Positions 1 through 64,000 of a DNA stretch of 64,000 bases are shown in pieces. Under the pieces are notes generated by a model. The model saw nothing but the letters and a program-made list of their open reading frames with translations, did not search any database and was not told where the DNA came from. Position numbers and translations under genes: made by a program. The first letter of the stretch is position 1. Each line of letters starts with the position of its first letter. The stretch is from contig JAFASN010000028.1 in the NCBI GenBank assembly GCA_019244415.1, positions 1 through 64,000 of the forward strand, written 5' to 3'. This stretch comes from Verrucomicrobiota bacterium. Its GTDB lineage: Bacteria; Verrucomicrobiota; Verrucomicrobiia; Chthoniobacterales; UBA10450.

Positions 1-3
1 TTC

Positions 4-1749
4 ATGAGCGGTGATCGCCGCCGCTGCACCATGGACGACCCACGCGTGGTGCAGGCGCTGGAATGGATGGTGCGCGTTTACGATTCGATCGGCGGCGCGG
101 GCAAAGTACTGGCATTCCAGGGCACGACCGAATCCGGCCAGCGCGCCGTTCCGCCGGGGGAGCTGGATCCGTTCGCGCAAGGTAAAGTGGCGATGAAGAT
201 CGACGGCTACTGGACCTTCCCGGAGGTACTGGCGCAGTTCGGCGAAAATGTGAATTACGCGCTTGCCGTCCCGCCGTTGCCGGCGCGTGAAGCGGCATCA
301 GGCAAGCGCGGCTTCAGCTGGGTGAGCGGCTGGTGTTACGCAATCCCATCCACGGCGCGGCACAAAGAAGCAGCGTGGGAATTGATCAAGTACATGTGCA
401 GCCAGCGCGCGCGGGAAATCATCGGCGAGAACGAGCGGCTGCGCCTCGAGAGCATGGGCCATGTTTATGTGCCGACGCAAAATGCAAACCGGCACATCAA
501 CGAGTGGCTTTACCAGAAGTACATAGCGTCGAATCCGGCGATCAGCGCGAAAATACGCGATGGCACAAAGTTATTGAACGACTTGCTCGAGACTTCGCCG
601 ATTCGGCCAGTCACGCCCGTTGGTCAGTTGCTTTTTAATGAACAACGCCGCGCGACCGATCAGGCGCTATTCCATAAGGCAACGCCACAAGCTGCGCTCG
701 ACGAAAGTACGCGCGTTGTGCAGCGCGCGCTCGATCACGTGCTGAGTCCTCCGCGCGGAATGGTGGTGCGGTGGAAATATCTGATCGGCGCGTACCTGGC
801 GCTGCTCGTGGCTAGTGCAACGCTAGTCGTTTCTCGTGCTCGTGCTCCTGATCGAACCGGCGAGCAGGAGCACGAGTCAATGCTGCGACGTGAATGGCTC
901 GCCGGCTGGTTTTTCGCGTCGCCGTGGCTGATCGGCTTCGTCGTCTTTATCGGCGGCCCGATTCTCTTTTCCGTCGTCGTTAGTTTTTGCGATTACGACA
1001 TTCTCAACCCGGCGCGCTTCGTCGGTTTCGCGAACTACCGCTGGATGTTTACTCACGACGCGCAGTTCTGGAAAGCGCTTGGTAACACCTGCTACATGAT
1101 CATCGGCATTCCGGTCGGTATGGCGCTGAGCCTTGGCATTGCCTTGTTGCTCAACCAGGAAATCCGCGGCATCGCGGTCTGGCGCACGATCTTTTATTTA
1201 CCGTCGATCGTCCCCCTTGTCGCCTCCAGCATTCTGTGGATTTGGGTTTTTAATCCGCAGATCGGTCTGCTGAACAACGTACTCAGCGCTTTCGGCATTC
1301 ACGGCCCGAACTGGCTCCAGGACGAACACACCAGCAAACCGGCGCTCATCCTGATGGGGCTTTGGAGCGCGGGCGGCGGCATGATCATCTGGCTGGCGGG
1401 GCTGAAAGGAATCAACGCGGCGTACTATGAAGTCGCCGCGCTCGATGGCGCGAACGTGTGGCAGCAATTTCGCTCGATCACCCTCCCGCTGCTTACGCCA
1501 TACATTTTCTTCAACCTGATCATGGGGCTAATCGCCACACTGCAAATCTTCACGCAAGCCTTCATCATGACGCAGGGCGGCCCGATCGATTCCACCCTGT
1601 TTTACGCGTACCACCTGTTCAATCAGGCGTTCCGTTTCCTGAACATGGGTTACGCCAGTGCGCTCGGCTGGCTGCTCTTCGTCGTGGTGTTTGCTTTGAC
1701 GTTGCTGCAACTGCGGCTGGCGCGCAGGTGGGTGCATTACGAGGAGTAG
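4..1749 (+). CDS. ABC sugar transporter: solute-binding domain fused to MalF/UgpA-type permease (5' partial)
   Basis: The frame is already open at the window edge, so the N-terminus is missing. Residues 1-250 look like the C-terminal lobe of an extracellular sugar-binding protein (GKVAMKIDGYWTFPEV, then an aromatic-rich WVSGWCYAIP stretch and WELIKYM). One membrane helix follows (about 257-272), then a short linker. From residue 293 (MLRREWLAGWFF) there is a complete permease of about 289 residues with six predicted helices. It carries the EAA-loop signature EVAALDGANVW...ITLPLLTP that contacts the ATPase. Known of the family: sugar import by an ABC importer. The second permease and the ATPase are not found downstream. 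An internal ATG at 880 has AGGAG nine bases upstream, so the permease may also be made as a separate protein. The domain calls are firm; the substrate is unknown. Confidence 0.85.
   Translation: MSGDRRRCTMDDPRVVQALEWMVRVYDSIGGAGKVLAFQGTTESGQRAVPPGELDPFAQGKVAMKIDGYWTFPEVLAQFGENVNYALAVPPLPAREAASGKRGFSWVSGWCYAIPSTARHKEAAWELIKYMCSQRAREIIGENERLRLESMGHVYVPTQNANRHINEWLYQKYIASNPAISAKIRDGTKLLNDLLETSPIRPVTPVGQLLFNEQRRATDQALFHKATPQAALDESTRVVQRALDHVLSPPRGMVVRWKYLIGAYLALLVASATLVVSRARAPDRTGEQEHESMLRREWLAGWFFASPWLIGFVVFIGGPILFSVVVSFCDYDILNPARFVGFANYRWMFTHDAQFWKALGNTCYMIIGIPVGMALSLGIALLLNQEIRGIAVWRTIFYLPSIVPLVASSILWIWVFNPQIGLLNNVLSAFGIHGPNWLQDEHTSKPALILMGLWSAGGGMIIWLAGLKGINAAYYEVAALDGANVWQQFRSITLPLLTPYIFFNLIMGLIATLQIFTQAFIMTQGGPIDSTLFYAYHLFNQAFRFLNMGYASALGWLLFVVVFALTLLQLRLARRWVHYEE
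839..876 (+). promoter_or_regulatory. 12-bp inverted repeat in the fusion linker covering an internal ribosome-binding site
   Basis: CTCGTGCTCCTG (839-850) is repeated as its exact reverse complement CAGGAGCACGAG (865-876) with a 14-base loop. The right arm contains the AGGAG that would serve the internal ATG at 880. If it folds in mRNA, the hairpin would hide that site until ribosomes translating the binding-protein part open it. The function is inferred. Confidence 0.5.
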
Positions 1750-1841
1750 TCATTCCGAGCGAAGTCGAGCAATCCCGCTGAAAACCTAAACCGCAGCCGC
1801 GACGGGATCCCTCGACTTCGCTGCGCTTCGCTCGGCGTGAC
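1749..1841. repeat. 93-bp palindromic REP-like element, copy 1
   Basis: The left end GTCATTCCGAGCGAAGTCGA and the right end TTCGCTCGGCGTGAC are inverted relatives around an AT-richer centre. It starts on the last base of the preceding stop codon (TAG, 1747-1749). Further copies lie at 36204-36295 and 45899-45991, with a half copy at 63929-63962. Confidence 0.8.
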
Positions 1842-1906
1842 ATTGTTTTGCATTGCGCACGCGTGCATCACCCGTGCAGAATCAGCCTCCATTTCGATTA
1901 GAAATC

Positions 1907-3907
1907 ATGCACCGCGAACGCCGGATCGAGGAAAGACGACGCCCAGAGCTAACGATTCGTGGATTGATCGTCGGCGTAATCATCACGCTCGTATTCACTG
2001 CCGCGAACGTGTACTTCGGGTTCAAAGCCGGACTGACGTTTTCCACGTCCATTCCTGCCGCCGTGATTTCCATGGCAATCCTGCGCGGATTCAAAGACGC
2101 GACCGTGCAGGAAAACAACATCGTACAAACCGTCGCCTCCGCGGCGGGCACCCTTTCGTCCATCATCTTCGTTTTACCGGGACTGATCATGATCGGGTGG
2201 TGGACCGGCTTTCCTTTCTGGATCTCGTTCCTCATCTGCGCGCTCGGCGGCATTCTCGGCGTGATGTACTCAATCCCGCTGCGTCGCGCGCTGGTCACGA
2301 ATTCCGATTTGCCTTACCCGGAAGGCGTTGCCTGCGCTGAAGTACTCAAGGTCGGCAGCAGCGGCGATGTGACGGGCGGCTCGACCGTCGAGCACGGACG
2401 TGCAGGACTGCTCGCCGTCTTATGGGGATCGATCGTTTCCGCTGTTTTTGCGCTGATTGTCGCCACCCAGCTATTCGCCTCCGATGTTGCACAGACATTC
2501 CGATTCGGCAGGCGCGGCTCGGTCAGCGGCTACGATTTCTCGCTTTCGTTCGCGCTGCTCGCGATCGGTCACCTTTGCGGAATATCAGTCGGCATCGCCA
2601 TGCTCATCGGTGCAATCATCGGCTGGGGCTGGGGCGTGCCCCATTACTCCGCGCTGACCGGCGACCTCACCACGGCAGCGGCTGGAATTGCGCAAGCCAC
2701 GTGGAGTCACAAAGTGCGTTTCATTGGCGCCGGAACGATTGGCGTCGCAGCCATCTGGACGCTCGCCAAGTTGGTCAAGCCGGTCGTGGTCGGTCTCACC
2801 GGTGCCTTCGCCGCAAACCGCGCGCGCAAAGCGGGCAAAGCCCATACGCTTCCAATCACCGAGCGCGATATTCCCATCGGCATCGTTGGTCTGGTCACGC
2901 TCCTCTGCATGGTGCCGATCGCCTGGGTGCTCGGGTACTTCGCGAACACCAGCGGGCTCGGCGCGCATTTGCCTACGCTGATCATCGGCGGTGTGTTCTA
3001 TGTACTTTTGATGAGCTTCTTCGTTTCCGCGGTGTGCGGGTACATGGCCGGGCTGATCGGTTCGTCGAACAGCCCGCTTTCCGGCATTGGCATTCTTGTC
3101 GTCATCGGCGCGGCGCTGCTGCTCGTGGTGGGCGTAAAGCCGCATGTCGGCCCAGATGCGGGCAAAGCGTTGATGGCGTTCGCGCTTTTCACCACCGCCG
3201 TCATTTTCAACGTCGCCGCAATCGCGAACAACAATTTGCAGGACCTGAAGACGGGTCAGCTGGTGGACGCGACTCCGTGGAAACAGCAGGTCGCGCTCAT
3301 CATCGGAGTAATTGCCGGCGCGATTGTGATCCCGCCCGTACTCAATCTGGTAAACCAAGCCTACGGTTTTGTCGGTGCACCCAACGCCACGGCGCATTCA
3401 CTTCCGGCGCCGCAGGCGGGGCTAATCTCGTCTCTCGCCCAGGGCGTTATCGCGGCGAACATCGACTGGAGTCTCATCAATATGGGCGCGCTGATTGGTG
3501 TCGCCATCATCATCGTGGATGAAATCCTCGCCCGCGCGACGCGTCACATGCGCGTCCCGCCACTGGCTGTCGGGCTCGGCATTTATCTGCCCACGGCCAG
3601 TACGCTCATGATCGTGGTCGGCGCGATTGCCGGCTGGTTTTATGAGCGCGCCGCAGATCGAAGCCGCAAACCGGAAGCGGCCAAACAGCTTGGTGTGCTG
3701 CTCGCCTCGGGACTCATCGTCGGCGAAAGCATCATCGGCGTGGTGATTTCCGCGATCGTCGTTTTCTCCGGGAAACCCACGCCGCTTTCACTCGTCGGCC
3801 CGCGGTTTGAGACGGATGCCGTCATCATCGGCGGCATCGCCTTCGCCGTCATCGGTTTCGTACTCTACCGTTGGGTGCTGCGAATGGCGACGGCGCGAGT
3901 CAGCTGA
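1907..3907 (+). CDS. OPT family oligopeptide/metal-chelate transporter
   Basis: A polytopic membrane protein of about 666 residues with roughly 14-16 predicted helices. The first helix (LTIRGLIVGVIITLVFTAAN) runs into NVYFGFKAGLTF, and DLPYPEGVACAEVLK follows near residue 145. Both are typical of bacterial members of the oligopeptide transporter (OPT) family, which import peptides or metal chelates by proton symport. The open frame extends upstream to a TTG at 1853, but conserved sequence begins just after the ATG at 1907, so I chose 1907; no strong ribosome-binding site decides it. The gene sits alone between a REP-like palindrome (1749-1841) and a second palindrome (4001-4064), so it is probably monocistronic. 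The substrate cannot be told from sequence. Confidence 0.88.
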   Translation: MHRERRIEERRRPELTIRGLIVGVIITLVFTAANVYFGFKAGLTFSTSIPAAVISMAILRGFKDATVQENNIVQTVASAAGTLSSIIFVLPGLIMIGWWTGFPFWISFLICALGGILGVMYSIPLRRALVTNSDLPYPEGVACAEVLKVGSSGDVTGGSTVEHGRAGLLAVLWGSIVSAVFALIVATQLFASDVAQTFRFGRRGSVSGYDFSLSFALLAIGHLCGISVGIAMLIGAIIGWGWGVPHYSALTGDLTTAAAGIAQATWSHKVRFIGAGTIGVAAIWTLAKLVKPVVVGLTGAFAANRARKAGKAHTLPITERDIPIGIVGLVTLLCMVPIAWVLGYFANTSGLGAHLPTLIIGGVFYVLLMSFFVSAVCGYMAGLIGSSNSPLSGIGILVVIGAALLLVVGVKPHVGPDAGKALMAFALFTTAVIFNVAAIANNNLQDLKTGQLVDATPWKQQVALIIGVIAGAIVIPPVLNLVNQAYGFVGAPNATAHSLPAPQAGLISSLAQGVIAANIDWSLINMGALIGVAIIIVDEILARATRHMRVPPLAVGLGIYLPTASTLMIVVGAIAGWFYERAADRSRKPEAAKQLGVLLASGLIVGESIIGVVISAIVVFSGKPTPLSLVGPRFETDAVIIGGIAFAVIGFVLYRWVLRMATARVS

Positions 3908-4000
3908 CCGCTTCGTTGCGTTTCGGCAACGAGAAATCACGCCCAACAGGTGCCGCATCTTTACGCCGCCCTTCGCCCCTTGGCCCGGGCGCGGGTTCTT

Positions 4001-4064
4001 CTGTAGGCCAACCATTCCTGGTTGGCGCGGTGATGCTCGGCAACGAGGAATTGTCGCCCTACAG
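4001..4064. repeat. CTGTAG...CTACAG palindromic element, 64 bp, copy 1
   Basis: The element begins CTGTAGGCCAACCATTCCTG and ends GAATTGTCGCCCTACAG, so its ends are inverted repeats. It lies between two convergent genes (stops at 3907 and 4078). A near-identical 64-bp copy lies at 10613-10676. Confidence 0.75.
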
Positions 4065-4077
4065 CTGCCGGCTCTGG

Positions 4078-6519
4078 TCATTGCTTCAATCTCGCGGCCA
4101 GTTCGCCTTTGCCTTCACTGCGGTAAACCGCAGCCAGGTTTTTCTCGGCCATCGTCATCATGGCTGAATTCGGCGGCGAACATGCGGTCGCTTCTTCACG
4201 AGCCTCAAGCGCGAACTTCTCCGCCTCGGGCGAGCGTTGCTGCGCAAGCAGACACTCGCTCACAGTCACCTTAATTTCAGTCACCCCCGCATGATCTCGT
4301 GCGGCAATGTAACTCGGCAAGACTTCGCGCAGGTTGTTTTCCGCCTCGGCGAATTTACCCTCGCGAGCGAGAATTTCGCCTAGATCGCGTTGCGCTGCCG
4401 CCGCTGCCGCAGGCGCTGCGGGAACAATGCGTCGAGCGATCTCCAGCTCACGCCGGGCGACCTTCTCTGCTTCCGCCCATCTTTGTTGCACCGCCAGCAC
4501 AGCCGATTGCTGCTGGAGGTTGTACTCCATGTAGAAGTTATCTTCGCCCAGCGTTTGCCCGTAAATTTTTTCGCCTTCGCGAAGGTACTCGGTTGCCTGG
4601 GCGAAATTGCCTTTCGTGCGTTCGGCGAAACCGAGCACAGCAAGCGCGGCGCCCATTTCCCACCGAGGCTGGTCAGAGATTTGGTGAAATTGGGCGAGCG
4701 CATCTTTCAACATCGGCTCACCGCGGGGCACGTCGCCTGTCATCGCCAGCATGCCCCCGGTGTCCATCGTCGCCAGGGCGCGCACCGTCCGCCCGTGCTC
4801 ATCAGTGGGGTTGCGCACCAGACGGAGCGCTTCGTCCGATAGAGCCGCGGCTTTCTTGGTATCGCCGCGAAAGAATGTGTTCACGCTGAGACAATCCAGC
4901 GCAAACGCGAGATCGGCGACATCGAACCCCTTCGCTTTCGTTTGTTGCTGCGCGCGGTACCATGTAACTGCCGGCCCGAAGAAACGCTCCGCTTCATCGA
5001 GTTTCAGCTCGCGGTACTTAATAAGCCCAAGCTCGATCATCGTGTTCGCCGCCTCGCTGCTTTTGATTTCACCCGATTGCCGGTCGCCAGCCAGTGCCGC
5101 CCGCAACTGCTTCTCCGCCTCGACGTAATTGCCTTGCGAAGCGTAGCTGCTGCCGATCGTGCGCAGTACTTCCGCGCGCACGTCTGGCTGATGCGCCAGC
5201 TCGCGCTCAACCTGTGGAGCGATCTGGCCGAGCATTTCATTTACCGTCACATCGCGCCGCTGAGCGACAGGCGAGACTGATGTGAAGCTCTGGTTTGAAA
5301 ACGAGAGCATTCGTTGCAAAAACCGGCTGATCTCCTGTGCTTTGTTGCGCTCCTGTTGTGCCACGTCGCGCTGGCGGCGGGCGACGCCAGTTTCGTAAAG
5401 CGAAATGATTAGCGCACTAACGACTGAAAGTGCAACAACCAGAGCCGCTGCCGTCGCGACGCGATTGCGCGCGATGAATTTACCGGCGCGGTAGCGCAAG
5501 CTGTCCGGCCGCGCACGCACTGGGCGGCCGTCGAGATAACGCCCAAGGTCCTCGGAAAATTGCGCGACCGACGAATAGCGACGCTGCGCTTCCTGGTGCG
5601 TGGCTTTGTGAATGATCGTCACGAGATCGCCGAGCTTGCGACGCGGGGTTTCTGATGTCCCGTTCGGCTCCGCCACGACTTCGCGCAGCACGACCCCGAG
5701 GCTGTACACATCCGTGGCGGTGCTGATCATTTCGCCGCGGATTTGCTCCGGGCTGGCGTACTTCGGTGTCAGCACCTGCTGCTCGGCGATCGTTTGGCCG
5801 GACAGCTCTTCATCGCGCAACAATTTGGCGATGCCAAAGTCGAGCAGCTTCAACTCGCCCTCGCGTGTCACGAGCATGTTCGAGGGCTTAAGGTCGCGGT
5901 GCACGACGAGGCGCTGATGGGCATAACTCACCGCGGCGCTGACGTGGCGGAATAGCTCGAGCCGCTCGCGCGTGGTGAGCCCGCGCTGCGCGCAGTACTC
6001 GCTGATGATTTCCCCCTCGACGTACTCCATCACGAAGTACGACAACCCCTCCTCCGTTGTCCCGGCATCGAGCAAACGCGCGATGTTCGGATGCTCCAGC
6101 GACGCGAGAATCTCGCGTTCGCGCCGGAAACGCTGCTGGATCGCGTCCGTGTCCAGCCCGCGCTTGATCAACTTAATGGCGACGCGCTTGTGGAATTGCT
6201 TGTCGGCGCGTTCCGCTAGATAAACGACGCCAAGCCCCCCGCGGCCGATCTCGCGAATCGTCTGATATGCGCCGAAGCGCCGCCCCTCGAACTCGCTCGC
6301 GGCGAACACATGCGGCGCGATCGTCGCCACTGGCTTCGTCATGAATTCGCCGGCCTGCATATCGGCGTCGAGCAGTGATTCGAGTTCGGCGCGCAAGCTC
6401 GCGTCGCCTGCGCAAAGCTCATCCAGCCGGGCGCCACGTTTCTCCTCGGGCAAATCGGCGATCTCCTCGAAAACCGCTTTGATCCGGGTCCAGCGATCCG
6501 GGTCGAGTGAGCCGCGCAT
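4078..6519 (-). CDS. Transmembrane Ser/Thr protein kinase with TPR-type C-terminus (paralogue 2)
   Basis: About 813 residues. A short N-terminal helical region (DPDRW...ELESLLDAD) precedes a Hanks-type kinase domain (about 82-340). The glycine loop is GRGGLGVVY, the ATP lysine is K116 in VAIK, the catalytic loop is HRDLKPSN (207-214) and the metal site is DFG (227-229); all key residues are intact. A single membrane helix follows at about 354-374. The C-terminal half is helical with TPR-like repeats and probably faces the periplasm. The start is the ATG at 6519, which overlaps the stop of the upstream paralogue in TGATG, so the two are translationally coupled. It closely resembles its upstream neighbour through the kinase domain, indicating tandem duplication. 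The substrate is unknown. Confidence 0.9.
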   Translation of the reverse strand: MRGSLDPDRWTRIKAVFEEIADLPEEKRGARLDELCAGDASLRAELESLLDADMQAGEFMTKPVATIAPHVFAASEFEGRRFGAYQTIREIGRGGLGVVYLAERADKQFHKRVAIKLIKRGLDTDAIQQRFRREREILASLEHPNIARLLDAGTTEEGLSYFVMEYVEGEIISEYCAQRGLTTRERLELFRHVSAAVSYAHQRLVVHRDLKPSNMLVTREGELKLLDFGIAKLLRDEELSGQTIAEQQVLTPKYASPEQIRGEMISTATDVYSLGVVLREVVAEPNGTSETPRRKLGDLVTIIHKATHQEAQRRYSSVAQFSEDLGRYLDGRPVRARPDSLRYRAGKFIARNRVATAAALVVALSVVSALIISLYETGVARRQRDVAQQERNKAQEISRFLQRMLSFSNQSFTSVSPVAQRRDVTVNEMLGQIAPQVERELAHQPDVRAEVLRTIGSSYASQGNYVEAEKQLRAALAGDRQSGEIKSSEAANTMIELGLIKYRELKLDEAERFFGPAVTWYRAQQQTKAKGFDVADLAFALDCLSVNTFFRGDTKKAAALSDEALRLVRNPTDEHGRTVRALATMDTGGMLAMTGDVPRGEPMLKDALAQFHQISDQPRWEMGAALAVLGFAERTKGNFAQATEYLREGEKIYGQTLGEDNFYMEYNLQQQSAVLAVQQRWAEAEKVARRELEIARRIVPAAPAAAAAAQRDLGEILAREGKFAEAENNLREVLPSYIAARDHAGVTEIKVTVSECLLAQQRSPEAEKFALEAREEATACSPPNSAMMTMAEKNLAAVYRSEGKGELAARLKQ

Positions 6520-8978
6520 CAATGATGGCCCAGGTTTGTCAGTTTGCCGGCGACAACGGCTCTGCCCGTTTCATTGGAAAACTCGACCAGCCGCTGTTCG
6601 GCTAATTTCGTGCGGGGATTGTCCGCGCCCTGGCTATGGCGCAAGCCTTCGTAGCTCGCGACCAGCAGCGGCTCCGCCTCGCCGTATCGTTTTTGTAGCG
6701 TGAGAAATTCGCCTAGCGCCCCTTGTGCCAGTGCGACCCAGAAATGCTCGTGCGGCAGCGTTGTTTCCCGGAGTATTAACGCGTCGCGCAAGAGCTTCTC
6801 GCCTTCAGCCACGTTCCCCGTTCTCGCCAGGCTGAGCCCCTCAATGTCGAGCGCCGTCGGGTAATTGTCGTAGTGGCTGCCAAAGTTCTGCTGGTAAATC
6901 GTTGACGCTTCACGGCTCGTGCGCAGCGCGTCTTCGTAGCGTCCTTGGGCGTAAAACGACGCCGCCTGATTGCGCAAGTTATCGCCGAGCCATAGTGACG
7001 TGGGCGCCACAAGGTCGCGCAACATCCCTTCGGCTCGGCGCAACGCCGCGTCAGCCGCAGCGTACTCGCCGTTTTCGGTCAGCAATCCGCCGAGTACAGT
7101 CAGCGCAAACGCCGTTTCATCTGCGTTGCTATCGAGCTGTTCCTTTTCGCGCACGGCTTCGCGCGCGGTACTCAGCGCTTCGGCAAACTTCCCTTCGTCC
7201 TGAAGCGTCAATGCCAGAGTACTGCGCGTCGTGGCGAGCTGGTGATGAAACGGCGCTTGTGTGACCGTTTTGACCGACAAGCTCTGCCGAAACAACCGTT
7301 CGGCTTCTGCCGAGTCGCCCTGAGTACGGCGCAAATAGGCAAAGTTATTCAACGCTTCAGCGTAATCTTCTGGCTCAACCTGGTTTTTGACACATTCCGC
7401 GCGCAGCTTCGGAATCACATTGCGAAACGCTGCTTCCGATTCCGTCAACTTGCCCTGAATGAAAAGCATGCCCGCCCGGTCAGCGGCCGCGAGAATTCGT
7501 TTCGGATGATTTGCGGGATAAAGTCGCTCTGCCATGGCAATCCACCTCTGCAAGTGCTGGTCTGCACGCGCGGCTTTGCCGTCTGCCGCATAGGCGCCTC
7601 CGATGACGCGTTCGAGATCGGCCCGCACCTCCGGCTCGTTGGCGAATTCATTTCCGTCAAGCCGCTTCGACGCCGAATCCAGCACCTCGCTCAGCGAGTT
7701 CGGCTGACCATGATGCAGTCGCCTGTTCAACGCCGGCGCGGCATCCGCCAGTGTTTCGGCAAGGAAGGAATTCACGCGCTGCGTTCTTTGCTTCTCCCGC
7801 TGCGCCAGGCGCGCTTCGCGTTCCGTCGCGATCAACCCAGCGACGAGGCTGAGGCCAACCAGCAACGTCGCCGCCACGGCAAAACGGTGCCGCCGAATGA
7901 ACTTGGCCGCTCGATAGCTGAACGCGTCGCCGCGCGCGAGTACAGGAAGTCCGCGCTGGTAACGCTCAATTTCGTCCGCCAGTTGCCGCGCGGACGAATA
8001 GCGGCGTTTCGGCTCCTCTTGGAGAGCTTTCGCGACAATATTGTCGAGATCCCCGCGAAGCGATTTCGAATTTGCCGCGACCGCGCTTGCCCTGACAAAG
8101 TCGCCGTGCGCCCCGCGCTTCGGTTTTTCACCCGTGAGCAGCTCGTGCAGCACAACGCCGAGCGCGTAAACGTCGCTTGCGGTAGTGATCGCTCCGCCGT
8201 GCAATTGCTCCGGGCTGGCGTACTCAGGCGTGAGCGGGCGCTGCTCGACCACCGTCTGGTCCCGAAGTTCGGCTTCATCTCCGAGCAGCTTTGCGATTCC
8301 AAAATCGAGCAGCTTTGGCTCGCCGTTCGCGTTCACCAGAATGTTCGACGGCTTTAGATCGCGATGGATTACGAGGTGTGTGTGCGCGTAACTCACCGCG
8401 TCGCACACGGTGCGAAAAAGCGTCAGGCGTTGTTGAATGTCGAGCTGGTGAGTAGCGCAGTACTCGGTGATGATTTCGCCCTGCACGTACTCCATCACAA
8501 AGTACGACAGGCCGTCTTGCGTCGTCCCGGCATCGAGCAGGCGCGCGATGTTCGGATGCTCGAGCGATGCGAGAATCTCGCGTTCGCGCCGGAAACGTTG
8601 CTGAATCGCGTCCGTATCAAGCCCGCGCTTGATCAGCTTAATGGCAACGCGTTTGTGAAATTGCTCGTCAGCGCGCTCGGCAAGATAAACGACGCCCAGC
8701 CCGCCGCGGCCGAGCTCGCCCGCTATTTCGTAGGCGCCGAGGCGATGTCCTTCCCACTCGCTCCCGGCGAGTAATCGCCGCGGTACTTTTCCGGCCGGCA
8801 CGGCCATGAACCCACTCGACGTCGCATCGGACGCGAGGAGCGATTCCACTTCAGCGCGGAGAGTTTCGTTACAACCGCAGAGTTGATCGAGCCGCGTGGG
8901 GCGTTCGTTCGCGGGAAGGTCCGCCGTCTCGACGAAGATTTCCTTGGCTCGCAGCCAATCCTCAGGCGCAAGCGCCAT
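6519..8978 (-). CDS. Transmembrane Ser/Thr protein kinase with TPR-type C-terminus (paralogue 1)
   Basis: 819 residues, starting at the ATG at 8978 (MALAPEDWLRAKEIF). The open frame runs on to 9215, but that part only shadows the sigma factor gene in another frame. The kinase domain spans about 79-340 with GRGGLGVVY, K114 in VAIK, HRDLKPSN (205-212) and DFG (225-227). A juxtamembrane RRHRF precedes one membrane helix, and about 420 residues of TPR-like helical repeats follow. Its 5' end overlaps the sigma factor by 17 bp and its stop overlaps the next kinase, so sigma factor, kinase 1 and kinase 2 form one operon. Kinases of this type next to ECF factors are thought to phosphorylate or sense for the sigma factor; that role is inferred here. 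Confidence 0.9.
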   Translation of the reverse strand: MALAPEDWLRAKEIFVETADLPANERPTRLDQLCGCNETLRAEVESLLASDATSSGFMAVPAGKVPRRLLAGSEWEGHRLGAYEIAGELGRGGLGVVYLAERADEQFHKRVAIKLIKRGLDTDAIQQRFRREREILASLEHPNIARLLDAGTTQDGLSYFVMEYVQGEIITEYCATHQLDIQQRLTLFRTVCDAVSYAHTHLVIHRDLKPSNILVNANGEPKLLDFGIAKLLGDEAELRDQTVVEQRPLTPEYASPEQLHGGAITTASDVYALGVVLHELLTGEKPKRGAHGDFVRASAVAANSKSLRGDLDNIVAKALQEEPKRRYSSARQLADEIERYQRGLPVLARGDAFSYRAAKFIRRHRFAVAATLLVGLSLVAGLIATEREARLAQREKQRTQRVNSFLAETLADAAPALNRRLHHGQPNSLSEVLDSASKRLDGNEFANEPEVRADLERVIGGAYAADGKAARADQHLQRWIAMAERLYPANHPKRILAAADRAGMLFIQGKLTESEAAFRNVIPKLRAECVKNQVEPEDYAEALNNFAYLRRTQGDSAEAERLFRQSLSVKTVTQAPFHHQLATTRSTLALTLQDEGKFAEALSTAREAVREKEQLDSNADETAFALTVLGGLLTENGEYAAADAALRRAEGMLRDLVAPTSLWLGDNLRNQAASFYAQGRYEDALRTSREASTIYQQNFGSHYDNYPTALDIEGLSLARTGNVAEGEKLLRDALILRETTLPHEHFWVALAQGALGEFLTLQKRYGEAEPLLVASYEGLRHSQGADNPRTKLAEQRLVEFSNETGRAVVAGKLTNLGHH

Positions 8979-9540
8979 GTGGCTCTCCGAAAATTTCGCG
9001 GCGCAGCCATGCGCGCGCGACACGCCACTCGCGCTTGATGGTGCGCGGCGAGATGTCGAGTACATGCGCAGTTTCCGCGACGGTAAGGCCGCCGAAGAAA
9101 CGCAGCTCGACGATTTGCGACTGCCGCGGATCGATCGCCGCCAGATCGCGCAACGCGTCATCCAGCGCCACCAAGTCAATGCTCTCCTCGCCGGCAAGCT
9201 CCATCTGGTCCTCAAGCACCAGTGTTTCGGCCGTGCCGCCGCGTTTCAGTGAGCGATGCGCGCGCGCATAATCCACCAGTACACGGCGCATGACTTGGGC
9301 CGCTACGCCGAGAAAATGCGCCCGGTTCTGCCAGCTCACGCGCGTTTCATCTACCAGCCGCACGTAGGCTTCGTGTACCAGCGCGGTCGCCTGGAGAGTG
9401 TGCCCGGCCCGCTCGCGTTCCAGATAGCGCCGTGCGATCGCTCTCAGCTCATCGTAAACAATCGCCGCAAGCTGCTCCGGCTGCGGCGTTCCCGCTAAGA
9501 GCAACTGGGTGACATTTTCCTGGGCGCTGGGGGAAATCAT
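8962..9540 (-). CDS. ECF-subfamily RNA polymerase sigma factor (kinase-associated type)
   Basis: 192 residues from the ATG at 9540 (MISPSAQENVTQLL); the frame extends further upstream, but the family begins here. Region 2 is visible as LAAIVYDELRAIARRYLERE, then HTLQATALVHEAYVRLVD and FLGVAAQVMRRVLVDYARA. Region 4 is the helix-turn-helix GGLTVAETAHVLDISPRTIK. This pattern matches the ECF group often found with Ser/Thr kinases in Planctomycetes, Acidobacteria and Verrucomicrobia. No anti-sigma factor gene is adjacent; instead two kinase genes follow with overlapping ends. It would direct polymerase to a specific promoter set, possibly that of the adjacent surface-protein island, which is a hypothesis. 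Confidence 0.88.
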   Translation of the reverse strand: MISPSAQENVTQLLLAGTPQPEQLAAIVYDELRAIARRYLERERAGHTLQATALVHEAYVRLVDETRVSWQNRAHFLGVAAQVMRRVLVDYARAHRSLKRGGTAETLVLEDQMELAGEESIDLVALDDALRDLAAIDPRQSQIVELRFFGGLTVAETAHVLDISPRTIKREWRVARAWLRREIFGEPHGACA

Positions 9541-9853
9541 CTTGAGTACACGCCGAGCTTGGGATTCTACGTTCCACACGGCAATTTTGGCAATCGAAAA
9601 CCGGCACTCCGGCTCCAGGTGCGTCTTAGCATGCGTCGCTTCCGCAGCGAAAAAGCACGAGATTCGCAGACTTCCTCTCTTCTAAGCCTCTCACCTCCCA
9701 CGTTTCGCCTTTCAACGTCCAGCTTTTCAGCATTCAAAAAAACTCTGGCCCACTTCTCGGCGCAATCTCGCTTTGTACTCATGAACAGACACCATGCCTA
9801 AGAGCGGGCGTGCGCTGGGCTGGCGTGCGCCCGCGACGGAGGCCATACAACCT
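9541..9853. other. Divergent intergenic region between the sigma factor and the first PEP-CTERM gene
   Basis: No gene is supported here. It holds a T-rich stretch with CTTTCA/TTTTCAG runs (about 9690-9735), an A-tract, and the TGGCCC-type promoter signature at 9746. The sigma operon's own promoter should be near 9550-9620 but is not recognisable. Confidence 0.5.
9746..9779 (+). promoter_or_regulatory. Surface-island promoter signature, copy A
   Basis: The A-tract AAAAAAACTC is followed by TGGCCC-AC-TTC, 13 bases, CGCTTT and GTAC. It lies about 108 bp before the ATG at 9854. It aligns with six other copies upstream of island genes. Confidence 0.5.
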
Positions 9854-10618
9854 ATGAAACTACTCCCACTACTTATCCTCTCCGCCGCAGTGTACACATT
9901 GTCTGCGCGCGGAGACACATTCACCCTCGATCCCACGGCTAGCACTCTCACCGTCAGCGGCAACAACATCTACGTCGGGATGTTCGCCCCGCAGGGAGCA
10001 AATAGCCTGACGACCAGCTACTCTGGAACGATCGATGCGACCGTCACCGCCAACTCGATCACCTTCAATTCGGCTGCGCTCGCTGCCGCTGTCAGCGGAA
10101 ACTGGCAACCGGCGGCGGGCGGCGCTGCCGGCTCTGCGCCGGCTGATTACGGCATCACGTTCGCACCACCCTATACCGGTCTGGCATATGCTGCCATCCG
10201 CAATCTCGTGCTCGATCTAAGTTCAAATGCGATTCCGACAACCGCTGGCTCGTTCGACTCAACCCAAATTTCAATCGCCGCAAGTTCCGGCACGACCGAT
10301 TACACCGGGCCGCTCGGCAGTGGCAGCATCGATCTGACGAAGCTCGGCAGCGGACCGAACGGCGCCATGCCGGGAATTTTGACGATGGTCGGCGGAATCG
10401 AGACGCTGACGATTCCCATCTCTTTTTCGGAAACCCTTTCAGTTGTTGGGCCAAACGACACGACTGCGACGTTCACCGGCACCATGGTCGCCACCGAGAT
10501 GCTGCCCGTGCCGGAGCCAGGTAGCTGGGTGCTGATGCTCGGCGGCCTCGGAGCGCTGCTGCTGTTTCAGCGCACTCGCTTTCGTCGCGTTTTCGTGAAG
10601 GATTCGCTTCTTCTGTAG
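9854..10618 (+). CDS. PEP-CTERM sorted secreted protein
   Basis: 254 residues from the ATG at 9854, with GGAGG at 9838-9842 upstream. An N-terminal signal peptide (MKLLPLLILSAAVYTLSARG) precedes a mature region rich in Thr, Ser, Gly and Ala, of probable beta structure and no recognised enzyme domain. The C-terminus is a PEP-CTERM tail: VPEPGSWVLMLGG, a hydrophobic helix, then arginine-rich RTRFRRVF. Known of the family: an exosortase recognises this tail and the protein ends up at the cell surface or in the exopolysaccharide layer. The final LL-stop is read from the start of a palindromic repeat (CTGTAG at 10613). The specific function is unknown. Confidence 0.85.
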   Translation: MKLLPLLILSAAVYTLSARGDTFTLDPTASTLTVSGNNIYVGMFAPQGANSLTTSYSGTIDATVTANSITFNSAALAAAVSGNWQPAAGGAAGSAPADYGITFAPPYTGLAYAAIRNLVLDLSSNAIPTTAGSFDSTQISIAASSGTTDYTGPLGSGSIDLTKLGSGPNGAMPGILTMVGGIETLTIPISFSETLSVVGPNDTTATFTGTMVATEMLPVPEPGSWVLMLGGLGALLLFQRTRFRRVFVKDSLLL

Positions 10619-10676
10619 GCCGACCATTCCTGGTTGGCGGATTACGGTTCGGCAACGAGGAATCGTCGCCCTCCAG
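10613..10676. repeat. CTGTAG...CTCCAG palindromic element, 64 bp, copy 2
   Basis: Same length and nearly the same sequence as 4001-4064 (CTGTAGGCCGACCATTCCTG ... GAATCGTCGCCCTCCAG). Its first six bases, CTG TAG, supply the last codon and the stop of the PEP-CTERM gene. Confidence 0.75.
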
Positions 10677-10797
10677 ATATCTTTCTCATGTCTGGCTCGA
10701 ATGGAAATAAACTCAAAACTTTCACTCATTGCAGCGCCACGAAGTCCGTGCCGCTGCGGCGCCAGCTTTTCAGTTTTTCAGTTTTTTGAATTTTGCT

Positions 10798-10831
10798 TGG
10801 CCCCGTTTGGCCCGCCTTTCCGCGTTACTCC
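10798..10831 (+). promoter_or_regulatory. Surface-island promoter signature, copy B
   Basis: After a T-rich tract with two TTTTCAG words comes TGGCCC-CG-TTT, about 12 bases, then CCGCGTTAC. It lies about 115 bp before the ATG at 10913. Confidence 0.5.
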
Positions 10832-10912
10832 GGTGACCACGTGTCATGCCTTGCCCAAGCGCGCCGCTCCGGAACGGCGGGGCACAGTTGCCAAGACAAA
10901 CGTAAATTAAAT

Positions 10913-13102
10913 ATGAGAAGCATTGATTCTCAATCTTCGAAAAAAGAGGATTACGGCCATCGTACTCTTCCGTTCTCTGTTTCAGCTTCAGCGGTTCTTG
11001 TGGTAGTCGCGCTGCTGGCAATCGCTTCGGCCGTTCACGCGCAGACTTGGAATGGCGGCACCGGCAACTGGGGCACGGCGAGTAACTGGACGCCGAACAC
11101 CGTTCCAAACAGCAGCAGCGCCGTCGTCGAAATCGACGGCAAACCCACGGTGACTTCGGTGGTCAATGTGAATGGGGTCTTCACTGTCGGGACACTGACG
11201 GTCGATAGCGGCGACACATTGAACCTGGGACCGTCGCCCGGTGGGAATCTGACGATCGACACAAAACTAAACAACGCTGGCAGCATCCTGCTGAATACAC
11301 CCAACAATCAGACGTTAACTATTAACAACAGCAACATGGCCAACAGTGGCTCGATTACTATCGCGGACGCGCCGCCCACATCGAACGTTGGCAATGCTCT
11401 TATTGCGAATGGGAACGTGACGCTAAGCGGAGGAGGTACGATCTCGTTAGCCGGAACTGTTAACGATCCTTATTACAGCAGACTCGATTTTCGTAATGCA
11501 CCCGCAATTGAGGTAGCCACGTTCATCAACCAAAACAACACCATACAAGGTTCAGGTGTGATTGCTGTAAACTCCGTCTTCACGAATGACGCCGCTGGTG
11601 TCGTAAATGCGAACAAGAGCGGCTACCAGCTAATCATCTACCCGACCGGCAGCAACAGTCTTGTCAACATGGGGACGATGGAAGCTTCGAACGGGGGTAG
11701 CTTGGTAATCCGAGGAGATACCCAGCAGAACGTGAATAATGCAGGTGGCACGTTCCAGGCACTGAACGCTTCGCAGGTGATCTTGGATAATACAGTAGTG
11801 ACTGGAGGCACGTTGCAAACCAGCGGCACGGGAACTATTCGGCTTCAGGTCACAGCTCTCGATAACGTAACCAACACCGGAAGCGTGGTTGTGGAACTTG
11901 GTGCGCCGAACCTCTCGGGCGAAGGATCGACGCTGTATGATACAATCACAAACAGCGGCTCAATTTCGATCGGCTCGACTGGCCGGTTGTATTCGCAAGG
12001 TGCGACGCTGGATGGCAGCGGGACCGTGTCGCTCACGGACAACGCGGCATTATTGCAAGGCACGCTGACGAACCTCAACAACACCATTCAAGGTTTCGGC
12101 ACGATCAATCAGGCGACACTAACCAATGGCTCGGCGGGCGTGATTGACGCAAACAGTTCGGGGAACACGCTAATAATTGCGCCAAGCTCCAGCAGCACCG
12201 GTTTCACCAACAACGGCCTGACCCGCGCTTCGAATGGCGGCATCCTTTCGATCACGAACAGCGGGCCGACGACGAACAACGGCACCTTTCTCGCCACCGG
12301 CGGCGGGACGATCAACATAGCATCCGGCGCGCTCACGAATTACTCGAGTACAACGCAGACGTTGACCGGCGGCACGTATAACGTGGAGGCCAATTCGACC
12401 TTGTCGCTCGGCGGGGGCAGCATCGTTACCAACGACGCGAACGTGTCGCTCAGCGGCGCGAACAGCACCTTTAACGAGATCAACGCGCTGGCCAACAACC
12501 AGGGCAGCTTCGCCATTTCCAATGGCCGAAACTTCACGACTGCTGGCGCGCTCTCGAACTCAGGCACAGTAGCGATCGGCTCGGGGACAACGCTCACAGT
12601 CAGCGGCGGCAATACCTTCACGCAATCAAGCACAGGCACACTCACCGGCGCAGGCACGTTGAGCGCGGCGAACAGCACAATCGATGGCACCGTTGCGCCC
12701 GGTGACAACGGGCCCGGCACACTCCACGTCACTGGCAACTTCAGCCTCCTCTCGAGCGCGCATCTCTCTTTCGAACTGGGCACGCCGGTGGTCGGGCCTA
12801 ACGATCAGATTGATGTCACCGGTAATCTCACGCTCGCCGGCACGCTCGATGTCAAGGCCCTTGCCGGCTTTGGGCCCGGTACTTACGACCTCATTAACTA
12901 CACCGGCACATTGAACAACAACGGCCTGAGCATCGGGATGTTCCCCGCCGGCTACACGGGCACGATCATCACCACCGTTCCCGGCCAGGTGGACCTGCTC
13001 GTCACGCCAGCAGTCGTTCCTGAGCAAGGGACGTGGGCGCTGATGTTGGGCGGCATCGGCGTGCTCGCCGCCTTCCACCGCAGGCGTACTCGCAAGATTT
13101 AG
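10913..13102 (+). CDS. Large PEP-CTERM protein with autotransporter-like beta repeats
   Basis: 729 residues from the ATG at 10913 (MRSIDSQSSKKEDYG). The open frame extends to 10793 through the promoter region, so that extension is rejected. The signal peptide is unusually long, with its hydrophobic core at about 24-42 ending in AVHAQ. The mature protein opens with WNGGTGNWGTASNW, a common start of such surface proteins. It continues as imperfect Gly/Asn/Thr/Ser-rich repeats (forms of NNGTINASNGGTLTI) that suggest a right-handed beta-helix. A GxxAPGDNGPGTLHVTGNF segment near residue 600 is typical of passenger-like domains. The tail is VPEQGTWALMLGGIGV plus an Arg-rich end; VPEQ in place of VPEP is a small deviation. 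Probable role: a cell-surface or matrix protein. Confidence 0.85.
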   Translation: MRSIDSQSSKKEDYGHRTLPFSVSASAVLVVVALLAIASAVHAQTWNGGTGNWGTASNWTPNTVPNSSSAVVEIDGKPTVTSVVNVNGVFTVGTLTVDSGDTLNLGPSPGGNLTIDTKLNNAGSILLNTPNNQTLTINNSNMANSGSITIADAPPTSNVGNALIANGNVTLSGGGTISLAGTVNDPYYSRLDFRNAPAIEVATFINQNNTIQGSGVIAVNSVFTNDAAGVVNANKSGYQLIIYPTGSNSLVNMGTMEASNGGSLVIRGDTQQNVNNAGGTFQALNASQVILDNTVVTGGTLQTSGTGTIRLQVTALDNVTNTGSVVVELGAPNLSGEGSTLYDTITNSGSISIGSTGRLYSQGATLDGSGTVSLTDNAALLQGTLTNLNNTIQGFGTINQATLTNGSAGVIDANSSGNTLIIAPSSSSTGFTNNGLTRASNGGILSITNSGPTTNNGTFLATGGGTINIASGALTNYSSTTQTLTGGTYNVEANSTLSLGGGSIVTNDANVSLSGANSTFNEINALANNQGSFAISNGRNFTTAGALSNSGTVAIGSGTTLTVSGGNTFTQSSTGTLTGAGTLSAANSTIDGTVAPGDNGPGTLHVTGNFSLLSSAHLSFELGTPVVGPNDQIDVTGNLTLAGTLDVKALAGFGPGTYDLINYTGTLNNNGLSIGMFPAGYTGTIITTVPGQVDLLVTPAVVPEQGTWALMLGGIGVLAAFHRRRTRKI

Positions 13103-13299
13103 ACAGCAATCATCCGGGGTTCTGGCTCTAGGACAGTTGGTGTTAACCGGCTCCCGCGCCGGTTCGGGCATGGTACTAAGCACGGTAAATACCGTTGGAC
13201 GCACAAAGGCCTGATATACTCCCAAAGTAGTATTCGCGGCGCCGTTACACGACACGATCACGGCTAAATCGGTCAACGATCAGGTTTGATGATCGACGC

Positions 13300-13677
13300 A
13301 TCATGTTTGATCCCTCGACCATCATGTTTGATCCCTCGACCATCATGTTTGATCCCTCGACCATCATGTTTGATCCCTCGAGTATCATGTTTGATCCCTC
13401 GAGTATCATGTTTGATCCCTCGAGCATCATGTTTGATCCCTCGGGCATCATGTTTGATCCCTGGAGCATCATGTTTGATCCCTCGAGCATCATGTTTGAT
13501 CCTCCGAGCATCATGTTGGATCCTCCGAGCATCATGTTGGATCCTCCGAGCATCATGTTGGATCCTCCGAGCATCATGTTGGATCCTCCGAGTATCATGT
13601 TGAATCGCTGGAGTATCATGTTGGATCCCTCGAGCATCAGGTTGAATCCGCCTTTCATCAGCTTGGATGAGCCTAGG
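13300..13677. repeat. 21-bp tandem repeat array, about 18 units
   Basis: Units of ATCATGTTTGATCCCTCGAC type run head to tail from 13300 to 13656, with decayed units at both ends (13279-13299 and 13657-13677). Three variants occur in blocks: TTTGATCCCTCGA, then TTGGATCCTCCGA, then mixed. There are no spacers. The unit length is a multiple of three, so all frames stay open; in the plus frame it reads MFDPSTI or MLDPPSI. Confidence 0.95.
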
Positions 13678-14103
13678 CGTGAATCAGAATGCCAGTCGTC
13701 TTACGCGCAGAGAACGGTAGCGAATTACGGCTCTCTTGATTCAACAGCAATCAGTTTACCGGGAATTTCAACGCTTGCGCGACGAAGTCCTGTGACTTTA
13801 AACCCGAATGGCACCCCCTTCAGTCACCCTGAGCGGCGTAACAAGCGATCCATCAGCGGGGCCATGGGCGTGCTCATGGGCGCCGGGACCGGTCGTACTT
13901 CGGTAAGCTCGGCCGACATCTCGTTTGTCAAAGCGCACTCGGGCATCGCTGCCCAGCCGCGTAATATCGGGAGCATCCGCGCCGATGTGACCGCCGATGG
14001 GGTAGTCAACAGCGCCGACATTTCCCTAACCAAAAGCAAGAGCGGAACGGCAATTACCGGCGGGACAAAGACGCTTCACAGATCCCCTGAATCAATCGGG
14101 TAA
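13303..14103 (+). CDS. Heptapeptide-repeat ORF ending in a dockerin-like domain (probable relic)
   Basis: 266 residues. The first half is the translated 21-bp array (MFDPSTI then MLDPPSI). A middle stretch has no recognisable domain. The last 80 residues resemble a dockerin: SSADISFVKAHSG, then RADVTADGVVNSADISL, which has the D-x-x-x-D-G-x-V-N-x-x-D calcium-loop pattern. There is no signal peptide and no ribosome-binding site. The tail is close at DNA level to those of 15.6-16.7 kb and 16.9-18.9 kb. The best reading is that the 3' remnant of a dockerin gene has been joined to a minisatellite and stays open by chance. Translation is doubtful. Confidence 0.4.
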   Translation: MFDPSTIMFDPSTIMFDPSTIMFDPSSIMFDPSSIMFDPSSIMFDPSGIMFDPWSIMFDPSSIMFDPPSIMLDPPSIMLDPPSIMLDPPSIMLDPPSIMLNRWSIMLDPSSIRLNPPFISLDEPRRESECQSSYAQRTVANYGSLDSTAISLPGISTLARRSPVTLNPNGTPFSHPERRNKRSISGAMGVLMGAGTGRTSVSSADISFVKAHSGIAAQPRNIGSIRADVTADGVVNSADISLTKSKSGTAITGGTKTLHRSPESIG

Positions 14104-14142
14104 ATTCGCCTGATTCGCGGGGCAAAAAAAACGAAAAAACTT

Positions 14143-14176
14143 TGGCCCGGTTTTCATGCCGTTCTCGCGTTAGCCG
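14143..14176 (+). promoter_or_regulatory. Surface-island promoter signature, copy C
   Basis: An A-rich tract is followed by TGGCCC-GG-TTT, 12 bases, then TCGCGTT and GTAC. It lies 73 bp before the ATG at 14216. Confidence 0.5.
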
Positions 14177-14215
14177 TACAAACACCCGAATTCCGTACCG
14201 GAGGCAAAAGAAACC

Positions 14216-16654
14216 ATGAAGACAATGCAGCAGTTACCCAAACCGCCATTCCACTCGACAGAACGGACGGTTATCCCGCTTGAGCCGATGCCGATCGCCA
14301 GATCGACGAAAGCCGCTCGACGGAAGCGACTACTTCTTGCGTTAGGCGTTAGTCTGCTGCTCGCAGGAACTTTGCAGGCTCAAAGTTATACCTATGTCGG
14401 CCCAAACGGAGGAAACTGGAGCAACGCCGCGTATTGGAGTCCGGCCGGAATCCCAAACAGCACTACCGCGGATGTGACGATTCAGCAGCAGGGTCAGGGT
14501 ATCCTCCTTCCGGCCCTAAGCTCGATATTACCGTCCAGCTCCACAACCTAACGCTGACAAACCAGGCCGTCATCACCGCATCGGCAACCCAGCCATACAA
14601 TAATCTCACAGTACTCGGCGAGACGACGGATGATTATACGCATGTCGGAGGCGTGATAAGCAATTCGGGAGGAGTCTTTTCTCTCGGCTTTTTCGTGAAT
14701 GATCCAGACTGCCCCTGCTGGCTCGACCTTCCCATGGCGGTGAGTAATGGAGGAGTCACTCAGTGGAGCGGCGCTGATTTGTACCGCATAAGCAATTATC
14801 TTTACATGTCGGGTCCGAACTCCCGGCTCCAGCGGCAGGAGGACGGGTTCAACGCCTTAACGCACCTGTCGGAAACCCTCGGCACGCTTGTGTTCGTCAA
14901 CGGCTACAACTTCACGACGGTGAATGACATTCCACCAGGCGGCGGAGCGGGCAGTGACGGAAGCTTTGGAGTCAACGGCTATAGCGGCCTTCTTCAGATA
15001 GGACAAGCAAGCGACACGAACCCGACGACCTTCACAGTCGTTGGTAATCTCACCAACTTCGACGCAAGCACGAAGACCCTAAACGGCAATTACATAATCG
15101 ATGGGAGAGGTAGGACGGCGACGCTGCGTTTCAGCAATGCGAACGTTCAGGTGCTGAACAACGCCAATCTGGCTCTTTACGGCGACTGGCACATCACTGA
15201 TCTCAATGGCAACGATGCGATGGGGACGCTTGCGACGGTGCAAAATGGCTCGCAGTTCTCCTCGCCCAATGGTCAGACAATCACGCCGAATGGCGGCACG
15301 TTTCTCAACGATAGTTCGAGCCACATCATTCTGAACGACGCCCACGTCACGATCAACGGCAACTACCATCTCACCAACAACGGCCAGCTAACGGTCTCGC
15401 ATCCGAGCAGCGGCAGCACCACTTCCAATTTATATCTCGGCGGTGCGTTAACCGCAGACCACGGAGCGAAGATGGACATGGGCGGCCAGCCAGGCGTGAA
15501 CACCGATTACACCGGCACCGTTCTTACGGTTCAAAACGGTATCGTTTACAGCAATAGTGCCGCACTCACCGGTGTCGGGACCCGTCTACGCGCAACTCTC
15601 TTTTATCAGTGGTTCAGTACTTCAGCCCGGCGAAACGGGCGCCGCGCCCACAACGCAGAGTGTTGCGAAGGCGAAGAGCACGCCTCGCAAATCCGCGGCG
15701 GGCGTGGCGGCTGCGACTACCACTAACTCCGCCGGCGAGCTCATTGTTCAAGGCGCGCTCTCGCTCGATAACACCGCAACGACGCGAATCTTCATCGGCG
15801 GCACCACGGCCGGCAGCGGCTTTTCGCAGATTGCGCAACATGGGACATCGAGTGTCGCGCTAAACGGCACGCTTGACGTCTCCTTCACTAACGGCTTCCA
15901 GAATACCATCCGAAACTCCGACACCTTCAACATCCTCACGTCCAATAACACGGTTACCGGCGCGTTCTCGAACGTCGCGAGCGGTAATCGCGTGACGACA
16001 TCCGACGGGATTGGGAGTTTCCTCGTTACGTACGCCGGCCAGAAGACGGTCATACTGAGCGATTTTCTACCGTCCGTTAGCGTCTCCAGCGTCGTCTCCC
16101 GTCAAAGCCCGAAGAACGTGAACCTGGACATCCCGCTCAATCTCACGGGCAACTACACAATTGAATGCCGCAGGGGCGGCCCAGCGCCCGGCGGAACTTA
16201 CCAGGTGGTGTTTACCTTTGCTTACCCGCTCACGAACGCGCCCGCCACCAGCGCAACCGGCACATACACCAGTACCGCCAGCAGCTTCGGCGCTGATCAG
16301 ACGACTTGGGTGGTAAATCTAGCGGGCGTGACAAATGAGCAGGTGCTCGGCATCACGCTCAGCAACGTAAACGATACGCAGAACGAGCACAGCGATTCCA
16401 TCGCGGTGCAAATGGGAATTCTCATCGGCGATGCCACCGGTGGGCGGGACGCCAACGGCAACCCTGTAGTCAGTTCAGCCGATGTCTCCTTTGTCAAGGC
16501 GCACTCGGGCAAAGCCGCAACACCGGGCGATCTCGGCACCATCCGCGCCGATGTCACCGCCGACGGGGTGGTCAACAGCGCCGACGTTTCGCTGACGAAG
16601 AGCAAGAGCGGAACCGGAATCACCAGCGGGACGGGCGCGCCGGTGCATCGGTAA
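14216..16654 (+). pseudogene. Surface repeat protein with dockerin tail, broken by two compensating frameshifts
   Basis: The 5' part (14216 to about 14505) encodes a signal peptide (KRLLLALGVSLLLAGTLQAQ) and GPNGGNWSNAAYWSPAGIPN. It is preceded by ACCGGAGG. The reading then continues in another frame from about 14505 to 15585 (LHNLTLTNQAVITA ... GTVLTVQNGIVYSNSAALTG). It returns to the first frame for the 3' part (QLSFISGSVLQPGETG onward). Joined, this gives roughly 810 residues: signal peptide, beta repeats, an SSVVSRQSPKNVNLDIPL beta-sandwich segment, and a dockerin-like end (RADVTADGVVNSADVSL). As written, the first frame stops at 14551. Either the gene is newly inactivated or the assembly carries two indels. 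No PEP-CTERM tail is present. Confidence 0.75.
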
Positions 16655-16839
16655 AGAACTCGCGGCGGAGCAATTAGCAGTTTTGTTTAACGCCCCGAGG
16701 TCGCTAGAGAGCCCCAGTTCGCGGAATCCCTTCTCCGAACTTTGTCACTCTTACCTTCCCACTGTCAGCGTTTCAGGATTTCAGCCTTTCAGTTGTTGAG
16801 CCTTTCAGCGTTTCAGTTTTTCACTTTTTTAAAAAATGT

Positions 16840-16873
16840 TGGCCCCGTTTGGCCGCACATCTCGCGTCCGCTT
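16840..16873 (+). promoter_or_regulatory. Surface-island promoter signature, copy D
   Basis: A run of TTTCAG words (about 16757-16822) and TTTTTTAAAAAATG precede TGGCCC-CG-TTT, 12 bases, then TCGCGTCC. It lies 77 bp before the ATG at 16917. Confidence 0.5.
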
Positions 16874-16916
16874 TATGAAGCATCAATCCCTGTACCGGAG
16901 ACAAAAAGACCAAACC

Positions 16917-18875
16917 ATGAAAACGATCCAGCTACTATTCGCTCGCAAATCATCTCTATTTCGGACCGCCCTCGCTCTTCCCGTGGCATTGGTACTCGCC
17001 TGCGCTGCTCACGGCGCGACCATCACCGTGCAAAGTACCGCTGATTCCGGCGGCACATGTCCCGGCTCGAATTGCACGCTGCGACAGGCGATGGCGGTGG
17101 CAAACAGCGGCGATACCATCAACTTTAGCTTCTCGCCTTCCGATCCGGGTTGCAGGGGTGGCGGGCTCGTCTGCACCATCACGCTCACCACTGGCGAGAT
17201 TTCGCTCGATAATAAGAGCCTCACCATCCAAGGACCCGCGGCGAGCGCAGTGACCGTCAGTGGCGATAACAACTCGCGCATTTTCCACGTGGGCGAAAAC
17301 TCGGGCGGTCCAGGGTCGACTTTCACAGTTTCGAACCTGACGCTCACGCACGGCAACTCAGCGACCGCCAGCGATAATCATGAGGGAGGCGCAATTAAAC
17401 AAACTGCCTATTACAACGTCATCCTCAATAATTGCGTGTTGACGAATAACAGCGCGGCGGGCCCGGGCGGCGCAATCGCCAATATTTTCTCGGGGACGCA
17501 GATCAACAATTGCGTGATCTCGAATAACCAGGGCAGCAGCGGCGGCGGAATCTATGCCAACAGCGGCCTCACAATTACCAACAGCACCATCTCCGGCAAT
17601 CAAACAACGGATCCTACTTACGGGGACGGCGGCGGTATCTTATCTGAATCGACAGCGACCATCAGCAATAGTACTATCTCGGGGAATACTTGCGGCGCCG
17701 GCGGACCCGGCGGGATCGACGCGAACAATGGCAGTTCGATCCTGACACTTACCAATTCGACTGTCTCCGGCAACCAAAGCAACAAGGGCACCGGTGGAAT
17801 CAATGTGGGAGGTAGCGGCGCGCTGATCAGCGGCTGCACCATTGCAAACAACACCGGCACCAAAACGGCGTTGAGCGGAGGCGGCAATTCTCCTGGAGGT
17901 GTCTACACCGGGAATACCACCAACTTCCCAACCATCCAGAACACCATCATCGCCAAGAATAGCACCGTCAGCGACCCTGGTAGCTACTCGGATGTCTCCG
18001 GCACGTTCATATCCAACGGTTACAACTTCATCGGCGACGCGGACGGCTCGACCAGCTTCAACCAGAGTACCGACCAGACCGGAACGACATCGAGTCCGAA
18101 GGATCCGCTGCTCGGCGCGTTGCAAGACAATGGCGGCACAACGACTTTGCGGGACGGTACTCACCTATTTACCATGGCACTCTCTTCCACCAGTGCGTGC
18201 GTGGACAAGGGGAATAGCTTCGGCCTGACGACCGATGAGCGCGGCTACAAGCGGCCGGTCGTGGTGACTTCGGGAACCCATCCCGGCGACGGCGCGGACA
18301 TCGGCGCGTATGAGCTGCAAATCCCGGTCACCGTCAGCTCGGTTGTCTCACGCAAAAACCCGAATGGGGTGAGCCTCGATATCCCGCTCTCGTTGACCAG
18401 CACGGTGATTGAATGCCGCAGGGGCGGCGGTACTCAGGCTTACGAAGTGGTGTTTACCTTCGCCAACGCGCTCACAGATGTGCCCGGCGTTACCGTGCAG
18501 GGAACCTATAGCAGCTCCGTCCCTAGCTCTCCCAATCCGAGTACTCTCGTCGTGGACCTCACCGGCGTAGCAAACGAGCAGGATCTCACCATTACGCTCA
18601 CGAACGTGACGGATAGCGCGGGTGAAGAGAGCGATTCCATCAGCGTGACCATGGGCGTGCTCATCGGCGCTGCGATCGGTCGCTCGCCGGTCAGCTCGGC
18701 CGACATCTCGTTTGTCAAAGCGCACTCGGGCATGGCTGCTCAGCCGGGAAACATCGGGAGCATCCGTGCCGACGTCACCGCCGACGGGGTGGTCAACAGC
18801 GCCGACATTTCGCTGACGAAGAGCCAGAGCGGAGCCGGAATTACCACCGGGACAGGGGCGCCGGTGCGTCGGTAA
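16917..18875 (+). CDS. Secreted beta-helix protein with choice-of-anchor Q-type region and dockerin-like tail
   Basis: 652 residues from the ATG at 16917. The frame runs up to 16836 through the promoter signature, which I reject. The signal peptide ends ALVLACAAHGA. The N-terminal CTLRQAMAVANSGDTINF motif is typical of polymorphic beta-helix surface proteins. Many short repeats of NSTISGN type follow and should form a parallel beta-helix. DPLLGALQDNGGTTTLRDG ... TDERGYKRPV ... DIGAYELQ matches the choice-of-anchor Q pattern. The last 190 residues are the island's shared module: VSSVVSRKNPNGVSLDIPL, IECRRGG, then a dockerin-like pair (SSADISFVKAHSG, RADVTADGVVNSADISL). It has no PEP-CTERM tail, so its anchoring route is unclear. 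Confidence 0.85.
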   Translation: MKTIQLLFARKSSLFRTALALPVALVLACAAHGATITVQSTADSGGTCPGSNCTLRQAMAVANSGDTINFSFSPSDPGCRGGGLVCTITLTTGEISLDNKSLTIQGPAASAVTVSGDNNSRIFHVGENSGGPGSTFTVSNLTLTHGNSATASDNHEGGAIKQTAYYNVILNNCVLTNNSAAGPGGAIANIFSGTQINNCVISNNQGSSGGGIYANSGLTITNSTISGNQTTDPTYGDGGGILSESTATISNSTISGNTCGAGGPGGIDANNGSSILTLTNSTVSGNQSNKGTGGINVGGSGALISGCTIANNTGTKTALSGGGNSPGGVYTGNTTNFPTIQNTIIAKNSTVSDPGSYSDVSGTFISNGYNFIGDADGSTSFNQSTDQTGTTSSPKDPLLGALQDNGGTTTLRDGTHLFTMALSSTSACVDKGNSFGLTTDERGYKRPVVVTSGTHPGDGADIGAYELQIPVTVSSVVSRKNPNGVSLDIPLSLTSTVIECRRGGGTQAYEVVFTFANALTDVPGVTVQGTYSSSVPSSPNPSTLVVDLTGVANEQDLTITLTNVTDSAGEESDSISVTMGVLIGAAIGRSPVSSADISFVKAHSGMAAQPGNIGSIRADVTADGVVNSADISLTKSQSGAGITTGTGAPVRR

Positions 18876-19457
18876 AGAACTCTCGGTCCAGCAACAAGAA
18901 ATTGTATTTACCGCACACGGCCTCCCGCTGCTGCAGAAGCCGAGGTCGCGGAGTTCGCGATACACCTTAGCGAGCGTGAAAAATTCCTACATCTTCCGTC
19001 ACATGGGCAACGGCGTTGCGTTGGGGAAAAAATTAAAGAAATTCGATGCGCCCGTACGGCGGCGGTTTCGGGAACGAACTCCCAGGTATCGTCCATGAAG
19101 CCGGCGTGATTTTGTCCTCCGAAGAGGATGATGTGGCCTAACGAATCCCGCTCACCGTGCAGCGCGTTCGCTTTCGCCACACTTAGGAAAGAGTTAGATC
19201 AGGAACCCAGGAAAAGAGGTCTGAATTCCTCGCTTTCTGGCTACGGAATTTCTTCCTGCGTTCGTCATTGTTTGCAGCGCTGGCGCATCGGACCGACGCG
19301 AAGAGCGGAATGGGTGCGCCGTGGTCGCCTTCCAGCGTAGCGGGGGCCGTCGCCGTACTCAGGCAAAACAGTTGAATTAGGAAGGCAGGAATGAAGGTCT
19401 GCACTGGCTGCATTCAGCATTTCCGCGTTCCGCTTTTCAGCTTTTTGAAATTTCGTC
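18876..19457. other. Intergenic region with relic fragments
   Basis: About 580 bases without an intact gene. It contains a minus-strand Kelch-like relic (19058-19180), a degraded copy of the AGGAACCCAGGAAAAGAG flank repeat (about 19198-19270) that is better preserved at 22081 and 23941, and a T-rich stretch with TTTTCAG leading into the promoter signature at 19458. Confidence 0.6.
19058..19180 (-). pseudogene. Kelch-repeat gene fragment
   Basis: The minus strand reads ERDSLGHIILFGGQNH then GFMDDTWEFVPETA. This matches one Kelch blade (a hydrophobic run plus FGG, then DTWEF). No further blades or a credible gene surround it, so it is a leftover of a deleted Kelch protein gene. Confidence 0.55.
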
Positions 19458-19491
19458 TGGCCCCGTTTACCGGCCGTTTGCGCGTTTGTAC
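19458..19491 (+). promoter_or_regulatory. Surface-island promoter signature, copy E
   Basis: GAAATTTCGTC precedes TGGCCC-CG-TTT, 12 bases, then GCGCGTTT and GTAC. It lies 50 bp before the ATG at 19508; GAGGTG at 19495-19500 is the ribosome-binding site. Confidence 0.55.
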
Positions 19492-19507
19492 TTAGAGGTG
19501 AAATGTC

Positions 19508-22078
19508 ATGTCTAAGTACCGACTTGTTGCGAGTCTATCGTTCGTTTTTTACCTGACGCTCCCGCTTTTTGCGGCAACCGATACCTGGACCGGGGCGGGT
19601 AATGGCAACTGGAGCGACCCGAACGACTGGAGCAATGGCGTTCCTGGCTCGTACTCTTACCCCTACCTGATTTTCGACGCGACCGGCTCACAAGCACATG
19701 GGAGCTACGTTGACGGTACCTTCTCGGCGGAGACGCTTACCTTCGCCAGCGGTGCGCCAGCCTACACGATCACGATAGACGCAATCGGCACGCTTAATAT
19801 CGGCACAGGAATCGTCAATAACTCCAGCCAGACGCAAACATTCGCAGTGAATGGTCAGATGGCGTTCCTTGCCGGCGCATCGGCCGGCAATGCGATGCTG
19901 AACACGTTGAGCGGCACTGGAAGCACTGGCGGCACAGTGGGTTTCTACGGCAACTCTTTTGGCAACGCCACCGCGGCGAATGCCACTATCACGAACCAGG
20001 GGACAAGCGTGAGCGGAGATAGCGGCGGCACCACGACTTTCAACCAAGGCGCGACCGCAGGGAACGCCACGATCACGAGTAATGGGACAGGTCTTGGCGC
20101 GGGCTCAGGAAGCACGACATTCCAAGACAATTCCACCGCTGGAAACGCGACCCTCATCAACAACGGCGGTATAACGAATTTCGAAAGCGCCTCGACGGCG
20201 GCGAACGCCCACATCACCAACAATGCCGGCGGCTATACCATATTCAGCGGTACCTCAAGCGCGGCGTCAGCCACGATCAGCGGAGCTGGCGACACGCTTT
20301 TCGGCGGCAATTCCACCGCAGGTACTGCCACGATCAACGGCAGCGCAGGCAGCTATATCGAGTTCACCGCTGGTGCCAGTGCCGCCAGCGCGAACATTAC
20401 TGCAACTGGCACCGGCGCGAGTATCAACTTCCACAATGGCGGAACCGCTGGGAATGCAACTCTCACGGCAAACAGCGGCGCCACGATGATGTTCGCCAAT
20501 GGCACTGACGGCGGTACCGCTCGGGCCCTCGTCAACGCCGGCGCCACTTTCGACGTCAGTTACCAATCTCCCAGCATGAGCATCGGCTCGATCGAAGGGG
20601 CCGGAACGTTCGAGCTCGGCGGCACGCAGCTCACCGTGGGCAGCAACAACCTGAGTACCACGGTTTCCGGCGTTATCCAGGATCAGGGATCTAATACATT
20701 CGCTGCGGGCGGCAGCATCGTGAAAGTCGGCACTGGCACGCTGACCTTGAGCGGAAACAACACCTACACCGGCGGCACCATTGTCAATGTGGGCGGTCTT
20801 CAGGTAGGCGACGGCACCCATCCGGCAGCGCTGGTTGCCGGAACGGTGACCGACAGCAATGGAAGCACGTTCACTTACCCCGGCATCAACGCGATCACGC
20901 TCAACAACAATGCCACCGTTAATGTCATGGCGAACGCAACTGTGACCGGCGGCCACGGTGGCGCTGTCTATAACACAACGCAAGGTGGCGTCGGCGGAAC
21001 GGCAGTCGTGGTAACCGGCGCGGGCGCGTTGACGAACCATGGCACGCTCGTTGGCGGCACCGGCGGCGCTTCCGACAGCGGCCCAGATATCGGAACGGTG
21101 TATGGTCCCGGCGGTGTAGCGGTGGACTTTAAGCAGAGCAACACCTTCACCAACGCAGGCACAATCACCGGCGGCACGGGCGGGGGCAATGGAGGCACTG
21201 GCGTACTGATGGAAGCTGGCGGTTCGCTCACCAACGCCGGCACGATCAACGGCGGCACGGGTGGGACTGGCACTGCGTTCGCTCCAAACGGCGGCACAGC
21301 AGTCTCGCTTACCGCCGGCGGTTCAGTGATCAATTCGGGGACGATCGCGGGCGGAGGCTCCGCCGCAGGCGGGGCGAGCGGCAGTGGCGTAATGATCAGC
21401 GGCGGGTCCGGTACATTGGAGAACGACAAAGGCGGCTCGATTCAGGGCGGCGTCTCCATGGGCAACTACGCCAACAACGTGACCCTCCAGATCGGTAGCT
21501 CGATTACTGGCGACCTCAACATGGGTAACAGTACCGCATCCGCTCTTACCCTCACCGATAATGGCACCGGCGGCAGCCAGACGTACTCGAGCGCCGTTAC
21601 GGGAATGACGACGTTCAACGGCGCGCTCACCAAAAGCGGTCGCGGTACGTGGAATATCGACCAGGCGATGAGCTACAGCGGCGGCACTACGATCGCCGGC
21701 GGCACCCTCATCTCTTCCCACGACGGCGCACTTGGCACTGGTAACGTGAGCCTGCTTTCCGGTAACAACATCCAACTGACACTGCAAGGCGGCGTGACAA
21801 ATCAGTACATCGCCAGCACTGCATCGCTCTCCTTTAACACGAACAACAAAATCAACCTCAACTATGTAGGAGCCGACCAGATCGCCGCGCTCATTCTCAA
21901 CGGGCAATCTTTAGGACCGGGCATTTATAACAGCATCGATTTACCCGGCGAACTCACCGGCACGGGCGACCTGCTCGTCGTGCCGGAGCCATCCACCTGG
22001 GCGCTGATGCTTGGCGGCATCGGCGTACTGATCGCTTTTCAGCGCGCTCGCGTTCGCCGCGGTTTAGGAAAGCACTAG
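19508..22078 (+). CDS. Large PEP-CTERM protein with autotransporter-like repeats
   Basis: 856 residues starting MSKYRLVASLSFVFYL, with a good GAGGTG site upstream. After the signal peptide comes WTGAGNGNWSDPNDWSNG, then a run of about ten imperfect repeats with the core AGNATITNNG or ATANATI (residues about 115-330). A GTGTLTLSGNNTYTGGT segment (about 413-430) is the classic autotransporter-associated beta-strand repeat, and glycine-rich GTITGGTGG repeats follow (about 490-630). The tail VPEPSTWALMLGGIGVL plus RARVRRG is a textbook PEP-CTERM signal. Known of the family: exported and sorted by an exosortase. Its 5' leader and its 3' end with flank are duplicated around the next gene (22232-22323 and 23914-24000), showing local segmental duplication. 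Confidence 0.9.
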   Translation: MSKYRLVASLSFVFYLTLPLFAATDTWTGAGNGNWSDPNDWSNGVPGSYSYPYLIFDATGSQAHGSYVDGTFSAETLTFASGAPAYTITIDAIGTLNIGTGIVNNSSQTQTFAVNGQMAFLAGASAGNAMLNTLSGTGSTGGTVGFYGNSFGNATAANATITNQGTSVSGDSGGTTTFNQGATAGNATITSNGTGLGAGSGSTTFQDNSTAGNATLINNGGITNFESASTAANAHITNNAGGYTIFSGTSSAASATISGAGDTLFGGNSTAGTATINGSAGSYIEFTAGASAASANITATGTGASINFHNGGTAGNATLTANSGATMMFANGTDGGTARALVNAGATFDVSYQSPSMSIGSIEGAGTFELGGTQLTVGSNNLSTTVSGVIQDQGSNTFAAGGSIVKVGTGTLTLSGNNTYTGGTIVNVGGLQVGDGTHPAALVAGTVTDSNGSTFTYPGINAITLNNNATVNVMANATVTGGHGGAVYNTTQGGVGGTAVVVTGAGALTNHGTLVGGTGGASDSGPDIGTVYGPGGVAVDFKQSNTFTNAGTITGGTGGGNGGTGVLMEAGGSLTNAGTINGGTGGTGTAFAPNGGTAVSLTAGGSVINSGTIAGGGSAAGGASGSGVMISGGSGTLENDKGGSIQGGVSMGNYANNVTLQIGSSITGDLNMGNSTASALTLTDNGTGGSQTYSSAVTGMTTFNGALTKSGRGTWNIDQAMSYSGGTTIAGGTLISSHDGALGTGNVSLLSGNNIQLTLQGGVTNQYIASTASLSFNTNNKINLNYVGADQIAALILNGQSLGPGIYNSIDLPGELTGTGDLLVVPEPSTWALMLGGIGVLIAFQRARVRRGLGKH

Positions 22079-22144
22079 AAAAGATCTGAATTAGGAAACC
22101 AGGAACCCAGGAAAAGAGTTTGGAATTCCTGGCTTTCTGGCTTC
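22058..22144. repeat. 87-bp block repeated exactly at 23914-24000 (first copy)
   Basis: The block covers the last codons of the PEP-CTERM gene (RGLGKH-stop) and the flank with AGGAAACCAGGAACCCAGGA. It is identical, by eye, to 23914-24000. A diverged version of the flank lies near 19198-19270. Confidence 0.85.
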
Positions 22145-22231
22145 GGAATTGCGTCCTGCTTTCCTGCCTTCGTTATTCTTTTCTGCGCTGGCGCATCTGA
22201 GCTTCGCCGCTTCAGCTCTTCAAAAGAAGTT

Positions 22232-22265
22232 TGGCCCCGTTTACCGGCCGTTTTCGCGTTCGTAC
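22232..22265 (+). promoter_or_regulatory. Surface-island promoter signature, copy F
   Basis: CAAAAGAAGT precedes TGGCCC-CG-TTT, 12 bases, then TCGCGTTC and GTAC. It is nearly identical to copy E, including the following GAGGTGAAATGTCATG. It now drives a scarred leader (22282-22404) and then the gene at 22405. Confidence 0.55.
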
Positions 22266-22281
22266 TTAGAGGTGAAATGTC

Positions 22282-22404
22282 ATGTCTAAGTACCGACTTG
22301 CTGCGGGTCTCTCGTTCGTCTTTTCCGTGTGCGCTCGTGCTCGGCGGCATCGGCATACCGATTGCTTTTGCACGCGGGCGCGCGGCCAGAAACTCGAGAG
22401 TGAG
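22282..22404 (+). pseudogene. Scar of a deleted PEP-CTERM paralogue: signal start joined to sorting tail
   Basis: The first 15 codons (MSKYRLAAGLSFVFS) copy the start of the gene at 19508. They are followed directly, in a shifted frame, by DNA reading ALVLGGIGIPIAFARGRA, which is the membrane helix of a PEP-CTERM tail. The whole middle of a paralogue has been lost. Confidence 0.7.
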
Positions 22405-23934
22405 ATGAAACAGCTCTCAGGATTACTTGTTCGCCGGGGAGCGGGCATCATTGCCGCCCTGGCGTTGGCGCCTGCTCTTCACGCGCAGGATCTCACAGTC
22501 GATAGCACGAACGGCAACAGCCCCTACACAGTTACCGCCGATGCCACCTACAATTATGGCTACATCGGCAACACCAGCACCGGAGAACTCGACCAGTCGG
22601 CTTTTACGTTAAGCTTCTACGACAACGTTTATGTCGGCTACGGCACCGGTAGCACTGGCACTTACAATCTCAGTGGCACCGGAAATCTTACGGCCAACTC
22701 GTACTTGTACGTCGGCTACAGTGGCACTGGCGTGTTTAATCAGACCGGCGGGACGAACACGGTCTCGTATGGATTGGACATCGGATACAATAAGCTCGGT
22801 CAAGGCACCTACACCTTAAGCGGAGGTACGCTGGATTGCGACTATGCAACGTATGGCGAGATAATTGGCGATAGTGGGACTGGCACAATCATCCAGAACG
22901 GCGGCGCAAATTCAACGCTCAACTCGTTCGTAATCGGCAATAGTATAGGTGGCAGCGGCAGTTACACCTTAAACAGCGGCACACTGAGCGCGTCCAGCTA
23001 TTCGGGCGAATATATCGGCGAAAGCGGCACCGGCGTTTTCACCCAGAACGGCGGGACCAACACTGCTGGCAGTGGCTCAAACGAACAGTACGGAATCTCG
23101 TTAGGCGATCAGACCGGCAGCAGCGGCACCTACAATCTCAACGGCGGCACGCTGCTGACCTCTTCGGTGTACGGATATAGCGGCACATCGACATTCAACT
23201 TCAACGGCGGCACGCTCAAGGCGAGTGCGAGCGACCTGAGTACGCAATATCCATTCATGACTGGCGTAACGACGGTAAACGTCCAGTCAGGCGGCGCCAA
23301 GATTGATACGAACGGCTACGGTATCACCATCGCTCAGAATCTACTGCACGATCCGACCAGTGGGGTGACTGACGGCGGGCTAACGAAGACCGGTGCAGGC
23401 GGGCTCGCACTCACGGGTAACAATACTTACAATGGCGGAACGTTTCTCCTGCAGGGCTCTCTCACGTTGACGGGTCACAATACCAATCCCGGTGGCACGT
23501 TTCTCTCCAACGTCAGCGGCTATGAAAGCGATCTTACCGCACAGGGAGACGGCGCGCTCGGCACCGGAAACGTGACCTTTCTCAGCGGCACGAATATTCA
23601 CCTGGTTCTCACTGGGGGCGTTACTAACCAATATATAGCCGCCACAGCTACCCTCTCTTTGCATTCCACCGGCAATTACATCAATACGGACAACGGTCTC
23701 TCTAATCCTCTTCCTGATAGTATCCGCGCGTTGATCGTGAATGGGGTCTATCAGCCAGCCGGCACGTACGGGTCATCAAGCACGAGCGCCGAATTCGTCG
23801 TGCCTTGGATGACGGGCGACCTGGAATTCCTCGTCGTGCCTGAGCCATCTACTTGGGCACTTGTGCTCGGGGGCGTGGGAACCCTGATGGTTTTTCAGCG
23901 CGGACGCATTCGGCGCGGTTTAGGAAAGCACTAG
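22405..23934 (+). CDS. PEP-CTERM protein with autotransporter-like repeats
   Basis: 509 residues from the ATG at 22405 (MKQLSGLLVRRGAGII), preceded by GAGAGTGAG. The open frame starts at 22282, but those 41 codons are the scar of a deleted paralogue, and a complete signal peptide (LALAPALHAQ) begins only after 22405. The mature part is built of repeats of the form VGYGTGSTGTYNLSGTG and FNQTGGTNTVS, spaced about 40 residues apart. Then come GLALTGNNTYNGGTFLLQ (autotransporter-associated repeat) and NVTFLSGTNIHL, shared with the gene at 19508. The tail VPEPSTWALVLGGVGTL plus RGRIRRG is a PEP-CTERM signal. If translation begins at 22282, the product would carry an odd 41-residue pre-leader. Confidence 0.85.
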   Translation: MKQLSGLLVRRGAGIIAALALAPALHAQDLTVDSTNGNSPYTVTADATYNYGYIGNTSTGELDQSAFTLSFYDNVYVGYGTGSTGTYNLSGTGNLTANSYLYVGYSGTGVFNQTGGTNTVSYGLDIGYNKLGQGTYTLSGGTLDCDYATYGEIIGDSGTGTIIQNGGANSTLNSFVIGNSIGGSGSYTLNSGTLSASSYSGEYIGESGTGVFTQNGGTNTAGSGSNEQYGISLGDQTGSSGTYNLNGGTLLTSSVYGYSGTSTFNFNGGTLKASASDLSTQYPFMTGVTTVNVQSGGAKIDTNGYGITIAQNLLHDPTSGVTDGGLTKTGAGGLALTGNNTYNGGTFLLQGSLTLTGHNTNPGGTFLSNVSGYESDLTAQGDGALGTGNVTFLSGTNIHLVLTGGVTNQYIAATATLSLHSTGNYINTDNGLSNPLPDSIRALIVNGVYQPAGTYGSSSTSAEFVVPWMTGDLEFLVVPEPSTWALVLGGVGTLMVFQRGRIRRGLGKH

Positions 23935-24000
23935 AAAAGATCTGAATTAGGAAACCAGGAACCCAGGAAAAGAGTTTGGAATTCCTGGCTTTCTGGCTTC
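23914..24000. repeat. 87-bp block repeated exactly from 22058-22144 (second copy)
   Basis: It covers the end of the gene at 22405 and its 3' flank. The sequence diverges immediately after 24000. Confidence 0.85.
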
Positions 24001-24066
24001 CAAATTCTCTCCTGCTTTCCTGAATCAGTTCTGCTGTTTGCGGTTCCATTAGAGTATCCTTTGATC

Positions 24067-24576
24067 ATGAAAACAACGATCAGATTCGCCGCTGGTTTGC
24101 TCGCTCTCGCCTTTGCCGCTGCCGACCAAATTGCCGGGCAAACGAACAATTCATCATCGCTGGCCGGCTCATGGCAGCTCGTGTTCACACCCACGGGTCC
24201 AGCGAGTGCGGCAATTGTGCCAATCCACGCCCTCGCCACCTTTACCTCCGATGGCAGCACGATAGAAACAGATGCTGCGGAAACGGTGCCGCTGCATGCT
24301 GATGGCATGAGCATTTACGGAACGCCTGGCCATGGAATCTGGCAGCCCGCACCGGCCGTTGGCACTCTTTTCATCCAATTCATTAATCTCCGCATCAATG
24401 AGAACCAAAGCCTTTACGCTACGCGGACTGTTACCATCTCCGGCGCGCTTGATTCCACAGGCAACGAGTTCAGCGGTAACTTCGCTGCGGAAACGCGCGA
24501 CCCGGCAGGACACGTGATCAGCACCAAATCTGGCACCGTAACCGGCCACCGCATTCCTCATCCATTACTTCCGTAG
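24067..24576 (+). CDS. Small secreted protein, lipocalin-like beta fold suspected
   Basis: 169 residues from the ATG at 24067 (MKTTIRFAAGLLALAFAAAD). The signal peptide is cut near AGQ. The mature part starts SLAGSWQLVFTPTG and contains ALATFTSDGSTIET and GTPGHGIWQP. Similar short exported proteins with a G-S/T-W opening and a PGHG-W motif occur in Acidobacteria and Verrucomicrobia and have no assigned role. It has no PEP-CTERM or dockerin tail and lacks the island promoter signature, so it may not share the regulation of its neighbours. Function unknown. Confidence 0.7.
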   Translation: MKTTIRFAAGLLALAFAAADQIAGQTNNSSSLAGSWQLVFTPTGPASAAIVPIHALATFTSDGSTIETDAAETVPLHADGMSIYGTPGHGIWQPAPAVGTLFIQFINLRINENQSLYATRTVTISGALDSTGNEFSGNFAAETRDPAGHVISTKSGTVTGHRIPHPLLP

Positions 24577-25166
24577 CACCTCAAACACCCCGAGACTACG
24601 AAACTAAGCTCAACTTATTGTCACAGCTGGCACGTTCGCGACGACGACCGGTAATAGTACGGCGTATCGGCTAAGATTCTGCCTTCCTGACGCAACTCTT
24701 CGCTCACTCCGGCGAAAGCGCGTGTGCTGATCCCGAGCAGAGCAGCCTCGTAGGAAATTGCGCAGAACAAACGTGCCGTATCGCTCTAGAAGTTCAGTAG
24801 TTTGCGACTTGGCAAAAGATGCTGAAACGACAGCCAATCCGGAGCAGCAGAGGAATGAGGTTCTCGCCCGGAATTGAAGCAAACTCCCGCCGAAATTAAA
24901 CTTGTCTGGTACTCAACTATCTCCCCGAGTACAAGGACAGGCTACCCTGCTGTCCTCGCACCGTGAGTTACGATGTGCACTAGCCGGGTCGCTGTAGCCA
25001 TTCCGCCTGCGGCGAACGCAGGAAGAGGCGTTGCCAGCCGCGCGTCGGCCACTAGCCGACGTCTACAATGCATTTCGCGCAACGGTACCGTTCGCGATGA
25101 TCCAAGCGCGACGCTATGCAAAATTCCAGTTTCCGGCAATCAGGTCTGGAATTTTCGAAAAATTTG
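24577..25166. other. Intergenic region, no gene supported
   Basis: About 590 bases. Short frames on both strands lack ribosome-binding sites and family resemblance. The 3' end leads into the promoter signature at 25167. Confidence 0.5.
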
Positions 25167-25202
25167 TGACCCGATTTCCGAGCAGTTTTTCGCATTTGTA
25201 CA
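25167..25202 (+). promoter_or_regulatory. Surface-island promoter signature, copy G (weaker)
   Basis: TTTTCGAAAAATTTG precedes TGACCC-GA-TTT, 13 bases, then TCGCATTT and GTAC. It differs from the others by TGACCC for TGGCCC and one extra spacer base. It lies 50 bp before the ATG at 25217. Confidence 0.45.
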
Positions 25203-25216
25203 TTGGGACCACAACT

Positions 25217-25876
25217 ATGACCACGAAACTTCTCACTGTAATAACAGCCCTGTGCCTCGGTTCGAGCGCCATCTCGGAAGGCGCACAGCTCATCGTCAAC
25301 GGCAATTTTGAAGCAGGCAACACCGGCTTCAGCAGTGCCTACACCTACGGAAACAATAACCCGCCTCAGACTTACACCATCGGGAATAACCCAGCCACCG
25401 CGCCCGGCCATTATGGCGACTGGGCCTCCTTCGGCGATCACACCACCGGCTCTGGGCTCATGATGATCATCAATGGAGGCACTGATGCGACCGCGCCTTT
25501 TTGGTCCCAAACGGTGAATCTTACGGCTGGTCAAACGTATTCGTATTCCTTTTGGGGAGCGGCCATACAGAGTGGCAGCGGCGCTGACGTCCAGCTTTAC
25601 GTCAGCGGCACCGCGCGAGGCTCGGCTCTGCTCTTGAATGGCTCAGCCGGCGCCTGGCAGCGGGACAGCGGCACCTTCCGCGCGACGAGTAGCGGCAGCG
25701 TGACGCTCAGGCTTGTGGACCTCAACACCAACGTCGCTCAGAACGACTTTACCATCGACGATATCAGCTTGACCGGCGGGCAGCACAGCGTGCCCGAATC
25801 CGGAGCAGGTTACGCATTGCTGGTCATGGGGTTGATTCCGGTAGAGTTCTTGCGGCGGAGATTGGCTCAGGGCTAA
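25217..25876 (+). CDS. Secreted carbohydrate-binding-like protein with VPDSG-type sorting tail
   Basis: 219 residues from the ATG at 25217 (MTTKLLTVITALCLGSSA). The frame extends to 25031 through the promoter signature, which I reject. The signal peptide ends near SEGA. LIVNGNFEAGNTGFSS opens a beta-sandwich of the type seen in DUF642 and CBM-like domains, with WSQTVNLTAGQTYSYSFW and FTIDDISLTGG. The tail VPESGAGYALLVMGL plus FLRRRL resembles the VPDSG-CTERM signal rather than VPEP. Known of the family: VPDSG tails are handled by their own exosortase type in Verrucomicrobia. Likely a surface or matrix protein that binds glycans; the ligand is unknown. Confidence 0.78.
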   Translation: MTTKLLTVITALCLGSSAISEGAQLIVNGNFEAGNTGFSSAYTYGNNNPPQTYTIGNNPATAPGHYGDWASFGDHTTGSGLMMIINGGTDATAPFWSQTVNLTAGQTYSYSFWGAAIQSGSGADVQLYVSGTARGSALLLNGSAGAWQRDSGTFRATSSGSVTLRLVDLNTNVAQNDFTIDDISLTGGQHSVPESGAGYALLVMGLIPVEFLRRRLAQG

Positions 25877-26023
25877 ACAACAGAATCTGATCAGCCAGAG
25901 CGCCGGCAAGCTATTCCTTTCAGCCGCCGGCGGCTTCGACGCTTGACGAATGCCAGCGCCAGGTTGCGAACTGGTGCCGCCCTATCTGTCGCTACGGGTG
26001 GTATGCGTCGAGGTCGAGAGCCG

Positions 26024-26551
26024 TTACCCGCGCGATGAAGAGTACTGCTCCATGCCGAGCAGCGCTGTGAGCGAGAGCAGAAGCAGCGTGAGGGTTGCGC
26101 CCGTGTCCGGCACCTTCGCGCTGCCATCCCCATCATCATCGAATCGGATCGAGATCGGCTTGTTGTCGCGGAGGTCAGTATTGACGTTTCGGATCAGCGT
26201 GTGGTCATGGACAGGCGAGCCGAAGTTGCCGGATATCTCGCTGAACACAAACAAGGTGGTCGTGCCGGCTGGAAAAAACTGCACTACGTTCTCAAGACCG
26301 CTGTTGCCCGGTTCGAGCCAGGGGTAACCCGCGCCGCGAGTCGCCCCGCCGAAGGGAAATCCCAGGTCGATGATCCAGCTATCCGGTCCCAGATCGGTGA
26401 TCCTGATCCCGCTGCTCGATCCGTCATATGTGACGGTGAGATTCGCCGACGAATTCTCCGTGAGAACTAATTGGTGAGCGTGAAGCCGAGACAGAGCAAG
26501 TAAGCTTATCACCAAAAGTCCGATTGTTTTTATCATTGAACGCGACGGCAT
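26024..26551 (-). CDS. Secreted protein with VPDTG (VPDSG-CTERM-like) sorting tail
   Basis: 175 residues from 26551, or 170 from a second ATG at 26536 (MIKTIGLLVISLLALS), which sits right at the hydrophobic core; the choice is open. The signal peptide ends LHAHQ. The middle is probably all beta: LTVTYDGSSSGIRITDLG, FPFGGATRGAGYPWLEPG, VVQFFPAGTTTLFVF. The C-terminus KVPDTGATLTLLLLSLTALLG is a clear VPDSG-type tail ending in a short polar patch. It is convergent with the gene at 25217, which carries a similar tail. No enzyme motif is seen; function unknown. Confidence 0.75.
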   Translation of the reverse strand: MPSRSMIKTIGLLVISLLALSRLHAHQLVLTENSSANLTVTYDGSSSGIRITDLGPDSWIIDLGFPFGGATRGAGYPWLEPGNSGLENVVQFFPAGTTTLFVFSEISGNFGSPVHDHTLIRNVNTDLRDNKPISIRFDDDGDGSAKVPDTGATLTLLLLSLTALLGMEQYSSSRG

Positions 26552-26570
26552 CGAAGTACGAGCGGAGATT

Positions 26571-27134
26571 TCATGGAGTTACAGGAGTCAATCGTCTCAT
26601 TGCAGAACAAAGCATGATGCGGGAAATGCCGCTGAAAATCAGACTGATGCCGACCAAAGTTCCGATAACCCAAACCGAACTTGAAGGCCAATGAAACCAG
26701 ATAAGTCCTCCGAGAATGAGTGTGATGATACCGTCGAGCAGAACCCAGCCGGCATTCGAAGTAGTGCGAATGTTAAAGTACAGAATAATCTCGAACACTC
26801 CCTCGATCACCAGAAAGATGCCGAGTACGAGCGTGAGTGAAAGCACTCCTAGCAGCGGGTGAATTAGCATATAAATAGCGACGAAGCCGTAAAGCAAAGC
26901 GAGAAGTATCTGCCAAAGCACGGCGCCAGCGTGTCCGGCTTGAAAGGCATAAATCAGATGCCAGAGCGCGCTGAAAAGAATCAACCAGCCGAGCAGGATG
27001 ACCAGCCCGATCGAGGAAGCAAGCGGCATCGCGATTGCCAATATGCCGCAAATCAACATCAAAACTCCCCACAAGATCGACCAGCCAGTGGCTTTCCTGG
27101 TCGTGGCAGCAGTAGTAGCACTTCCTGAGTTCAT
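26571..27134 (-). CDS. HdeD family membrane protein
   Basis: 187 residues from the ATG at 27134, chosen because AAAGGAGGAG lies just upstream; the frame extends to 27221 without support. Six hydrophobic helices match the HdeD/DUF308 pattern: GWSILWGVLMLICGILAI, LVILLGWLILFSALWHLIYAF, VLSLTLVLGIFLVIEGVFEII, WVLLDGIITLILGGLIWFHWP. In E. coli HdeD is an inner-membrane protein linked to acid resistance at high cell density; the molecular mechanism is not settled. The gene looks monocistronic. The family call is solid; the role here is inferred. Confidence 0.85.
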   Translation of the reverse strand: MNSGSATTAATTRKATGWSILWGVLMLICGILAIAMPLASSIGLVILLGWLILFSALWHLIYAFQAGHAGAVLWQILLALLYGFVAIYMLIHPLLGVLSLTLVLGIFLVIEGVFEIILYFNIRTTSNAGWVLLDGIITLILGGLIWFHWPSSSVWVIGTLVGISLIFSGISRIMLCSAMRRLTPVTP

Positions 27135-27410
27135 AATGCGCGCTCCTCCTTTGTTAATTCGTAACATATTGCGCAAAACGGCTTTAATTTGGCCAGCGTC
27201 TTTTTCGCCCGTCGCGTTCACGCGAGAAACGCGGAATCGCAGGCAAGCCCGGCGGCGACATTACGGCAGGTTCCCCGAATTCGCGTGATCGCCTCGCGAT
27301 GGCCCACGCGACTCTGGCGCGTCGTGCGTTCCCGTGTCAGACGAAGCGGGGCGCTCCTCCTTTTTGTCTCGACAACCTCTTGAGTACGATCTCGCAACTA
27401 CGGCAGAGCA

Positions 27411-27737
27411 ATGTACACTCACAGCTCTGAAGTTAGACGATACGGAGAGCAACTGAATGGCCACACTTTGAGCTTCGACAGCCACGATGACTTTGCGAAA
27501 CGGAAACGCGTCGAAGCCGCGAAGTTTACACCAGTTGATGGCTCGTTAGGGGCGCCGGTGCGTGCGGAGTCTTCGCAGCAAGGTTCTGCTGAGTCCACCG
27601 TCAGGGAACCGACTGAAGCTGATATCGATCTGACGTTGATGGGATCTTTCCCAGCCAGCGATCCACCCTCGTGGACACTTGGCATCCCTCGTGAGCACGA
27701 TCGCTTGATCAGCCACGAGGCTGCGCCACAAGAGTAA
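27411..27737 (+). CDS. Small conserved hypothetical protein with [11 protein letters not shown] motif
   Basis: 108 residues, hydrophilic, with no signal peptide or membrane helix. The N-terminal half is charged and looks disordered. Near residues 73-91 comes [19 protein letters not shown]. The [10 protein letters not shown] signature recurs in small proteins of many soil bacteria, but no function has been established as far as I know. The start at the ATG at 27411 is plausible, though no strong ribosome-binding site is visible. It lies 49 bp before a KefB-like antiporter gene on the same strand and may be cotranscribed with it. Confidence 0.6.
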
Positions 27738-27786
27738 GCCTGCGAAGCTAGTTTCCTGGCTGTCTCTGCTGCGCTATTGCTCAGCA

Positions 27787-29547
27787 ATGCACGAGATTTC
27801 GCTCATCACGACGCTCGCGCTTGCGCTCGGCGCCGCGCTACTCTGCGGGTTGGCAGCGAAGCGGTTCGGACTTTCACCTATTGTAGGTTATCTGCTCGCG
27901 GGCGTTTTGGTCGGCCCGTACACACCGGGACTTTCCGGTGATACAAAGATCGCCTCTGAGCTAGCAGAATTAGGTGTCATTCTGCTGATGTTCGGCGTGG
28001 GATTGCATTTCAGTTTAAAGGAACTACTTGCGGTTCGTTCTATCGCAGTCCCCGGCGCCATAGGGCAGAGTACCGCAGCAACGCTCGCCTGCACACTGCT
28101 GGCAGTGGCGTGCGGCTGGACATGGCAAACCGGCTTGATTCTTGGGATCGCGGTTTCCGTGGCGAGTACAGTCGTGTTACTGCGCGCTCTGCTTGATCAC
28201 GGCGGAGTTGATACACCGGAGGGCCATGCCGCCGTCGGCTGGCTTATCGTCGAGGATATCATCACCGTTCTGGTGCTCGTACTTTTGCCGCCGCTCGCAG
28301 GCAAAGGCGGTGCCCCTACGAACATCTGGCAAACCACGGGCGTGGCGATGTTGAAGCTGATTGTATTGACCTCCATGGTTCTACTGGCGGGTTCGCGGTT
28401 TGTCCCGTGGGTACTTTTGCGCATCGCACGATTGCGCTCGCGGGAACTCTTTACCCTTTCGGTGGTCGTCATGGCGATCTGCGTCGCCACAGTTTCCTAT
28501 GTTGTCTTTGGCGCTTCCATGGCGCTGGGCGCATTTCTCGGCGGGATGGTGGTGGGACAATCAACCGTCAGCGAGGAAGCCGGCGCCGATATTCTGCCGA
28601 TGCGGAACATCTTCGCCGTCCTCTTCTTCGTGTCAGTAGGAATGCTCTTTGATTATCGCACTCTCCTCCAGTCTCCAGCCCTGATGGCGGGAGTACTTGT
28701 CATCATCCTGCTGGTCAAGCCATTCGCGGCGCTGATCATTGTGATCTTTACCGGGCATTCATTAAGAACGGCGCTTACGGTTGCGGGAGGCCTGGCGCAG
28801 ATCGGCGAATTCTCGTTCATCGTCGGCGACATGGCGAGCTCGCTCGGGCTAATGCCTGCTAACGGCAACAATATTCTCGTCGCTGGCGCGATTGTCTCCA
28901 TCAGCCTGAACCCATTTATCTTCCGGCGGACACTTGCTCTTCAACCGGTACTTGAGAGGTGGAGCTGGCTCGCGAAACGTCGCGCAGCCCACACGCAAAA
29001 GCTCGAAGCGCACGTGAACGCGGTGAAGCACAAGGAAGATCCTGGAGCCATCGTGGTCGGCTACGGACCAGTTGGAAAGACGGTAACGCGCCTTCTGGAG
29101 GAGTTCTCTATCAAGCCCGTAATTGTCGACATGAACATCGACGCCGTCCTGGAGCTGCAACGGCGAGGAAAGCAGGCCCTGTTTGGCGATGCCCGGCGCG
29201 CGGACATTCTTCGGGTCGCGCGAATCGATGCCGCTGCCTATCTCATTGTCACCATGCCACAGGCAGAAGTTAGTCTGCGCATCATCCAGACGGCGCGTGA
29301 GATCGCACCGGCGATTCGAGTGATGACGCGGGCTGAGTACATCGATCAAGCCGAGGAGTTTCGCGATGCCGGCGCCGCGATTGTCAGATATGATGAAACG
29401 GAATCGGCCGCGGCTCTGGCCGAAGCGTTACTTCGCGACATTGATGTGCCGCCAGATCGGATCAATGCGCTAGTGAGCAGCATTCGAAATGAGCTCTCGC
29501 CACGGCGCAGGCGCAAGGCTGGCGAAGAGACTGACCCAAGCGATTGA
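27787..29547 (+). CDS. KefB/YbaL-type cation:proton antiporter (CPA2) with TrkA-N domain
   Basis: 586 residues. The N-terminal 380 residues hold about 12 membrane helices of the Na+/H+ exchanger fold: FGLSPIVGYLLAGVLVGP, ELGVILLMFGVGLHFS, GWLIVEDIITVLVLVLLPPL. After a cytoplasmic linker, residues about 417-540 form a Rossmann TrkA-N (RCK) domain starting IVVGYGPVGKTVTRLLE. The partner motif is VIVDMNIDAVLELQRRGKQA followed by GDARRADIL. Known of the family: potassium or sodium efflux in exchange for protons, gated by nucleotide binding to the RCK domain. Length and order match YbaL/KefB. The C-terminal tail is short and basic. Ion specificity cannot be read from sequence. Confidence 0.9.
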   Translation: MHEISLITTLALALGAALLCGLAAKRFGLSPIVGYLLAGVLVGPYTPGLSGDTKIASELAELGVILLMFGVGLHFSLKELLAVRSIAVPGAIGQSTAATLACTLLAVACGWTWQTGLILGIAVSVASTVVLLRALLDHGGVDTPEGHAAVGWLIVEDIITVLVLVLLPPLAGKGGAPTNIWQTTGVAMLKLIVLTSMVLLAGSRFVPWVLLRIARLRSRELFTLSVVVMAICVATVSYVVFGASMALGAFLGGMVVGQSTVSEEAGADILPMRNIFAVLFFVSVGMLFDYRTLLQSPALMAGVLVIILLVKPFAALIIVIFTGHSLRTALTVAGGLAQIGEFSFIVGDMASSLGLMPANGNNILVAGAIVSISLNPFIFRRTLALQPVLERWSWLAKRRAAHTQKLEAHVNAVKHKEDPGAIVVGYGPVGKTVTRLLEEFSIKPVIVDMNIDAVLELQRRGKQALFGDARRADILRVARIDAAAYLIVTMPQAEVSLRIIQTAREIAPAIRVMTRAEYIDQAEEFRDAGAAIVRYDETESAAALAEALLRDIDVPPDRINALVSSIRNELSPRRRRKAGEETDPSD

Positions 29548-29586
29548 GTTGTGTTCGCCGCGCGAAATTCCGTGTAACACACGCCC

Positions 29587-29925
29587 ATGAGAAAAACGAT
29601 CTTCCCCATCCTCGTCACGATCGCATTTAGCGCGCTGGGTGTACTGGGCGACTACTTTCTCAAGCTCTCAAGCGCGCGCGAGCAGCCACTGCGCTCCCGC
29701 GCGTTTTACATTGGTTTTGCCGTATATGCTTCAACAGCTTTCGGCTGGGTGTTCGTGATGCGGCATCTGAAGTTGGCCACCATTGGCGTTGTCTACTCAG
29801 TCTCGCTCGTACTGCTTCTCACTGCGATCGGCGTCGTACTTTTCAAAGAGTCACTGAACCCCTATGAATTAGCGGGGATCATTCTGGCCGTTAGCTCGCT
29901 TGTTCTTCTCGTGCGCTTCGCCTGA
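29587..29925 (+). CDS. SMR/EamA-type small membrane transporter
   Basis: 112 residues with four predicted helices: IFPILVTIAFSALGVLGDYFL, AFYIGFAVYASTAFGWVFV, ATIGVVYSVSLVLLLTAIGV, LAGIILAVSSLVLLV. The size and the LFKESLNPYELAGIILAVSS ending match the small multidrug resistance/EamA half-transporter fold, which works as a dimer. The usual membrane-embedded glutamate of EmrE in helix 1 is not obvious (D23 in GDYFLK could serve), so drug export is not certain. It begins 39 bp after the antiporter gene and may share its transcript. Confidence 0.75.
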   Translation: MRKTIFPILVTIAFSALGVLGDYFLKLSSAREQPLRSRAFYIGFAVYASTAFGWVFVMRHLKLATIGVVYSVSLVLLLTAIGVVLFKESLNPYELAGIILAVSSLVLLVRFA

Positions 29926-30463
29926 AATGTTCTCGGACGTTCGCTCGTTCGGAACAACCACAACCTGCTAAGCGCCAAGCCAGTGCAACTAAGCTTTGCC
30001 CCTGCGATAAAATCCGGCCGCAACATCGTCACGCGGGACGCCATAGCACTACCTTTAACATCGCGCCGCCACGCCGCTTCGCCGTCCGTCAGGACAAATT
30101 GAATGTGTCATCCGCTACGAACAATGAGCGACGATAGTTTGTTACGATTTACCGTGTTCCTCCGAACGTCGTTGGGGCGAGCCGAGGATCGCGCTTCGCC
30201 TTTACCGGTGCGAGACTTACCGCAGGCGGTGGCGCGGCGTTAGTTGATTAGAGTGAAATGGCGAGGCAAAAGCCAGCCGTACAGGATCGCCATGAACCGA
30301 CGAAGCCCAAAACAGCATGGGCCGACGAGGACGATCGCATCAGGAAGTAGTGGTGAGACGAGCGAGCGGCAAGTACAACGGCAGACGCGCCGGCGAGAGC
30401 AGGCACGGCGTAAAGCTCCGCTCGTAGCACGCTCGGGGCTTCCCCGCAAGAAGCCGGATTTTG
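29926..30463. other. Intergenic region, no gene supported
   Basis: About 540 bases between the SMR-like gene and a convergent secreted-protein gene. A 30-codon frame begins at 30257 (MARQKPAVQDRHEP) but has no ribosome-binding site. No RNA gene or repeat was recognised. Confidence 0.5.
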
Positions 30464-31168
30464 TTAATCGTCGCCCCGGATGAAATCGGCGAAGTTGCGC
30501 CGGACGCGCTTAAACGTTTCTTGCGCGTTGTCGCGGGCGCGGTAAAACATCTCCCGGGCGCGTGCTACGATCGGATTGTTGCTCCCGCCAGTCTCATCAT
30601 CCTGGACATTGCCCTCGCGCTGATCCTCGACGACTTCGTCACGCGGCAATCCCTGGAACATTCCTTCGGTGCGTGTGACTGTCCCCCTGTTCGCCCCGAT
30701 GTAAATAGTACCGAGCGAATGGTGATTCTGGTTCTGCAATGTCACCACCCAGGTCGGATTCCCGCGGTCGTCCGTTCGCAACGTGTAATTCACCAGCGCA
30801 AACGGCACGTGAGAGGTATCGGCCGTTTTGCTCGCCACCTCGTAAGCGCCGCTCGAATCGAGATTCAATTTTGACGTGTCGATTGTTGCCGCGCGTTCGC
30901 TCCCGGCCAGAGACCCTGAGTACGGCCCCTGCTTCGTCACCCGGCCGTCAGTGACGAAGATCTCACGCATCCCGCGTGACTCCGAGATGAGAATACGCCA
31001 GGTTCGCGGCTGAGGATTTCCATCCACGCCTACGACGGAAATGATGCGGTCCACCACATTACGGTCGAGCTGATTACCAACGACGCGCAGGGCGTCGTAC
31101 GCCGTGGGGTTGTTTTGCGCGAATGCCGCCGCGGTCGAGAGCAGCAGCGCAACGAGAACATTTCGCAT
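30464..31168 (-). CDS. Secreted hypothetical protein
   Basis: 234 residues from the ATG at 31168, chosen because a clear signal peptide (MRNVLVALLLSTAAAFAQ) begins there; the frame extends to 31318 without support. The mature part starts NPTAYDALRVVGNQLDRNVV and contains ISVVGVDGNPQPRTWRI and FVTDGRVTKQGPYSG. The C-terminal 50 residues are helical and charged. No domain is recognised with confidence, and no catalytic motif is seen. It may be a periplasmic protein with an alpha/beta N-domain. The gene next upstream (31389-31889) is also a small secreted protein on the same strand. Confidence 0.7.
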   Translation of the reverse strand: MRNVLVALLLSTAAAFAQNNPTAYDALRVVGNQLDRNVVDRIISVVGVDGNPQPRTWRILISESRGMREIFVTDGRVTKQGPYSGSLAGSERAATIDTSKLNLDSSGAYEVASKTADTSHVPFALVNYTLRTDDRGNPTWVVTLQNQNHHSLGTIYIGANRGTVTRTEGMFQGLPRDEVVEDQREGNVQDDETGGSNNPIVARAREMFYRARDNAQETFKRVRRNFADFIRGDD

Positions 31169-31388
31169 GAGCGAAATTGAAGCGCGCTTTGACCTGATGT
31201 CCAGCGTTGCGCCGAAGATCAGCGGTTCGAACCTGTAATTGGAAGGGCGTGATAGTAGCCGGGAACGAATTCCCAAACGCCTAATCCGATTCCGTGGTGT
31301 AGGAGACAATCCCTCCACCGCCTTTCGCGCTCAGGCGAAACGAACATCGCGAGGATGTCTCGCGATCTGCTCTGCATCAGGCCTGTAC

Positions 31389-31889
31389 TTAGTGCGTGTT
31401 AGCTGCCCGACGCGCAATATCCCGGGCAAGCTCACCCGAGGCACGGTCAGTCAGGGCATCGACACCCACCGGCGCACCGTTTGCATTCGCTTCGACCCAT
31501 TGGCCGCCTAGATGCGAGCCTGTATCGCTCGCAACCCAGACATAGTGCTTTGCCATCGGTCGGCCGCCCCGCAGGTCGAAATCGATTCGGGCGTTCGCCG
31601 GCGTGACTCTCACCGAGACAAACGTCTTTATCGCTCCGCCGCTGACAACACTTATGCGGTAGAGCCCAGGCTTCAGACCCGAGGCGGAATAGTTTCCTCG
31701 AGAACTCACGGGAACTGCTGTTGCTACGTTTGCATCTTTTGAATCAAAATGAACCTGAGCACCCGTGAGAGGATGACCATCTGTGCCGCGGATATTGCCT
31801 TCGATCCGCGCTCCCTGAACTGACGTGATCCCGCAGAACAGCGCAGCTGCGCTGGCGAGACAGCTAACTGCAATACATTTGTAGATCAT
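31389..31889 (-). CDS. Secreted protein with carboxypeptidase-regulatory-like beta domain
   Basis: 166 residues from the ATG at 31889 (MIYKCIAVSCLASAAALFCG). The signal peptide ends at VQGA. RIEGNIRGTDGHPLTGAQVH opens a carboxypeptidase-regulatory-like (transthyretin-type) beta-sandwich, continued by SSRGNYSASGLKPGLYRISV. Such domains are common at the N-terminus of outer-membrane receptors or as free periplasmic modules, where they bind partners or stabilise surface proteins. The C-terminal 60 residues (HYVWVASDTGSHLGGQWVE) are not recognised. It lies upstream of the secreted protein at 30464 and downstream of a TonB receptor transcribed the same way. Confidence 0.75.
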   Translation of the reverse strand: MIYKCIAVSCLASAAALFCGITSVQGARIEGNIRGTDGHPLTGAQVHFDSKDANVATAVPVSSRGNYSASGLKPGLYRISVVSGGAIKTFVSVRVTPANARIDFDLRGGRPMAKHYVWVASDTGSHLGGQWVEANANGAPVGVDALTDRASGELARDIARRAANTH

Positions 31890-32044
31890 AGTCAAACGTT
31901 ACCAAAGCAGGTGCTATCGACAAGTAATTTACTTCGTGCGGCGAGCAGCTCAACGATGGCCGCCAGAGTGCCTGGCACTCATCCGCACGCGAGAGTACGG
32001 CGTGCGCGCGGCACGGAGCCCGGCTGCGGCTGTACTAAACAGCA

Positions 32045-32074
32045 GCGGCCGGGCCCATTTAGGAGCCCGGCCGC
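32045..32074 (-). terminator. Strong hairpin after the TonB receptor gene
   Basis: GCGGCCGGGC and GCCCGGCCGC form a perfect 10-bp stem around a 10-base loop, 25 bp past the receptor's stop. There is no U-run on the minus-strand side, so it may act as an mRNA 3' end stabiliser or a weak terminator. Confidence 0.65.
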
Positions 32075-32098
32075 GCATTAATTCAGCTATCAGTGCTA

Positions 32099-35000
32099 TT
32101 AGAAGCGCTTCTTGAGCTGGACGTACCAGAATCGACCACGGACGTCAGCCAGCGATTCGTCGTAGTTGTTTTCGAATGCGCCAGCAACGAACGGCGGATC
32201 GGAGTCAAAGACATTCTGCATGCCCAAGCTAAGCGTTGTCCCGTTCATCCATGAGCGCCAGCCGCACTCGCTGTAGGACGCGGTGCTCACAGGCATCACG
32301 TTCTTGTCCTTGCCATCCTTCGTCCTTACGTTCTTGCCTCCGTCCTTCGAGTACCCGGCCACCTGCTGCTCGGGCTGTGGCGTCGGCGCATTAAAGGTGT
32401 AGGAGCCGATCAGGTCCAGCGTTGTCCATTCGCGCACCTTGCGGATCGCAGTAGACATATCGTCATTGTACTGGCCGGTGTAGTGCACAATGGCTCCGGT
32501 ATCAAAACCGTTAAGCATGCTGCTGCTCGGACCGTGATAGAACACGCTGCCGTAAGCACGCAGGCGCGGCAGTGACCCCGAGAAGGTGAATGAACTCGGA
32601 TTGAACTTTCCAGCAAGGTTGAAGGTCTTTCCGCCGGGTACGGGAGTGAAGTCATACCGGCTCAGATAGGTGCCGTTGGCCGTAAGGGTCAGCTGGCCCA
32701 CATCGGGACCACCAAAGTTCGTTAAGTCCAGGATGTACACACTCTCGAAGTCGAGACCGTTGAGGATGACGCGCGAGACGTTCAACAGCGGATCGATCAC
32801 CAGTCGAATGTCACGCGTCGTTGGGTCACGTTGCACAAACGTCGGAAATACGGACTCATGCTCTACGATAAACTGCGCTCCTAAAGTCGCCGCCACGCTA
32901 CGCAGGTCAATATTCCACCAGTCAGCGCTTAATGTTAGACCCTTGAGCCAGCGGGGACTATAAACGGCACCGGCAGTCCATTCGTAAGCCGTTTCTGGCT
33001 TTAGATTGGGGTTGCCATTTAGAACCTCCTCGATCTGGATTCCCTTTTGACCAGTACCGACGGGTGGCGCCACGTCATTGATTTGCGGAAAGTTTTGCAC
33101 ACCAGCCGGCGAAATTTCAGCAAGCGTCGGGGCGTGGAACGTCTCACTGTACGTAGCCCGGAAGGTCAGCTCGTTATCGAACGGCTGCCACCGCACTTCG
33201 AACCGGGGCTTCTGCGCATCGAACTGCGAATGCCCCTGCGGCACAGCAACTGTGGAAGAGGTGTTCTGACTGTACCATTCTTCCCGCTCAGCTGCGCTGA
33301 ACTCCAGGCTGTAGGCGCCGGGGAAATTCCAAGTCGGACTGGTGATCGGAATTCGTACCTCCTGATACACACCCCACACATCCCGGTTCTCCTTGGAGGC
33401 TTCCAAGTCAGTCGCTCCAATGGTGTTGAACGTGGTGTTCAACGAATCGGGATCGCTCCTGAAGCGCTCACCACGATGATCTATGCCAACGGCGAAACCA
33501 ACGGGTCCGGCGGGCAGATTGAACACATCGCCGTTCAGCTGGAAGTACTCCAGTGGCAACTCGAAATCGGTAGACGCATGCAACGTAACGAACACTGCAG
33601 CGGCGGCGGCTTTTGTCTGCGGCCCGCGGGTAAACGGATCAAAGGCCGTCAGCGGATTGGTGTCTAGCAGCGCGTCACGCAGACCGGGCTGGCTGACCAC
33701 GTTGCGTGACTGGACTTCTTCCTCATCACGTGAATAGCGGAAACCCAGTTCCCAGTTCCAGTTCTTGAAGTAATCGCCAAACTCACCGAGTGAGCCCTTC
33801 AGCCCGCCGTCAAAGAGCATGTCCTGCTTTGTGATTGGCGAAAAGCGTACGCCCTGAAGTATAGAGCGATAACGCACGCCTGTTGTCACTGGAACCGGGC
33901 CCCCTGGCGTTTGCACGGTGGCGTCGGCCACGGTAAATGGGTTGAACGGGTTAGTGATCGGAACACTAATGCCCGAAGTACTGAACCCAGTAAGACTACC
34001 CGCAGTACGGAATGGATCTGGGGTAAATGGAGTCGGCGCCAAAGCCGCTTCAAAGTACGAACGTGAATACTTGAAATCAGCAAACACCGTCAGGTACTTG
34101 TCGCAGAGGTCGCGGTCAAACGAACCGTAGAAGGTCTGCCGGTTGGACGCTGGAATGGCTGGCGTCTGCGCGGCGAAGTTGTAGCGGAACAGGTTATCGT
34201 CAAGAGCAATCGCTGAAGCCGGGACGTACTGTGGATCATTGGCGACGTTCGTAGCGGAATGTGGCGTGGGCGCGATCAAATTCGGATTCAGCCACATCCC
34301 GTCCACGCGACCAGGAAGATTTGAGCTGCGCTTATCGACACCGCCAAATCGCGTTGCATTCGCGTTCGAGGTCAGGTCGCGGTCCGCGCTGTAAATGGCC
34401 GCGCGGTCATAAGCATCCGCGAACACAACGATGTTGGTCTTGTCATCGCCCATACCGGCCATGATCCAGCCTTCCATTTCCCGCGCGTCGTTGGACGCGC
34501 CGAGGTTGGTGTCACCGAAGGTCCCACCAATTTCCAGCCCGCGGAATTGATGACGCAAAAATACGTTGAACACACCCGCCACTGCGTCGGCACCGTAAAT
34601 GGCCGATGCGCCTTCCTTCAGAATGTCGATGTGATCAATCAGCGGGAATGGAATCAGGTTCAGGTCAGGGTCAGCCACGCGTTTGCCGTCAACCAACGTC
34701 AGAGTTTCCTTGGGCAACAAGCCACGCAGGTTAACCAACACGCTTCCGTCACCGCCGTTGGCGATGTTCTGGTTCGTGGTGGAACCGGCTTCCTGGGGCA
34801 AACGGTTAAGCAGGTCCGTCTGGTTTACGACACCGAGCTTCTGGACGTCTTCAGCTCGATACGTGTCCACCGGGTTGGGTCCAACTTCTTCCGCAGTGGG
34901 AATGTTTGAACCGGTCACGATGACGCGCTCGGCCGTGGCTTCGGTGCCGGCGTTCGCCGGGGCACCAGCAGCGGCGGCCGGTTCAGGCGCGACCGCGGCA

Positions 35001-35158
35001 TTGGGCTGGCCTTGTGCGGCGGCGCCTCCCGTAGCTCTGCCACCGGGCGTGGCTTCGGGATTTTGCGCAAATGCGTTCGTTACAAAAAAGAGCGCCGTGC
35101 TTCCCGCGAGGGCAAGACGCAAGCTCTTTTGAACAATATTCACAGGTTGTTTCTCCAT
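32099..35158 (-). CDS. TonB-dependent outer-membrane receptor
   Basis: 1019 residues from the ATG at 35158 (MEKQPVNIVQKSLRLALAG). The signal peptide ends NAFAQ, followed by a low-complexity Ala/Pro/Gly stretch. ERVIVTGSNIP is a TonB-box-like element. The plug domain covers about 90-215 (NRLPQEAGSTTNQNI, VLVNLRGLLPKETLTLVDGKRV, LKEGASAIYGADAVAGVFNV). A large beta-barrel follows and ends in aromatic WYVQLKKRF, the usual outer-membrane assembly signal. Known of the family: uptake of siderophores, vitamins, or oligo- or polysaccharides using TonB energy. No substrate-specific gene is adjacent. It is preceded by three phased T-tracts, which may bend the promoter. Confidence 0.92.
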   Translation of the reverse strand: MEKQPVNIVQKSLRLALAGSTALFFVTNAFAQNPEATPGGRATGGAAAQGQPNAAVAPEPAAAAGAPANAGTEATAERVIVTGSNIPTAEEVGPNPVDTYRAEDVQKLGVVNQTDLLNRLPQEAGSTTNQNIANGGDGSVLVNLRGLLPKETLTLVDGKRVADPDLNLIPFPLIDHIDILKEGASAIYGADAVAGVFNVFLRHQFRGLEIGGTFGDTNLGASNDAREMEGWIMAGMGDDKTNIVVFADAYDRAAIYSADRDLTSNANATRFGGVDKRSSNLPGRVDGMWLNPNLIAPTPHSATNVANDPQYVPASAIALDDNLFRYNFAAQTPAIPASNRQTFYGSFDRDLCDKYLTVFADFKYSRSYFEAALAPTPFTPDPFRTAGSLTGFSTSGISVPITNPFNPFTVADATVQTPGGPVPVTTGVRYRSILQGVRFSPITKQDMLFDGGLKGSLGEFGDYFKNWNWELGFRYSRDEEEVQSRNVVSQPGLRDALLDTNPLTAFDPFTRGPQTKAAAAAVFVTLHASTDFELPLEYFQLNGDVFNLPAGPVGFAVGIDHRGERFRSDPDSLNTTFNTIGATDLEASKENRDVWGVYQEVRIPITSPTWNFPGAYSLEFSAAEREEWYSQNTSSTVAVPQGHSQFDAQKPRFEVRWQPFDNELTFRATYSETFHAPTLAEISPAGVQNFPQINDVAPPVGTGQKGIQIEEVLNGNPNLKPETAYEWTAGAVYSPRWLKGLTLSADWWNIDLRSVAATLGAQFIVEHESVFPTFVQRDPTTRDIRLVIDPLLNVSRVILNGLDFESVYILDLTNFGGPDVGQLTLTANGTYLSRYDFTPVPGGKTFNLAGKFNPSSFTFSGSLPRLRAYGSVFYHGPSSSMLNGFDTGAIVHYTGQYNDDMSTAIRKVREWTTLDLIGSYTFNAPTPQPEQQVAGYSKDGGKNVRTKDGKDKNVMPVSTASYSECGWRSWMNGTTLSLGMQNVFDSDPPFVAGAFENNYDESLADVRGRFWYVQLKKRF

Positions 35159-35210
35159 GGATTGGTTAGGTTTGGGCTCAGGCATTACCAACATTTAAAA
35201 GCGTGACAAG

Positions 35211-35241
35211 TTTTTTTTTCACTTTTTTTCAATTTTTTTTT
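35211..35241 (-). promoter_or_regulatory. Three phased T-tracts (A-tracts on the coding strand) upstream of the TonB receptor
   Basis: Runs of T9 (35211-35219), T7 (35223-35229) and T9 (35233-35241) have centres 11 bp apart. Helically phased A-tracts of this kind bend DNA. They lie 53-83 bp before the receptor's start codon and could act as a curved upstream promoter element. Confidence 0.55.
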
Positions 35242-35403
35242 GAACGGACGACTCCCGCCGCCTGTCACCCTTCGGTTCGAATGTAGCAGGTTGCTCGCCA
35301 TCTCGACGAGAAAGGCGCGCTCGAGATTTGGCGCTCGATTGCACAGGGCGACCCTGCCGCCTGAGTACGGGAGAGTGAAAGCGAAATCCTCGCCAGTGAT
35401 CGG

Positions 35404-36099
35404 TTACAAGCGAAGGCCGTTGCGGAAAAAAATTCTTTCCCGCTCGATCTCGGCCCCACGTTGGAGGAAGAGATCGCGCACTTGTCTTGTGTAGAATTTT
35501 CCTCCGGTGTTTGGGTTCAGCGCGAAATAAATTTTGCCGCTGGGCGCGAGATGCCGCTGAAGATCACGCAGGAAAAAGTCCCATTCGGGCACATCCCACG
35601 GCCGGTCACCAGCATCGACGTTAAACGCGACGGAGAACGCAGTGATCCAGTCAAACTGCTGATCAAACGTGGGCAATGGCTCGCGCGGCTTGATCCTCCA
35701 GATAATGCGCTGCACGCCGAATAGCTGCGTTAATTCGCCGTAAAGCGGCACGCGATCGGTATCCAGACCCAACGCGTCATGGCCGAGGCTCTGGAGCAGA
35801 AGGAGAAAAAATCCGCCGCCGCATCCGAGGTCTAAAACGCGCTGCGGGGGAGCGCGGTGGAGCTGCAGATCCTGCACGCATTCGCGGCTGAGGCGCAGCC
35901 AGCGATCCACATCCGCATATTTGGAATAGCCTGCGGTCGAGCGAGCGTAGCGTTCCTGGATTTCACGGAGCTTCCGCTGGTCAATGCCGGCGCGTGCCCT
36001 GGCGAGCGACATTGGGCGGATGCGACGTTGCGCTCGGCGCCAGGCGCGATGCCATGTGAGCGGCTCGGCGATTTTTGCAAGTTTACGGCCTGACTTCAT
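35404..36099 (-). CDS. Class I SAM-dependent methyltransferase
   Basis: 231 residues. The first 60 are basic and helical. Residues about 84-100 read QRVLDLGCGGGFFLLLLQSL, the SAM-binding motif I. GLDTDRVPLYGEL gives the acidic residue of motif II and FDWITAFSVAFN is motif IV. The rest fits the Rossmann methyltransferase fold, including WDFFLRDLQRHLAPSGKIYF near the end. The target cannot be predicted; related proteins modify lipids, small molecules or glycans. It stands alone, convergent with nothing close and divergent from the ion transporter at 36458, with a REP-like palindrome between them. Confidence 0.85.
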   Translation of the reverse strand: MKSGRKLAKIAEPLTWHRAWRRAQRRIRPMSLARARAGIDQRKLREIQERYARSTAGYSKYADVDRWLRLSRECVQDLQLHRAPPQRVLDLGCGGGFFLLLLQSLGHDALGLDTDRVPLYGELTQLFGVQRIIWRIKPREPLPTFDQQFDWITAFSVAFNVDAGDRPWDVPEWDFFLRDLQRHLAPSGKIYFALNPNTGGKFYTRQVRDLFLQRGAEIERERIFFRNGLRL

Positions 36100-36203
36100 T
36101 AGGGGCAGCTAAACCGGCAAGGCTGGTGAATTAATGTGCATTCGGCAATGAAGGAAACACTGCACCTCCATCGAACAGGACGAGCAAGGTGGCGATAGCG
36201 CGT

Positions 36204-36295
36204 GTCACCCCGAGCGAAGTCGAGGGATCGGGTGGCGGGACGCGCCGGTAACTTCTGCGGGATTCTTCGACTGCGCTGCGCTTCGCTCAGAATGA
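36204..36295. repeat. 92-bp palindromic REP-like element, copy 2
   Basis: The ends GTCACCCCGAGCGAAGTCGA and CTGCGCTTCGCTCAGAATGA are inverted relatives, with the same size and layout as 1749-1841. Confidence 0.8.
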
Positions 36296-36331
36296 CGGAG
36301 CGTTGTGAGCGGCTGCGCAAAGAAATGGGCG

Positions 36332-36385
36332 TGAGCACGAGTGCGAGTATGAGCACGAGCACGAGTACGAGTACGAGTACGAGGG
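36332..36385. repeat. Hexamer tandem repeat CGAGTA/CGAGCA, about 9 units
   Basis: Nine six-base units vary as TGAGCA, CGAGTG, CGAGTA, CGAGCA and so on, ending with three exact CGAGTA units. It sits 70-125 bp before the transporter start at 36458. Confidence 0.85.
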
Positions 36386-36457
36386 CGGCAGCGCCGCGCG
36401 CTTTTGCTTGACCCTGAATTGAAGCGGGCGGCTCTTAGCGAAGCGAAACGCGCCGCC

Positions 36458-37717
36458 ATGATCGAGCCGCACCTTTTCATGCTTCTGCCGTTTGTGGTGA
36501 TGCTGCTGTGCATTGCCTTGCTGCCGCTCATCCTTCAGCATCATTGGGAGCGGTACTATCACTGGGTCGCAATTCTCCTCGCAGCTATTCCGGTCGGGTA
36601 CTACGCGCTTGTCTTAAAGCAACCCCGCAGGCTGCTGCACGAGGCCGGTGATTATTTCAGCTTCATCGCACTCATCGGCTCGCTGTTTGTCGTTACCGGC
36701 GGGATTCACATCGCGGTTCGCGGTCACGCGCGCGCGCTCAAGAATTCACTATTTTTGTTACTCGGCGGCGTACTGGCAAACGTTCTTGGCACGACCGGCG
36801 CCTCAATACTACTCATCCGGCCATGGCTTCGCTTGAACCGCGGGCGGTACCGCGCCCTGCACACCGCCTTTTTTATTTTCATCATCGGAAACGTCGGCGG
36901 AGCGTTGACTCCACTCGGGCCGCCCTTGCTGCTTGGCTATTTGAAAGGCGTGCCGTTTTGGTGGCCGGCGATCCATTGTCTCAAGCCGTGGCTGGTCGCG
37001 ATGGTTTCGCTGCTCGCAATCTTCTACCTTCTCGACACGATTACTTCGCGTGGTGAAAGGCAGATCGCCTGCGAATCAGAAGACGATGACGCCGAGCTGA
37101 CGGGAATACAGGGCCGGCGGAATCTATGGTTCCTCGGGATTATTCTGCTCGCGGTGTTTGTCGAACATCCACCGTTTTTGCGCGAAATTCTCATGCTGAC
37201 TGCCGCGGGAGCGTCGTACTATTTCACGCCGAGATCGCTGCACCAACTGAACTCATTCTCGTTTCGCCCGATCCAGGAAGTCGCGTGGCTTTTTCTCGGC
37301 ATCTTCGCCACCATGGTGCCGGTGATGGATTACATGCAGGCACATGCGGCGCAGATTCCGATCGGCAACGCGGCGCAATATTTCTGGATCACGGGCGGTC
37401 TTTCCAGCGTGCTGGATAACGCGCCGACGTACCTCACCTTCGTTGCCACTGCGCTGGGGCGACACGGCTTCAGCATCGAGAATCCGGCGCAGGTGGGTCA
37501 GTTCATCGCGCGCGAGCCGCTCACGCTCTCGGCAATCTCAATGGGAGCGGTGATTTTCGGCGCGCTCACCTACATCGGGAATGGTCCGAATTTCCTGGTG
37601 AAATCCATCGTGCAGCAATCCCGACATGCGGCGCCTGGTTTCTTTGGTTACCTGGCGTATTCCGTGCCGGTGTTTGCGCCAGTACTTGGGCTCGTGTGGC
37701 TTCTGGTTTTCCGCTGA
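36458..37717 (+). CDS. Sodium:proton antiporter/citrate-type ion transporter
   Basis: 419 residues from the ATG at 36458 (MIEPHLFMLLPFVVMLLC); an upstream TTG at 36404 would add 18 residues. About 11-12 membrane helices. Sequence marks of the ArsB/NhaD ion transporter superfamily are GGVLANVLGTTGASILLIRP, then GNVGGALTPLGPPLLLGYLK, and in the second half SSVLDNAPTYLTFVATALG and GALTYIGNGPNFLVKS, which repeats the GN/G-P motif. The inverted duplication of these motifs is typical. Known of the family: sodium, arsenite or dicarboxylate transport across the inner membrane. The substrate is not decidable. Its stop is 2 bp before the riboflavin synthase start, so the two are probably cotranscribed. 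Confidence 0.82.
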   Translation: MIEPHLFMLLPFVVMLLCIALLPLILQHHWERYYHWVAILLAAIPVGYYALVLKQPRRLLHEAGDYFSFIALIGSLFVVTGGIHIAVRGHARALKNSLFLLLGGVLANVLGTTGASILLIRPWLRLNRGRYRALHTAFFIFIIGNVGGALTPLGPPLLLGYLKGVPFWWPAIHCLKPWLVAMVSLLAIFYLLDTITSRGERQIACESEDDDAELTGIQGRRNLWFLGIILLAVFVEHPPFLREILMLTAAGASYYFTPRSLHQLNSFSFRPIQEVAWLFLGIFATMVPVMDYMQAHAAQIPIGNAAQYFWITGGLSSVLDNAPTYLTFVATALGRHGFSIENPAQVGQFIAREPLTLSAISMGAVIFGALTYIGNGPNFLVKSIVQQSRHAAPGFFGYLAYSVPVFAPVLGLVWLLVFR

Positions 37718-37719
37718 AA

Positions 37720-38319
37720 ATGTTTACCGGGCTCATCGAAGAAACCGGCCAGGTACTCTGGATTCGCGCGACCGAGCAAGGTACGCAATTGCAGATCGCC
37801 GCGCCGGGTATGTCGCGTTCAGCACATACCGGCGAAAGCATCGCGGTGAATGGCTGCTGCCTGACGGTCAGCGCGCATCGGCGGGAATATCTCACGTTCG
37901 ATCTGCTCGGCGAAACAGTTGCGCGCACGAACCTTGGCGGGCTGCGCCGCGAAAACGTCGTTAATCTCGAGCGCGCGCTCGCCGCTGAGGCGCGCCTCGG
38001 CGGACATTTTGTGCAAGGTCACGTGGACTGTGCGGCCGCGATTATTGGCTTCGATGAAACGCCACAGGGTTTCCGCCTCGAGATCGCTCTGCCACAGGAG
38101 TACGCACGCTACATCGCCGAAAAAGGCTCCGTCGCGGTAAACGGCATCAGCCTTACTGTTGCCCAGGTAAATCCTGCGAGTTTCGTCTGCTGGATCATCC
38201 CGCATACGCGCAATGTCACGAACTTGAAGCACGCGAAGGCCGGCGATTTGTTGAATCTCGAGTTCGATATTTTGGCTAAGTACGTGGAACGGCTGCTGCG
38301 CTGTAGCGGCGGTCTGTGA
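37720..38319 (+). CDS. ribE: Riboflavin synthase alpha subunit
   Basis: 199 residues from the ATG at 37720 (MFTGLIEETGQVLW), the invariant family start; the frame extends further upstream within the previous gene. Two homologous lumazine-binding halves are visible. The first has HTGESIAVNGCCLTV and ARLGGHFVQGHVDC; the second has EKGSVAVNGISLTVAQ and IPHTRNVTNL. The enzyme dismutates two 6,7-dimethyl-8-ribityllumazine molecules into riboflavin, the last step of flavin synthesis. The genes for the other steps are not nearby. The final codons (CSGGL) and the stop are read out of a palindromic repeat (38301-38370), so the natural C-terminus has been replaced. No FMN riboswitch is seen. Confidence 0.93.
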   Translation: MFTGLIEETGQVLWIRATEQGTQLQIAAPGMSRSAHTGESIAVNGCCLTVSAHRREYLTFDLLGETVARTNLGGLRRENVVNLERALAAEARLGGHFVQGHVDCAAAIIGFDETPQGFRLEIALPQEYARYIAEKGSVAVNGISLTVAQVNPASFVCWIIPHTRNVTNLKHAKAGDLLNLEFDILAKYVERLLRCSGGL

Positions 38320-38370
38320 CCGCCGTGTTTCGGAGCTACAACAATCGGCGGTCGTAGACCGCCGCTACAG
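38301..38370. repeat. CTGTAG...CTACAG palindromic element, 70 bp, at the ribE stop
   Basis: CTGTAGCGGCGGTCTGTGAC and GGTCGTAGACCGCCGCTACAG are inverted copies around a short centre. The left arm encodes the last codons and the TGA stop of riboflavin synthase. Confidence 0.8.
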
Positions 38371-38374
38371 GATC

Positions 38375-39766
38375 TTACCTGGCGCCGAGGCCGGAGAGTA
38401 CAGCTGGAATTGTTCGCACCAGAATTTTTAGATCGAGCCCTAACGACCAGCGGTCAATGTAATCGAGATCAAGCCGGACCCAGTCGCGGAAATCTTTTAC
38501 TTGATTGCGCCCGCTGATTTGCCAGAGGCAGGTCAGCCCTGGTTTCACGCTGAGCCGCCGGCGTTGCGCCGAATTTTCGAACCGTTCCACTTCGTAGATC
38601 GGCAGCGGCCGCGGACCGACGAGACTCATGTCGCCCGAAAGTACATTTAATAACTGCGGCAGTTCATCCATGCTCGTTCGGCGCAACCATCGCCCGACCG
38701 GAGTGACGCGCGGATCATCGGCGACTTTGAACACGGGGCCGCTCATCTGGTTGAACGGCTCCAGCTCGGCTTTGCGCATCTCGGCATCGTTGCGCATCGA
38801 GCGAAATTTCAGCATGACAAATGGCTTACCGAAGCGGCCGGCGCGCTTCTGGCGAAAAATAACCGGCCCGGGCGAAGTGATGCGGATGGCAAGCGCGATG
38901 AGCAGCATCGGGATGGCGAAGATGAGCAGGAGAATAAAGGCGCAGATTCGGTCGATCGTTGCCTTCACCATTAGCGCCCACGAAACTTCCGGCGTGGAAC
39001 GAAACACGAGCATCGGTCTGCCGGCGAAAGCGTCGAAGTCGGGCTTGGCGATGGAGGTTTGAATGAAATCTGCCACCAGCCACGCCGGCACACCCTCGAT
39101 CTCACAGGCGCCGACTGCCTGTTCGACCTTGTTCATTTGTGTGTGACCCGCCGCGAAAATGACACGCGAAACCGCGTACCGGTGCATCGCTTCCACCAAA
39201 TCACTGATCGGCGCCTGGCTGATATCGATGCGGGCGGCAACCTCGAGCAGTGTCTTTTGTTCCCCGGTAAACGTCCGCTCGAGCGCGGCAACGTCTTCGG
39301 GCGTACCCGCCAGGAGCACAGGTTCGCGCATTTCGCCGCGCCGCACTCGCCCGCGGACATACGACGCGATGATTTGTTCCTTCAACAGGAGCGCGATGGC
39401 GGCGATGACGATGAAAAGCAGCGCCACGGTTCGACTGAGCAGCGGGAGGCGCAGAAAAATGACGCAGGCACTGACGATCACGCTCAGCCCGATCATCGCG
39501 CGCATGATCTGCACAAAGGAGCGCCAGACGCTTTTGTTCAGCGGAGATTGGTAGAACCCCTGTAAATCGAGCAGGATGGGCCCAAACGGCATGATCACGA
39601 TAAAGAGCCACTGGTAGTTTGAGAACGCATCGGGGAACTCCGGCAGGTGAAACCAAACAGTCCCGAAAAGCCGCAGCAGGTAGGCGACGTAGAGCGCGAC
39701 CGCCAGCAGAAACGCATCGATCAACTGCTGGAGTTGCGTGTTTAGTTCCTGTTTACGCGCGAGCAT
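38375..39766 (-). CDS. Polyprenyl-phosphate glycosyl-1-phosphate transferase (exopolysaccharide initiation)
   Basis: 463 residues. Four to five N-terminal membrane helices (residues about 12-150) precede a cytoplasmic linker with a degenerate Rossmann segment (REPVLLAGTPEDVAAL). A further helix (IDRICAFILLLIFAIPMLLI, about 270) leads into the catalytic domain of the WcaJ/WbaP class. Its motifs are ITSPGPVIFRQKRAGRFGK, FRSMRNDAE, TSMDELPQLLNVLSGDMSLV, GPRPLP and KPGLTCLWQISGRN. The enzyme moves a sugar-1-phosphate onto undecaprenyl phosphate and starts a surface polysaccharide repeat. Partners (Wzx, Wzy, other glycosyltransferases) are absent here. Its start codon is only 17 bp from the divergent aroD start. 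Confidence 0.92.
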   Translation of the reverse strand: MLARKQELNTQLQQLIDAFLLAVALYVAYLLRLFGTVWFHLPEFPDAFSNYQWLFIVIMPFGPILLDLQGFYQSPLNKSVWRSFVQIMRAMIGLSVIVSACVIFLRLPLLSRTVALLFIVIAAIALLLKEQIIASYVRGRVRRGEMREPVLLAGTPEDVAALERTFTGEQKTLLEVAARIDISQAPISDLVEAMHRYAVSRVIFAAGHTQMNKVEQAVGACEIEGVPAWLVADFIQTSIAKPDFDAFAGRPMLVFRSTPEVSWALMVKATIDRICAFILLLIFAIPMLLIALAIRITSPGPVIFRQKRAGRFGKPFVMLKFRSMRNDAEMRKAELEPFNQMSGPVFKVADDPRVTPVGRWLRRTSMDELPQLLNVLSGDMSLVGPRPLPIYEVERFENSAQRRRLSVKPGLTCLWQISGRNQVKDFRDWVRLDLDYIDRWSLGLDLKILVRTIPAVLSGLGAR

Positions 39767-39783
39767 CAGGGGGATTATAGAAT

Positions 39784-40521
39784 ATGGGTACTAGTCACGG
39801 GATCAAAATTCCTCAATCGACCGGACACTCTTCTCCCGCGATCAGGTTCGTTGGAGTCATCGCTTCGATGGACGAACTGCGCGTGGCGCTGAGTACCAGC
39901 GCGCCTGCCAAACGCCGCGGCGCGCCAGACTTGTTCGAGCTGCGGCTGGATCATCTGCCCAAACTCGAGCCGAAACAGGTTCACAAACTGCGGCGTCCAC
40001 TCATCATCACTGCCCGGCATCCGACCGAGGGTGGCCGTACTTTGGCTGTGCCCCGGCGCGATCTGCTCCTGAAATGGCTGCCGCACGCGCAATTCATCGA
40101 TCTCGAATTGCGCTCCCTGCGTGAACTGCGCGACGTCTGGGATGAAGCGGGTCGTCTTCACCGGAAGCGTATCTGTTCTGTTCACCATGTGAATCGCACG
40201 CCACCGCATCGTCTTCTCCGAAAGCAATTTCAGCGCGCGACAGCAGCCGGCGCCGATATTTTTAAGCTCGTGACCCGCGCCGACGCTCCTCGCGACCTGG
40301 CGACGCTTCTGGGATTTCTCACCGCGGCGAAGCGACCTTGCTGTGTCATGGCCATTGGCCCGTTCGGTTTGATCTCGCGTCTGGTTTTTCCGGAATGCGG
40401 CTCCGTGCTCGTCTATGGCGCGATTGAACACGCGCTTTATCCCGGGCAACCGACAGTCGCTGAAGTACGCCGGCTTGGCGTTTTGCTACGCGAGAACGAA
40501 CCGCGACGCGCGAAACTCTAG
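39784..40521 (+). CDS. aroD: Type I 3-dehydroquinate dehydratase
   Basis: 245 residues with the elements of the type I (Schiff-base) enzyme in order: FVGVIAS strand, DLFELRLDHL, PLIITARHPTEGG, FIDLELRS, SVHHVNRTPP with the catalytic histidine, DIFKLVTRA with the imine-forming lysine, and MAIGPFGLISRLVF near the end. The reaction converts 3-dehydroquinate to 3-dehydroshikimate in the shikimate pathway, in the cytosol. The start at the ATG at 39784 is required to keep the first beta strand, but it lies 17 bp from the start of the divergent sugar transferase. The two promoters must therefore lie inside each other's genes, or the mRNA is leaderless. No other shikimate gene is near. Confidence 0.88.
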   Translation: MGTSHGIKIPQSTGHSSPAIRFVGVIASMDELRVALSTSAPAKRRGAPDLFELRLDHLPKLEPKQVHKLRRPLIITARHPTEGGRTLAVPRRDLLLKWLPHAQFIDLELRSLRELRDVWDEAGRLHRKRICSVHHVNRTPPHRLLRKQFQRATAAGADIFKLVTRADAPRDLATLLGFLTAAKRPCCVMAIGPFGLISRLVFPECGSVLVYGAIEHALYPGQPTVAEVRRLGVLLRENEPRRAKL

Positions 40522-40558
40522 GGGATGCCGTGGCGCAAATGCTGCAAGGAGCAAATTG

Positions 40559-41188
40559 ATGGAAGAGGTCGCGATTTTGCCCGAACAAGCCCCTGTCATG
40601 CCGTTGCCGGGCGCGCTTCTTTTTCCGCACGCGTTGTTGCCACTACACATCTTCGAGCCGCGCTATCGTGAGATGCTTGAGTACGCGCTGGCACGTGAAC
40701 GGATGTTTTGCATCGCACTTCTCCGGCCACAGCCTAAGGAGTGGCACAATGACCACGATTTTTTCGACGTGGCCACGATTGGCCTCATCCGCGCCTGCGT
40801 AGGCCGGAGTGACGGCACATCGAACTTGATTCTCCAGGGGCTTCAGCGGGTGAGTTTCACCAGTTTCGCGCAGCTGGATCCATTTCCCGTTGCCGAGTTT
40901 GAGACGCTGCAATCGGAGACCGAAACAACGGTCGAGACTGAAGCGCTCGGCTCGAAAGTACTTGAGCTTTATGGGCGGTTTCGAACCATGGGCCGGAAAT
41001 TGCCGGCCAAGATTGATAAGTACGTCACGGGCATGACCGATCTCGCCATGCTGGCAGACCTCATGGCCTCGACCTTCATCGTCGATCCACTCCGGCGGCA
41101 GCAAATTCTGGAAGAGCTGGACCTGAATAACCGGCTGCGTCTCGTCATTCAGTACTTACGCGAGGAAAGCGGCACGGCCGCGGCGTGA
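40559..41188 (+). CDS. LON N-terminal (substrate-binding) domain protein
   Basis: 209 residues from the ATG at 40559, supported by AAGGAG 7 bases upstream; the longer frame from 40415 lies in the aroD gene. VMPLPGALLFPHALLPLHIFEPRYREM is the classic start of the Lon substrate-binding (PUA-like) domain (split here: LPGALLFPHALLPLHIFEPR). GTSNLILQGLQRVSF forms the second beta part. A helical bundle follows (TDLAMLADLMASTFI, LLQ-type RRQQILEEL). No ATPase or protease domain is attached. Stand-alone members are widespread and thought to bind peptides or act in protein quality control, but their role is not established. It probably shares a transcript with aroD, 37 bp upstream. Confidence 0.85.
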   Translation: MEEVAILPEQAPVMPLPGALLFPHALLPLHIFEPRYREMLEYALARERMFCIALLRPQPKEWHNDHDFFDVATIGLIRACVGRSDGTSNLILQGLQRVSFTSFAQLDPFPVAEFETLQSETETTVETEALGSKVLELYGRFRTMGRKLPAKIDKYVTGMTDLAMLADLMASTFIVDPLRRQQILEELDLNNRLRLVIQYLREESGTAAA

Positions 41189-41227
41189 GCTGAGAGGTGT
41201 TCTGTATGCTGACTCACCTATCACTCC

Positions 41228-42364
41228 TCATCTCGCTATCCTTGTAAACTCATCCATTAAGTACCGGTCCGTCATTCCCGCGATGTAATCGCAAACGGCG
41301 CGTTCCAGACCTTCGGCCTCGATCCGCCCGGCTGCGCCTGCCCCGAGCCGCTCCGGCTCGCGCACGTACGCGGCAAATACCTCGCGCAACATCTCGCACG
41401 CGCGCCGGTTCACCTCCGCCACGTGCGGATGGTGATAGACATTGGCGTAGAGAAATTTCCGCAGCTCGTGATTAGCGGCGCTGAGTTCGTCGCTGTACTT
41501 GATTAGCTTTGCCGAACCGGAAGACCCGGGCTGACGTAGATTCGCGGCACTTGTTCCAATCACATCGCGCACGGCGCGATCGATGATCTGGCGGATGATC
41601 AGCTTGTGCAGCACCGGTTCGGGCACTGCCGAATACTTCGCCCGCACGGTCGCTGCACTTTGTTTCCAAACAGCAACGTCCTCCAGTTGCTCGAAGCTAA
41701 GAATCTCGAAATCGAGCGCGTCATCCAGGTCGTGACTATAGTACGTGATCTCGTCGGCGAGGTCGGCGACCTGCGCTTCGAGCGTGGTGCATGCCTCAGG
41801 GTTGCGTTCCTCGGCCCCTTCCACGCTGGAACCTCGCGCCTCATCTCCCTCATGCTTCATCAAACCGGCGCGCAGCTCCGCGGTCAGATTCAGCCCGGGA
41901 AAATCCGGATACGGGTTCTCCAGCAGCTCGACCACGCGCAAACTCTGCCGGTTGTGCTCGAAGCCGCCATGCTCGCGCATGCACTCGGCCAGCATTTCTT
42001 CGCCGGAATGCCCAAACGGCGCGTGTCCCAGATCGTGGGCCAGCGCAATCGCTTCCGCCAGGTCTTCGTTCAGCCGCAGCGCGCGCGCGATCGTGCGACT
42101 GATCGATGCCACTTCGATGGTGTGCGTGAGGCGCGTGCGCAGATGGTCGCCCGTGCCATTAAGAAAAACCTGCGTCTTGTACTCAAGCCGGCGAAACGCG
42201 CGCGAGTGGATAATTCGTGCCCGATCGCGCTGGAAATCGGTGCGGAATTCATGCTTCGGTTCCGCAAACTTCCGGCCGCGTGATTCGCCTGATTTCTGCC
42301 CGTACGGCGCCAGCATGCGCGCCTCGTCCGCTTCCATTTGCTCGCGAGTCTTCCAAGGTGTCAC
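41228..42364 (-). CDS. Deoxyguanosinetriphosphate triphosphohydrolase-like protein
   Basis: 378 residues. Residues 38-75 (EFRTDFQRDRARIIHSRAFR then LEYKTQVFLNGTGDHLRTR) are the family hallmark. The HD-domain metal ligands appear as RLTHTIEVA, then ALAHDLGHAPFGHSGE, and a later YYSHDLDDALDF. Known of the family: hydrolysis of dGTP or other dNTPs to nucleoside and tripolyphosphate. Many members of this shorter class (about 380 residues) are annotated dGTPase-like and may prefer other dNTPs or act only as regulated oligomers. It is divergent from the membrane protein at 42418 with 53 bp between the starts. Confidence 0.88.
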   Translation of the reverse strand: MTPWKTREQMEADEARMLAPYGQKSGESRGRKFAEPKHEFRTDFQRDRARIIHSRAFRRLEYKTQVFLNGTGDHLRTRLTHTIEVASISRTIARALRLNEDLAEAIALAHDLGHAPFGHSGEEMLAECMREHGGFEHNRQSLRVVELLENPYPDFPGLNLTAELRAGLMKHEGDEARGSSVEGAEERNPEACTTLEAQVADLADEITYYSHDLDDALDFEILSFEQLEDVAVWKQSAATVRAKYSAVPEPVLHKLIIRQIIDRAVRDVIGTSAANLRQPGSSGSAKLIKYSDELSAANHELRKFLYANVYHHPHVAEVNRRACEMLREVFAAYVREPERLGAGAAGRIEAEGLERAVCDYIAGMTDRYLMDEFTRIAR

Positions 42365-42417
42365 CCGTTAATTATCTGCTGCCGGTCACGCTTGCGCACC
42401 TGTAGTTTGTCGCCGGA

Positions 42418-43974
42418 GTGAAACGATCAACCTGGCTGCATTTTGCGCGCGCTGTGGCGCCTACGGCAGCGTTAATCCTTTCCATGCTGCCAATCTTGCG
42501 CGCCGGTTTTCCGATGGGCCATGACTGGATTTTCGAGCTGGTGCGACTTGCTGAATTCCGTCACGCCGCGGAATCAGGGCAACTGCCGCCATTCTGGGCG
42601 CCGGATCTCTACGGCGGATTCGGCTCACCCATTTTTCTGTTTTATCCCCCGCTTTACCTGACTGTGGCGAGCGTACTCGGAGGGTGGGCCAGCGTCGTGG
42701 CTGGCGCGGCCGCGGCATTGTTGCTCTTTAGCCTGCTTGGCGCCGTACTCACCTGGCATTTTCTTCGCCGCGTCGCGAACACTTCGGCAGCACGGCTCGG
42801 CGTAATTTTCCTCACCCTGCAACCGTACTTTTTAGCGGACAAACTCATCCGCAATGCCAACGCGGAGTTTGCCGCGCTCGCAATTGTGCCCGGACTTCTA
42901 CTGGGCGTCACAATCACCAACCGTAAAGCGGCGTTTTGGTGGACGGCGTTATCCCTCGCCGGCATCATTCTCGCGCACAACCTCACGGCAATGCTGGTAC
43001 TGCCGTTTGCGCTCGTTATCGGCATCCTGGTTCACCGCAATTTTTCCGCGCTGCTCCCGATTGTAGCCGGCATTATGGCTGCCCTGGCGCTGACTGCGTT
43101 TTTCTGGATTCCCGCCCTGCATTTTCTGCCGCTCGTCCGCTCGGCCGATCTGGTCACCGGCAAATTCGATTTTCACGCGCAGTTCCCGGCGCTCCGTTCG
43201 TTCGTCTGGCCCGGCGAATTTTACTCCTCCGGATGTCTCACGCTGCCGTTCCTGCTGGCGCTGCTTTTTGCGCCAGTGCGCGACGCGCGTTTGCGCCGCA
43301 TCGTTCGCGTCTTTGGCTTAGCGAGCGGCCTGTTGCTGTTGCTGATGTTGCCCGCGAGCGGATTTGTTTGGGAACACGTTCCGTTTCTACGCTTCGCACA
43401 GTTCCCGTGGCGGCTGAACGGGCCGTTGGCAGTGCTACTTTCATGCGGCGCAGCTATCGCGATCTCGCAACTCTCGAGTTCGGTGAAATGGTGGTCAGTC
43501 GATCTTCTCTGTCTCGCGCTGGCAGCAGCCAACGCCATTCCGGTTTTCCACGCTTATCAGCCGCTCCCACCCGAACTGCGCAGCGAGGCAGCCGAATTCC
43601 TCACGCCCGCTGGAATTCAGGAGCGCCGTCTGCGTGCCACAGTTTACGATGAGTACCTGCCGGCCATTGCCGGTCCTGCCGTGATTCATGCCGATAGCCA
43701 CACGAAAGTCTTCAGAAAATGGGCGTTCCCCGTCTGGCGCGGCGAAACTGAAGGCCACGAAGTACCGGCAGAAAATTGCTCCGGCCTGGTCTGCGTGCAG
43801 ACGGCGCGAGCGGGCGCCCCGGCATCGCTTGTACTTACGAAGCCCTCCCTGCGCCAGTACTGCGAAACCGCGAGCGTTTTCAGCGGCCTGCTGCTGCTTG
43901 GCCTGGTCGCACTGCAAACGGCTCGCCGCCAGCGTTCCCGACCGCGACTCGTTAGTCGCTACCGGTCGAGCTAA
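42418..43974 (+). CDS. Polytopic membrane protein of the PTPS-related/YfhO-like glycosyltransferase type
   Basis: 518 residues from a GTG at 42418. After the first helix comes GFPMGHDWIFELVRLAEFRH, then LPPFWAPDLYGGFGSPIFLF and YPPLYLTV. This arrangement of an acidic loop followed by P-x-W and YPPL is typical of the 6-pyruvoyl-tetrahydropterin-synthase-related integral membrane family, which resembles GT-C glycosyltransferases. About 10-11 further helices follow to residue 365, then a periplasmic segment with beta character and a last helix (GLLLLGLVALQTARR). Probable role: transfer of a sugar from a lipid carrier on the periplasmic side; this is inferred. It overlaps the convergent gene at 43952 by 23 bp. 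Confidence 0.72.
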   Translation: MKRSTWLHFARAVAPTAALILSMLPILRAGFPMGHDWIFELVRLAEFRHAAESGQLPPFWAPDLYGGFGSPIFLFYPPLYLTVASVLGGWASVVAGAAAALLLFSLLGAVLTWHFLRRVANTSAARLGVIFLTLQPYFLADKLIRNANAEFAALAIVPGLLLGVTITNRKAAFWWTALSLAGIILAHNLTAMLVLPFALVIGILVHRNFSALLPIVAGIMAALALTAFFWIPALHFLPLVRSADLVTGKFDFHAQFPALRSFVWPGEFYSSGCLTLPFLLALLFAPVRDARLRRIVRVFGLASGLLLLLMLPASGFVWEHVPFLRFAQFPWRLNGPLAVLLSCGAAIAISQLSSSVKWWSVDLLCLALAAANAIPVFHAYQPLPPELRSEAAEFLTPAGIQERRLRATVYDEYLPAIAGPAVIHADSHTKVFRKWAFPVWRGETEGHEVPAENCSGLVCVQTARAGAPASLVLTKPSLRQYCETASVFSGLLLLGLVALQTARRQRSRPRLVSRYRSS

Positions 43975-44275
43975 GGTCGCGTCGCAGCTTCCGCTTCTCC
44001 GCGCGCGATTGCGCTCGCACCATCAGGAGATCAAACGCCGCCAGCAGCAACGCCGTCACCGTCAACCACGCGCAGGCCAGCCAGAAAATGACGAAGTACC
44101 ATGGATGCTCCCGCGGATTGATCTCCACGAATGTGCTCCCCGCAAATGCGATCAACATCGCCCCAAGCAGCGTAATAAACATCGTCCACCGCCGCGTCCT
44201 TTGATCCCGAATGAGGCCGCGCGCCGCATGCGCGGCAAACGAGCCGAGGCGCAGCTTCTTTTCCACCGGCGCCAC
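43952..44275 (-). CDS. Small two-helix membrane protein of unknown function
   Basis: 107 residues. Two hydrophobic helices (TMFITLLGAMLIAFAGSTFV, then WYFVIFWLACAWLTVTALLL) are separated by a short loop EINPREHP and followed by a basic tail RAEKRKLRRDLSS. The N-terminal 30 residues are basic, so both ends should face the cytosol. No family is recognised. The 3' end overlaps the convergent membrane-protein gene by 23 bp. Confidence 0.6.
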   Translation of the reverse strand: MAPVEKKLRLGSFAAHAARGLIRDQRTRRWTMFITLLGAMLIAFAGSTFVEINPREHPWYFVIFWLACAWLTVTALLLAAFDLLMVRAQSRAEKRKLRRDLSSTGSD

Positions 44276-44459
44276 TGTGCATCTCGCACAGGCTCACGCA
44301 ATGCCCGTTTGCAAACAAGATCTGGGACCTACGAGGTGCATCACGTCGCTATGCTGGACTTGTTCTTATCGTGATTTATACCGGCTGGCGAAAGCTTTGC
44401 CATGGGCATTTGGCCGTGGGGCTTCGCGCCGCTCCGCCGCGCAGCCATCCCCGTAGCGA

Positions 44460-45890
44460 TCAAACGAGCAGCAACGCCGGATTTTCGAGTAAATGGCGCA
44501 GCTCTTTTAAATATTGCGCGCCGAGCGCGCCGTCGATGACGCGGTGATCGCAGCTCATCCAAATGCTCATGCGATGCCCGGCAACGATGGCATCGCAATT
44601 GTCGATCACTGGTACTTTGCGGATGGCGCCAATGGCGAGAATGAATCCCTGCGGCGGATTGATGATGGCGGTGAAGGCATCGATGCCCATGCCACCCAAA
44701 TTAGACACGGTGAAGCTGCCGCCCTGGAATTCCTCCGGTTTCATTCGTTTGTTGCGCGCGCGCATGGTCAAGTCTTTCGCTGCCGTACTCAGCTCGCGCA
44801 GCGATTTGGTCTGCGCGGCGCGCACGACCGGCGTGAGCAACCCGTCTTCAATCGCCACCGCAATTCCGAGATCGATCTCGGCAAATTGCACGATGCTCTC
44901 GCCCTCAAACGAGGCGTTTACCTTCGGTACTTTCTGCGCCGCCATGACGGCAGCTTTCATGACAAAATCGTTCACGGTGATTTTCGCCGTATCGGATTCT
45001 TCACCGGCGGCTTTTAACTCCGCGCGCGCCGCCATCAGCGGTCCGGCATCAATATCGATGTTGAGATAAAAGTGCGGGACCGGTGCTTTGCTTTGGGTCA
45101 GCCGCTCGGCAATGCCGCGGCGCATCCCGGAAAGCTGAGTACGGAGCGCGCCCTTGGGCGCTGCTGCCGCATCGGCGGTACTCGGCGCCTTGGGCGCCTG
45201 ATGTGACGGAGCAGCTTGTACTTTTCGGCCCGGAACAGCGGGTTTCTCGCTGCGATCTTGCATCGCTCGGCGCACATCGTTCTCCGTGATACGGCCGTCG
45301 GGACCTGTGCCATTGATGCTGCCAAGATCGAGCCCGAGTTGCCCGGCCAAGCGGCGAGCTACCGGCGACGCTTTCACGCGCACTCCTTCATCGGTATCGG
45401 GAGCATCTGGCTTGCCTTCTTCAGCTCGCGAACGAGACGCTTGCCCGTCCGATTTTGATCCGGGCTGCGGCGTTTCCTTTTGCTTCGCCTGAGCGGGAGC
45501 GGCCTTTCCTGTTTCGGCGGCGAGTTCTGCGGGCTGCTGTTCCTCGCCCTCCTCGATCTCGCACGGTTCCTGTTCGTCTTCCTGTCTGGCTGCCCTCGCC
45601 TCTTCTCCGCCCTTCTTTGGTGTTTTCTGTTGCTCGCGACCCGCCGTCGCCTCGCCGTTTTCGCCGATGAACGCAATCTTTTGCCCGACTTCGACCTTGC
45701 CTCCTTCGGGAACAAAAATCTCCGTTAACGTCCCCTCCTCCGGCGACTCCCATTCCATGGTCGCCTTGTCGGTCTCGATCTCGGCCAGCACTTCGCCGGA
45801 CGAAACTTTCTCGCCCTTTTTCTTCTTCCACGCGACCAGAGTGCCCTCCGTCATGGTGTCGCTGAGTTTTGGCATTTGGATTTCAGGCAT
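44460..45890 (-). CDS. pdhC: Pyruvate dehydrogenase E2: dihydrolipoamide acetyltransferase
   Basis: 476 residues. The lipoyl domain (1-80) has the lipoylated lysine in ETDKATMEWES. A long charged Gln/Glu/Lys/Pro-rich linker follows, then the peripheral-subunit-binding domain (VKASPVARRLAGQLGLDLGS, INGTGPDGRITENDV). The catalytic acyltransferase domain (about 250-476) contains VNASFEGESIVQFAEIDLGI and the active-site SCDHRVIDGALGAQYL. It moves the acetyl group from E1 to CoA and forms the core of the complex. The order on the minus strand is E1alpha, E1beta, E2; no E3 gene is in the window. A REP-like palindrome separates it from the E1beta gene. 'pdhC' is used in the sense of E2 of split-E1 complexes. 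Confidence 0.93.
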   Translation of the reverse strand: MPEIQMPKLSDTMTEGTLVAWKKKKGEKVSSGEVLAEIETDKATMEWESPEEGTLTEIFVPEGGKVEVGQKIAFIGENGEATAGREQQKTPKKGGEEARAARQEDEQEPCEIEEGEEQQPAELAAETGKAAPAQAKQKETPQPGSKSDGQASRSRAEEGKPDAPDTDEGVRVKASPVARRLAGQLGLDLGSINGTGPDGRITENDVRRAMQDRSEKPAVPGRKVQAAPSHQAPKAPSTADAAAAPKGALRTQLSGMRRGIAERLTQSKAPVPHFYLNIDIDAGPLMAARAELKAAGEESDTAKITVNDFVMKAAVMAAQKVPKVNASFEGESIVQFAEIDLGIAVAIEDGLLTPVVRAAQTKSLRELSTAAKDLTMRARNKRMKPEEFQGGSFTVSNLGGMGIDAFTAIINPPQGFILAIGAIRKVPVIDNCDAIVAGHRMSIWMSCDHRVIDGALGAQYLKELRHLLENPALLLV

Positions 45891-45898
45891 ATTCGGGG

Positions 45899-45991
45899 GT
45901 CATTCTGAGCGAAGCGCAGCGGAGCCGAAGAATCCCGTGGCGTTGCCCTTCAGTTACAATCGCGGGATCCCTCGACTTCGCTCGGGATGAC
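45899..45991. repeat. 93-bp palindromic REP-like element, copy 3
   Basis: It fills almost the whole gap between the E1beta stop (45995) and the E2 start (45890). The ends are GTCATTCTGAGCGAAGCGCA and GACTTCGCTCGGGATGAC. It may cut or stabilise the operon mRNA between the two genes. Confidence 0.8.
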
Positions 45992-45994
45992 GGC

Positions 45995-46984
45995 TCACGC
46001 ATAACAAACCTTCTTCACCGCAGCGACGAGCTTCTCCGCATTCGGCAGTACAGCATGCTCGAGTCGTTCGTTGTAAGGCATGGGAACGTCCTCCTGCGAG
46101 ACACGCGCGACCGGTGCATCCAGTTCATCGAAAATGTTCTTTTGGATGCGATAACAGATTTCCGCGCCCACTCCGCAGTATGGGCGGTCCTGCTCGGCAA
46201 CAACAACGCGGTGCGTCTTCGCCACCGATTTGTAAATCGCTTCTTCGTCCAGCGGTTTAATCGAGCGCAGATCCAGCACTTCGGCGCTGATATTCTCCTC
46301 CTCCAGTTGCTCCGCCACTCTGAGCGCGAGCGGTACTGTTTGCGCGTAGCAGACGATCGTCACATCCGAGCCTTCGCGTTTCACTTCCGCTTTCCCTAAG
46401 GGAATCAGCAACTCCACATGGGGCGGCTCGATCATGCCTTTCGAGCTGTAGAGTAACTCTGATTCAAGTACCAGCACCGGGTTATTGTCGCGCACAGCCG
46501 TCTTGAGCAGACCTTTGGCATCGCGCGGTGTTGCCGGGGTACAGATTTTCAATCCCGGCACATTGGCGTACAAACATTCCGTAGCGTGCGAATGCGTGGC
46601 ACCGAGTTGATGCGCTGGGCCGTTCGGTCCGCGGAACACAATCGGGATATTGAACTGACCGCCGCTCATGGTGAGCATGTTCGGCGCGTTATTCACCACC
46701 TGGTCGAATGCCACTAACGAGAAGCTGAACGTCATGAATTCGATGATCGGGCGCAGTCCGACCATGGCCGCGCCGACGCCGAGTCCGGCAAAACCGTTCT
46801 CGGAAATGGGCGTATCGATGATCCGCTTTGGTCCGAAGCGCTCCAGCAAACCTTGGGAAACTTTGTAGGCGCCGTTGTACTCAGCGACTTCTTCGCCCAT
46901 GAGGAAGACGTTGGGATCGCGCGCGAGTTCTTCCGCAAGCGCCTCGTTGAGCGCCTGGCGATAAGTAATTTCGCGCATGTTCAT
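45995..46984 (-). CDS. pdhB: Pyruvate dehydrogenase E1 beta subunit
   Basis: 329 residues from the ATG at 46984 (MNMREITYRQALNEAL); a second ATG at 46978 is equally possible. The frame runs to 47050 through a palindrome, which I reject. EELARDPNVFLMGEEVAEYN and RIIDTPISENGFAGLGVGAA are the thiamine-diphosphate-side motifs. GPNGPAHQLGATHSHATECL matches the phosphorylation-loop region, and EVLDLRSIKPLDEEAI and VVVAEQDRP mark the transketolase C-domain. The subunit forms an alpha2-beta2 tetramer with E1alpha and decarboxylates pyruvate. A branched-chain oxo-acid dehydrogenase is an alternative that the full operon makes less likely. Confidence 0.92.
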   Translation of the reverse strand: MNMREITYRQALNEALAEELARDPNVFLMGEEVAEYNGAYKVSQGLLERFGPKRIIDTPISENGFAGLGVGAAMVGLRPIIEFMTFSFSLVAFDQVVNNAPNMLTMSGGQFNIPIVFRGPNGPAHQLGATHSHATECLYANVPGLKICTPATPRDAKGLLKTAVRDNNPVLVLESELLYSSKGMIEPPHVELLIPLGKAEVKREGSDVTIVCYAQTVPLALRVAEQLEEENISAEVLDLRSIKPLDEEAIYKSVAKTHRVVVAEQDRPYCGVGAEICYRIQKNIFDELDAPVARVSQEDVPMPYNERLEHAVLPNAEKLVAAVKKVCYA

Positions 46985-46992
46985 GACAAAAC

Positions 46993-47050
46993 GTGGGGCG
47001 AGTTTCCAACTTGCCTTCGATGACACACGCAACTTGGAAAGTTGCGCCAC
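46993..47050. repeat. 58-bp inverted repeat between the E1alpha and E1beta genes
   Basis: GTGGGGCGAGTTTCCAACTT and CAACTTGGAAAGTTGCGCCAC are imperfect inverted copies around an 18-base centre. It occupies the whole gap between the two genes, a third palindrome type in this window. Confidence 0.75.
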
Positions 47051-47053
47051 ATT

Positions 47054-48019
47054 TCACGGCGCGTACGTGTAGTCATACAGCTTCGCGAGCGGCGGCTCGT
47101 TGCTTTCCTCGGCGAATTTGACGCTGTCCAGCGCGGCGCGTTTCGCTTCCTTGTCCAGCTCATCGAATTTCTCGTTCGTTAATGTCCCTTCGCGGGTGAG
47201 CTGCGCGCGCAACCGCGTGATCGGGTCATCCAGGCGGTACTTTTCCAGTTGCTCCTTCGTGCGATAACTCGCCGGGTCGGACATGGAATGGCCGCGATAC
47301 CGATAGGTGCGCGCTTCCACAAATGCGGGATGCGGCTCCTTGCGCACCGACGCGATCACCTCTGCCAGTTTGTCGCGCACGGCGCGGAAGTTCATTCCAT
47401 CGACGATGCACGCCGGAATGTCATAACCTTCGGCGCGTTGAATGATCTGCTTGAGCGAAGTTGAGCGCTCGACCGAAGTACCCATGGCGAAGAGGTTGTT
47501 CTCACAAATGAAAATCACGGGCAGCTTGTAAAGCGCGGCCAGGTTCAGTGCCTCATGAAACGCGCCCTGGTTGATTGCGCCATCACCGAAAAAACAAAGC
47601 GTGACGCGGTCTTCGTTGCGGTACTTGCAGGCGAACGCCAGCCCGCAGGCCAGTGGCACATGCGCGCCGACGATGGCGTGACCGCCGTACATGTGGTGTT
47701 CCTTATCGAAAAAATGCATCGACCCGCCGAGACCGCGGGAGCAGCCGGTGTCTTTGCCGAAAAGTTCGGCCATGCAGGCGTTGGCCGACGTTCCGCGCGC
47801 CAGCGCGTGCGCGTGGTCGCGGTACGCGGTGATGATGTAATCATCGCGCCGCGTGGCGGCGATGGCGCCAGCGACCACCGCTTCCTGCCCAATGTAAAGG
47901 TGGCAAAAGCCGCCGATTTTCTGGGACTGATACTGCTGGCTGGCGCGCTCCTCGAAACGCCGGATCAGCAACATCAGCCAGAGCATCTCGACTTCGTCGC
48001 GCTCCTCCGGCGGCTGCAT
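47054..48019 (-). CDS. pdhA: Pyruvate dehydrogenase E1 alpha subunit
   Basis: 321 residues from the ATG at 48019 (MQPPEERDEVEMLWLMLLIR). GFCHLYIGQEAVVAGAIAA, DYIITAYRDHAHALARG, GGSMHFFDKEHHMYGGHAIV and the thiamine-diphosphate/Mg motif GDGAINQGAFHEALNLAALY ending in ENN are all present. YRYRGHSMSDPASYRTKEQL matches the phosphorylation-loop region. Length fits the split alpha subunit. It is the first pdh gene, with the membrane protein at 48025 just 5 bp upstream on the same strand, so that gene may be part of the operon. The product catalyses the thiamine-dependent step that commits pyruvate to acetyl-CoA. Confidence 0.93.
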   Translation of the reverse strand: MQPPEERDEVEMLWLMLLIRRFEERASQQYQSQKIGGFCHLYIGQEAVVAGAIAATRRDDYIITAYRDHAHALARGTSANACMAELFGKDTGCSRGLGGSMHFFDKEHHMYGGHAIVGAHVPLACGLAFACKYRNEDRVTLCFFGDGAINQGAFHEALNLAALYKLPVIFICENNLFAMGTSVERSTSLKQIIQRAEGYDIPACIVDGMNFRAVRDKLAEVIASVRKEPHPAFVEARTYRYRGHSMSDPASYRTKEQLEKYRLDDPITRLRAQLTREGTLTNEKFDELDKEAKRAALDSVKFAEESNEPPLAKLYDYTYAP

Positions 48020-48024
48020 TGAAT

Positions 48025-48606
48025 TCAGTGCGCGCGGGCGAGACCGAGGCGGCGGGCGCGCGGCGATTCAGCTCGCATGAGCAATACGAAAATGGCGCTG
48101 AAGATCAGGTCGCTCACGAGTGAGTTACGGAAGAACATCCAGGTTGGCGTGGCCCCGTATTGCGGCAGACCGACGGTGAGCGCCTGGATCAGTCCGGCGA
48201 AGCTCTTCACGTAACCGGGATCAGTTGCCCATGAGAACGCGTTGGTGATCACGTAAAACAATGTTGAACCTGCCAGTGACGCCGGCAGCATCGTTTTGAG
48301 CGATGCGCGATTTTGCAGCGACCAGCCAATGCCGCCGACGAGGGCGAGCGCAATGTAGCGAGCAAAGACGTGCCAGCTGAAAAATGACGCCTGGTAGATG
48401 GCGTCCAGAATTAGGTCCGAAAGAAACAGCGTGACCAGCGGAAGGCTTAACTTGAACGCGCGCGGCAAGTACGCCGCGCAACAAAGCGCAATGGCCGCGA
48501 GAGGCGCGAAATTCGAGAGCCACATGGCCGCGCCGGAATGAATGAGCAGACCCGCCGCGACTCGATACGCGACAACGCAAAGTACGAACAAAATTGCCGG
48601 AAACAT
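48025..48606 (-). CDS. DUF6580-type integral membrane protein
   Basis: 193 residues with five to six helices: ILFVLCVVAYRVAAGLLIH, FAPLAAIALCCAAYLPRAF, LPLVTLFLSDLILDAIYQ, ARYIALALVGGIGWSL, LAGSTLFYVITNAFSW and SLVSDLIFSAIFVLLM. WLSNFAPLAAIAL near the start and NAFSWATDPGY in the fifth helix are typical of the DUF6580 family. No function has been assigned to it. It resembles small S-component-like membrane proteins in size. It is followed within 5 bp by the pyruvate dehydrogenase genes, which hints at, but does not prove, a role in uptake of a cofactor such as thiamine. Confidence 0.72.
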   Translation of the reverse strand: MFPAILFVLCVVAYRVAAGLLIHSGAAMWLSNFAPLAAIALCCAAYLPRAFKLSLPLVTLFLSDLILDAIYQASFFSWHVFARYIALALVGGIGWSLQNRASLKTMLPASLAGSTLFYVITNAFSWATDPGYVKSFAGLIQALTVGLPQYGATPTWMFFRNSLVSDLIFSAIFVLLMRAESPRARRLGLARAH

Positions 48607-48723
48607 GGGAAAGCAAGTTTATCGTTCCTGCGCCAGATGCAACGCGCAATTCCAAGTCGCTGTAATCCCACGCGAGAGGAGGGAGTTGCGCCGGCGAACT
48701 GAATTCGTGGAGCCGCTTGCCTT

Positions 48724-48782
48724 CTGTAGCCGTTCGCCTGTGGCAAGCGTTTGCTCAAGACGCGCCGCACGGGCGACTACAG
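48724..48782. repeat. CTGTAG...CTACAG palindromic element, 59 bp
   Basis: CTGTAGCCGTTCGCCTGTGG and GCACGGGCGACTACAG bound the element, between the membrane protein gene and rpsT. Confidence 0.6.
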
Positions 48783-48810
48783 AGCCCGACAACTCCGGTC
48801 GGGATGACGA

Positions 48811-49038
48811 TTACTTTGCCAATAGCGCTTTACGTCGATTCGCCGCGTTGCGGTGAATGATTCCGCGCTTGGCCGCTTTATCGATGGCGGAAATTAGCGC
48901 AGTTCTATCCGCGGGCTGCGCGTCTGCGGCGCTGGCGCGCTTGCTCAAAGTACGAAGCCGGGAAAGTACGCTGCGGTTGCGCAAGGCACGGCGCTCGGTC
49001 TGGCGGGCGCGTTTGGCGGCGGATTTAGTGTTAGCCAT
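48811..49038 (-). CDS. rpsT: 30S ribosomal protein S20
   Basis: 75 residues, basic. MANTKSAAKRARQTERRALR is the typical S20 start, followed by SVLSRLRTLSKRA and SAIDKAAKRGIIHRNAANRR. It binds 16S rRNA in the lower body of the small subunit and is needed for assembly. It is about ten residues shorter than the E. coli protein, mainly in the loop between the long helices. It stands alone, with a palindromic repeat 28 bp past its stop. Confidence 0.95.
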   Translation of the reverse strand: MANTKSAAKRARQTERRALRNRSVLSRLRTLSKRASAADAQPADRTALISAIDKAAKRGIIHRNAANRRKALLAK

Positions 49039-49144
49039 AGCGTGGGGCGTGGACGCTGCTGCGGCGCGCCCGTTTTGTCAAACGAGCAACGCTTTGCCTT
49101 CGGTCCGGCGGCGGCGATCGGAGCGCTAGTTCTAGCCTGCGTCG

Positions 49145-49873
49145 TTAGCTGTTGTTGCGTGCGAGACGCAGGGCAGAGGCGCTCTTCGGCAGCGGCTTCG
49201 CTTTCTGCGAGCCGGCGATTGCATTCGGGCGGCCTTTTTCCACCGGTTGATCCGGGGCCTGGAAGCGATAAATCACCTTCGCTTTGGCCACATTCGGCAT
49301 CTTATCGGCAATGACACGCACGACTGAGCCTAACGGCAGCTGGCTGTAGAGATCGATCACGTCCTTCGATTTCATGCGAATGCAGCCGTAGCTCGCCGGA
49401 GTACCGATGGTCCGTTCTTCCGCGGTGCCGTGGATGTAGATGCAGCGGCTGAATGCATGGGCGGTGGAAGCCTCAAGCCCGCGGAGCCAGATGATGCGAC
49501 TAACGATAGGATCCCGGCCGGGAGCATTCGGCTGGAGGATCTCGCCGGTGAAGCGCCGATTATGGAAAACAGCCCCAGGCGGTGCGTGATCGCCGATTTT
49601 CTGCGCGACAGCCATGGCCCCGATGGGCGTGGCCATGGCACCCCGATTATCGCCCAGGCCGAATTTCGAAGTGGAAACCGGGTAAGTGGCCACCTCGTAA
49701 CCATTCTGGAGAAGCATGAGCTTCTGATCGCGAATGCTAATGATGACACTCGGAATGACGACGGGCTGCGCGGTCTGTGCCTGCTGCGGAGCAGGCTGTG
49801 AACTGGCCTGCTGCCCTGCGCGTGCAGAGGCCACTGCCAGTATCGCAGTGAAACAGAGCGCTATGCGGAGCAT
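49145..49873 (-). CDS. L,D-transpeptidase (YkuD domain)
   Basis: 242 residues from the ATG at 49873 (MLRIALCFTAILAVASARAG), 8 bp after the stop of the upstream glycosyltransferase; the longer frame overlaps that gene. A signal peptide and a Gln/Ala/Pro-rich spacer come first. The YkuD domain starts SVIISIRDQKLMLLQNGYEV and has IYIHGTAEE with the catalytic histidine and TPASYGCIRMKSKDVIDLY with the catalytic cysteine. Such enzymes make 3-3 peptidoglycan crosslinks or attach proteins to the wall, in the periplasm. The C-terminal tail (KAKPLPKSASALRLARNNS) is basic and probably disordered. Likely cotranscribed with the glycosyltransferase. Confidence 0.9.
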   Translation of the reverse strand: MLRIALCFTAILAVASARAGQQASSQPAPQQAQTAQPVVIPSVIISIRDQKLMLLQNGYEVATYPVSTSKFGLGDNRGAMATPIGAMAVAQKIGDHAPPGAVFHNRRFTGEILQPNAPGRDPIVSRIIWLRGLEASTAHAFSRCIYIHGTAEERTIGTPASYGCIRMKSKDVIDLYSQLPLGSVVRVIADKMPNVAKAKVIYRFQAPDQPVEKGRPNAIAGSQKAKPLPKSASALRLARNNS

Positions 49874-49881
49874 GGGAAACT

Positions 49882-51375
49882 TCAGGCCGGCAAAGCTGCC
49901 GGCGCACGCGAACTGTTCCAGCTGAATTTTGGAAGCCATTGCGCGAATGAGCTGAGGGAAACGTAAAGGAAGCCGAATTGAAACATCAGCAAGAATGGGA
50001 CCGAAAGAAACTGGTGATTACGGAAAGCATAAAAAACAAAGTACGTAAAGTAAATCGCAAAAAAGAGCTCCGCCAGCGGCAGCAATGATTTCAGCGGCAT
50101 GTACCGGCAATTGCGCCACGGTTGTGCTTTGCGCTCGATCCCGTACTTCGGCGTGCGCGCAAAATCCGATTTGTGATTAAACATGGCCTCGAGCACCGCT
50201 CGCGCATTGTTCAGCGAAAGTCCCACGCCCAGGCCGAGCAGGCATGGCAGCAACATGATCTCTCGCATCCAGGTGCGCGGATTTAATTCCCGCTGAGCGC
50301 AGATGTAGAAAATGGCGACGGAAACCGAAGCAGTGAAAAAAATCGGCACATCTATTAAGAGCGTGCGCATCCAGCCCGACTGCGGGCCACCAGTCGATGG
50401 ATGCAAAAGTACGACGAGGCAGGCCAGGAGCAGGTAAGCGAAATTCGACATCAGGTGCCCCGTCGCTTCCATCTTTATAGGTAGCGGCAGTTTGCTGCGC
50501 CAGATGAGCGGCAGCAGCTTTTTGCAGGTCTGGATCGAGCCTTTCGTCCAACGATGCTGCTGCGACTTGAAGCCGTTCATATCAACCGGCAGTTCCGCTG
50601 GTGTGACGACATCGGGCAGAAAGATGAATTTCCAGCCGGCAAGTTGCGCGCGATAGCTGAGATCGAGGTCCTCAGTGAGGGTGTCATGCTGCCAGCCGCC
50701 TGCTTGCTCGATACAAGATTTGCGCCAGAGGCCGGCGGTGCCGTTGAAATTGAAGAAGCGGCCGCTGCGCGAGCGCGCCGTCTGTTCTAATAGCAAATGA
50801 CCATCGAGGAACATCGCCTGCACACGAGTGAGCAATGAATAGCCGCGGTTCAAATGTCCCCACCGTGTCTGGATCATGCCGATCTTCGGGTCAGTGAAAA
50901 AGTCGACTGTATGGCGCAAGAGATGAGCTGGCGGAACGAAATCCGCATCGAGAATGCAGACAAACTCGCCGCGCGCACTGGCCAACCCGCGCTCGAGCGC
51001 GCCAGCTTTAAACCCGGTGCGATCTACGCGATGGATAAGCTCGACGTCGAAGCCGCGCCGGCGCAATTTTTCCGAGTACCGCGCCGTGATCTCACGTGTC
51101 TCGTCGGTGGAATCATCCAGCACCTGGATTTGCAGGCGGTCCTGCGGATAATCGAGTTCACTGACGGAACGGAGCAATCGCTCAGCAACATAGACTTCGT
51201 TAAAGATGGGCAGCTGAACGGTGACTACCGGCAACTCTTCGAAGCGTCCAGCCGGCACCGGCACGCGCTTCCTGTTCTTAAGAAACAGGTAAATAATGAA
51301 ATAACGGTGAATGCCGTAAGCCGAGAGGCCAAACAGCACGCTCAAGTAACAAAATGTCCAGATGAGTGAAGCCAT
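49882..51375 (-). CDS. Membrane glycosyltransferase, family 2 (cellulose/glucosylceramide synthase-like)
   Basis: 497 residues. One N-terminal helix precedes a cytosolic GT-A domain with VVTVQLPIFNE, VQLDD-type QIQVLDDSTDETRE, CILDADFVPP (DxD-like), DTLTEDLDLSYRAQLAGW (the catalytic TED) and QQHRWTKGS (Q-x-x-R-W). Four to five C-terminal helices follow. These are the marks of processive beta-glycosyltransferases, but no PilZ domain or other Bcs subunit is present, so cellulose is not implied. Close relatives are often annotated as glucosylceramide- or mannan-type synthases. Likely product: a surface polysaccharide or glycolipid. The L,D-transpeptidase gene follows within 8 bp. Confidence 0.9.
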   Translation of the reverse strand: MASLIWTFCYLSVLFGLSAYGIHRYFIIYLFLKNRKRVPVPAGRFEELPVVTVQLPIFNEVYVAERLLRSVSELDYPQDRLQIQVLDDSTDETREITARYSEKLRRRGFDVELIHRVDRTGFKAGALERGLASARGEFVCILDADFVPPAHLLRHTVDFFTDPKIGMIQTRWGHLNRGYSLLTRVQAMFLDGHLLLEQTARSRSGRFFNFNGTAGLWRKSCIEQAGGWQHDTLTEDLDLSYRAQLAGWKFIFLPDVVTPAELPVDMNGFKSQQHRWTKGSIQTCKKLLPLIWRSKLPLPIKMEATGHLMSNFAYLLLACLVVLLHPSTGGPQSGWMRTLLIDVPIFFTASVSVAIFYICAQRELNPRTWMREIMLLPCLLGLGVGLSLNNARAVLEAMFNHKSDFARTPKYGIERKAQPWRNCRYMPLKSLLPLAELFFAIYFTYFVFYAFRNHQFLSVPFLLMFQFGFLYVSLSSFAQWLPKFSWNSSRAPAALPA

Positions 51376-51621
51376 GCCTCTGCATCACGGCACAACGCCG
51401 CGCTGCCGCCTGCAAGGGCGACATGATGCCGCTTCTCCCAGTGCCGTCAAATCAAAAAATGCCCCGCGCCGTCGCGCAAGCCGCTTGAAATTAGCGCCCG
51501 GAGTACATTTCACGGGCCTTGCCTCGAACGATTTTTGCTATGTAAATGGCATGCGCTCATCCGCCGGACCCCTTTGTTCTCGGCGCGGAGCGTGGCAGCT
51601 TATGTGTTAAAATAATCTGTC

Positions 51622-54186
51622 ATGGCGAACGCCTTCGTTGTCCCCCCACCTGCTACTCGCAGCGTTGCTCCGCCCGAAGAGGGTACCGGGCGCGCGCCCG
51701 CGTCGCGTGCTGCCAGCAAAGTACAGCGCCGGCGCAGTCTGGAGCGATTCGACATCGTCTTCACCGTGCTGCTCGCGGGTTGGGCGCCATCCATCCTCAT
51801 GCTTCTGGTCTCCCACACCACCCTGCAACAGACACTCGAATCGAAAATCCTGCGCGACCGGCAGACCTTCGTGCAGCTGATCGGCCATCTGGTGGACGAC
51901 GACCTGGCGCGCACGGCCAATGTCGTGGCGTACTATCAAACGCTTCCTGACATGGAACGCATCTTCAGCGCGCCAAACGCGAGTACTCTGGCGCAGCAAT
52001 GGATCGCGGAGAAGCTTTTCTCGTATCCGCGCATCGACGGGATGTTTCTGGCTGGCGCTGATGGGAAGTTGCTCGCGAGTCTGCCCGCAACTCCAGACCT
52101 GGTGGGCCAACCGTTTCACCCCGAGCAATGGAAAGACGGCGCCGATACACATACCGGCGCGTTTGTTTCCCCTGTCACGCCGCGCCCGGTCGATGGTCGA
52201 ATGGCGACCGCGATTGTCGGAGCTGTACGCACCCGTGATGGGCGCACCGTCGGTTACATCGGGGCGTCAATTTTGATCGAGCGCATCGGGCGGCGTCTTT
52301 CCACGATTTCCTTTGCTGATCGCGCCGTGTGCCAGATCATCGACCAGAACGGTTTCCCTCTCTTCACTTCTGATCTGAAACCGAACATCAAACCGGCCCG
52401 TGGGCCGGAAGCGCGGCTGATTGCCGAGATGCAGCGCGAGCAAAGCGGGAATCTCACGCGTGATGGCACGGTTAACTCCTTTGATCCACTCGACACCGCC
52501 AAGTGGCTCGCCGTAGTACACCAGCCGGAAGAGGTGGCGTACGCATCGGTGCGCGACCTGATTAGCAAAATTACCGTGCCTGCCGTCTGGCTGATCATCG
52601 GTACCGCTGTGGCCGCCTTGCTCGCCGGCCGGTTTTATCGCCGGCAATCCGAGGCTGCATTGCGCATCGAGCGCGAGGTCACGTTCAATGAAAAAATTCT
52701 GGCAAACATGCCCATTGGGATCGCCCTAGTGGACCCCGAGTCGCGCCGATTTTTGCACGTGAATGAGGCCTTCGAGCAAATCGCCACCCAGCTGGGGCAA
52801 CTTCCGCCCGGCGTGGACATCGGCGTCGCCACCTACGAGCAGATCAAAATCGCGCCACCGGAGGTGATCGAGAACGTACTCGCCACCGGGGCGCCGTTCC
52901 AGATGACTGAGCAGCCGTTTACCGACGGGAGCGGAGCAACCCGTTTCCTCAATGTGAATCTTCTGCGCCTGCTCGATTCGAAGCAGCACATCCAGGGCGT
53001 ACTTTATCTCGTCGAAGAAAAGACGCGCGATATGACGTTGCGCAACGAGCTGCTGAGCGCGAACGCCGCCAAAGATCAATTTCTCGCGCTCCTCTCCCAC
53101 GAGCTGCGCAATCCGCTGTCCCCTGTCATCGCCATGGTGGCCGAGCTCGACACGCACGTTGATTCGCACGAAATGCGGCAAGCGCTCGATGTCATCCGGC
53201 GCAACGTGGAGCTCGAGGCGCGGCTGATCGACGACCTGCTCGATATCACCCGCATCTCGAAGGGAAAACTTAAGCTCAGCCTCGAACCAGTCAGCGTTCA
53301 CAACGTCCTGCAACGCGCACTCGAGATTTGCCGCGACGACATCGCCCATAAAGCCTTGCGCGTGGATCTCCAGCTCGATGCGCGCGAGCATTTTGTCCAT
53401 GGCGACCCGGCGCGTTTGCAGCAGGTGTTTTGGAACCTGGTGAAAAACAGTGTGAAGTTCACCCCTGAAGGTGGGCGCATTACGCTCGCCACACTCAATC
53501 CGCAGCCGGGCCAGATCGAGATTCGCACCATGGACACCGGCATAGGCATTGAGCCGGAAAAGGTCAGCAAAATCTTCAACGCCTTCGAGCAGGGGCAAAG
53601 CTCGATTACCCGCAGGTTCGGCGGACTCGGTCTCGGTCTCGCCATTTCCAAAGCGATGGTACTCGCACATGGTGGCACGATCTCCGCCTTCAGCGCCGGA
53701 AAAGATCGTGGGGCCACGTTCACCATTCGTCTTGCCACAATCGCCGCGCCGGTGCGCCTGGATGAACTGGAACTGCAACCCGACGGACGCCGTCACGATA
53801 AAGCGCCGGCGCGCCACGCCCGGTCACCACGGTTACTCGTCGTCGATGATCACCCGGACACCTGCACGGGCATGAAAATGATCCTGGAGCGGCGCGGCTA
53901 CGAAATCACTGTGGCGCATACCGCTGACCAAGCGTCCGAAAAAGCTCGAGCGCAGAATTTCGATCTGCTCATCAGTGACATCGGTCTGCCGGATCGCAGC
54001 GGGTACGATCTGATGCAGGAATTACAGGGGCGCGGGTTGCGTGGAATTGCCTTGAGCGGGTTCGGCATGGAAAGCGATATCAACCGGGCGCGCGCCTCGG
54101 GATTTTCGGAACACCTGACGAAGCCGATAAATTTCGAGCGGCTCGAGCAGGTGATCCAGCAACTGCTTGGGGCAGATTCGCGCTAA
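51622..54186 (+). CDS. Hybrid sensor histidine kinase with C-terminal receiver
   Basis: 854 residues. TM1 (about 44-64) and TM2 (about 320-338) enclose a periplasmic Cache-like sensor of about 250 residues (PRIDGMFLAGADGKLLASLP, VGAVRTRDGRTVGYIGASIL). A PAS domain (about 358-470; ILANMPIGIALVDPESRRF) follows. HisKA carries H493 in LLSHELRNPLSP. The ATPase domain has WNLVKNSVKFTPEGG, MDTGIGIEPEK, FGGLGLGLAISK. The receiver (about 735-850) has LLVVDDHPDT, the phosphoacceptor D786 in LLISDIGLPD, and K in HLTKPI. The kinase probably relays phosphate to its own receiver; no DNA-binding partner is adjacent. The signal is unknown; Cache domains usually bind small molecules. Confidence 0.92.
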   Translation: MANAFVVPPPATRSVAPPEEGTGRAPASRAASKVQRRRSLERFDIVFTVLLAGWAPSILMLLVSHTTLQQTLESKILRDRQTFVQLIGHLVDDDLARTANVVAYYQTLPDMERIFSAPNASTLAQQWIAEKLFSYPRIDGMFLAGADGKLLASLPATPDLVGQPFHPEQWKDGADTHTGAFVSPVTPRPVDGRMATAIVGAVRTRDGRTVGYIGASILIERIGRRLSTISFADRAVCQIIDQNGFPLFTSDLKPNIKPARGPEARLIAEMQREQSGNLTRDGTVNSFDPLDTAKWLAVVHQPEEVAYASVRDLISKITVPAVWLIIGTAVAALLAGRFYRRQSEAALRIEREVTFNEKILANMPIGIALVDPESRRFLHVNEAFEQIATQLGQLPPGVDIGVATYEQIKIAPPEVIENVLATGAPFQMTEQPFTDGSGATRFLNVNLLRLLDSKQHIQGVLYLVEEKTRDMTLRNELLSANAAKDQFLALLSHELRNPLSPVIAMVAELDTHVDSHEMRQALDVIRRNVELEARLIDDLLDITRISKGKLKLSLEPVSVHNVLQRALEICRDDIAHKALRVDLQLDAREHFVHGDPARLQQVFWNLVKNSVKFTPEGGRITLATLNPQPGQIEIRTMDTGIGIEPEKVSKIFNAFEQGQSSITRRFGGLGLGLAISKAMVLAHGGTISAFSAGKDRGATFTIRLATIAAPVRLDELELQPDGRRHDKAPARHARSPRLLVVDDHPDTCTGMKMILERRGYEITVAHTADQASEKARAQNFDLLISDIGLPDRSGYDLMQELQGRGLRGIALSGFGMESDINRARASGFSEHLTKPINFERLEQVIQQLLGADSR

Positions 54187-54218
54187 AACAATCGCCTGAG
54201 CCGCGCTGCATTCGCGCC

Positions 54219-54241
54219 CTGAGTACAGCCGCCGTACTCAG
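54219..54241 (+). terminator. Inverted repeat CTGAGTAC/GTACTCAG after the sensor kinase
   Basis: CTGAGTAC (54219-54226) and GTACTCAG (54234-54241) form a perfect 8-bp inverted repeat around a 7-base loop, 33 bp after the kinase stop. No U-run follows. It is built of the AGTAC word that is over-represented in this window. Confidence 0.4.
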
Positions 54242-54284
54242 TGTACGGCTAAGCGCACGGCGGGGCGAAAGTACAGCCCTCGCC

Positions 54285-54665
54285 TCACACTGCTTCGTCG
54301 TCGTCGTCGCTGTTTTCGCTCCTCGTCACCGTCGCTGCCGCCGTTTTTCGTTCAGAGGCGTCCTTTAGCTCGCGCGTCAATTTCTCCACACGCTGCCGCA
54401 TGATTTTTCCGGGTTTAAATTTCACCGTTGCACGCGACGGAATCTCGAAGCTGCTCCCCGGCTCGTTAGGGTTGCGGCCCACTCGGGGTTTCGTCAGGCG
54501 CGGCTGGAAAACGCCAAAGTTGCGCAGCTCTACGGCGACGTTGTTGGCGAGGCTGTCAGTGATGTGATCGAGGGTGCGCTGGACGACGTCAAAGACCTGG
54601 TGCTGCACCATCCCGGTCTGGTTGCTGATGGCGACGACGATGTCGCGTTTGGTTAACTTCGCCAT
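54285..54665 (-). CDS. HU/IHF-family DNA-binding protein with acidic tail
   Basis: 126 residues from the ATG at 54665 (MAKLTKRDIVVAISNQTGM); the frame extends to 54725. The first 90 residues are a standard HU/IHF fold: QHQVFDVVQRTLDHITDSLA, VELRNFGVFQPRLTKPRVGR, NPNEPGSSFEIPSRATVKFK and PGKIMRQRV. The NPNEP/PxR arm contacts the DNA minor groove. The C-terminal 35 residues are polar and end in SDDDDEAV, an acidic extension not found in E. coli HU. Known of the family: bends and compacts DNA as a dimer. The tail may modulate DNA binding; that is inference. Confidence 0.92.
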   Translation of the reverse strand: MAKLTKRDIVVAISNQTGMVQHQVFDVVQRTLDHITDSLANNVAVELRNFGVFQPRLTKPRVGRNPNEPGSSFEIPSRATVKFKPGKIMRQRVEKLTRELKDASERKTAAATVTRSENSDDDDEAV

Positions 54666-54784
54666 ACCAAGAACGGAATCGCAACGGCCGCGCGCTTTGC
54701 GTGGGCGAACCGAGAGTACAGGCACGCTTTTTCGGCCGTTTTTTAAGAGCCGGGCGGGCGATCTAGCTGTTTGGCGCCACCGAC

Positions 54785-55216
54785 TTACGCACTAAGCGGC
54801 CGGCGCAAGATTACAGAAAGGCAATAAGTAAAAATGTTCTGCTCCGCCAGCGCTCTCCGGCGCGATTTCATCTGGCCCTGCGCCACACCGAGTTTGGTGA
54901 AAATGGCGTTCCACTCCATCTCGAGCCGTCGCCCATCCTCAGGCGAAAGTTCCCGCACCACTCGCATGGATGAGCCGCGGTTTAGCACATTCATCGCGCG
55001 CGACGAAAGCTCGTGCACCAGGCTCAGCTCTTCCAACGCGTGCTGCGTTTCCTGGAGCAAGTTTCCTCGTACTACGGTAAACTCACGCTCCTGCTCGACC
55101 GAAATGATCGGCTTGGCTTTGTCCAGCGCGTAGCTCATCAGCTCGTGCAGCTTCCGCCAATTATCGAGCTGCAATCGTAGCAGCCGCAGGTTGGAATCGA
55201 CCAGCTTGTCTCTCAT
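54785..55216 (-). CDS. Helical (coiled-coil) protein of unknown function, coupled to the DUF4388 regulator
   Basis: 143 residues, almost entirely helical by composition: DSNLRLLRLQLDNWRKLHEL, TQHALEELSLVHELSSRAMN and WNAIFTKLGVAQGQMKSRRR. No membrane helix or known domain is visible. Its start overlaps the stop of the response-regulator-like gene upstream (ATGA at 55213-55216), so the two are translationally coupled and probably work together, perhaps in a complex. It may be an adaptor or output partner of the regulator; this is inference. Confidence 0.6.
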   Translation of the reverse strand: MRDKLVDSNLRLLRLQLDNWRKLHELMSYALDKAKPIISVEQEREFTVVRGNLLQETQHALEELSLVHELSSRAMNVLNRGSSMRVVRELSPEDGRRLEMEWNAIFTKLGVAQGQMKSRRRALAEQNIFTYCLSVILRRPLSA

Positions 55217-55956
55217 CGCTGCGGTCTCACCGTCGCCACCTCGACCGTTTCGTCCAGCTTCTGCAAATTATCGATTAGCAGGTGCGCCCACGGTCGATCC
55301 ACGGTCTGCGCCTGGCTGATGATTCCTTCCTCGAAGTAAAAACGGCCCTGCCGCCAGCGGAAAATCTCCGCCACCGCCGCCTCGCCTTCTAGTGTTCCGT
55401 AGCACGCATGCCTGATTGCCCCGTGATGAAGGTAAATCTCGCTACCCCCGCGCCCCGACTTAAAGGCGAACCGGCCGGTGCGCTGTCCCAGACAAGCCAT
55501 CTGTAAAATCTCCGCCGCCGAGAACTGGTTCAGGTTTCCGATGAGCGAATGGCATGGATCGATCCCTTCGGCCGCTGCCGCCGCGGCGTGACCCTCCGTA
55601 CTTTTGAAGAAGCGAGTAATTTCCTTCCGCAAGCGACGCGTTCCTGCTGCCCCATTCACCAGCGCGACCTGCTGCTGCGAAGCTTCCCGCGACATCTGTG
55701 CTGAGGGTGGCTCCCACGGAGCGCAAAGAATTTGCAGCGAAGGAAAATGCTGCCGCGCGAGAGTCGCTGTTTCCATCGAGGGCACCCCTTCGCTTTCCAC
55801 GATGAAGGCGTCAAAGTGCTCCTCCATCAGGATGGCAACCGCTTCATGAACAGACCGGGTAACACGCGTTTCGATCGCGGCAAACGCATCGAGCACGCCG
55901 AGCAGGCGATCCTCAAACACCGGATCGTCATTGAGTACAAGAACGCGAGTTTGCAC
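55213..55956 (-). CDS. Response-regulator-like protein with degenerate receiver and DUF4388 (PATAN) domain
   Basis: 247 residues from a GTG at 55956. The N-terminal 115 residues resemble a receiver (TRVLVLNDDPVFEDRLLGVL keeps the acidic pair). Where the phosphoacceptor aspartate is expected, the sequence is DAFIVESEGVPSM, with E and S instead, so it is probably not phosphorylated. DUF4388/PATAN follows at about 145-225 (GNLNQFSAAEILQMACLGQR, GRFAFKSGRGGSEIYLHHGA, FRWRQGRFYFEEG). DUF4388 proteins occur with gliding, polarity and signalling systems in Myxobacteria, Cyanobacteria and others and are thought to bind protein partners. It is coupled to the coiled-coil gene at 54785. Confidence 0.8.
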   Translation of the reverse strand: MQTRVLVLNDDPVFEDRLLGVLDAFAAIETRVTRSVHEAVAILMEEHFDAFIVESEGVPSMETATLARQHFPSLQILCAPWEPPSAQMSREASQQQVALVNGAAGTRRLRKEITRFFKSTEGHAAAAAAEGIDPCHSLIGNLNQFSAAEILQMACLGQRTGRFAFKSGRGGSEIYLHHGAIRHACYGTLEGEAAVAEIFRWRQGRFYFEEGIISQAQTVDRPWAHLLIDNLQKLDETVEVATVRPQR

Positions 55957-56127
55957 GGGCGGAATGACGGTTATAAGAGCAGGAATCCTGCCCCGGAGCG
56001 CCGAACTTCACTGTAGCCGGAGAATGTCCCCGCTTCCGCGAATCCCGCAGCCGTACACTTTGCGCTTCCTGTAGGCTCAACCATCCCTTGTTCGCGAGGT
56101 TACCAGCTCTACCGGCGTGACGCCTGG

Positions 56128-57072
56128 CTACCGCCACTCCTTGCGCGGCGCTGGCGGCGCGAAATGCTCCGGCGCGATTTCATGCGCCGTCCGGAAATGT
56201 ACTTTGGCAATTTCCTCGAGCATCTCCGGACCATGCTTCTCCACGATCTCGCGCGCTGCCTCTTTGATCGGCGCCGATACGCCGCGCCCGAGCTTTACCC
56301 CGAGCTGCCTGCTCTTGCGCTCCAGCCAGTCGATGAACGCTTCGCGCGCCATGATTGACGCCGCCGCCACCGCAACGTCCGACTCCGCTTTCGTGCGCTG
56401 CTCGATCCTGATCGCTCGCCCATGCCGCAGCAGCGCGTTCTCAATCACGCGGGCATCAGCAAATTGGTCCGACAGCGACCGCGGGCAATCCGGCACGCGC
56501 TCGAGCAGATTTTCAATCACCCGCGCGTGTCCCCACCCGAGAAGCTTGTTCAGGTTCCCGAATTTCGCATAGAGCTGGTTGTAACGCGCCGGCCCGATCG
56601 TCACCACATCGATGCGGCCGGCAGCGCGTTGCCGGATCTCCTTCGCCAGCTCGCGAATCCGCGCATCCGAGCTGATCCTTTTGCTGTCCTGCACTCCGGC
56701 ATCGAGGAACGCCCGCGCCGTCTCACGATTCACAAACACGCCCGCGATCACCAGCGGCCCGAAGAAATCGCCCTTCCCGCTTTCGTCCACACCGAAGTGC
56801 GGCTCGAACATTTCCGGCGAATGCACTTCCTCGTATCCCAGCCGCGCTTCCCCGAGGACATTTGGCTCCAGCTCGAACTTCACGAAATCTTCCACCCCGC
56901 GTCCCTGCACCAGCACCTTCGGTCCCTTCTCATAAACGGCCACACTCAGCTTCTCTTTTTGCGCGAAAAAAATCGTGTACGGCCTCTCTGAAAAGTCGAA
57001 ACCGCGCTCCTGCAAAAGCCTTTGCAAAGTTTGCGCCTGAGCGGGCGACAACCGGGCGGTGAAACTATTCAC
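56128..57072 (-). CDS. rnhC: Ribonuclease HIII
   Basis: 314 residues from a GTG at 57072. The N-terminal 85 residues form the substrate-binding DUF3378 domain typical of RNase HIII (SPAQAQTLQRLLQERGFDFS, FFAQKEKLSVAVYEKGPKVL). The catalytic domain starts HFGVDESGKGDFFGPLVIAG with the D-E pair, then VQDSKRIS with the next aspartate, and SDVAVAAASIMAREAFIDWL near the end. The enzyme cuts the RNA strand of RNA-DNA hybrids and helps clear R-loops and primers. It stands alone; flanking gaps contain palindromic repeat pieces. Confidence 0.93.
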   Translation of the reverse strand: MNSFTARLSPAQAQTLQRLLQERGFDFSERPYTIFFAQKEKLSVAVYEKGPKVLVQGRGVEDFVKFELEPNVLGEARLGYEEVHSPEMFEPHFGVDESGKGDFFGPLVIAGVFVNRETARAFLDAGVQDSKRISSDARIRELAKEIRQRAAGRIDVVTIGPARYNQLYAKFGNLNKLLGWGHARVIENLLERVPDCPRSLSDQFADARVIENALLRHGRAIRIEQRTKAESDVAVAAASIMAREAFIDWLERKSRQLGVKLGRGVSAPIKEAAREIVEKHGPEMLEEIAKVHFRTAHEIAPEHFAPPAPRKEWR

Positions 57073-57251
57073 GCTCTACCATATAGGCGCACGGCTTCTG
57101 GACACACGGCAATTTCCCTGAATTTCGATCGCGATGAATTCAGGAGGCCGGAGTTAACCCGCCATCGCGGGAGCGTAGCATGTTGAGCGAAGCCAAACAT
57201 CTCGCGAGCTGTGTTTCATTGTACTGTGGGGTAACGAGAAACAAGCGGCAC

Positions 57252-57335
57252 CTGTAGGGCAACGATTCCTCGTTGCCGGGCCGGTGCTTTGCCGGCACGC
57301 CAATGCACCAACGCGAGTGGATGGTTCGCCTACAG
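57252..57335. repeat. CTGTAG...CTACAG palindromic element, 84 bp
   Basis: It begins CTGTAGGGCAACGATTCCTC and ends GTGGATGGTTCGCCTACAG. The arms are shared with 4001-4064, but a GGCCGGTGCTTTGCCGGCA hairpin is inserted in the centre. Confidence 0.7.
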
Positions 57336-57350
57336 GGACGGGGGCCGGCA

Positions 57351-57410
57351 CGTGCAGGGCAACTCGCGTTCGAGCCGATACCTCACCAACCAGGAATGGT
57401 TGGCCTACAG
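57351..57410. repeat. Palindromic element related to 4001-4064, reverse orientation
   Basis: It begins CGTGCAGGGCAACTCGCGTT and ends AGGAATGGTTGGCCTACAG, which is the reverse complement of the left arm at 4001 and 10613. Confidence 0.65.
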
Positions 57411-57535
57411 GAAACGCGCGGCGCCTGGTTAGCCACGTGACTTCTCACAAGCATGCACAAACCGCGCGAGTACGACCCAACACGAACCACGCGTAATCGG
57501 ATCACCCAGGAAGATTCACCAACCTGCAAATCGTC

Positions 57536-57572
57536 TTGCGATCGTTTAGAAGCTTGTATAATCTTACAAAAA
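57536..57572 (+). promoter_or_regulatory. Promoter and likely operator of the sdpR-like gene
   Basis: A perfect -10 box TATAAT (57557-57562) has TTGCGA (57536-57541) 15 bp upstream as a possible -35. TTGTA and TACAA flank the -10 box as a 5-bp inverted repeat (TTGTA-TAATCT-TACAA), a natural site for the encoded ArsR-type repressor. Transcription would start only a few bases before the TTG start codon at 57573. Confidence 0.6.
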
Positions 57573-57863
57573 TTGAACCTTCTTTTTAAAGCGCTTCGCG
57601 ATCCTACCCGGCGCCAGATCCTTGAAAAGCTGAAGAAACGCGATCTCAGCGCCGGAGAAATCGCCGCGTACTTTGATATGACGGCCCCCAGCATCTCCCA
57701 CCACCTGGACCTGCTGAAACAGGCGCAACTCGTCTCAACACGAAAACAAGGCCAGTTCGTCATTTACTCGCTGGAAACCACTGTGCTGGATGAAAGCCTC
57801 GGCTGGATTCTTGATCTCATCGCGAAGGACAAGACAAATGCAAAGAAAACGAAACATCGCTGA
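57573..57863 (+). CDS. sdpR: ArsR-family autorepressor, SdpR-like
   Basis: 96 residues if it starts at the TTG at 57573 (NLLFKALRDPTRRQILEKLK), the family's normal N-terminus. The frame is open from 57453, but that would place the start before the promoter. The winged helix-turn-helix is clear: LSAGEIAAYFDMTAPSISHH then LDLLKQAQLVSTRKQGQFVI and YSLETTVLDESLGWIL. There is no metal-binding cysteine pair, so it is not an arsenic sensor. In Bacillus SdpR represses its own operon, and the immunity protein SdpI relieves it. The next gene, overlapping by 26 bp, is an SdpI homologue, matching that layout. Confidence 0.85.
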   Translation: MNLLFKALRDPTRRQILEKLKKRDLSAGEIAAYFDMTAPSISHHLDLLKQAQLVSTRKQGQFVIYSLETTVLDESLGWILDLIAKDKTNAKKTKHR

Positions 57864-58491
57864 AGCCCTCCTCCTTCTCCTGCCGTTCCTTATTATTGCG
57901 CTCGCCTGGAAACGATTGCCGCCCATGATCCCGATGCACTGGAACATTCGTGGGCAAGTCGATCGTTGGGATTCCAAACCGTTCGCCTTTCTGCTGCCCG
58001 CGCTCGCCATCGCGCTAAACGCGTTTCTGCGCGCGATCCCGCTTTTTGACCCGAAACTGCGGCGCAAGGCGGACGCATTCGGGCCAATCGCGCTCTCTAG
58101 AATCCGGCTCGCTCTTACCGTCCTGTTTGTTGTTCTCTCCTTGGTTCAGCTTGCTGCGGCACTCAATTATCCGATCGGCACCGGGAGAGTTGTCATCACT
58201 TGCGCACTTCTGCTGCTCGCCGCGCTTGGCAATTTCCTCGGCAATCTTCGGCCGAATTATTTTGCCGGGATTCGTACTCCGTGGACATTGGAAAGCGGCG
58301 AGACCTGGCGAGTCACACATCGGCTTGGCGCAAAACTTATCGTTTTCGGATCGTTAGGGCTCTTAGTCGTGCAATTCATTGTTGATCCTCGTACTTTTGG
58401 CGCGCTAACGCTGCTCGCGATCATCGCTCTTGTGATCTGGAGTTTCGTTTATTCGTGGCGCCATTTCACCCGGCACGTGGAACGCAGCTGA
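57838..58491 (+). CDS. sdpI: SdpI/DUF1648 family membrane protein
   Basis: 217 residues from the ATG at 57838 (MQRKRNIAEALLLLLPFLII). DUF1648-type start: LAWKRLPPMIPMHWNIRGQV then DRWDSKPFAFLLPALAIALN. The C-terminal SdpI part holds NLRPNYFAGIRTPWTLESGE and TWRVTHRLGAK, the family signature. Six to seven membrane helices are expected. In Bacillus SdpI gives immunity to the toxin SdpC and binds SdpR at the membrane. No toxin gene is seen here, as is common for SdpRI pairs outside Bacillus. Its role here may be sensing membrane-active compounds; that is inference. Confidence 0.85.
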   Translation: MQRKRNIAEALLLLLPFLIIALAWKRLPPMIPMHWNIRGQVDRWDSKPFAFLLPALAIALNAFLRAIPLFDPKLRRKADAFGPIALSRIRLALTVLFVVLSLVQLAAALNYPIGTGRVVITCALLLLAALGNFLGNLRPNYFAGIRTPWTLESGETWRVTHRLGAKLIVFGSLGLLVVQFIVDPRTFGALTLLAIIALVIWSFVYSWRHFTRHVERS

Positions 58492-59535
58492 GTGCGCGGC
58501 ATAGTACCAATCCGGAATCGACTCCTGCGCTGGTTCGCGGTTCACGGGCGCGATCTCCCATGGCGCCGCAGGCGCGATCCCTATGCGGTGCTCGTGTCGG
58601 AGATCATGTTGCAACAGACAACGGTGGCGACAGTGATCCCGCGGTTCGAAGCCTGGATGCACCGCTTTCCGACATTGCAGTCACTGGCAAAGGCCGAAGA
58701 GTCCGAAGTACTGCACGCGTGGCAGGGACTTGGGTACTATGCCCGCGCACGCAACCTGCGCCGCTGCGCGCAGCTAACGCGAGCTCTGCCACGCGATCCG
58801 CTTCAACTCCGCGGCCTGCCGGGCATCGGCCGTTACACCGCAAACGCCATCAGCATTTTCGCGTTCGATCAGCCGTTGCCGCTCGTTGAAGCAAACGGTG
58901 CGCGCGTACTCAGCCGGGTTTTCAACATCCGCGCAGCGATCGATTCGACGGCTGGTCAGCAGCAGCTATGGAGTGCTTCCGCGCAACTCGTGCCAAAAAG
59001 CTATGCGCGGGATTTTCATAACGCCTTGATGGATTTGGGTGCGCTCGTCTGCACACCGCGGAAACCTCACTGCGGCATTTGCCCGATTCGGAAATTTTGT
59101 CGCGCGCCCAATCCGCATCTGCTTCCGGTGAAACGCCGCCGGCCAGATCTCGTTAGCCTGATTGAGCCGCACGCTTTTATCACCCGCCGTACTTCTGTGC
59201 TTCTGTCGCAATGCCAGAGGCGCTGGCGTGGAATGTGGATGCTCCCTCGCGCGAGAGTACAGCGAGGCGAGCCAATCTACACCGCTTCTTTTCCGTTTAC
59301 TCATCACCGTATCATGCTTCGGGTTTTCGAGCGGCCGGTGAGATCACCGGGACCGCACGAACATTGGTTTTGCTTCAGCGACGTGACTTCAATCCCGATG
59401 CCTACCCCGCACCGCCGCGCGATCGAACGTTGCGTGCGCGACCTCCGGCAACGAAGATGCGCGCGTGAGATCGATGACCGGCTATGGCCGCGGCGAAGCG
59501 GAATGCGACGGCGGCAAAGTGAGCGTCGAGCTTAG
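58492..59535 (+). CDS. mutY: A/G-specific adenine DNA glycosylase
   Basis: 347 residues from a GTG at 58492, directly after the SdpI stop. The helix-hairpin-helix domain reads LPWRRRRDPYAVLVSEIMLQ QT with the catalytic-type Glu, then GIGRYTANAISIFAFDQPLP. The usual catalytic Asp site (VDGNV-R in E. coli) reads LVEANGARVLSR, so Asp is replaced by Glu. The iron-sulfur cluster ligands are intact: C-x6-C-x2-C-x5-C in CTPRKPHCGICPIRKFC. A reduced NUDIX-like C-domain follows (WRGMWMLPRARV, FPFTHHRIMLRVF). The enzyme removes adenine opposite 8-oxoguanine. The last 24 codons overlap yicC. The Asp to Glu change makes strict MutY activity uncertain. Confidence 0.85.
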   Translation: MRGIVPIRNRLLRWFAVHGRDLPWRRRRDPYAVLVSEIMLQQTTVATVIPRFEAWMHRFPTLQSLAKAEESEVLHAWQGLGYYARARNLRRCAQLTRALPRDPLQLRGLPGIGRYTANAISIFAFDQPLPLVEANGARVLSRVFNIRAAIDSTAGQQQLWSASAQLVPKSYARDFHNALMDLGALVCTPRKPHCGICPIRKFCRAPNPHLLPVKRRRPDLVSLIEPHAFITRRTSVLLSQCQRRWRGMWMLPRARVQRGEPIYTASFPFTHHRIMLRVFERPVRSPGPHEHWFCFSDVTSIPMPTPHRRAIERCVRDLRQRRCAREIDDRLWPRRSGMRRRQSERRA

Positions 59536-60343
59536 TACGGTAAACCGGCGCCAGAGCGAGATCGTGATGACATTGCCGCGCGACTTTTCCGAGCTCGACG
59601 TGCGCATCCGTCAAGCCATCAACGCCCGAGTAGCTCGCGGCCGCATCAACGTTCTCGTCGCGCTACATCAGGGCCCGAACGGCGCACGAACGCTCGCGCT
59701 CGATGTCGCGCTCGCTCGCTCCTACCACGAGGCCATGCGCAGCTTGCAGAAGGAGCTTGGCGCGCCGGGCGAGATCACCATCGATACAATCCTGCAGGCG
59801 CCCGGCGTGATGCGCGCGCCGGAAGAAACCGTTGCCTCACCGGATCGCGCCTGGACGGCAGTGGAGAAGGCGCTGAGTGAAGCGCTGAGCGAGCTGATCA
59901 AAATGCGCGAGCGCGAAGGCAGGCATTTGGCGAGGGACTTGATTCATCGGCTTAAGGCGATTCGCCAGCTCCTGAAAGAAATTCGCACGCTGCATCCTGC
60001 CGTGGTGAAACGTTTTCGCGCCTCTGTCATCGAACGCATTCAAAGTACCGGTCTGCCGGTCGCCGAAAATGATGAGCGGCTCGCGCGCGAGATTTTCCTC
60101 TTCGCCGATCGCTCCGATATTTCCGAAGAACTGACGCGCATCGAAAGTCATCTCGCGCAATTTGCCCACCATCTGCGCAGTGACGAGCCGATCGGCCGCG
60201 CGCTCGAGTTTATCGTGCAGGAAATTTTTCGTGAGTTGAACACGCTGGGCGCGAAAGCTAACGACGTCGAAATCTCGCAGCGGGTGCTGGCGTGCAAAAC
60301 TGCGCTGGAGAAAATTCGCGAGCAGGTGCAGAACCTTGAATAA
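59465..60343 (+). CDS. YicC-family endoribonuclease
   Basis: 292 residues from a GTG at 59465 (MRSMTGYGRGEAECDGGKVS). The opening SMTGYGRGE and VELSTVNRRQSEIVMTLPRD are the family's N-terminal signature. The middle is helical, and the C-terminal DUF1732 part reads IFLFADRSDISEELTRIESH, RALEFIVQEIFRELNTLGAK and the invariant LGAKANDVEISQ. E. coli YicC was recently described as an endoribonuclease that acts with PNPase on small RNAs. The gene overlaps mutY by 71 bp and gmk by 8 bp, so it sits inside a compact operon; linkage to gmk is widely conserved in bacteria. Confidence 0.9.
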   Translation: MRSMTGYGRGEAECDGGKVSVELSTVNRRQSEIVMTLPRDFSELDVRIRQAINARVARGRINVLVALHQGPNGARTLALDVALARSYHEAMRSLQKELGAPGEITIDTILQAPGVMRAPEETVASPDRAWTAVEKALSEALSELIKMREREGRHLARDLIHRLKAIRQLLKEIRTLHPAVVKRFRASVIERIQSTGLPVAENDERLAREIFLFADRSDISEELTRIESHLAQFAHHLRSDEPIGRALEFIVQEIFRELNTLGAKANDVEISQRVLACKTALEKIREQVQNLE

Positions 60344-60947
60344 GAAAATCTCGCGATTCGGGATTTTGTTCGTTGTCTCCGCGCCTTCCGGCGCAGGCAA
60401 AACCACTCTGTGCACGGCGCTCCGGCAAACGCCGGATTTCGTGTACTCCGTGTCGTGCACCACGCGTACGCCGCGAGCCGGCGAAATTGATGGCAAAGAT
60501 TACTGGTTCATTTCCGAAGATAAATTTGCGCAACGGATTTCCGCCGGTGACTTCCTCGAGCACGCGCAAGTGCACGAGCATTTCTACGGCACGCTGCGCG
60601 CCCCCGTGGTTGAGAACCTTCGCGCTGGCATCGATGTACTCGTTGATATCGATACCCAGGGCGCGGCGGCGATTCGGAATTGCGGCGATGAGTTCATCGC
60701 GCGGGCATTGAGCGATGTCTTCATCATGCCGCCTGACCTCGAGGAATTACGCCGGCGTTTAATGAAGCGCGGCACGGAGACAGCAGTGCAAATCGAAACG
60801 CGCCTGCAAACGGCCGCGCGCGAAATGCAACTCTGGTGCGATTACCGCTACACCATCATCAGCAAATCGGTGGAGGAAGATTTGCTGAAGTTCCGCCAGA
60901 TCATGGGCGCGGAACGAATTCTAAGCCGACGATTGATTCTGCACTGA
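60336..60947 (+). CDS. gmk: Guanylate kinase
   Basis: 203 residues from a TTG at 60336 that overlaps the yicC stop. The P-loop is SAPSGAGKTTLCTAL. The GMP-binding region holds SVSCTTRTPRAGEIDGKDYW and GDFLEHAQVHEHFYGT. IDVLVDIDTQGAAAIR carries the Mg-site aspartates, and RRRLMKRGTET forms the lid. It phosphorylates GMP to GDP in the cytosol. The usual next gene, rpoZ, is missing; 121 bp later coaC begins. Confidence 0.94.
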   Translation: MNKKISRFGILFVVSAPSGAGKTTLCTALRQTPDFVYSVSCTTRTPRAGEIDGKDYWFISEDKFAQRISAGDFLEHAQVHEHFYGTLRAPVVENLRAGIDVLVDIDTQGAAAIRNCGDEFIARALSDVFIMPPDLEELRRRLMKRGTETAVQIETRLQTAAREMQLWCDYRYTIISKSVEEDLLKFRQIMGAERILSRRLILH

Positions 60948-61068
60948 AGCCCATGTGTCCTCCTGAACAAAGCGAACGTCCACGAGCGTCTTGCGTGTTT
61001 TGCGACACACATCGCGGGGCGGCGGCCTCCAGGATGACAGAGCAAGTGAATGCGAATAGCTTTGCACG

Positions 61069-61650
61069 ATGCCCGTAGATCGAAAATTAAGGAACGATAA
61101 ATCCGTCGTGCTCGGGATCACCGGTTCCATCGCGGCGTACAAGGCAGCGGAACTCGCGAGTTTGTTCGTGAAACAGAAGTACCAGGTCTTCGTCGTCATG
61201 ACGCATGACGCGACCGAATTCATCACGCCGCTCACGCTGCAAACGCTTTCCAAAAATCCGGTGACAACCAGCTTCTACGACGAAAAAGAGAATTGGCGGC
61301 CGGGTCACATTGCGCTCGCCGACGCGGCAAATCTGCTCGTCATCGCACCGGCGACCGCGCATGTCATCGCCGAGCTTGCGCACGGACTCGCCGATCATCC
61401 GCTTACCGCTATCGCCCTCGCCACGCGGGCGCCCATTCTCATCGCGCCGGCGATGAACGGCAAAATGTGGGAGCACCCTGCCACGCAGGAAAATGTGGAG
61501 AAACTAAAATCGCGCGGCGTGGAGTTTATCGGGCCGGACGCGGGCATGCTGGCCTGCGGTTACGAAGGCGTGGGGCGCTTGTGGAAGGTGGAGGACATCG
61601 CGTTTCGCGCGGAATTCCTCCTTCGCCAGCACGACCGGCTGATTGCGTGA
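61069..61650 (+). CDS. coaC: Phosphopantothenoylcysteine decarboxylase (stand-alone CoaC)
   Basis: 193 residues. VVLGITGSIAAYKAAELASL is the flavoprotein Rossmann start, HIALADAANLLVIAPATAHV contains the catalytic histidine of the family, LIAPAMNGKMWEHPATQENV is the PAMN substrate clamp with the following WEHPAT, and GPDAGMLACGYEGVGRL holds the flexible-loop cysteine. It removes CO2 from 4'-phosphopantothenoylcysteine to make 4'-phosphopantetheine. In most bacteria this domain is fused to CoaB; here the partner is a separate gene starting 76 bp later. Confidence 0.92.
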   Translation: MPVDRKLRNDKSVVLGITGSIAAYKAAELASLFVKQKYQVFVVMTHDATEFITPLTLQTLSKNPVTTSFYDEKENWRPGHIALADAANLLVIAPATAHVIAELAHGLADHPLTAIALATRAPILIAPAMNGKMWEHPATQENVEKLKSRGVEFIGPDAGMLACGYEGVGRLWKVEDIAFRAEFLLRQHDRLIA

Positions 61651-61726
61651 CCGGGACGATTCACCGCGACGAAGGCAGAGATCGCGCACGGTCCGGGCGA
61701 TAAATTGGTTTCGCGAAACTGCGCAA

Positions 61727-62392
61727 ATGAAGTTCGTCGTCACCGCCGGCCCGACACGCGAGCCGATCGATCCCGTTCGGTACTTAAGCAATCGTTCATC
61801 CGGAAAAATGGGCTACGCCATTGCAGAGGCGGCGTTTGAGGAACGACACGAGGTGGTCTTGATTTCGGGACCGGTTTGTTTGCCGCCGCCGCCGCTGAAT
61901 CTGCTGCGCGTGAGTACGAGCGATGAAATGTTCGATGCAGTACACGCCGCGGTGCGGGATTGCGATGTGCTGGTGATGTGCGCCGCCGTCGCGGACTACA
62001 AGCCGGCACAGGTCACCACCTCGAAAATGAAAAAGCGCGACGAGAAGTTCTCGCTCGAGCTAGTACCGGCGCGCGACATTCTCCAGTCGCTTCCGCGCGA
62101 TCGCGATTTTTTCGTTGCTGGATTTGCAGCGGAGACGAACGACATCGAGCGAAACGCGCGCGAAAAACTGCGGCATAAAAATTGCAACATGATCATCGCG
62201 AATGACGTCAGCGATTCAGCCATCGGAATGGAAAGCGACAATAACGCGGTCACGATTTTCTTTGAGTACGGCGCGCCGAAATCGATTGCATGCGCGCCGA
62301 AGAACGTGATCGCGCGTCAGTTGGTGAAAATAATTTGCGAAACGGCGCAAAAAACTTTTGACAAAAAAAATCTGCGGATGAATGACTCGTGA
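61727..62392 (+). CDS. coaB: Phosphopantothenate-cysteine ligase (stand-alone CoaB)
   Basis: 221 residues from the ATG at 61727 (MKFVVTAGPTREPIDPVRYL). SNRSSGKMGYAIAEAAFEE is the hallmark loop, VLVMCAAVADYKPAQV carries the conserved AAVADY motif, and FFVAGFAAETNDI and CNMIIANDVSDSAIGMESDN complete the active site. It joins phosphopantothenate and cysteine with CTP (or ATP) in CoA synthesis. It works just before CoaC in the pathway although encoded after it. No ribosome-binding site is clear before the start; the 5' extension of the frame overlaps coaC and is rejected. Confidence 0.92.
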   Translation: MKFVVTAGPTREPIDPVRYLSNRSSGKMGYAIAEAAFEERHEVVLISGPVCLPPPPLNLLRVSTSDEMFDAVHAAVRDCDVLVMCAAVADYKPAQVTTSKMKKRDEKFSLELVPARDILQSLPRDRDFFVAGFAAETNDIERNAREKLRHKNCNMIIANDVSDSAIGMESDNNAVTIFFEYGAPKSIACAPKNVIARQLVKIICETAQKTFDKKNLRMNDS

Positions 62393-62460
62393 ACGTGAAG
62401 TGCGTTTTCAAAAATCTTCACAGACCCGCCGCAATTGCGGATGGAAAGGGGGGATAGTCG

Positions 62461-62535
62461 ATGCCAGCGAAGAAATCAAAGAAGGCTCCCGCCAAAAAGA
62501 AAGCCGCTAAGAAAAGCAGCAGCAAAAAACGCTAA
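62461..62535 (+). CDS. 24-residue lysine/alanine-rich peptide (histone H1-like)
   Basis: ATG at 62461 is preceded by GGAAAGGGGGG, an excellent ribosome-binding site. The frame of 24 codons reads MPAKKSKKAPAKKKAAKKSS then SKKR and stops. Half the residues are lysine or arginine, arranged as the AKK/PAKK repeats of H1-like bacterial nucleoid proteins. Its own terminator-like hairpins follow. A DNA- or RNA-binding role is likely by charge; it could also be a very short member of the small verrucomicrobial basic peptides. Too short for homology. Confidence 0.65.
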   Translation: MPAKKSKKAPAKKKAAKKSSSKKR

Positions 62536-62586
62536 AGCGTAGCGGTTGTTTAACGCCCCGAATTCCGGGGTCAAACCCAACTCAAC

Positions 62587-62625
62587 CCGGGAGGAGGATG
62601 CAAGTTCTCCTCCCGGTCTTTTTTT
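62587..62625 (+). terminator. Rho-independent terminator
   Basis: CCGGGAGGAG (62587-62596) and CTCCTCCCGG (62607-62616) form a perfect 10-bp stem with a 10-base loop, followed by TCTTTTTTT. A smaller CCCCG-AATTC-CGGGG hairpin lies just upstream. It should end the transcript of the lysine-rich peptide. Confidence 0.92.
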
Positions 62626-62626
62626 G

Positions 62627-62706
62627 GTTGAGAGGTTGAGGAGTTGAGCAGTTGAGAGGAAAAGTCATTGAGCGATCTGCTTTCAACCTCTCAACCTCTC
62701 AACTCC
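62627..62706. repeat. GTTGAG-type short tandem repeats in inverted arrangement
   Basis: GTTGAGAGGTTGAGGAGTTG with further GTTGAG units (62627-62659) faces CAACCTCTCAACCTCTCAAC (62684-62703) across a 24-base gap. The right arm is read as the first codons of the following gene's open frame. Confidence 0.75.
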
Positions 62707-63453
62707 TTGAAGCATTACCTTGACGCCGCCATCAACGCCGCGCGCGCTGCCGGCGAGATGGTGCGCAATGATTTCGCCAAACCACAGCGCGTCAACGCGA
62801 GTACGCCTCACGACGTGAAGCTCGAGATCGATGTGCGCTCGCAGGATCTCATCACCAAAATGCTGCTCGACGAATTCTCACAGCACGCGCTCTATGGCGA
62901 AGAAGGAATTGTCGGCGATCAGGCAAGTGAGTTCCAGTGGGTCGTCGATCCGCTCGACGGCACGGTGAACTATTTCTATCGCATCCCGCACTTCTGCGTC
63001 TCGATCGCGCTGCGCTTCAAAGGCGAGATCATCGTCGGCGTCATCTATGACCCGATGCGCGATGAACTTTGGATGGCACAAAAAGGGACGAAACCGAAGC
63101 TGAACGAGCAGGAGATTCGTGTGAGCGAGCACGCCGATATCGCCGAAGCCGTCGTGTCCGTCGGGTTGTCGAAGAGCGCGGAAACGATCGCGCTCGGTCT
63201 GCCCGTGCTCGATGACATGGTGCATCGCGCCCGCAAATGCCGGCTGCTCGGCAGCGCCGCGCTCGATATGGCATACGTGGCGTGCGGGCGCTTCGACGCT
63301 TACATCGAGCAGGGCATCAGCCTCTGGGACATCGCCGCCGGCTGGATTCTGATCGAAACAGCGGGAGGCAACGTCGAAGTACAACCCCGCACTGACCTGC
63401 CGGGCCGCTACAGCGTCGTCGCGACAAACGGCGTACTTGATTTGAAATTGTGA
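62668..63453 (+). CDS. Inositol monophosphatase family phosphatase
   Basis: 261 residues from the TTG at 62668, or 248 from a TTG at 62707. The first 13 codons are the translated CAACCTCT repeat, so the later start (LKHYLDAAINAARAAGEMVR) fits the family better. Metal-site motifs are ALYGEEGIVGD, WVVDPLDGTVNYFYRIPHFC and, near the end, ISLWDIAAGWILIETAGG. Known of the family: Mg-dependent hydrolysis of inositol phosphate or related sugar phosphates (also histidinol phosphate or PAP in some members). The substrate is not decidable. Its stop overlaps the ispF start by 4 bases (GTGA). Confidence 0.88.
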   Translation: MSDLLSTSQPLNSLKHYLDAAINAARAAGEMVRNDFAKPQRVNASTPHDVKLEIDVRSQDLITKMLLDEFSQHALYGEEGIVGDQASEFQWVVDPLDGTVNYFYRIPHFCVSIALRFKGEIIVGVIYDPMRDELWMAQKGTKPKLNEQEIRVSEHADIAEAVVSVGLSKSAETIALGLPVLDDMVHRARKCRLLGSAALDMAYVACGRFDAYIEQGISLWDIAAGWILIETAGGNVEVQPRTDLPGRYSVVATNGVLDLKL

Positions 63454-63962
63454 GCGCGGTCCGGTGCGGCATCGGCTACGACGCGCATCGCCTGGTGAGC
63501 GGGCGTCCATTGATTCTCGGCGGCGTGGAAATTACCTTCGACCGCGGGCTCGAAGGTCACTCTGATGCTGACGTGCTGGCACACGCAATCGCCGATGCCA
63601 TTCTGGGGGCGCTCGGCGAAGGCGACATCGGCAAACATTTTCCGAATACGGACGAACGTATTCGCGGCATCAGCAGCATCGAAATTCTGCGACACGTCGC
63701 GACGGTCGTGGCGAAAAAGAATGCGCGCGTGGTGAATGTGGACGCGACGCTGCTGGCGGAAGCGCCGAAGATTGCGCCGCACATTTCGGCGATGCGCGAA
63801 CGAATCAGTCAAGCGCTTCACGTCGGGACGAACGCGATCAGCATTAAAGCGACAACGAACGAAGGACTCGGCGCAATCGGCCGCGGCGAAGGCATGGCCG
63901 CGATTGCGGTGGCGAGCGCGGAACTGCCGTCATCCCGAGCGCCAGTCGAGGGATCCCGCTGA
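63450..63962 (+). CDS. ispF: 2-C-methyl-D-erythritol 2,4-cyclodiphosphate synthase
   Basis: 170 residues from a GTG at 63450 coupled to the upstream gene. RCGIGYDAHRLVSGRPLILG supplies the zinc ligands Asp and His, EGHSDADVLAHAIADAILGA supplies the second His, and GDIGKHFPNTD, IKATTNEGLGAIGRGEGMAA complete the active site. It forms the cyclic diphosphate of the non-mevalonate isoprenoid pathway as a trimer. The normal protein ends near AIAVAS; the last residues, LPSSRAPVEGSR, and the stop are encoded by a half copy of the REP-like palindrome (63929-63962). Confidence 0.94.
   Translation: MSAVRCGIGYDAHRLVSGRPLILGGVEITFDRGLEGHSDADVLAHAIADAILGALGEGDIGKHFPNTDERIRGISSIEILRHVATVVAKKNARVVNVDATLLAEAPKIAPHISAMRERISQALHVGTNAISIKATTNEGLGAIGRGEGMAAIAVASAELPSSRAPVEGSR
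63929..63962. repeat. Half copy of the REP-like palindrome at the ispF 3' end
   Basis: GTCATCCCGAGCGCCAGTCG then AGGGATCCCGCTGA matches the left half of the elements at 1749 and 36204. It encodes the last residues and the stop of ispF. No right half is visible before the window ends. Confidence 0.7.
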
Positions 63963-64000
63963 AGTTAGCTTAACGTTTTCGCCCGCTGATTCCTCGGCTA

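Follow-up and report, generated by a model that had tools for sequence, protein, structure and literature searches.

A sugar-importer permease with a built-in binding protein, conserved in Verrucomicrobiota, and a palindromic element that most likely lies in its linker

Results and Discussion

Binding protein and permease share one reading frame

The gene that opens the 64,000-nucleotide stretch of Verrucomicrobiota DNA analyzed here (the window) joins a solute-binding protein to a permease in a fusion that is conserved among soil Verrucomicrobiota and across the phylum. It likely encodes a tethered importer of the CUT1 type, the linker of which most likely tolerates an in-frame copy of a dispersed palindrome and is unlikely to be a device for making extra permease. 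Positions 1 to 1749 of the forward strand form a single open frame (582 codons) in which Pfam domains were found at both ends, as anticipated by the first-pass annotation, which had read a binding protein, a membrane helix and a permease in one frame. The frame begins within the C-terminal half of a solute-binding domain of the MalE-type fold (1–735, forward; SBP_bac_8/SBP_bac_1, residues 12–136) and continues through a predicted membrane helix that would return the chain to the cytoplasm (778–834, forward; helix 2 of the fusion, residues 260–278, hydropathy 2.0). A probably flexible cytoplasmic linker, RARAPDRTGEQEHES, is translated from the palindrome (835–879, forward) and is followed by a permease domain of the UgpA/MalF type (880–1746, forward; PF00528, BPD_transp_1, residues 381–577). 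The permease matched UgpA (NF007852, 3e-27) and MalF (NF008232, 3e-19), both below the cut-offs of the respective models. Its translation contains an EAA-type loop, EVAALDGANVWQQFRSITLP (1429–1488, forward), which we take to be the motif expected to contact a MalK-type ATPase.

Contig C60 begins with the window, and the contig edge truncates the fusion gene at its 5′ end. A search with a full-length relative located the 164 N-terminal codons at an edge of another contig, C41, with about 70 codons missing in the gap between the two. Codon 4 had been taken for the start of the gene, and the binding protein for a single lobe; neither holds, because the gene begins on C41 and the binding domain is whole.

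In-frame fusions were found in eight genomes of the order, comprising seven full-length copies (G002, G003, G007, G009, G012, G033, and G061; 839–870 codons) and the truncated copy of the window genome (G000). The copy in G008 runs off the end of its contig, and the one in G019 is frameshifted. The latter gene (locus L134) is broken by frameshifts in a draft genome, either through real decay or through an error of assembly. The fusion is also present in 14 further genomes across the phylum, in open frames of 834 to 991 codons, and a second, independent collection yielded 14 fusion loci, 12 of them in genomes labeled as Verrucomicrobiota-type and one each under the labels Omnitrophota and bacterium only. 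Comparison of the window copy with that of G009 gave dN/dS values of 0.17/1.70 in the binding part and 0.11/1.54 in the permease, or about 0.1 in both halves, and both are under purifying selection. The window genome is a draft with a contig break inside this very gene, and a stop codon between two genes might have been lost through assembly or sequencing error; the chance of this is negligible, as the same fusion occurs in more than 20 independent genomes. In-frame copies in the order and the phylum exclude sequencing error as the source of the fusion, and no relative was found with separate genes and an intervening stop codon, the outcome that the first-pass annotation had named as pointing to such an error. 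The conserved frame, the selection on both halves and the lack of split genes among relatives support one of its two proposals, a single tethered importer.

Structure, partners, and class of the importer

Structure prediction for the full-length relative G009 with 29 sequences gave an AlphaFold model with pLDDT 80 and pTM 0.74, which was used in place of an earlier model from 8 sequences (pLDDT 38). The model places an anchor helix at residues 3 to 19, the binding domain up to about residue 500, and a helix at 503 to 527, followed by the linker and the permease helices; the linker is its weakest part, with residues 541 to 558 below pLDDT 50. A cytoplasmic linker is consistent with charges and hydropathy. 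In Foldseek, proteins that bind mannobiose, maltose, and other oligosaccharides matched the binding domain (TM-score 0.78 by target), and the G009 protein matched PF01547, a sugar-type solute-binding domain, at 7e-26. The best matches of the permease were UgpA, GlcT, and MalF, outside the sequence family of amino-acid/betaine importers.

Directly downstream of the fusion, relatives encode a MalG/UgpE-like permease of about 540 to 590 residues (UgpE match, 2.3e-28). The remark that no second permease follows was accurate locally and did not extend to the genome, in which the orthologue lies on contig C118. Since this orthologue keeps the same downstream neighbors as in relatives, the fusion and the second permease appear to have been split in the window genome. 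The second permease (L036:9436–11046 and orthologues) is extended behind its first helix by about 230 residues, a segment without a Pfam match. The OB_MalK domain was matched once in each of five of the six genomes examined (G000, G009, G019, G033, and G061) and was not found in the sixth, G012; in G000 it is encoded elsewhere.

A sugar-type binding domain, a MalF/UgpA-type permease with an EAA-type loop, and a MalG/UgpE-type second permease together mark the system as CUT1, and by sequence the fusion is a MalF/UgpA-type importer, putatively for sugars, with its binding protein between permease helices 1 and 2. One chain would thus supply both the binding protein and the first permease of the importer, running from an N-terminal anchor helix through a periplasmic MalE-type domain, a return helix, and a short flexible cytoplasmic linker to a six-helix UgpA/MalF-type core; from the permease's view, the binding protein would sit in the first periplasmic loop. 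Its partners would be the elongated MalG-type permease (the next gene in relatives, on C118 in the window genome) and, probably, the MalK-type ATPase encoded at another place in the genome. Being tethered, the binding domain may hold a captured sugar beside the channel.

The system resembles MalFGK2 and UgpABCE in its binding-protein fold, its MalF/UgpA- and MalG/UgpE-type permeases, and its EAA-type loop, and a match to a MalK-type ATPase is present in the genome. It differs from them in that the binding protein lies inside the permease chain, between the first two helices, the second permease has about 230 additional residues, and the ATPase gene is located elsewhere. Covalent joining of binding and transmembrane domains, such that the binding site stays beside the channel, is described for GlnPQ (PMC8025302) and OpuA (PMC11065425), and the fusion likewise has both domains in one chain. 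However, GlnPQ and OpuA are Gram-positive importers of the amino-acid and glycine-betaine families, whereas the fusion belongs to a sugar family in Verrucomicrobiota, differs from them in topology, and comes with a second, distinct permease chain. A sugar importer that contains its own binding protein and is conserved throughout this phylum would extend an architecture hitherto treated in importers of amino acids and betaine. The literature searched, with few subscription papers among it, held no account of such a sugar-type fusion or of its combination with a palindromic linker.

A palindrome in the linker

The linker contains a perfect 12-bp inverted repeat, its left arm at 839–850 and its right arm at 865–876 (both forward), precisely as annotated earlier. 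Perfect inverted repeats of at least 11 bp with loops of up to 40 occur twice in the 64 kb, the linker's included, and about once in each Markov-random version, and the repeat is not remarkable by window-wide count alone. Within the coding constraint it stands out more clearly: synonymous-codon shuffles of the window linker average a 5.7-bp inverted repeat (p about 0.003 for the observed 12 bp), and the RNA fold of the hairpin has a z-score of −3.05. The longest perfect inverted repeat was adopted as the measure because linker folding energies against synonymous shuffles were weak (p 0.03–0.66). By this measure, five of the six linkers tested from the window's bacterial family exceeded their shuffles (G000, G003, G002, G007, and G012; p 0.003–0.01), G009 did not clearly do so (p 0.13), and the two linkers tested from outside the family, G033 and G061, did not. 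An Rfam search of positions 600 to 2000 gave no credible match.

Stem-loops after binding-protein genes in cellulolytic Clostridia set stoichiometry, with more binding protein than permease made (PMC9045158), and the linker hairpin might by analogy act as a partial transcription terminator. Such a role is very improbable, as the hairpin lacks a T-rich tail, a terminator scan was silent on it, and a message ending there would have no stop codon. The reading as an intrinsic terminator was rejected on the missing T-rich tract after the stem.

A dispersed element of the bacterial family

Search patterns seeded from the arms of the window's linker matched other palindromes in the window genome and its family, and reversed control patterns matched almost none. 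A covariance model (R1) was built from 12 aligned intergenic copies only; with only seven base pairs, it acts largely as a sequence profile. R1 matched the window at 817–886 (no strand assigned; E 3.9e-8 in 300 kb, 4.2e-7 genome-wide) and the linkers of six further family members, strongly in G002 (2.6e-16), G007 (4.5e-11), and G003 (1.6e-9) and more weakly in G012 (1.5e-5), G009, and G008 (6e-5 each). There was no R1 match in the linkers of G019, G033, G061, or the wider phylum set. The linker repeat thus recurs in relatives, which had been proposed as a check, within the window's family (seven linkers) and not beyond it. Where the element is missing, the linker is short in G061, G019, and LaPlata and longer, though still repeat-free, in others. 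In the tree, G019, which lacks the element, stands beside G012, which has it, implying one gain and one loss or two gains.

Genome-wide, the element was detected in 16 of 19 genomes of the window's bacterial family and in none of 10 from other families. The window genome has 33 strand matches, in roughly half as many places, and nearly all of about 30 copies inspected lie between genes, in any orientation, or in doubtful frames. The match of R1 to the linkers is partly circular, as the seeds came from the window-linker pattern; independent support comes only from the parts outside the 9-bp arms, from the linkers of other species, and from the restriction to one family. Linkers and intergenic copies share centre motifs, among them CTAATCGAAA and AATCGATTACGA. 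The element is of low complexity and has no known mobility machinery, and simple-repeat expansion inside the linker could mimic insertion. The linker repeat might accordingly be a local, hexamer-like expansion unrelated to the intergenic copies, a charged flexible linker being useful in itself: its arms are made of CTCGTG-like units, several such arrays exist in the genome, and the intergenic arms show a strong three-base periodicity. We regard this as unlikely, as the arms stay complementary beyond synonymous shuffles although their sequence varies by species, and the centre motifs recur in intergenic copies. The linker hairpin is most likely an in-frame copy of the dispersed, mostly intergenic palindrome of the window's bacterial family, going by the sequence matches.

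In the window's family, the hairpin-forming repeat would have come into the linker in frame, where it would be read as RARA...EQEHE and would not end transcription; it may be tolerated because the linker is flexible. This is reminiscent of Rickettsia palindromic elements (RPEs), dispersed palindromes that occur in frame within protein genes and are read as extra peptide (PMC10969869), and the analogy makes tolerance of the kind seen in Rickettsia genes the best reading of the linker. As with RPEs, copies are dispersed in the genome, and one is in frame in a gene with repeat-free relatives. The element of the window's family differs in being about 90 nt long and mostly intergenic, with one host gene family found; among the roughly 30 copies inspected, insertion did not recur in many unrelated genes, and the likeness to RPEs is one of kind. 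A more specific scenario, in which the palindromes of this Chthoniobacterales-related family are a protein-coding kind outside Rickettsia that moved in frame into a conserved importer gene, had its complementary arms kept by selection, and has only recently given rise to a concealed second start in the window's species, seems rather doubtful. REP repeats, of the GTAG and CGTC types, are likewise small, dispersed, intergenic palindromes and are known from Verrucomicrobiota such as Opitutus terrae (PMC3733652), but the present element has long, periodic arms and no recognised tag. Repeat-bearing and repeat-free linkers together offer a case for testing how palindromic DNA enters protein.

The internal start

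An in-frame ATG at 880–882 (forward) is a possible start, and AGGAG at 866–870, within the right arm of the hairpin, precedes it by 9 nt; both lie where the first-pass annotation had placed them. That annotation also suggested a coupling device in which translating ribosomes open the hairpin, expose AGGAG, and allow ATG 880 to yield extra copies of a 289-residue permease. The position of AGGAG, the hairpin z-score of −3.05, and the scarcity of such sites (in the long open frames of the window, 6 of 271 internal ATGs in frame have one) speak for coupling. Even so, those 6 of 271 make chance sufficient for the site at 880, and the start is unique to the window copy: in the other linkers, of order and phylum relatives alike, no ATG, GTG, or TTG near the permease has a ribosome-binding site; the TTG of the G012 linker lacks such a site, and the ATG of G009 lies far upstream. 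The hairpin is missing from linkers outside the family, the repeat lies mostly between unrelated genes, and the excess normally wanted is of binding proteins, not permeases (PMC9045158). With the start confined to one copy and the hairpin most likely a dispersed repeat absent from most linkers, the coupling device is unsupported and improbable, and the overlap of the hairpin with the ribosome-binding site is most likely accidental.

Other inverted repeats

Intergenic hairpins of the window's bacterial family, at loci L165–L196 of G000, G007, and G012, have arms with T at every third base (0.76 versus 0.09 and 0.14 when the phase is set to give the most T). They fold with z-scores as low as −10, and between genera their complementarity is kept while the sequence differs. 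Within the window, a 20-bp inverted repeat with 90% complementarity lies just after the stop of the fusion gene (1758–1822), and its type, TCGACTTCGCT, recurs near 36200–36290. An intergenic array of CTCGTA/CTCGTG hexamers occupies 36345–36385, and a perfect 15-bp inverted repeat with a 40-nt loop is present at 38301–38370.
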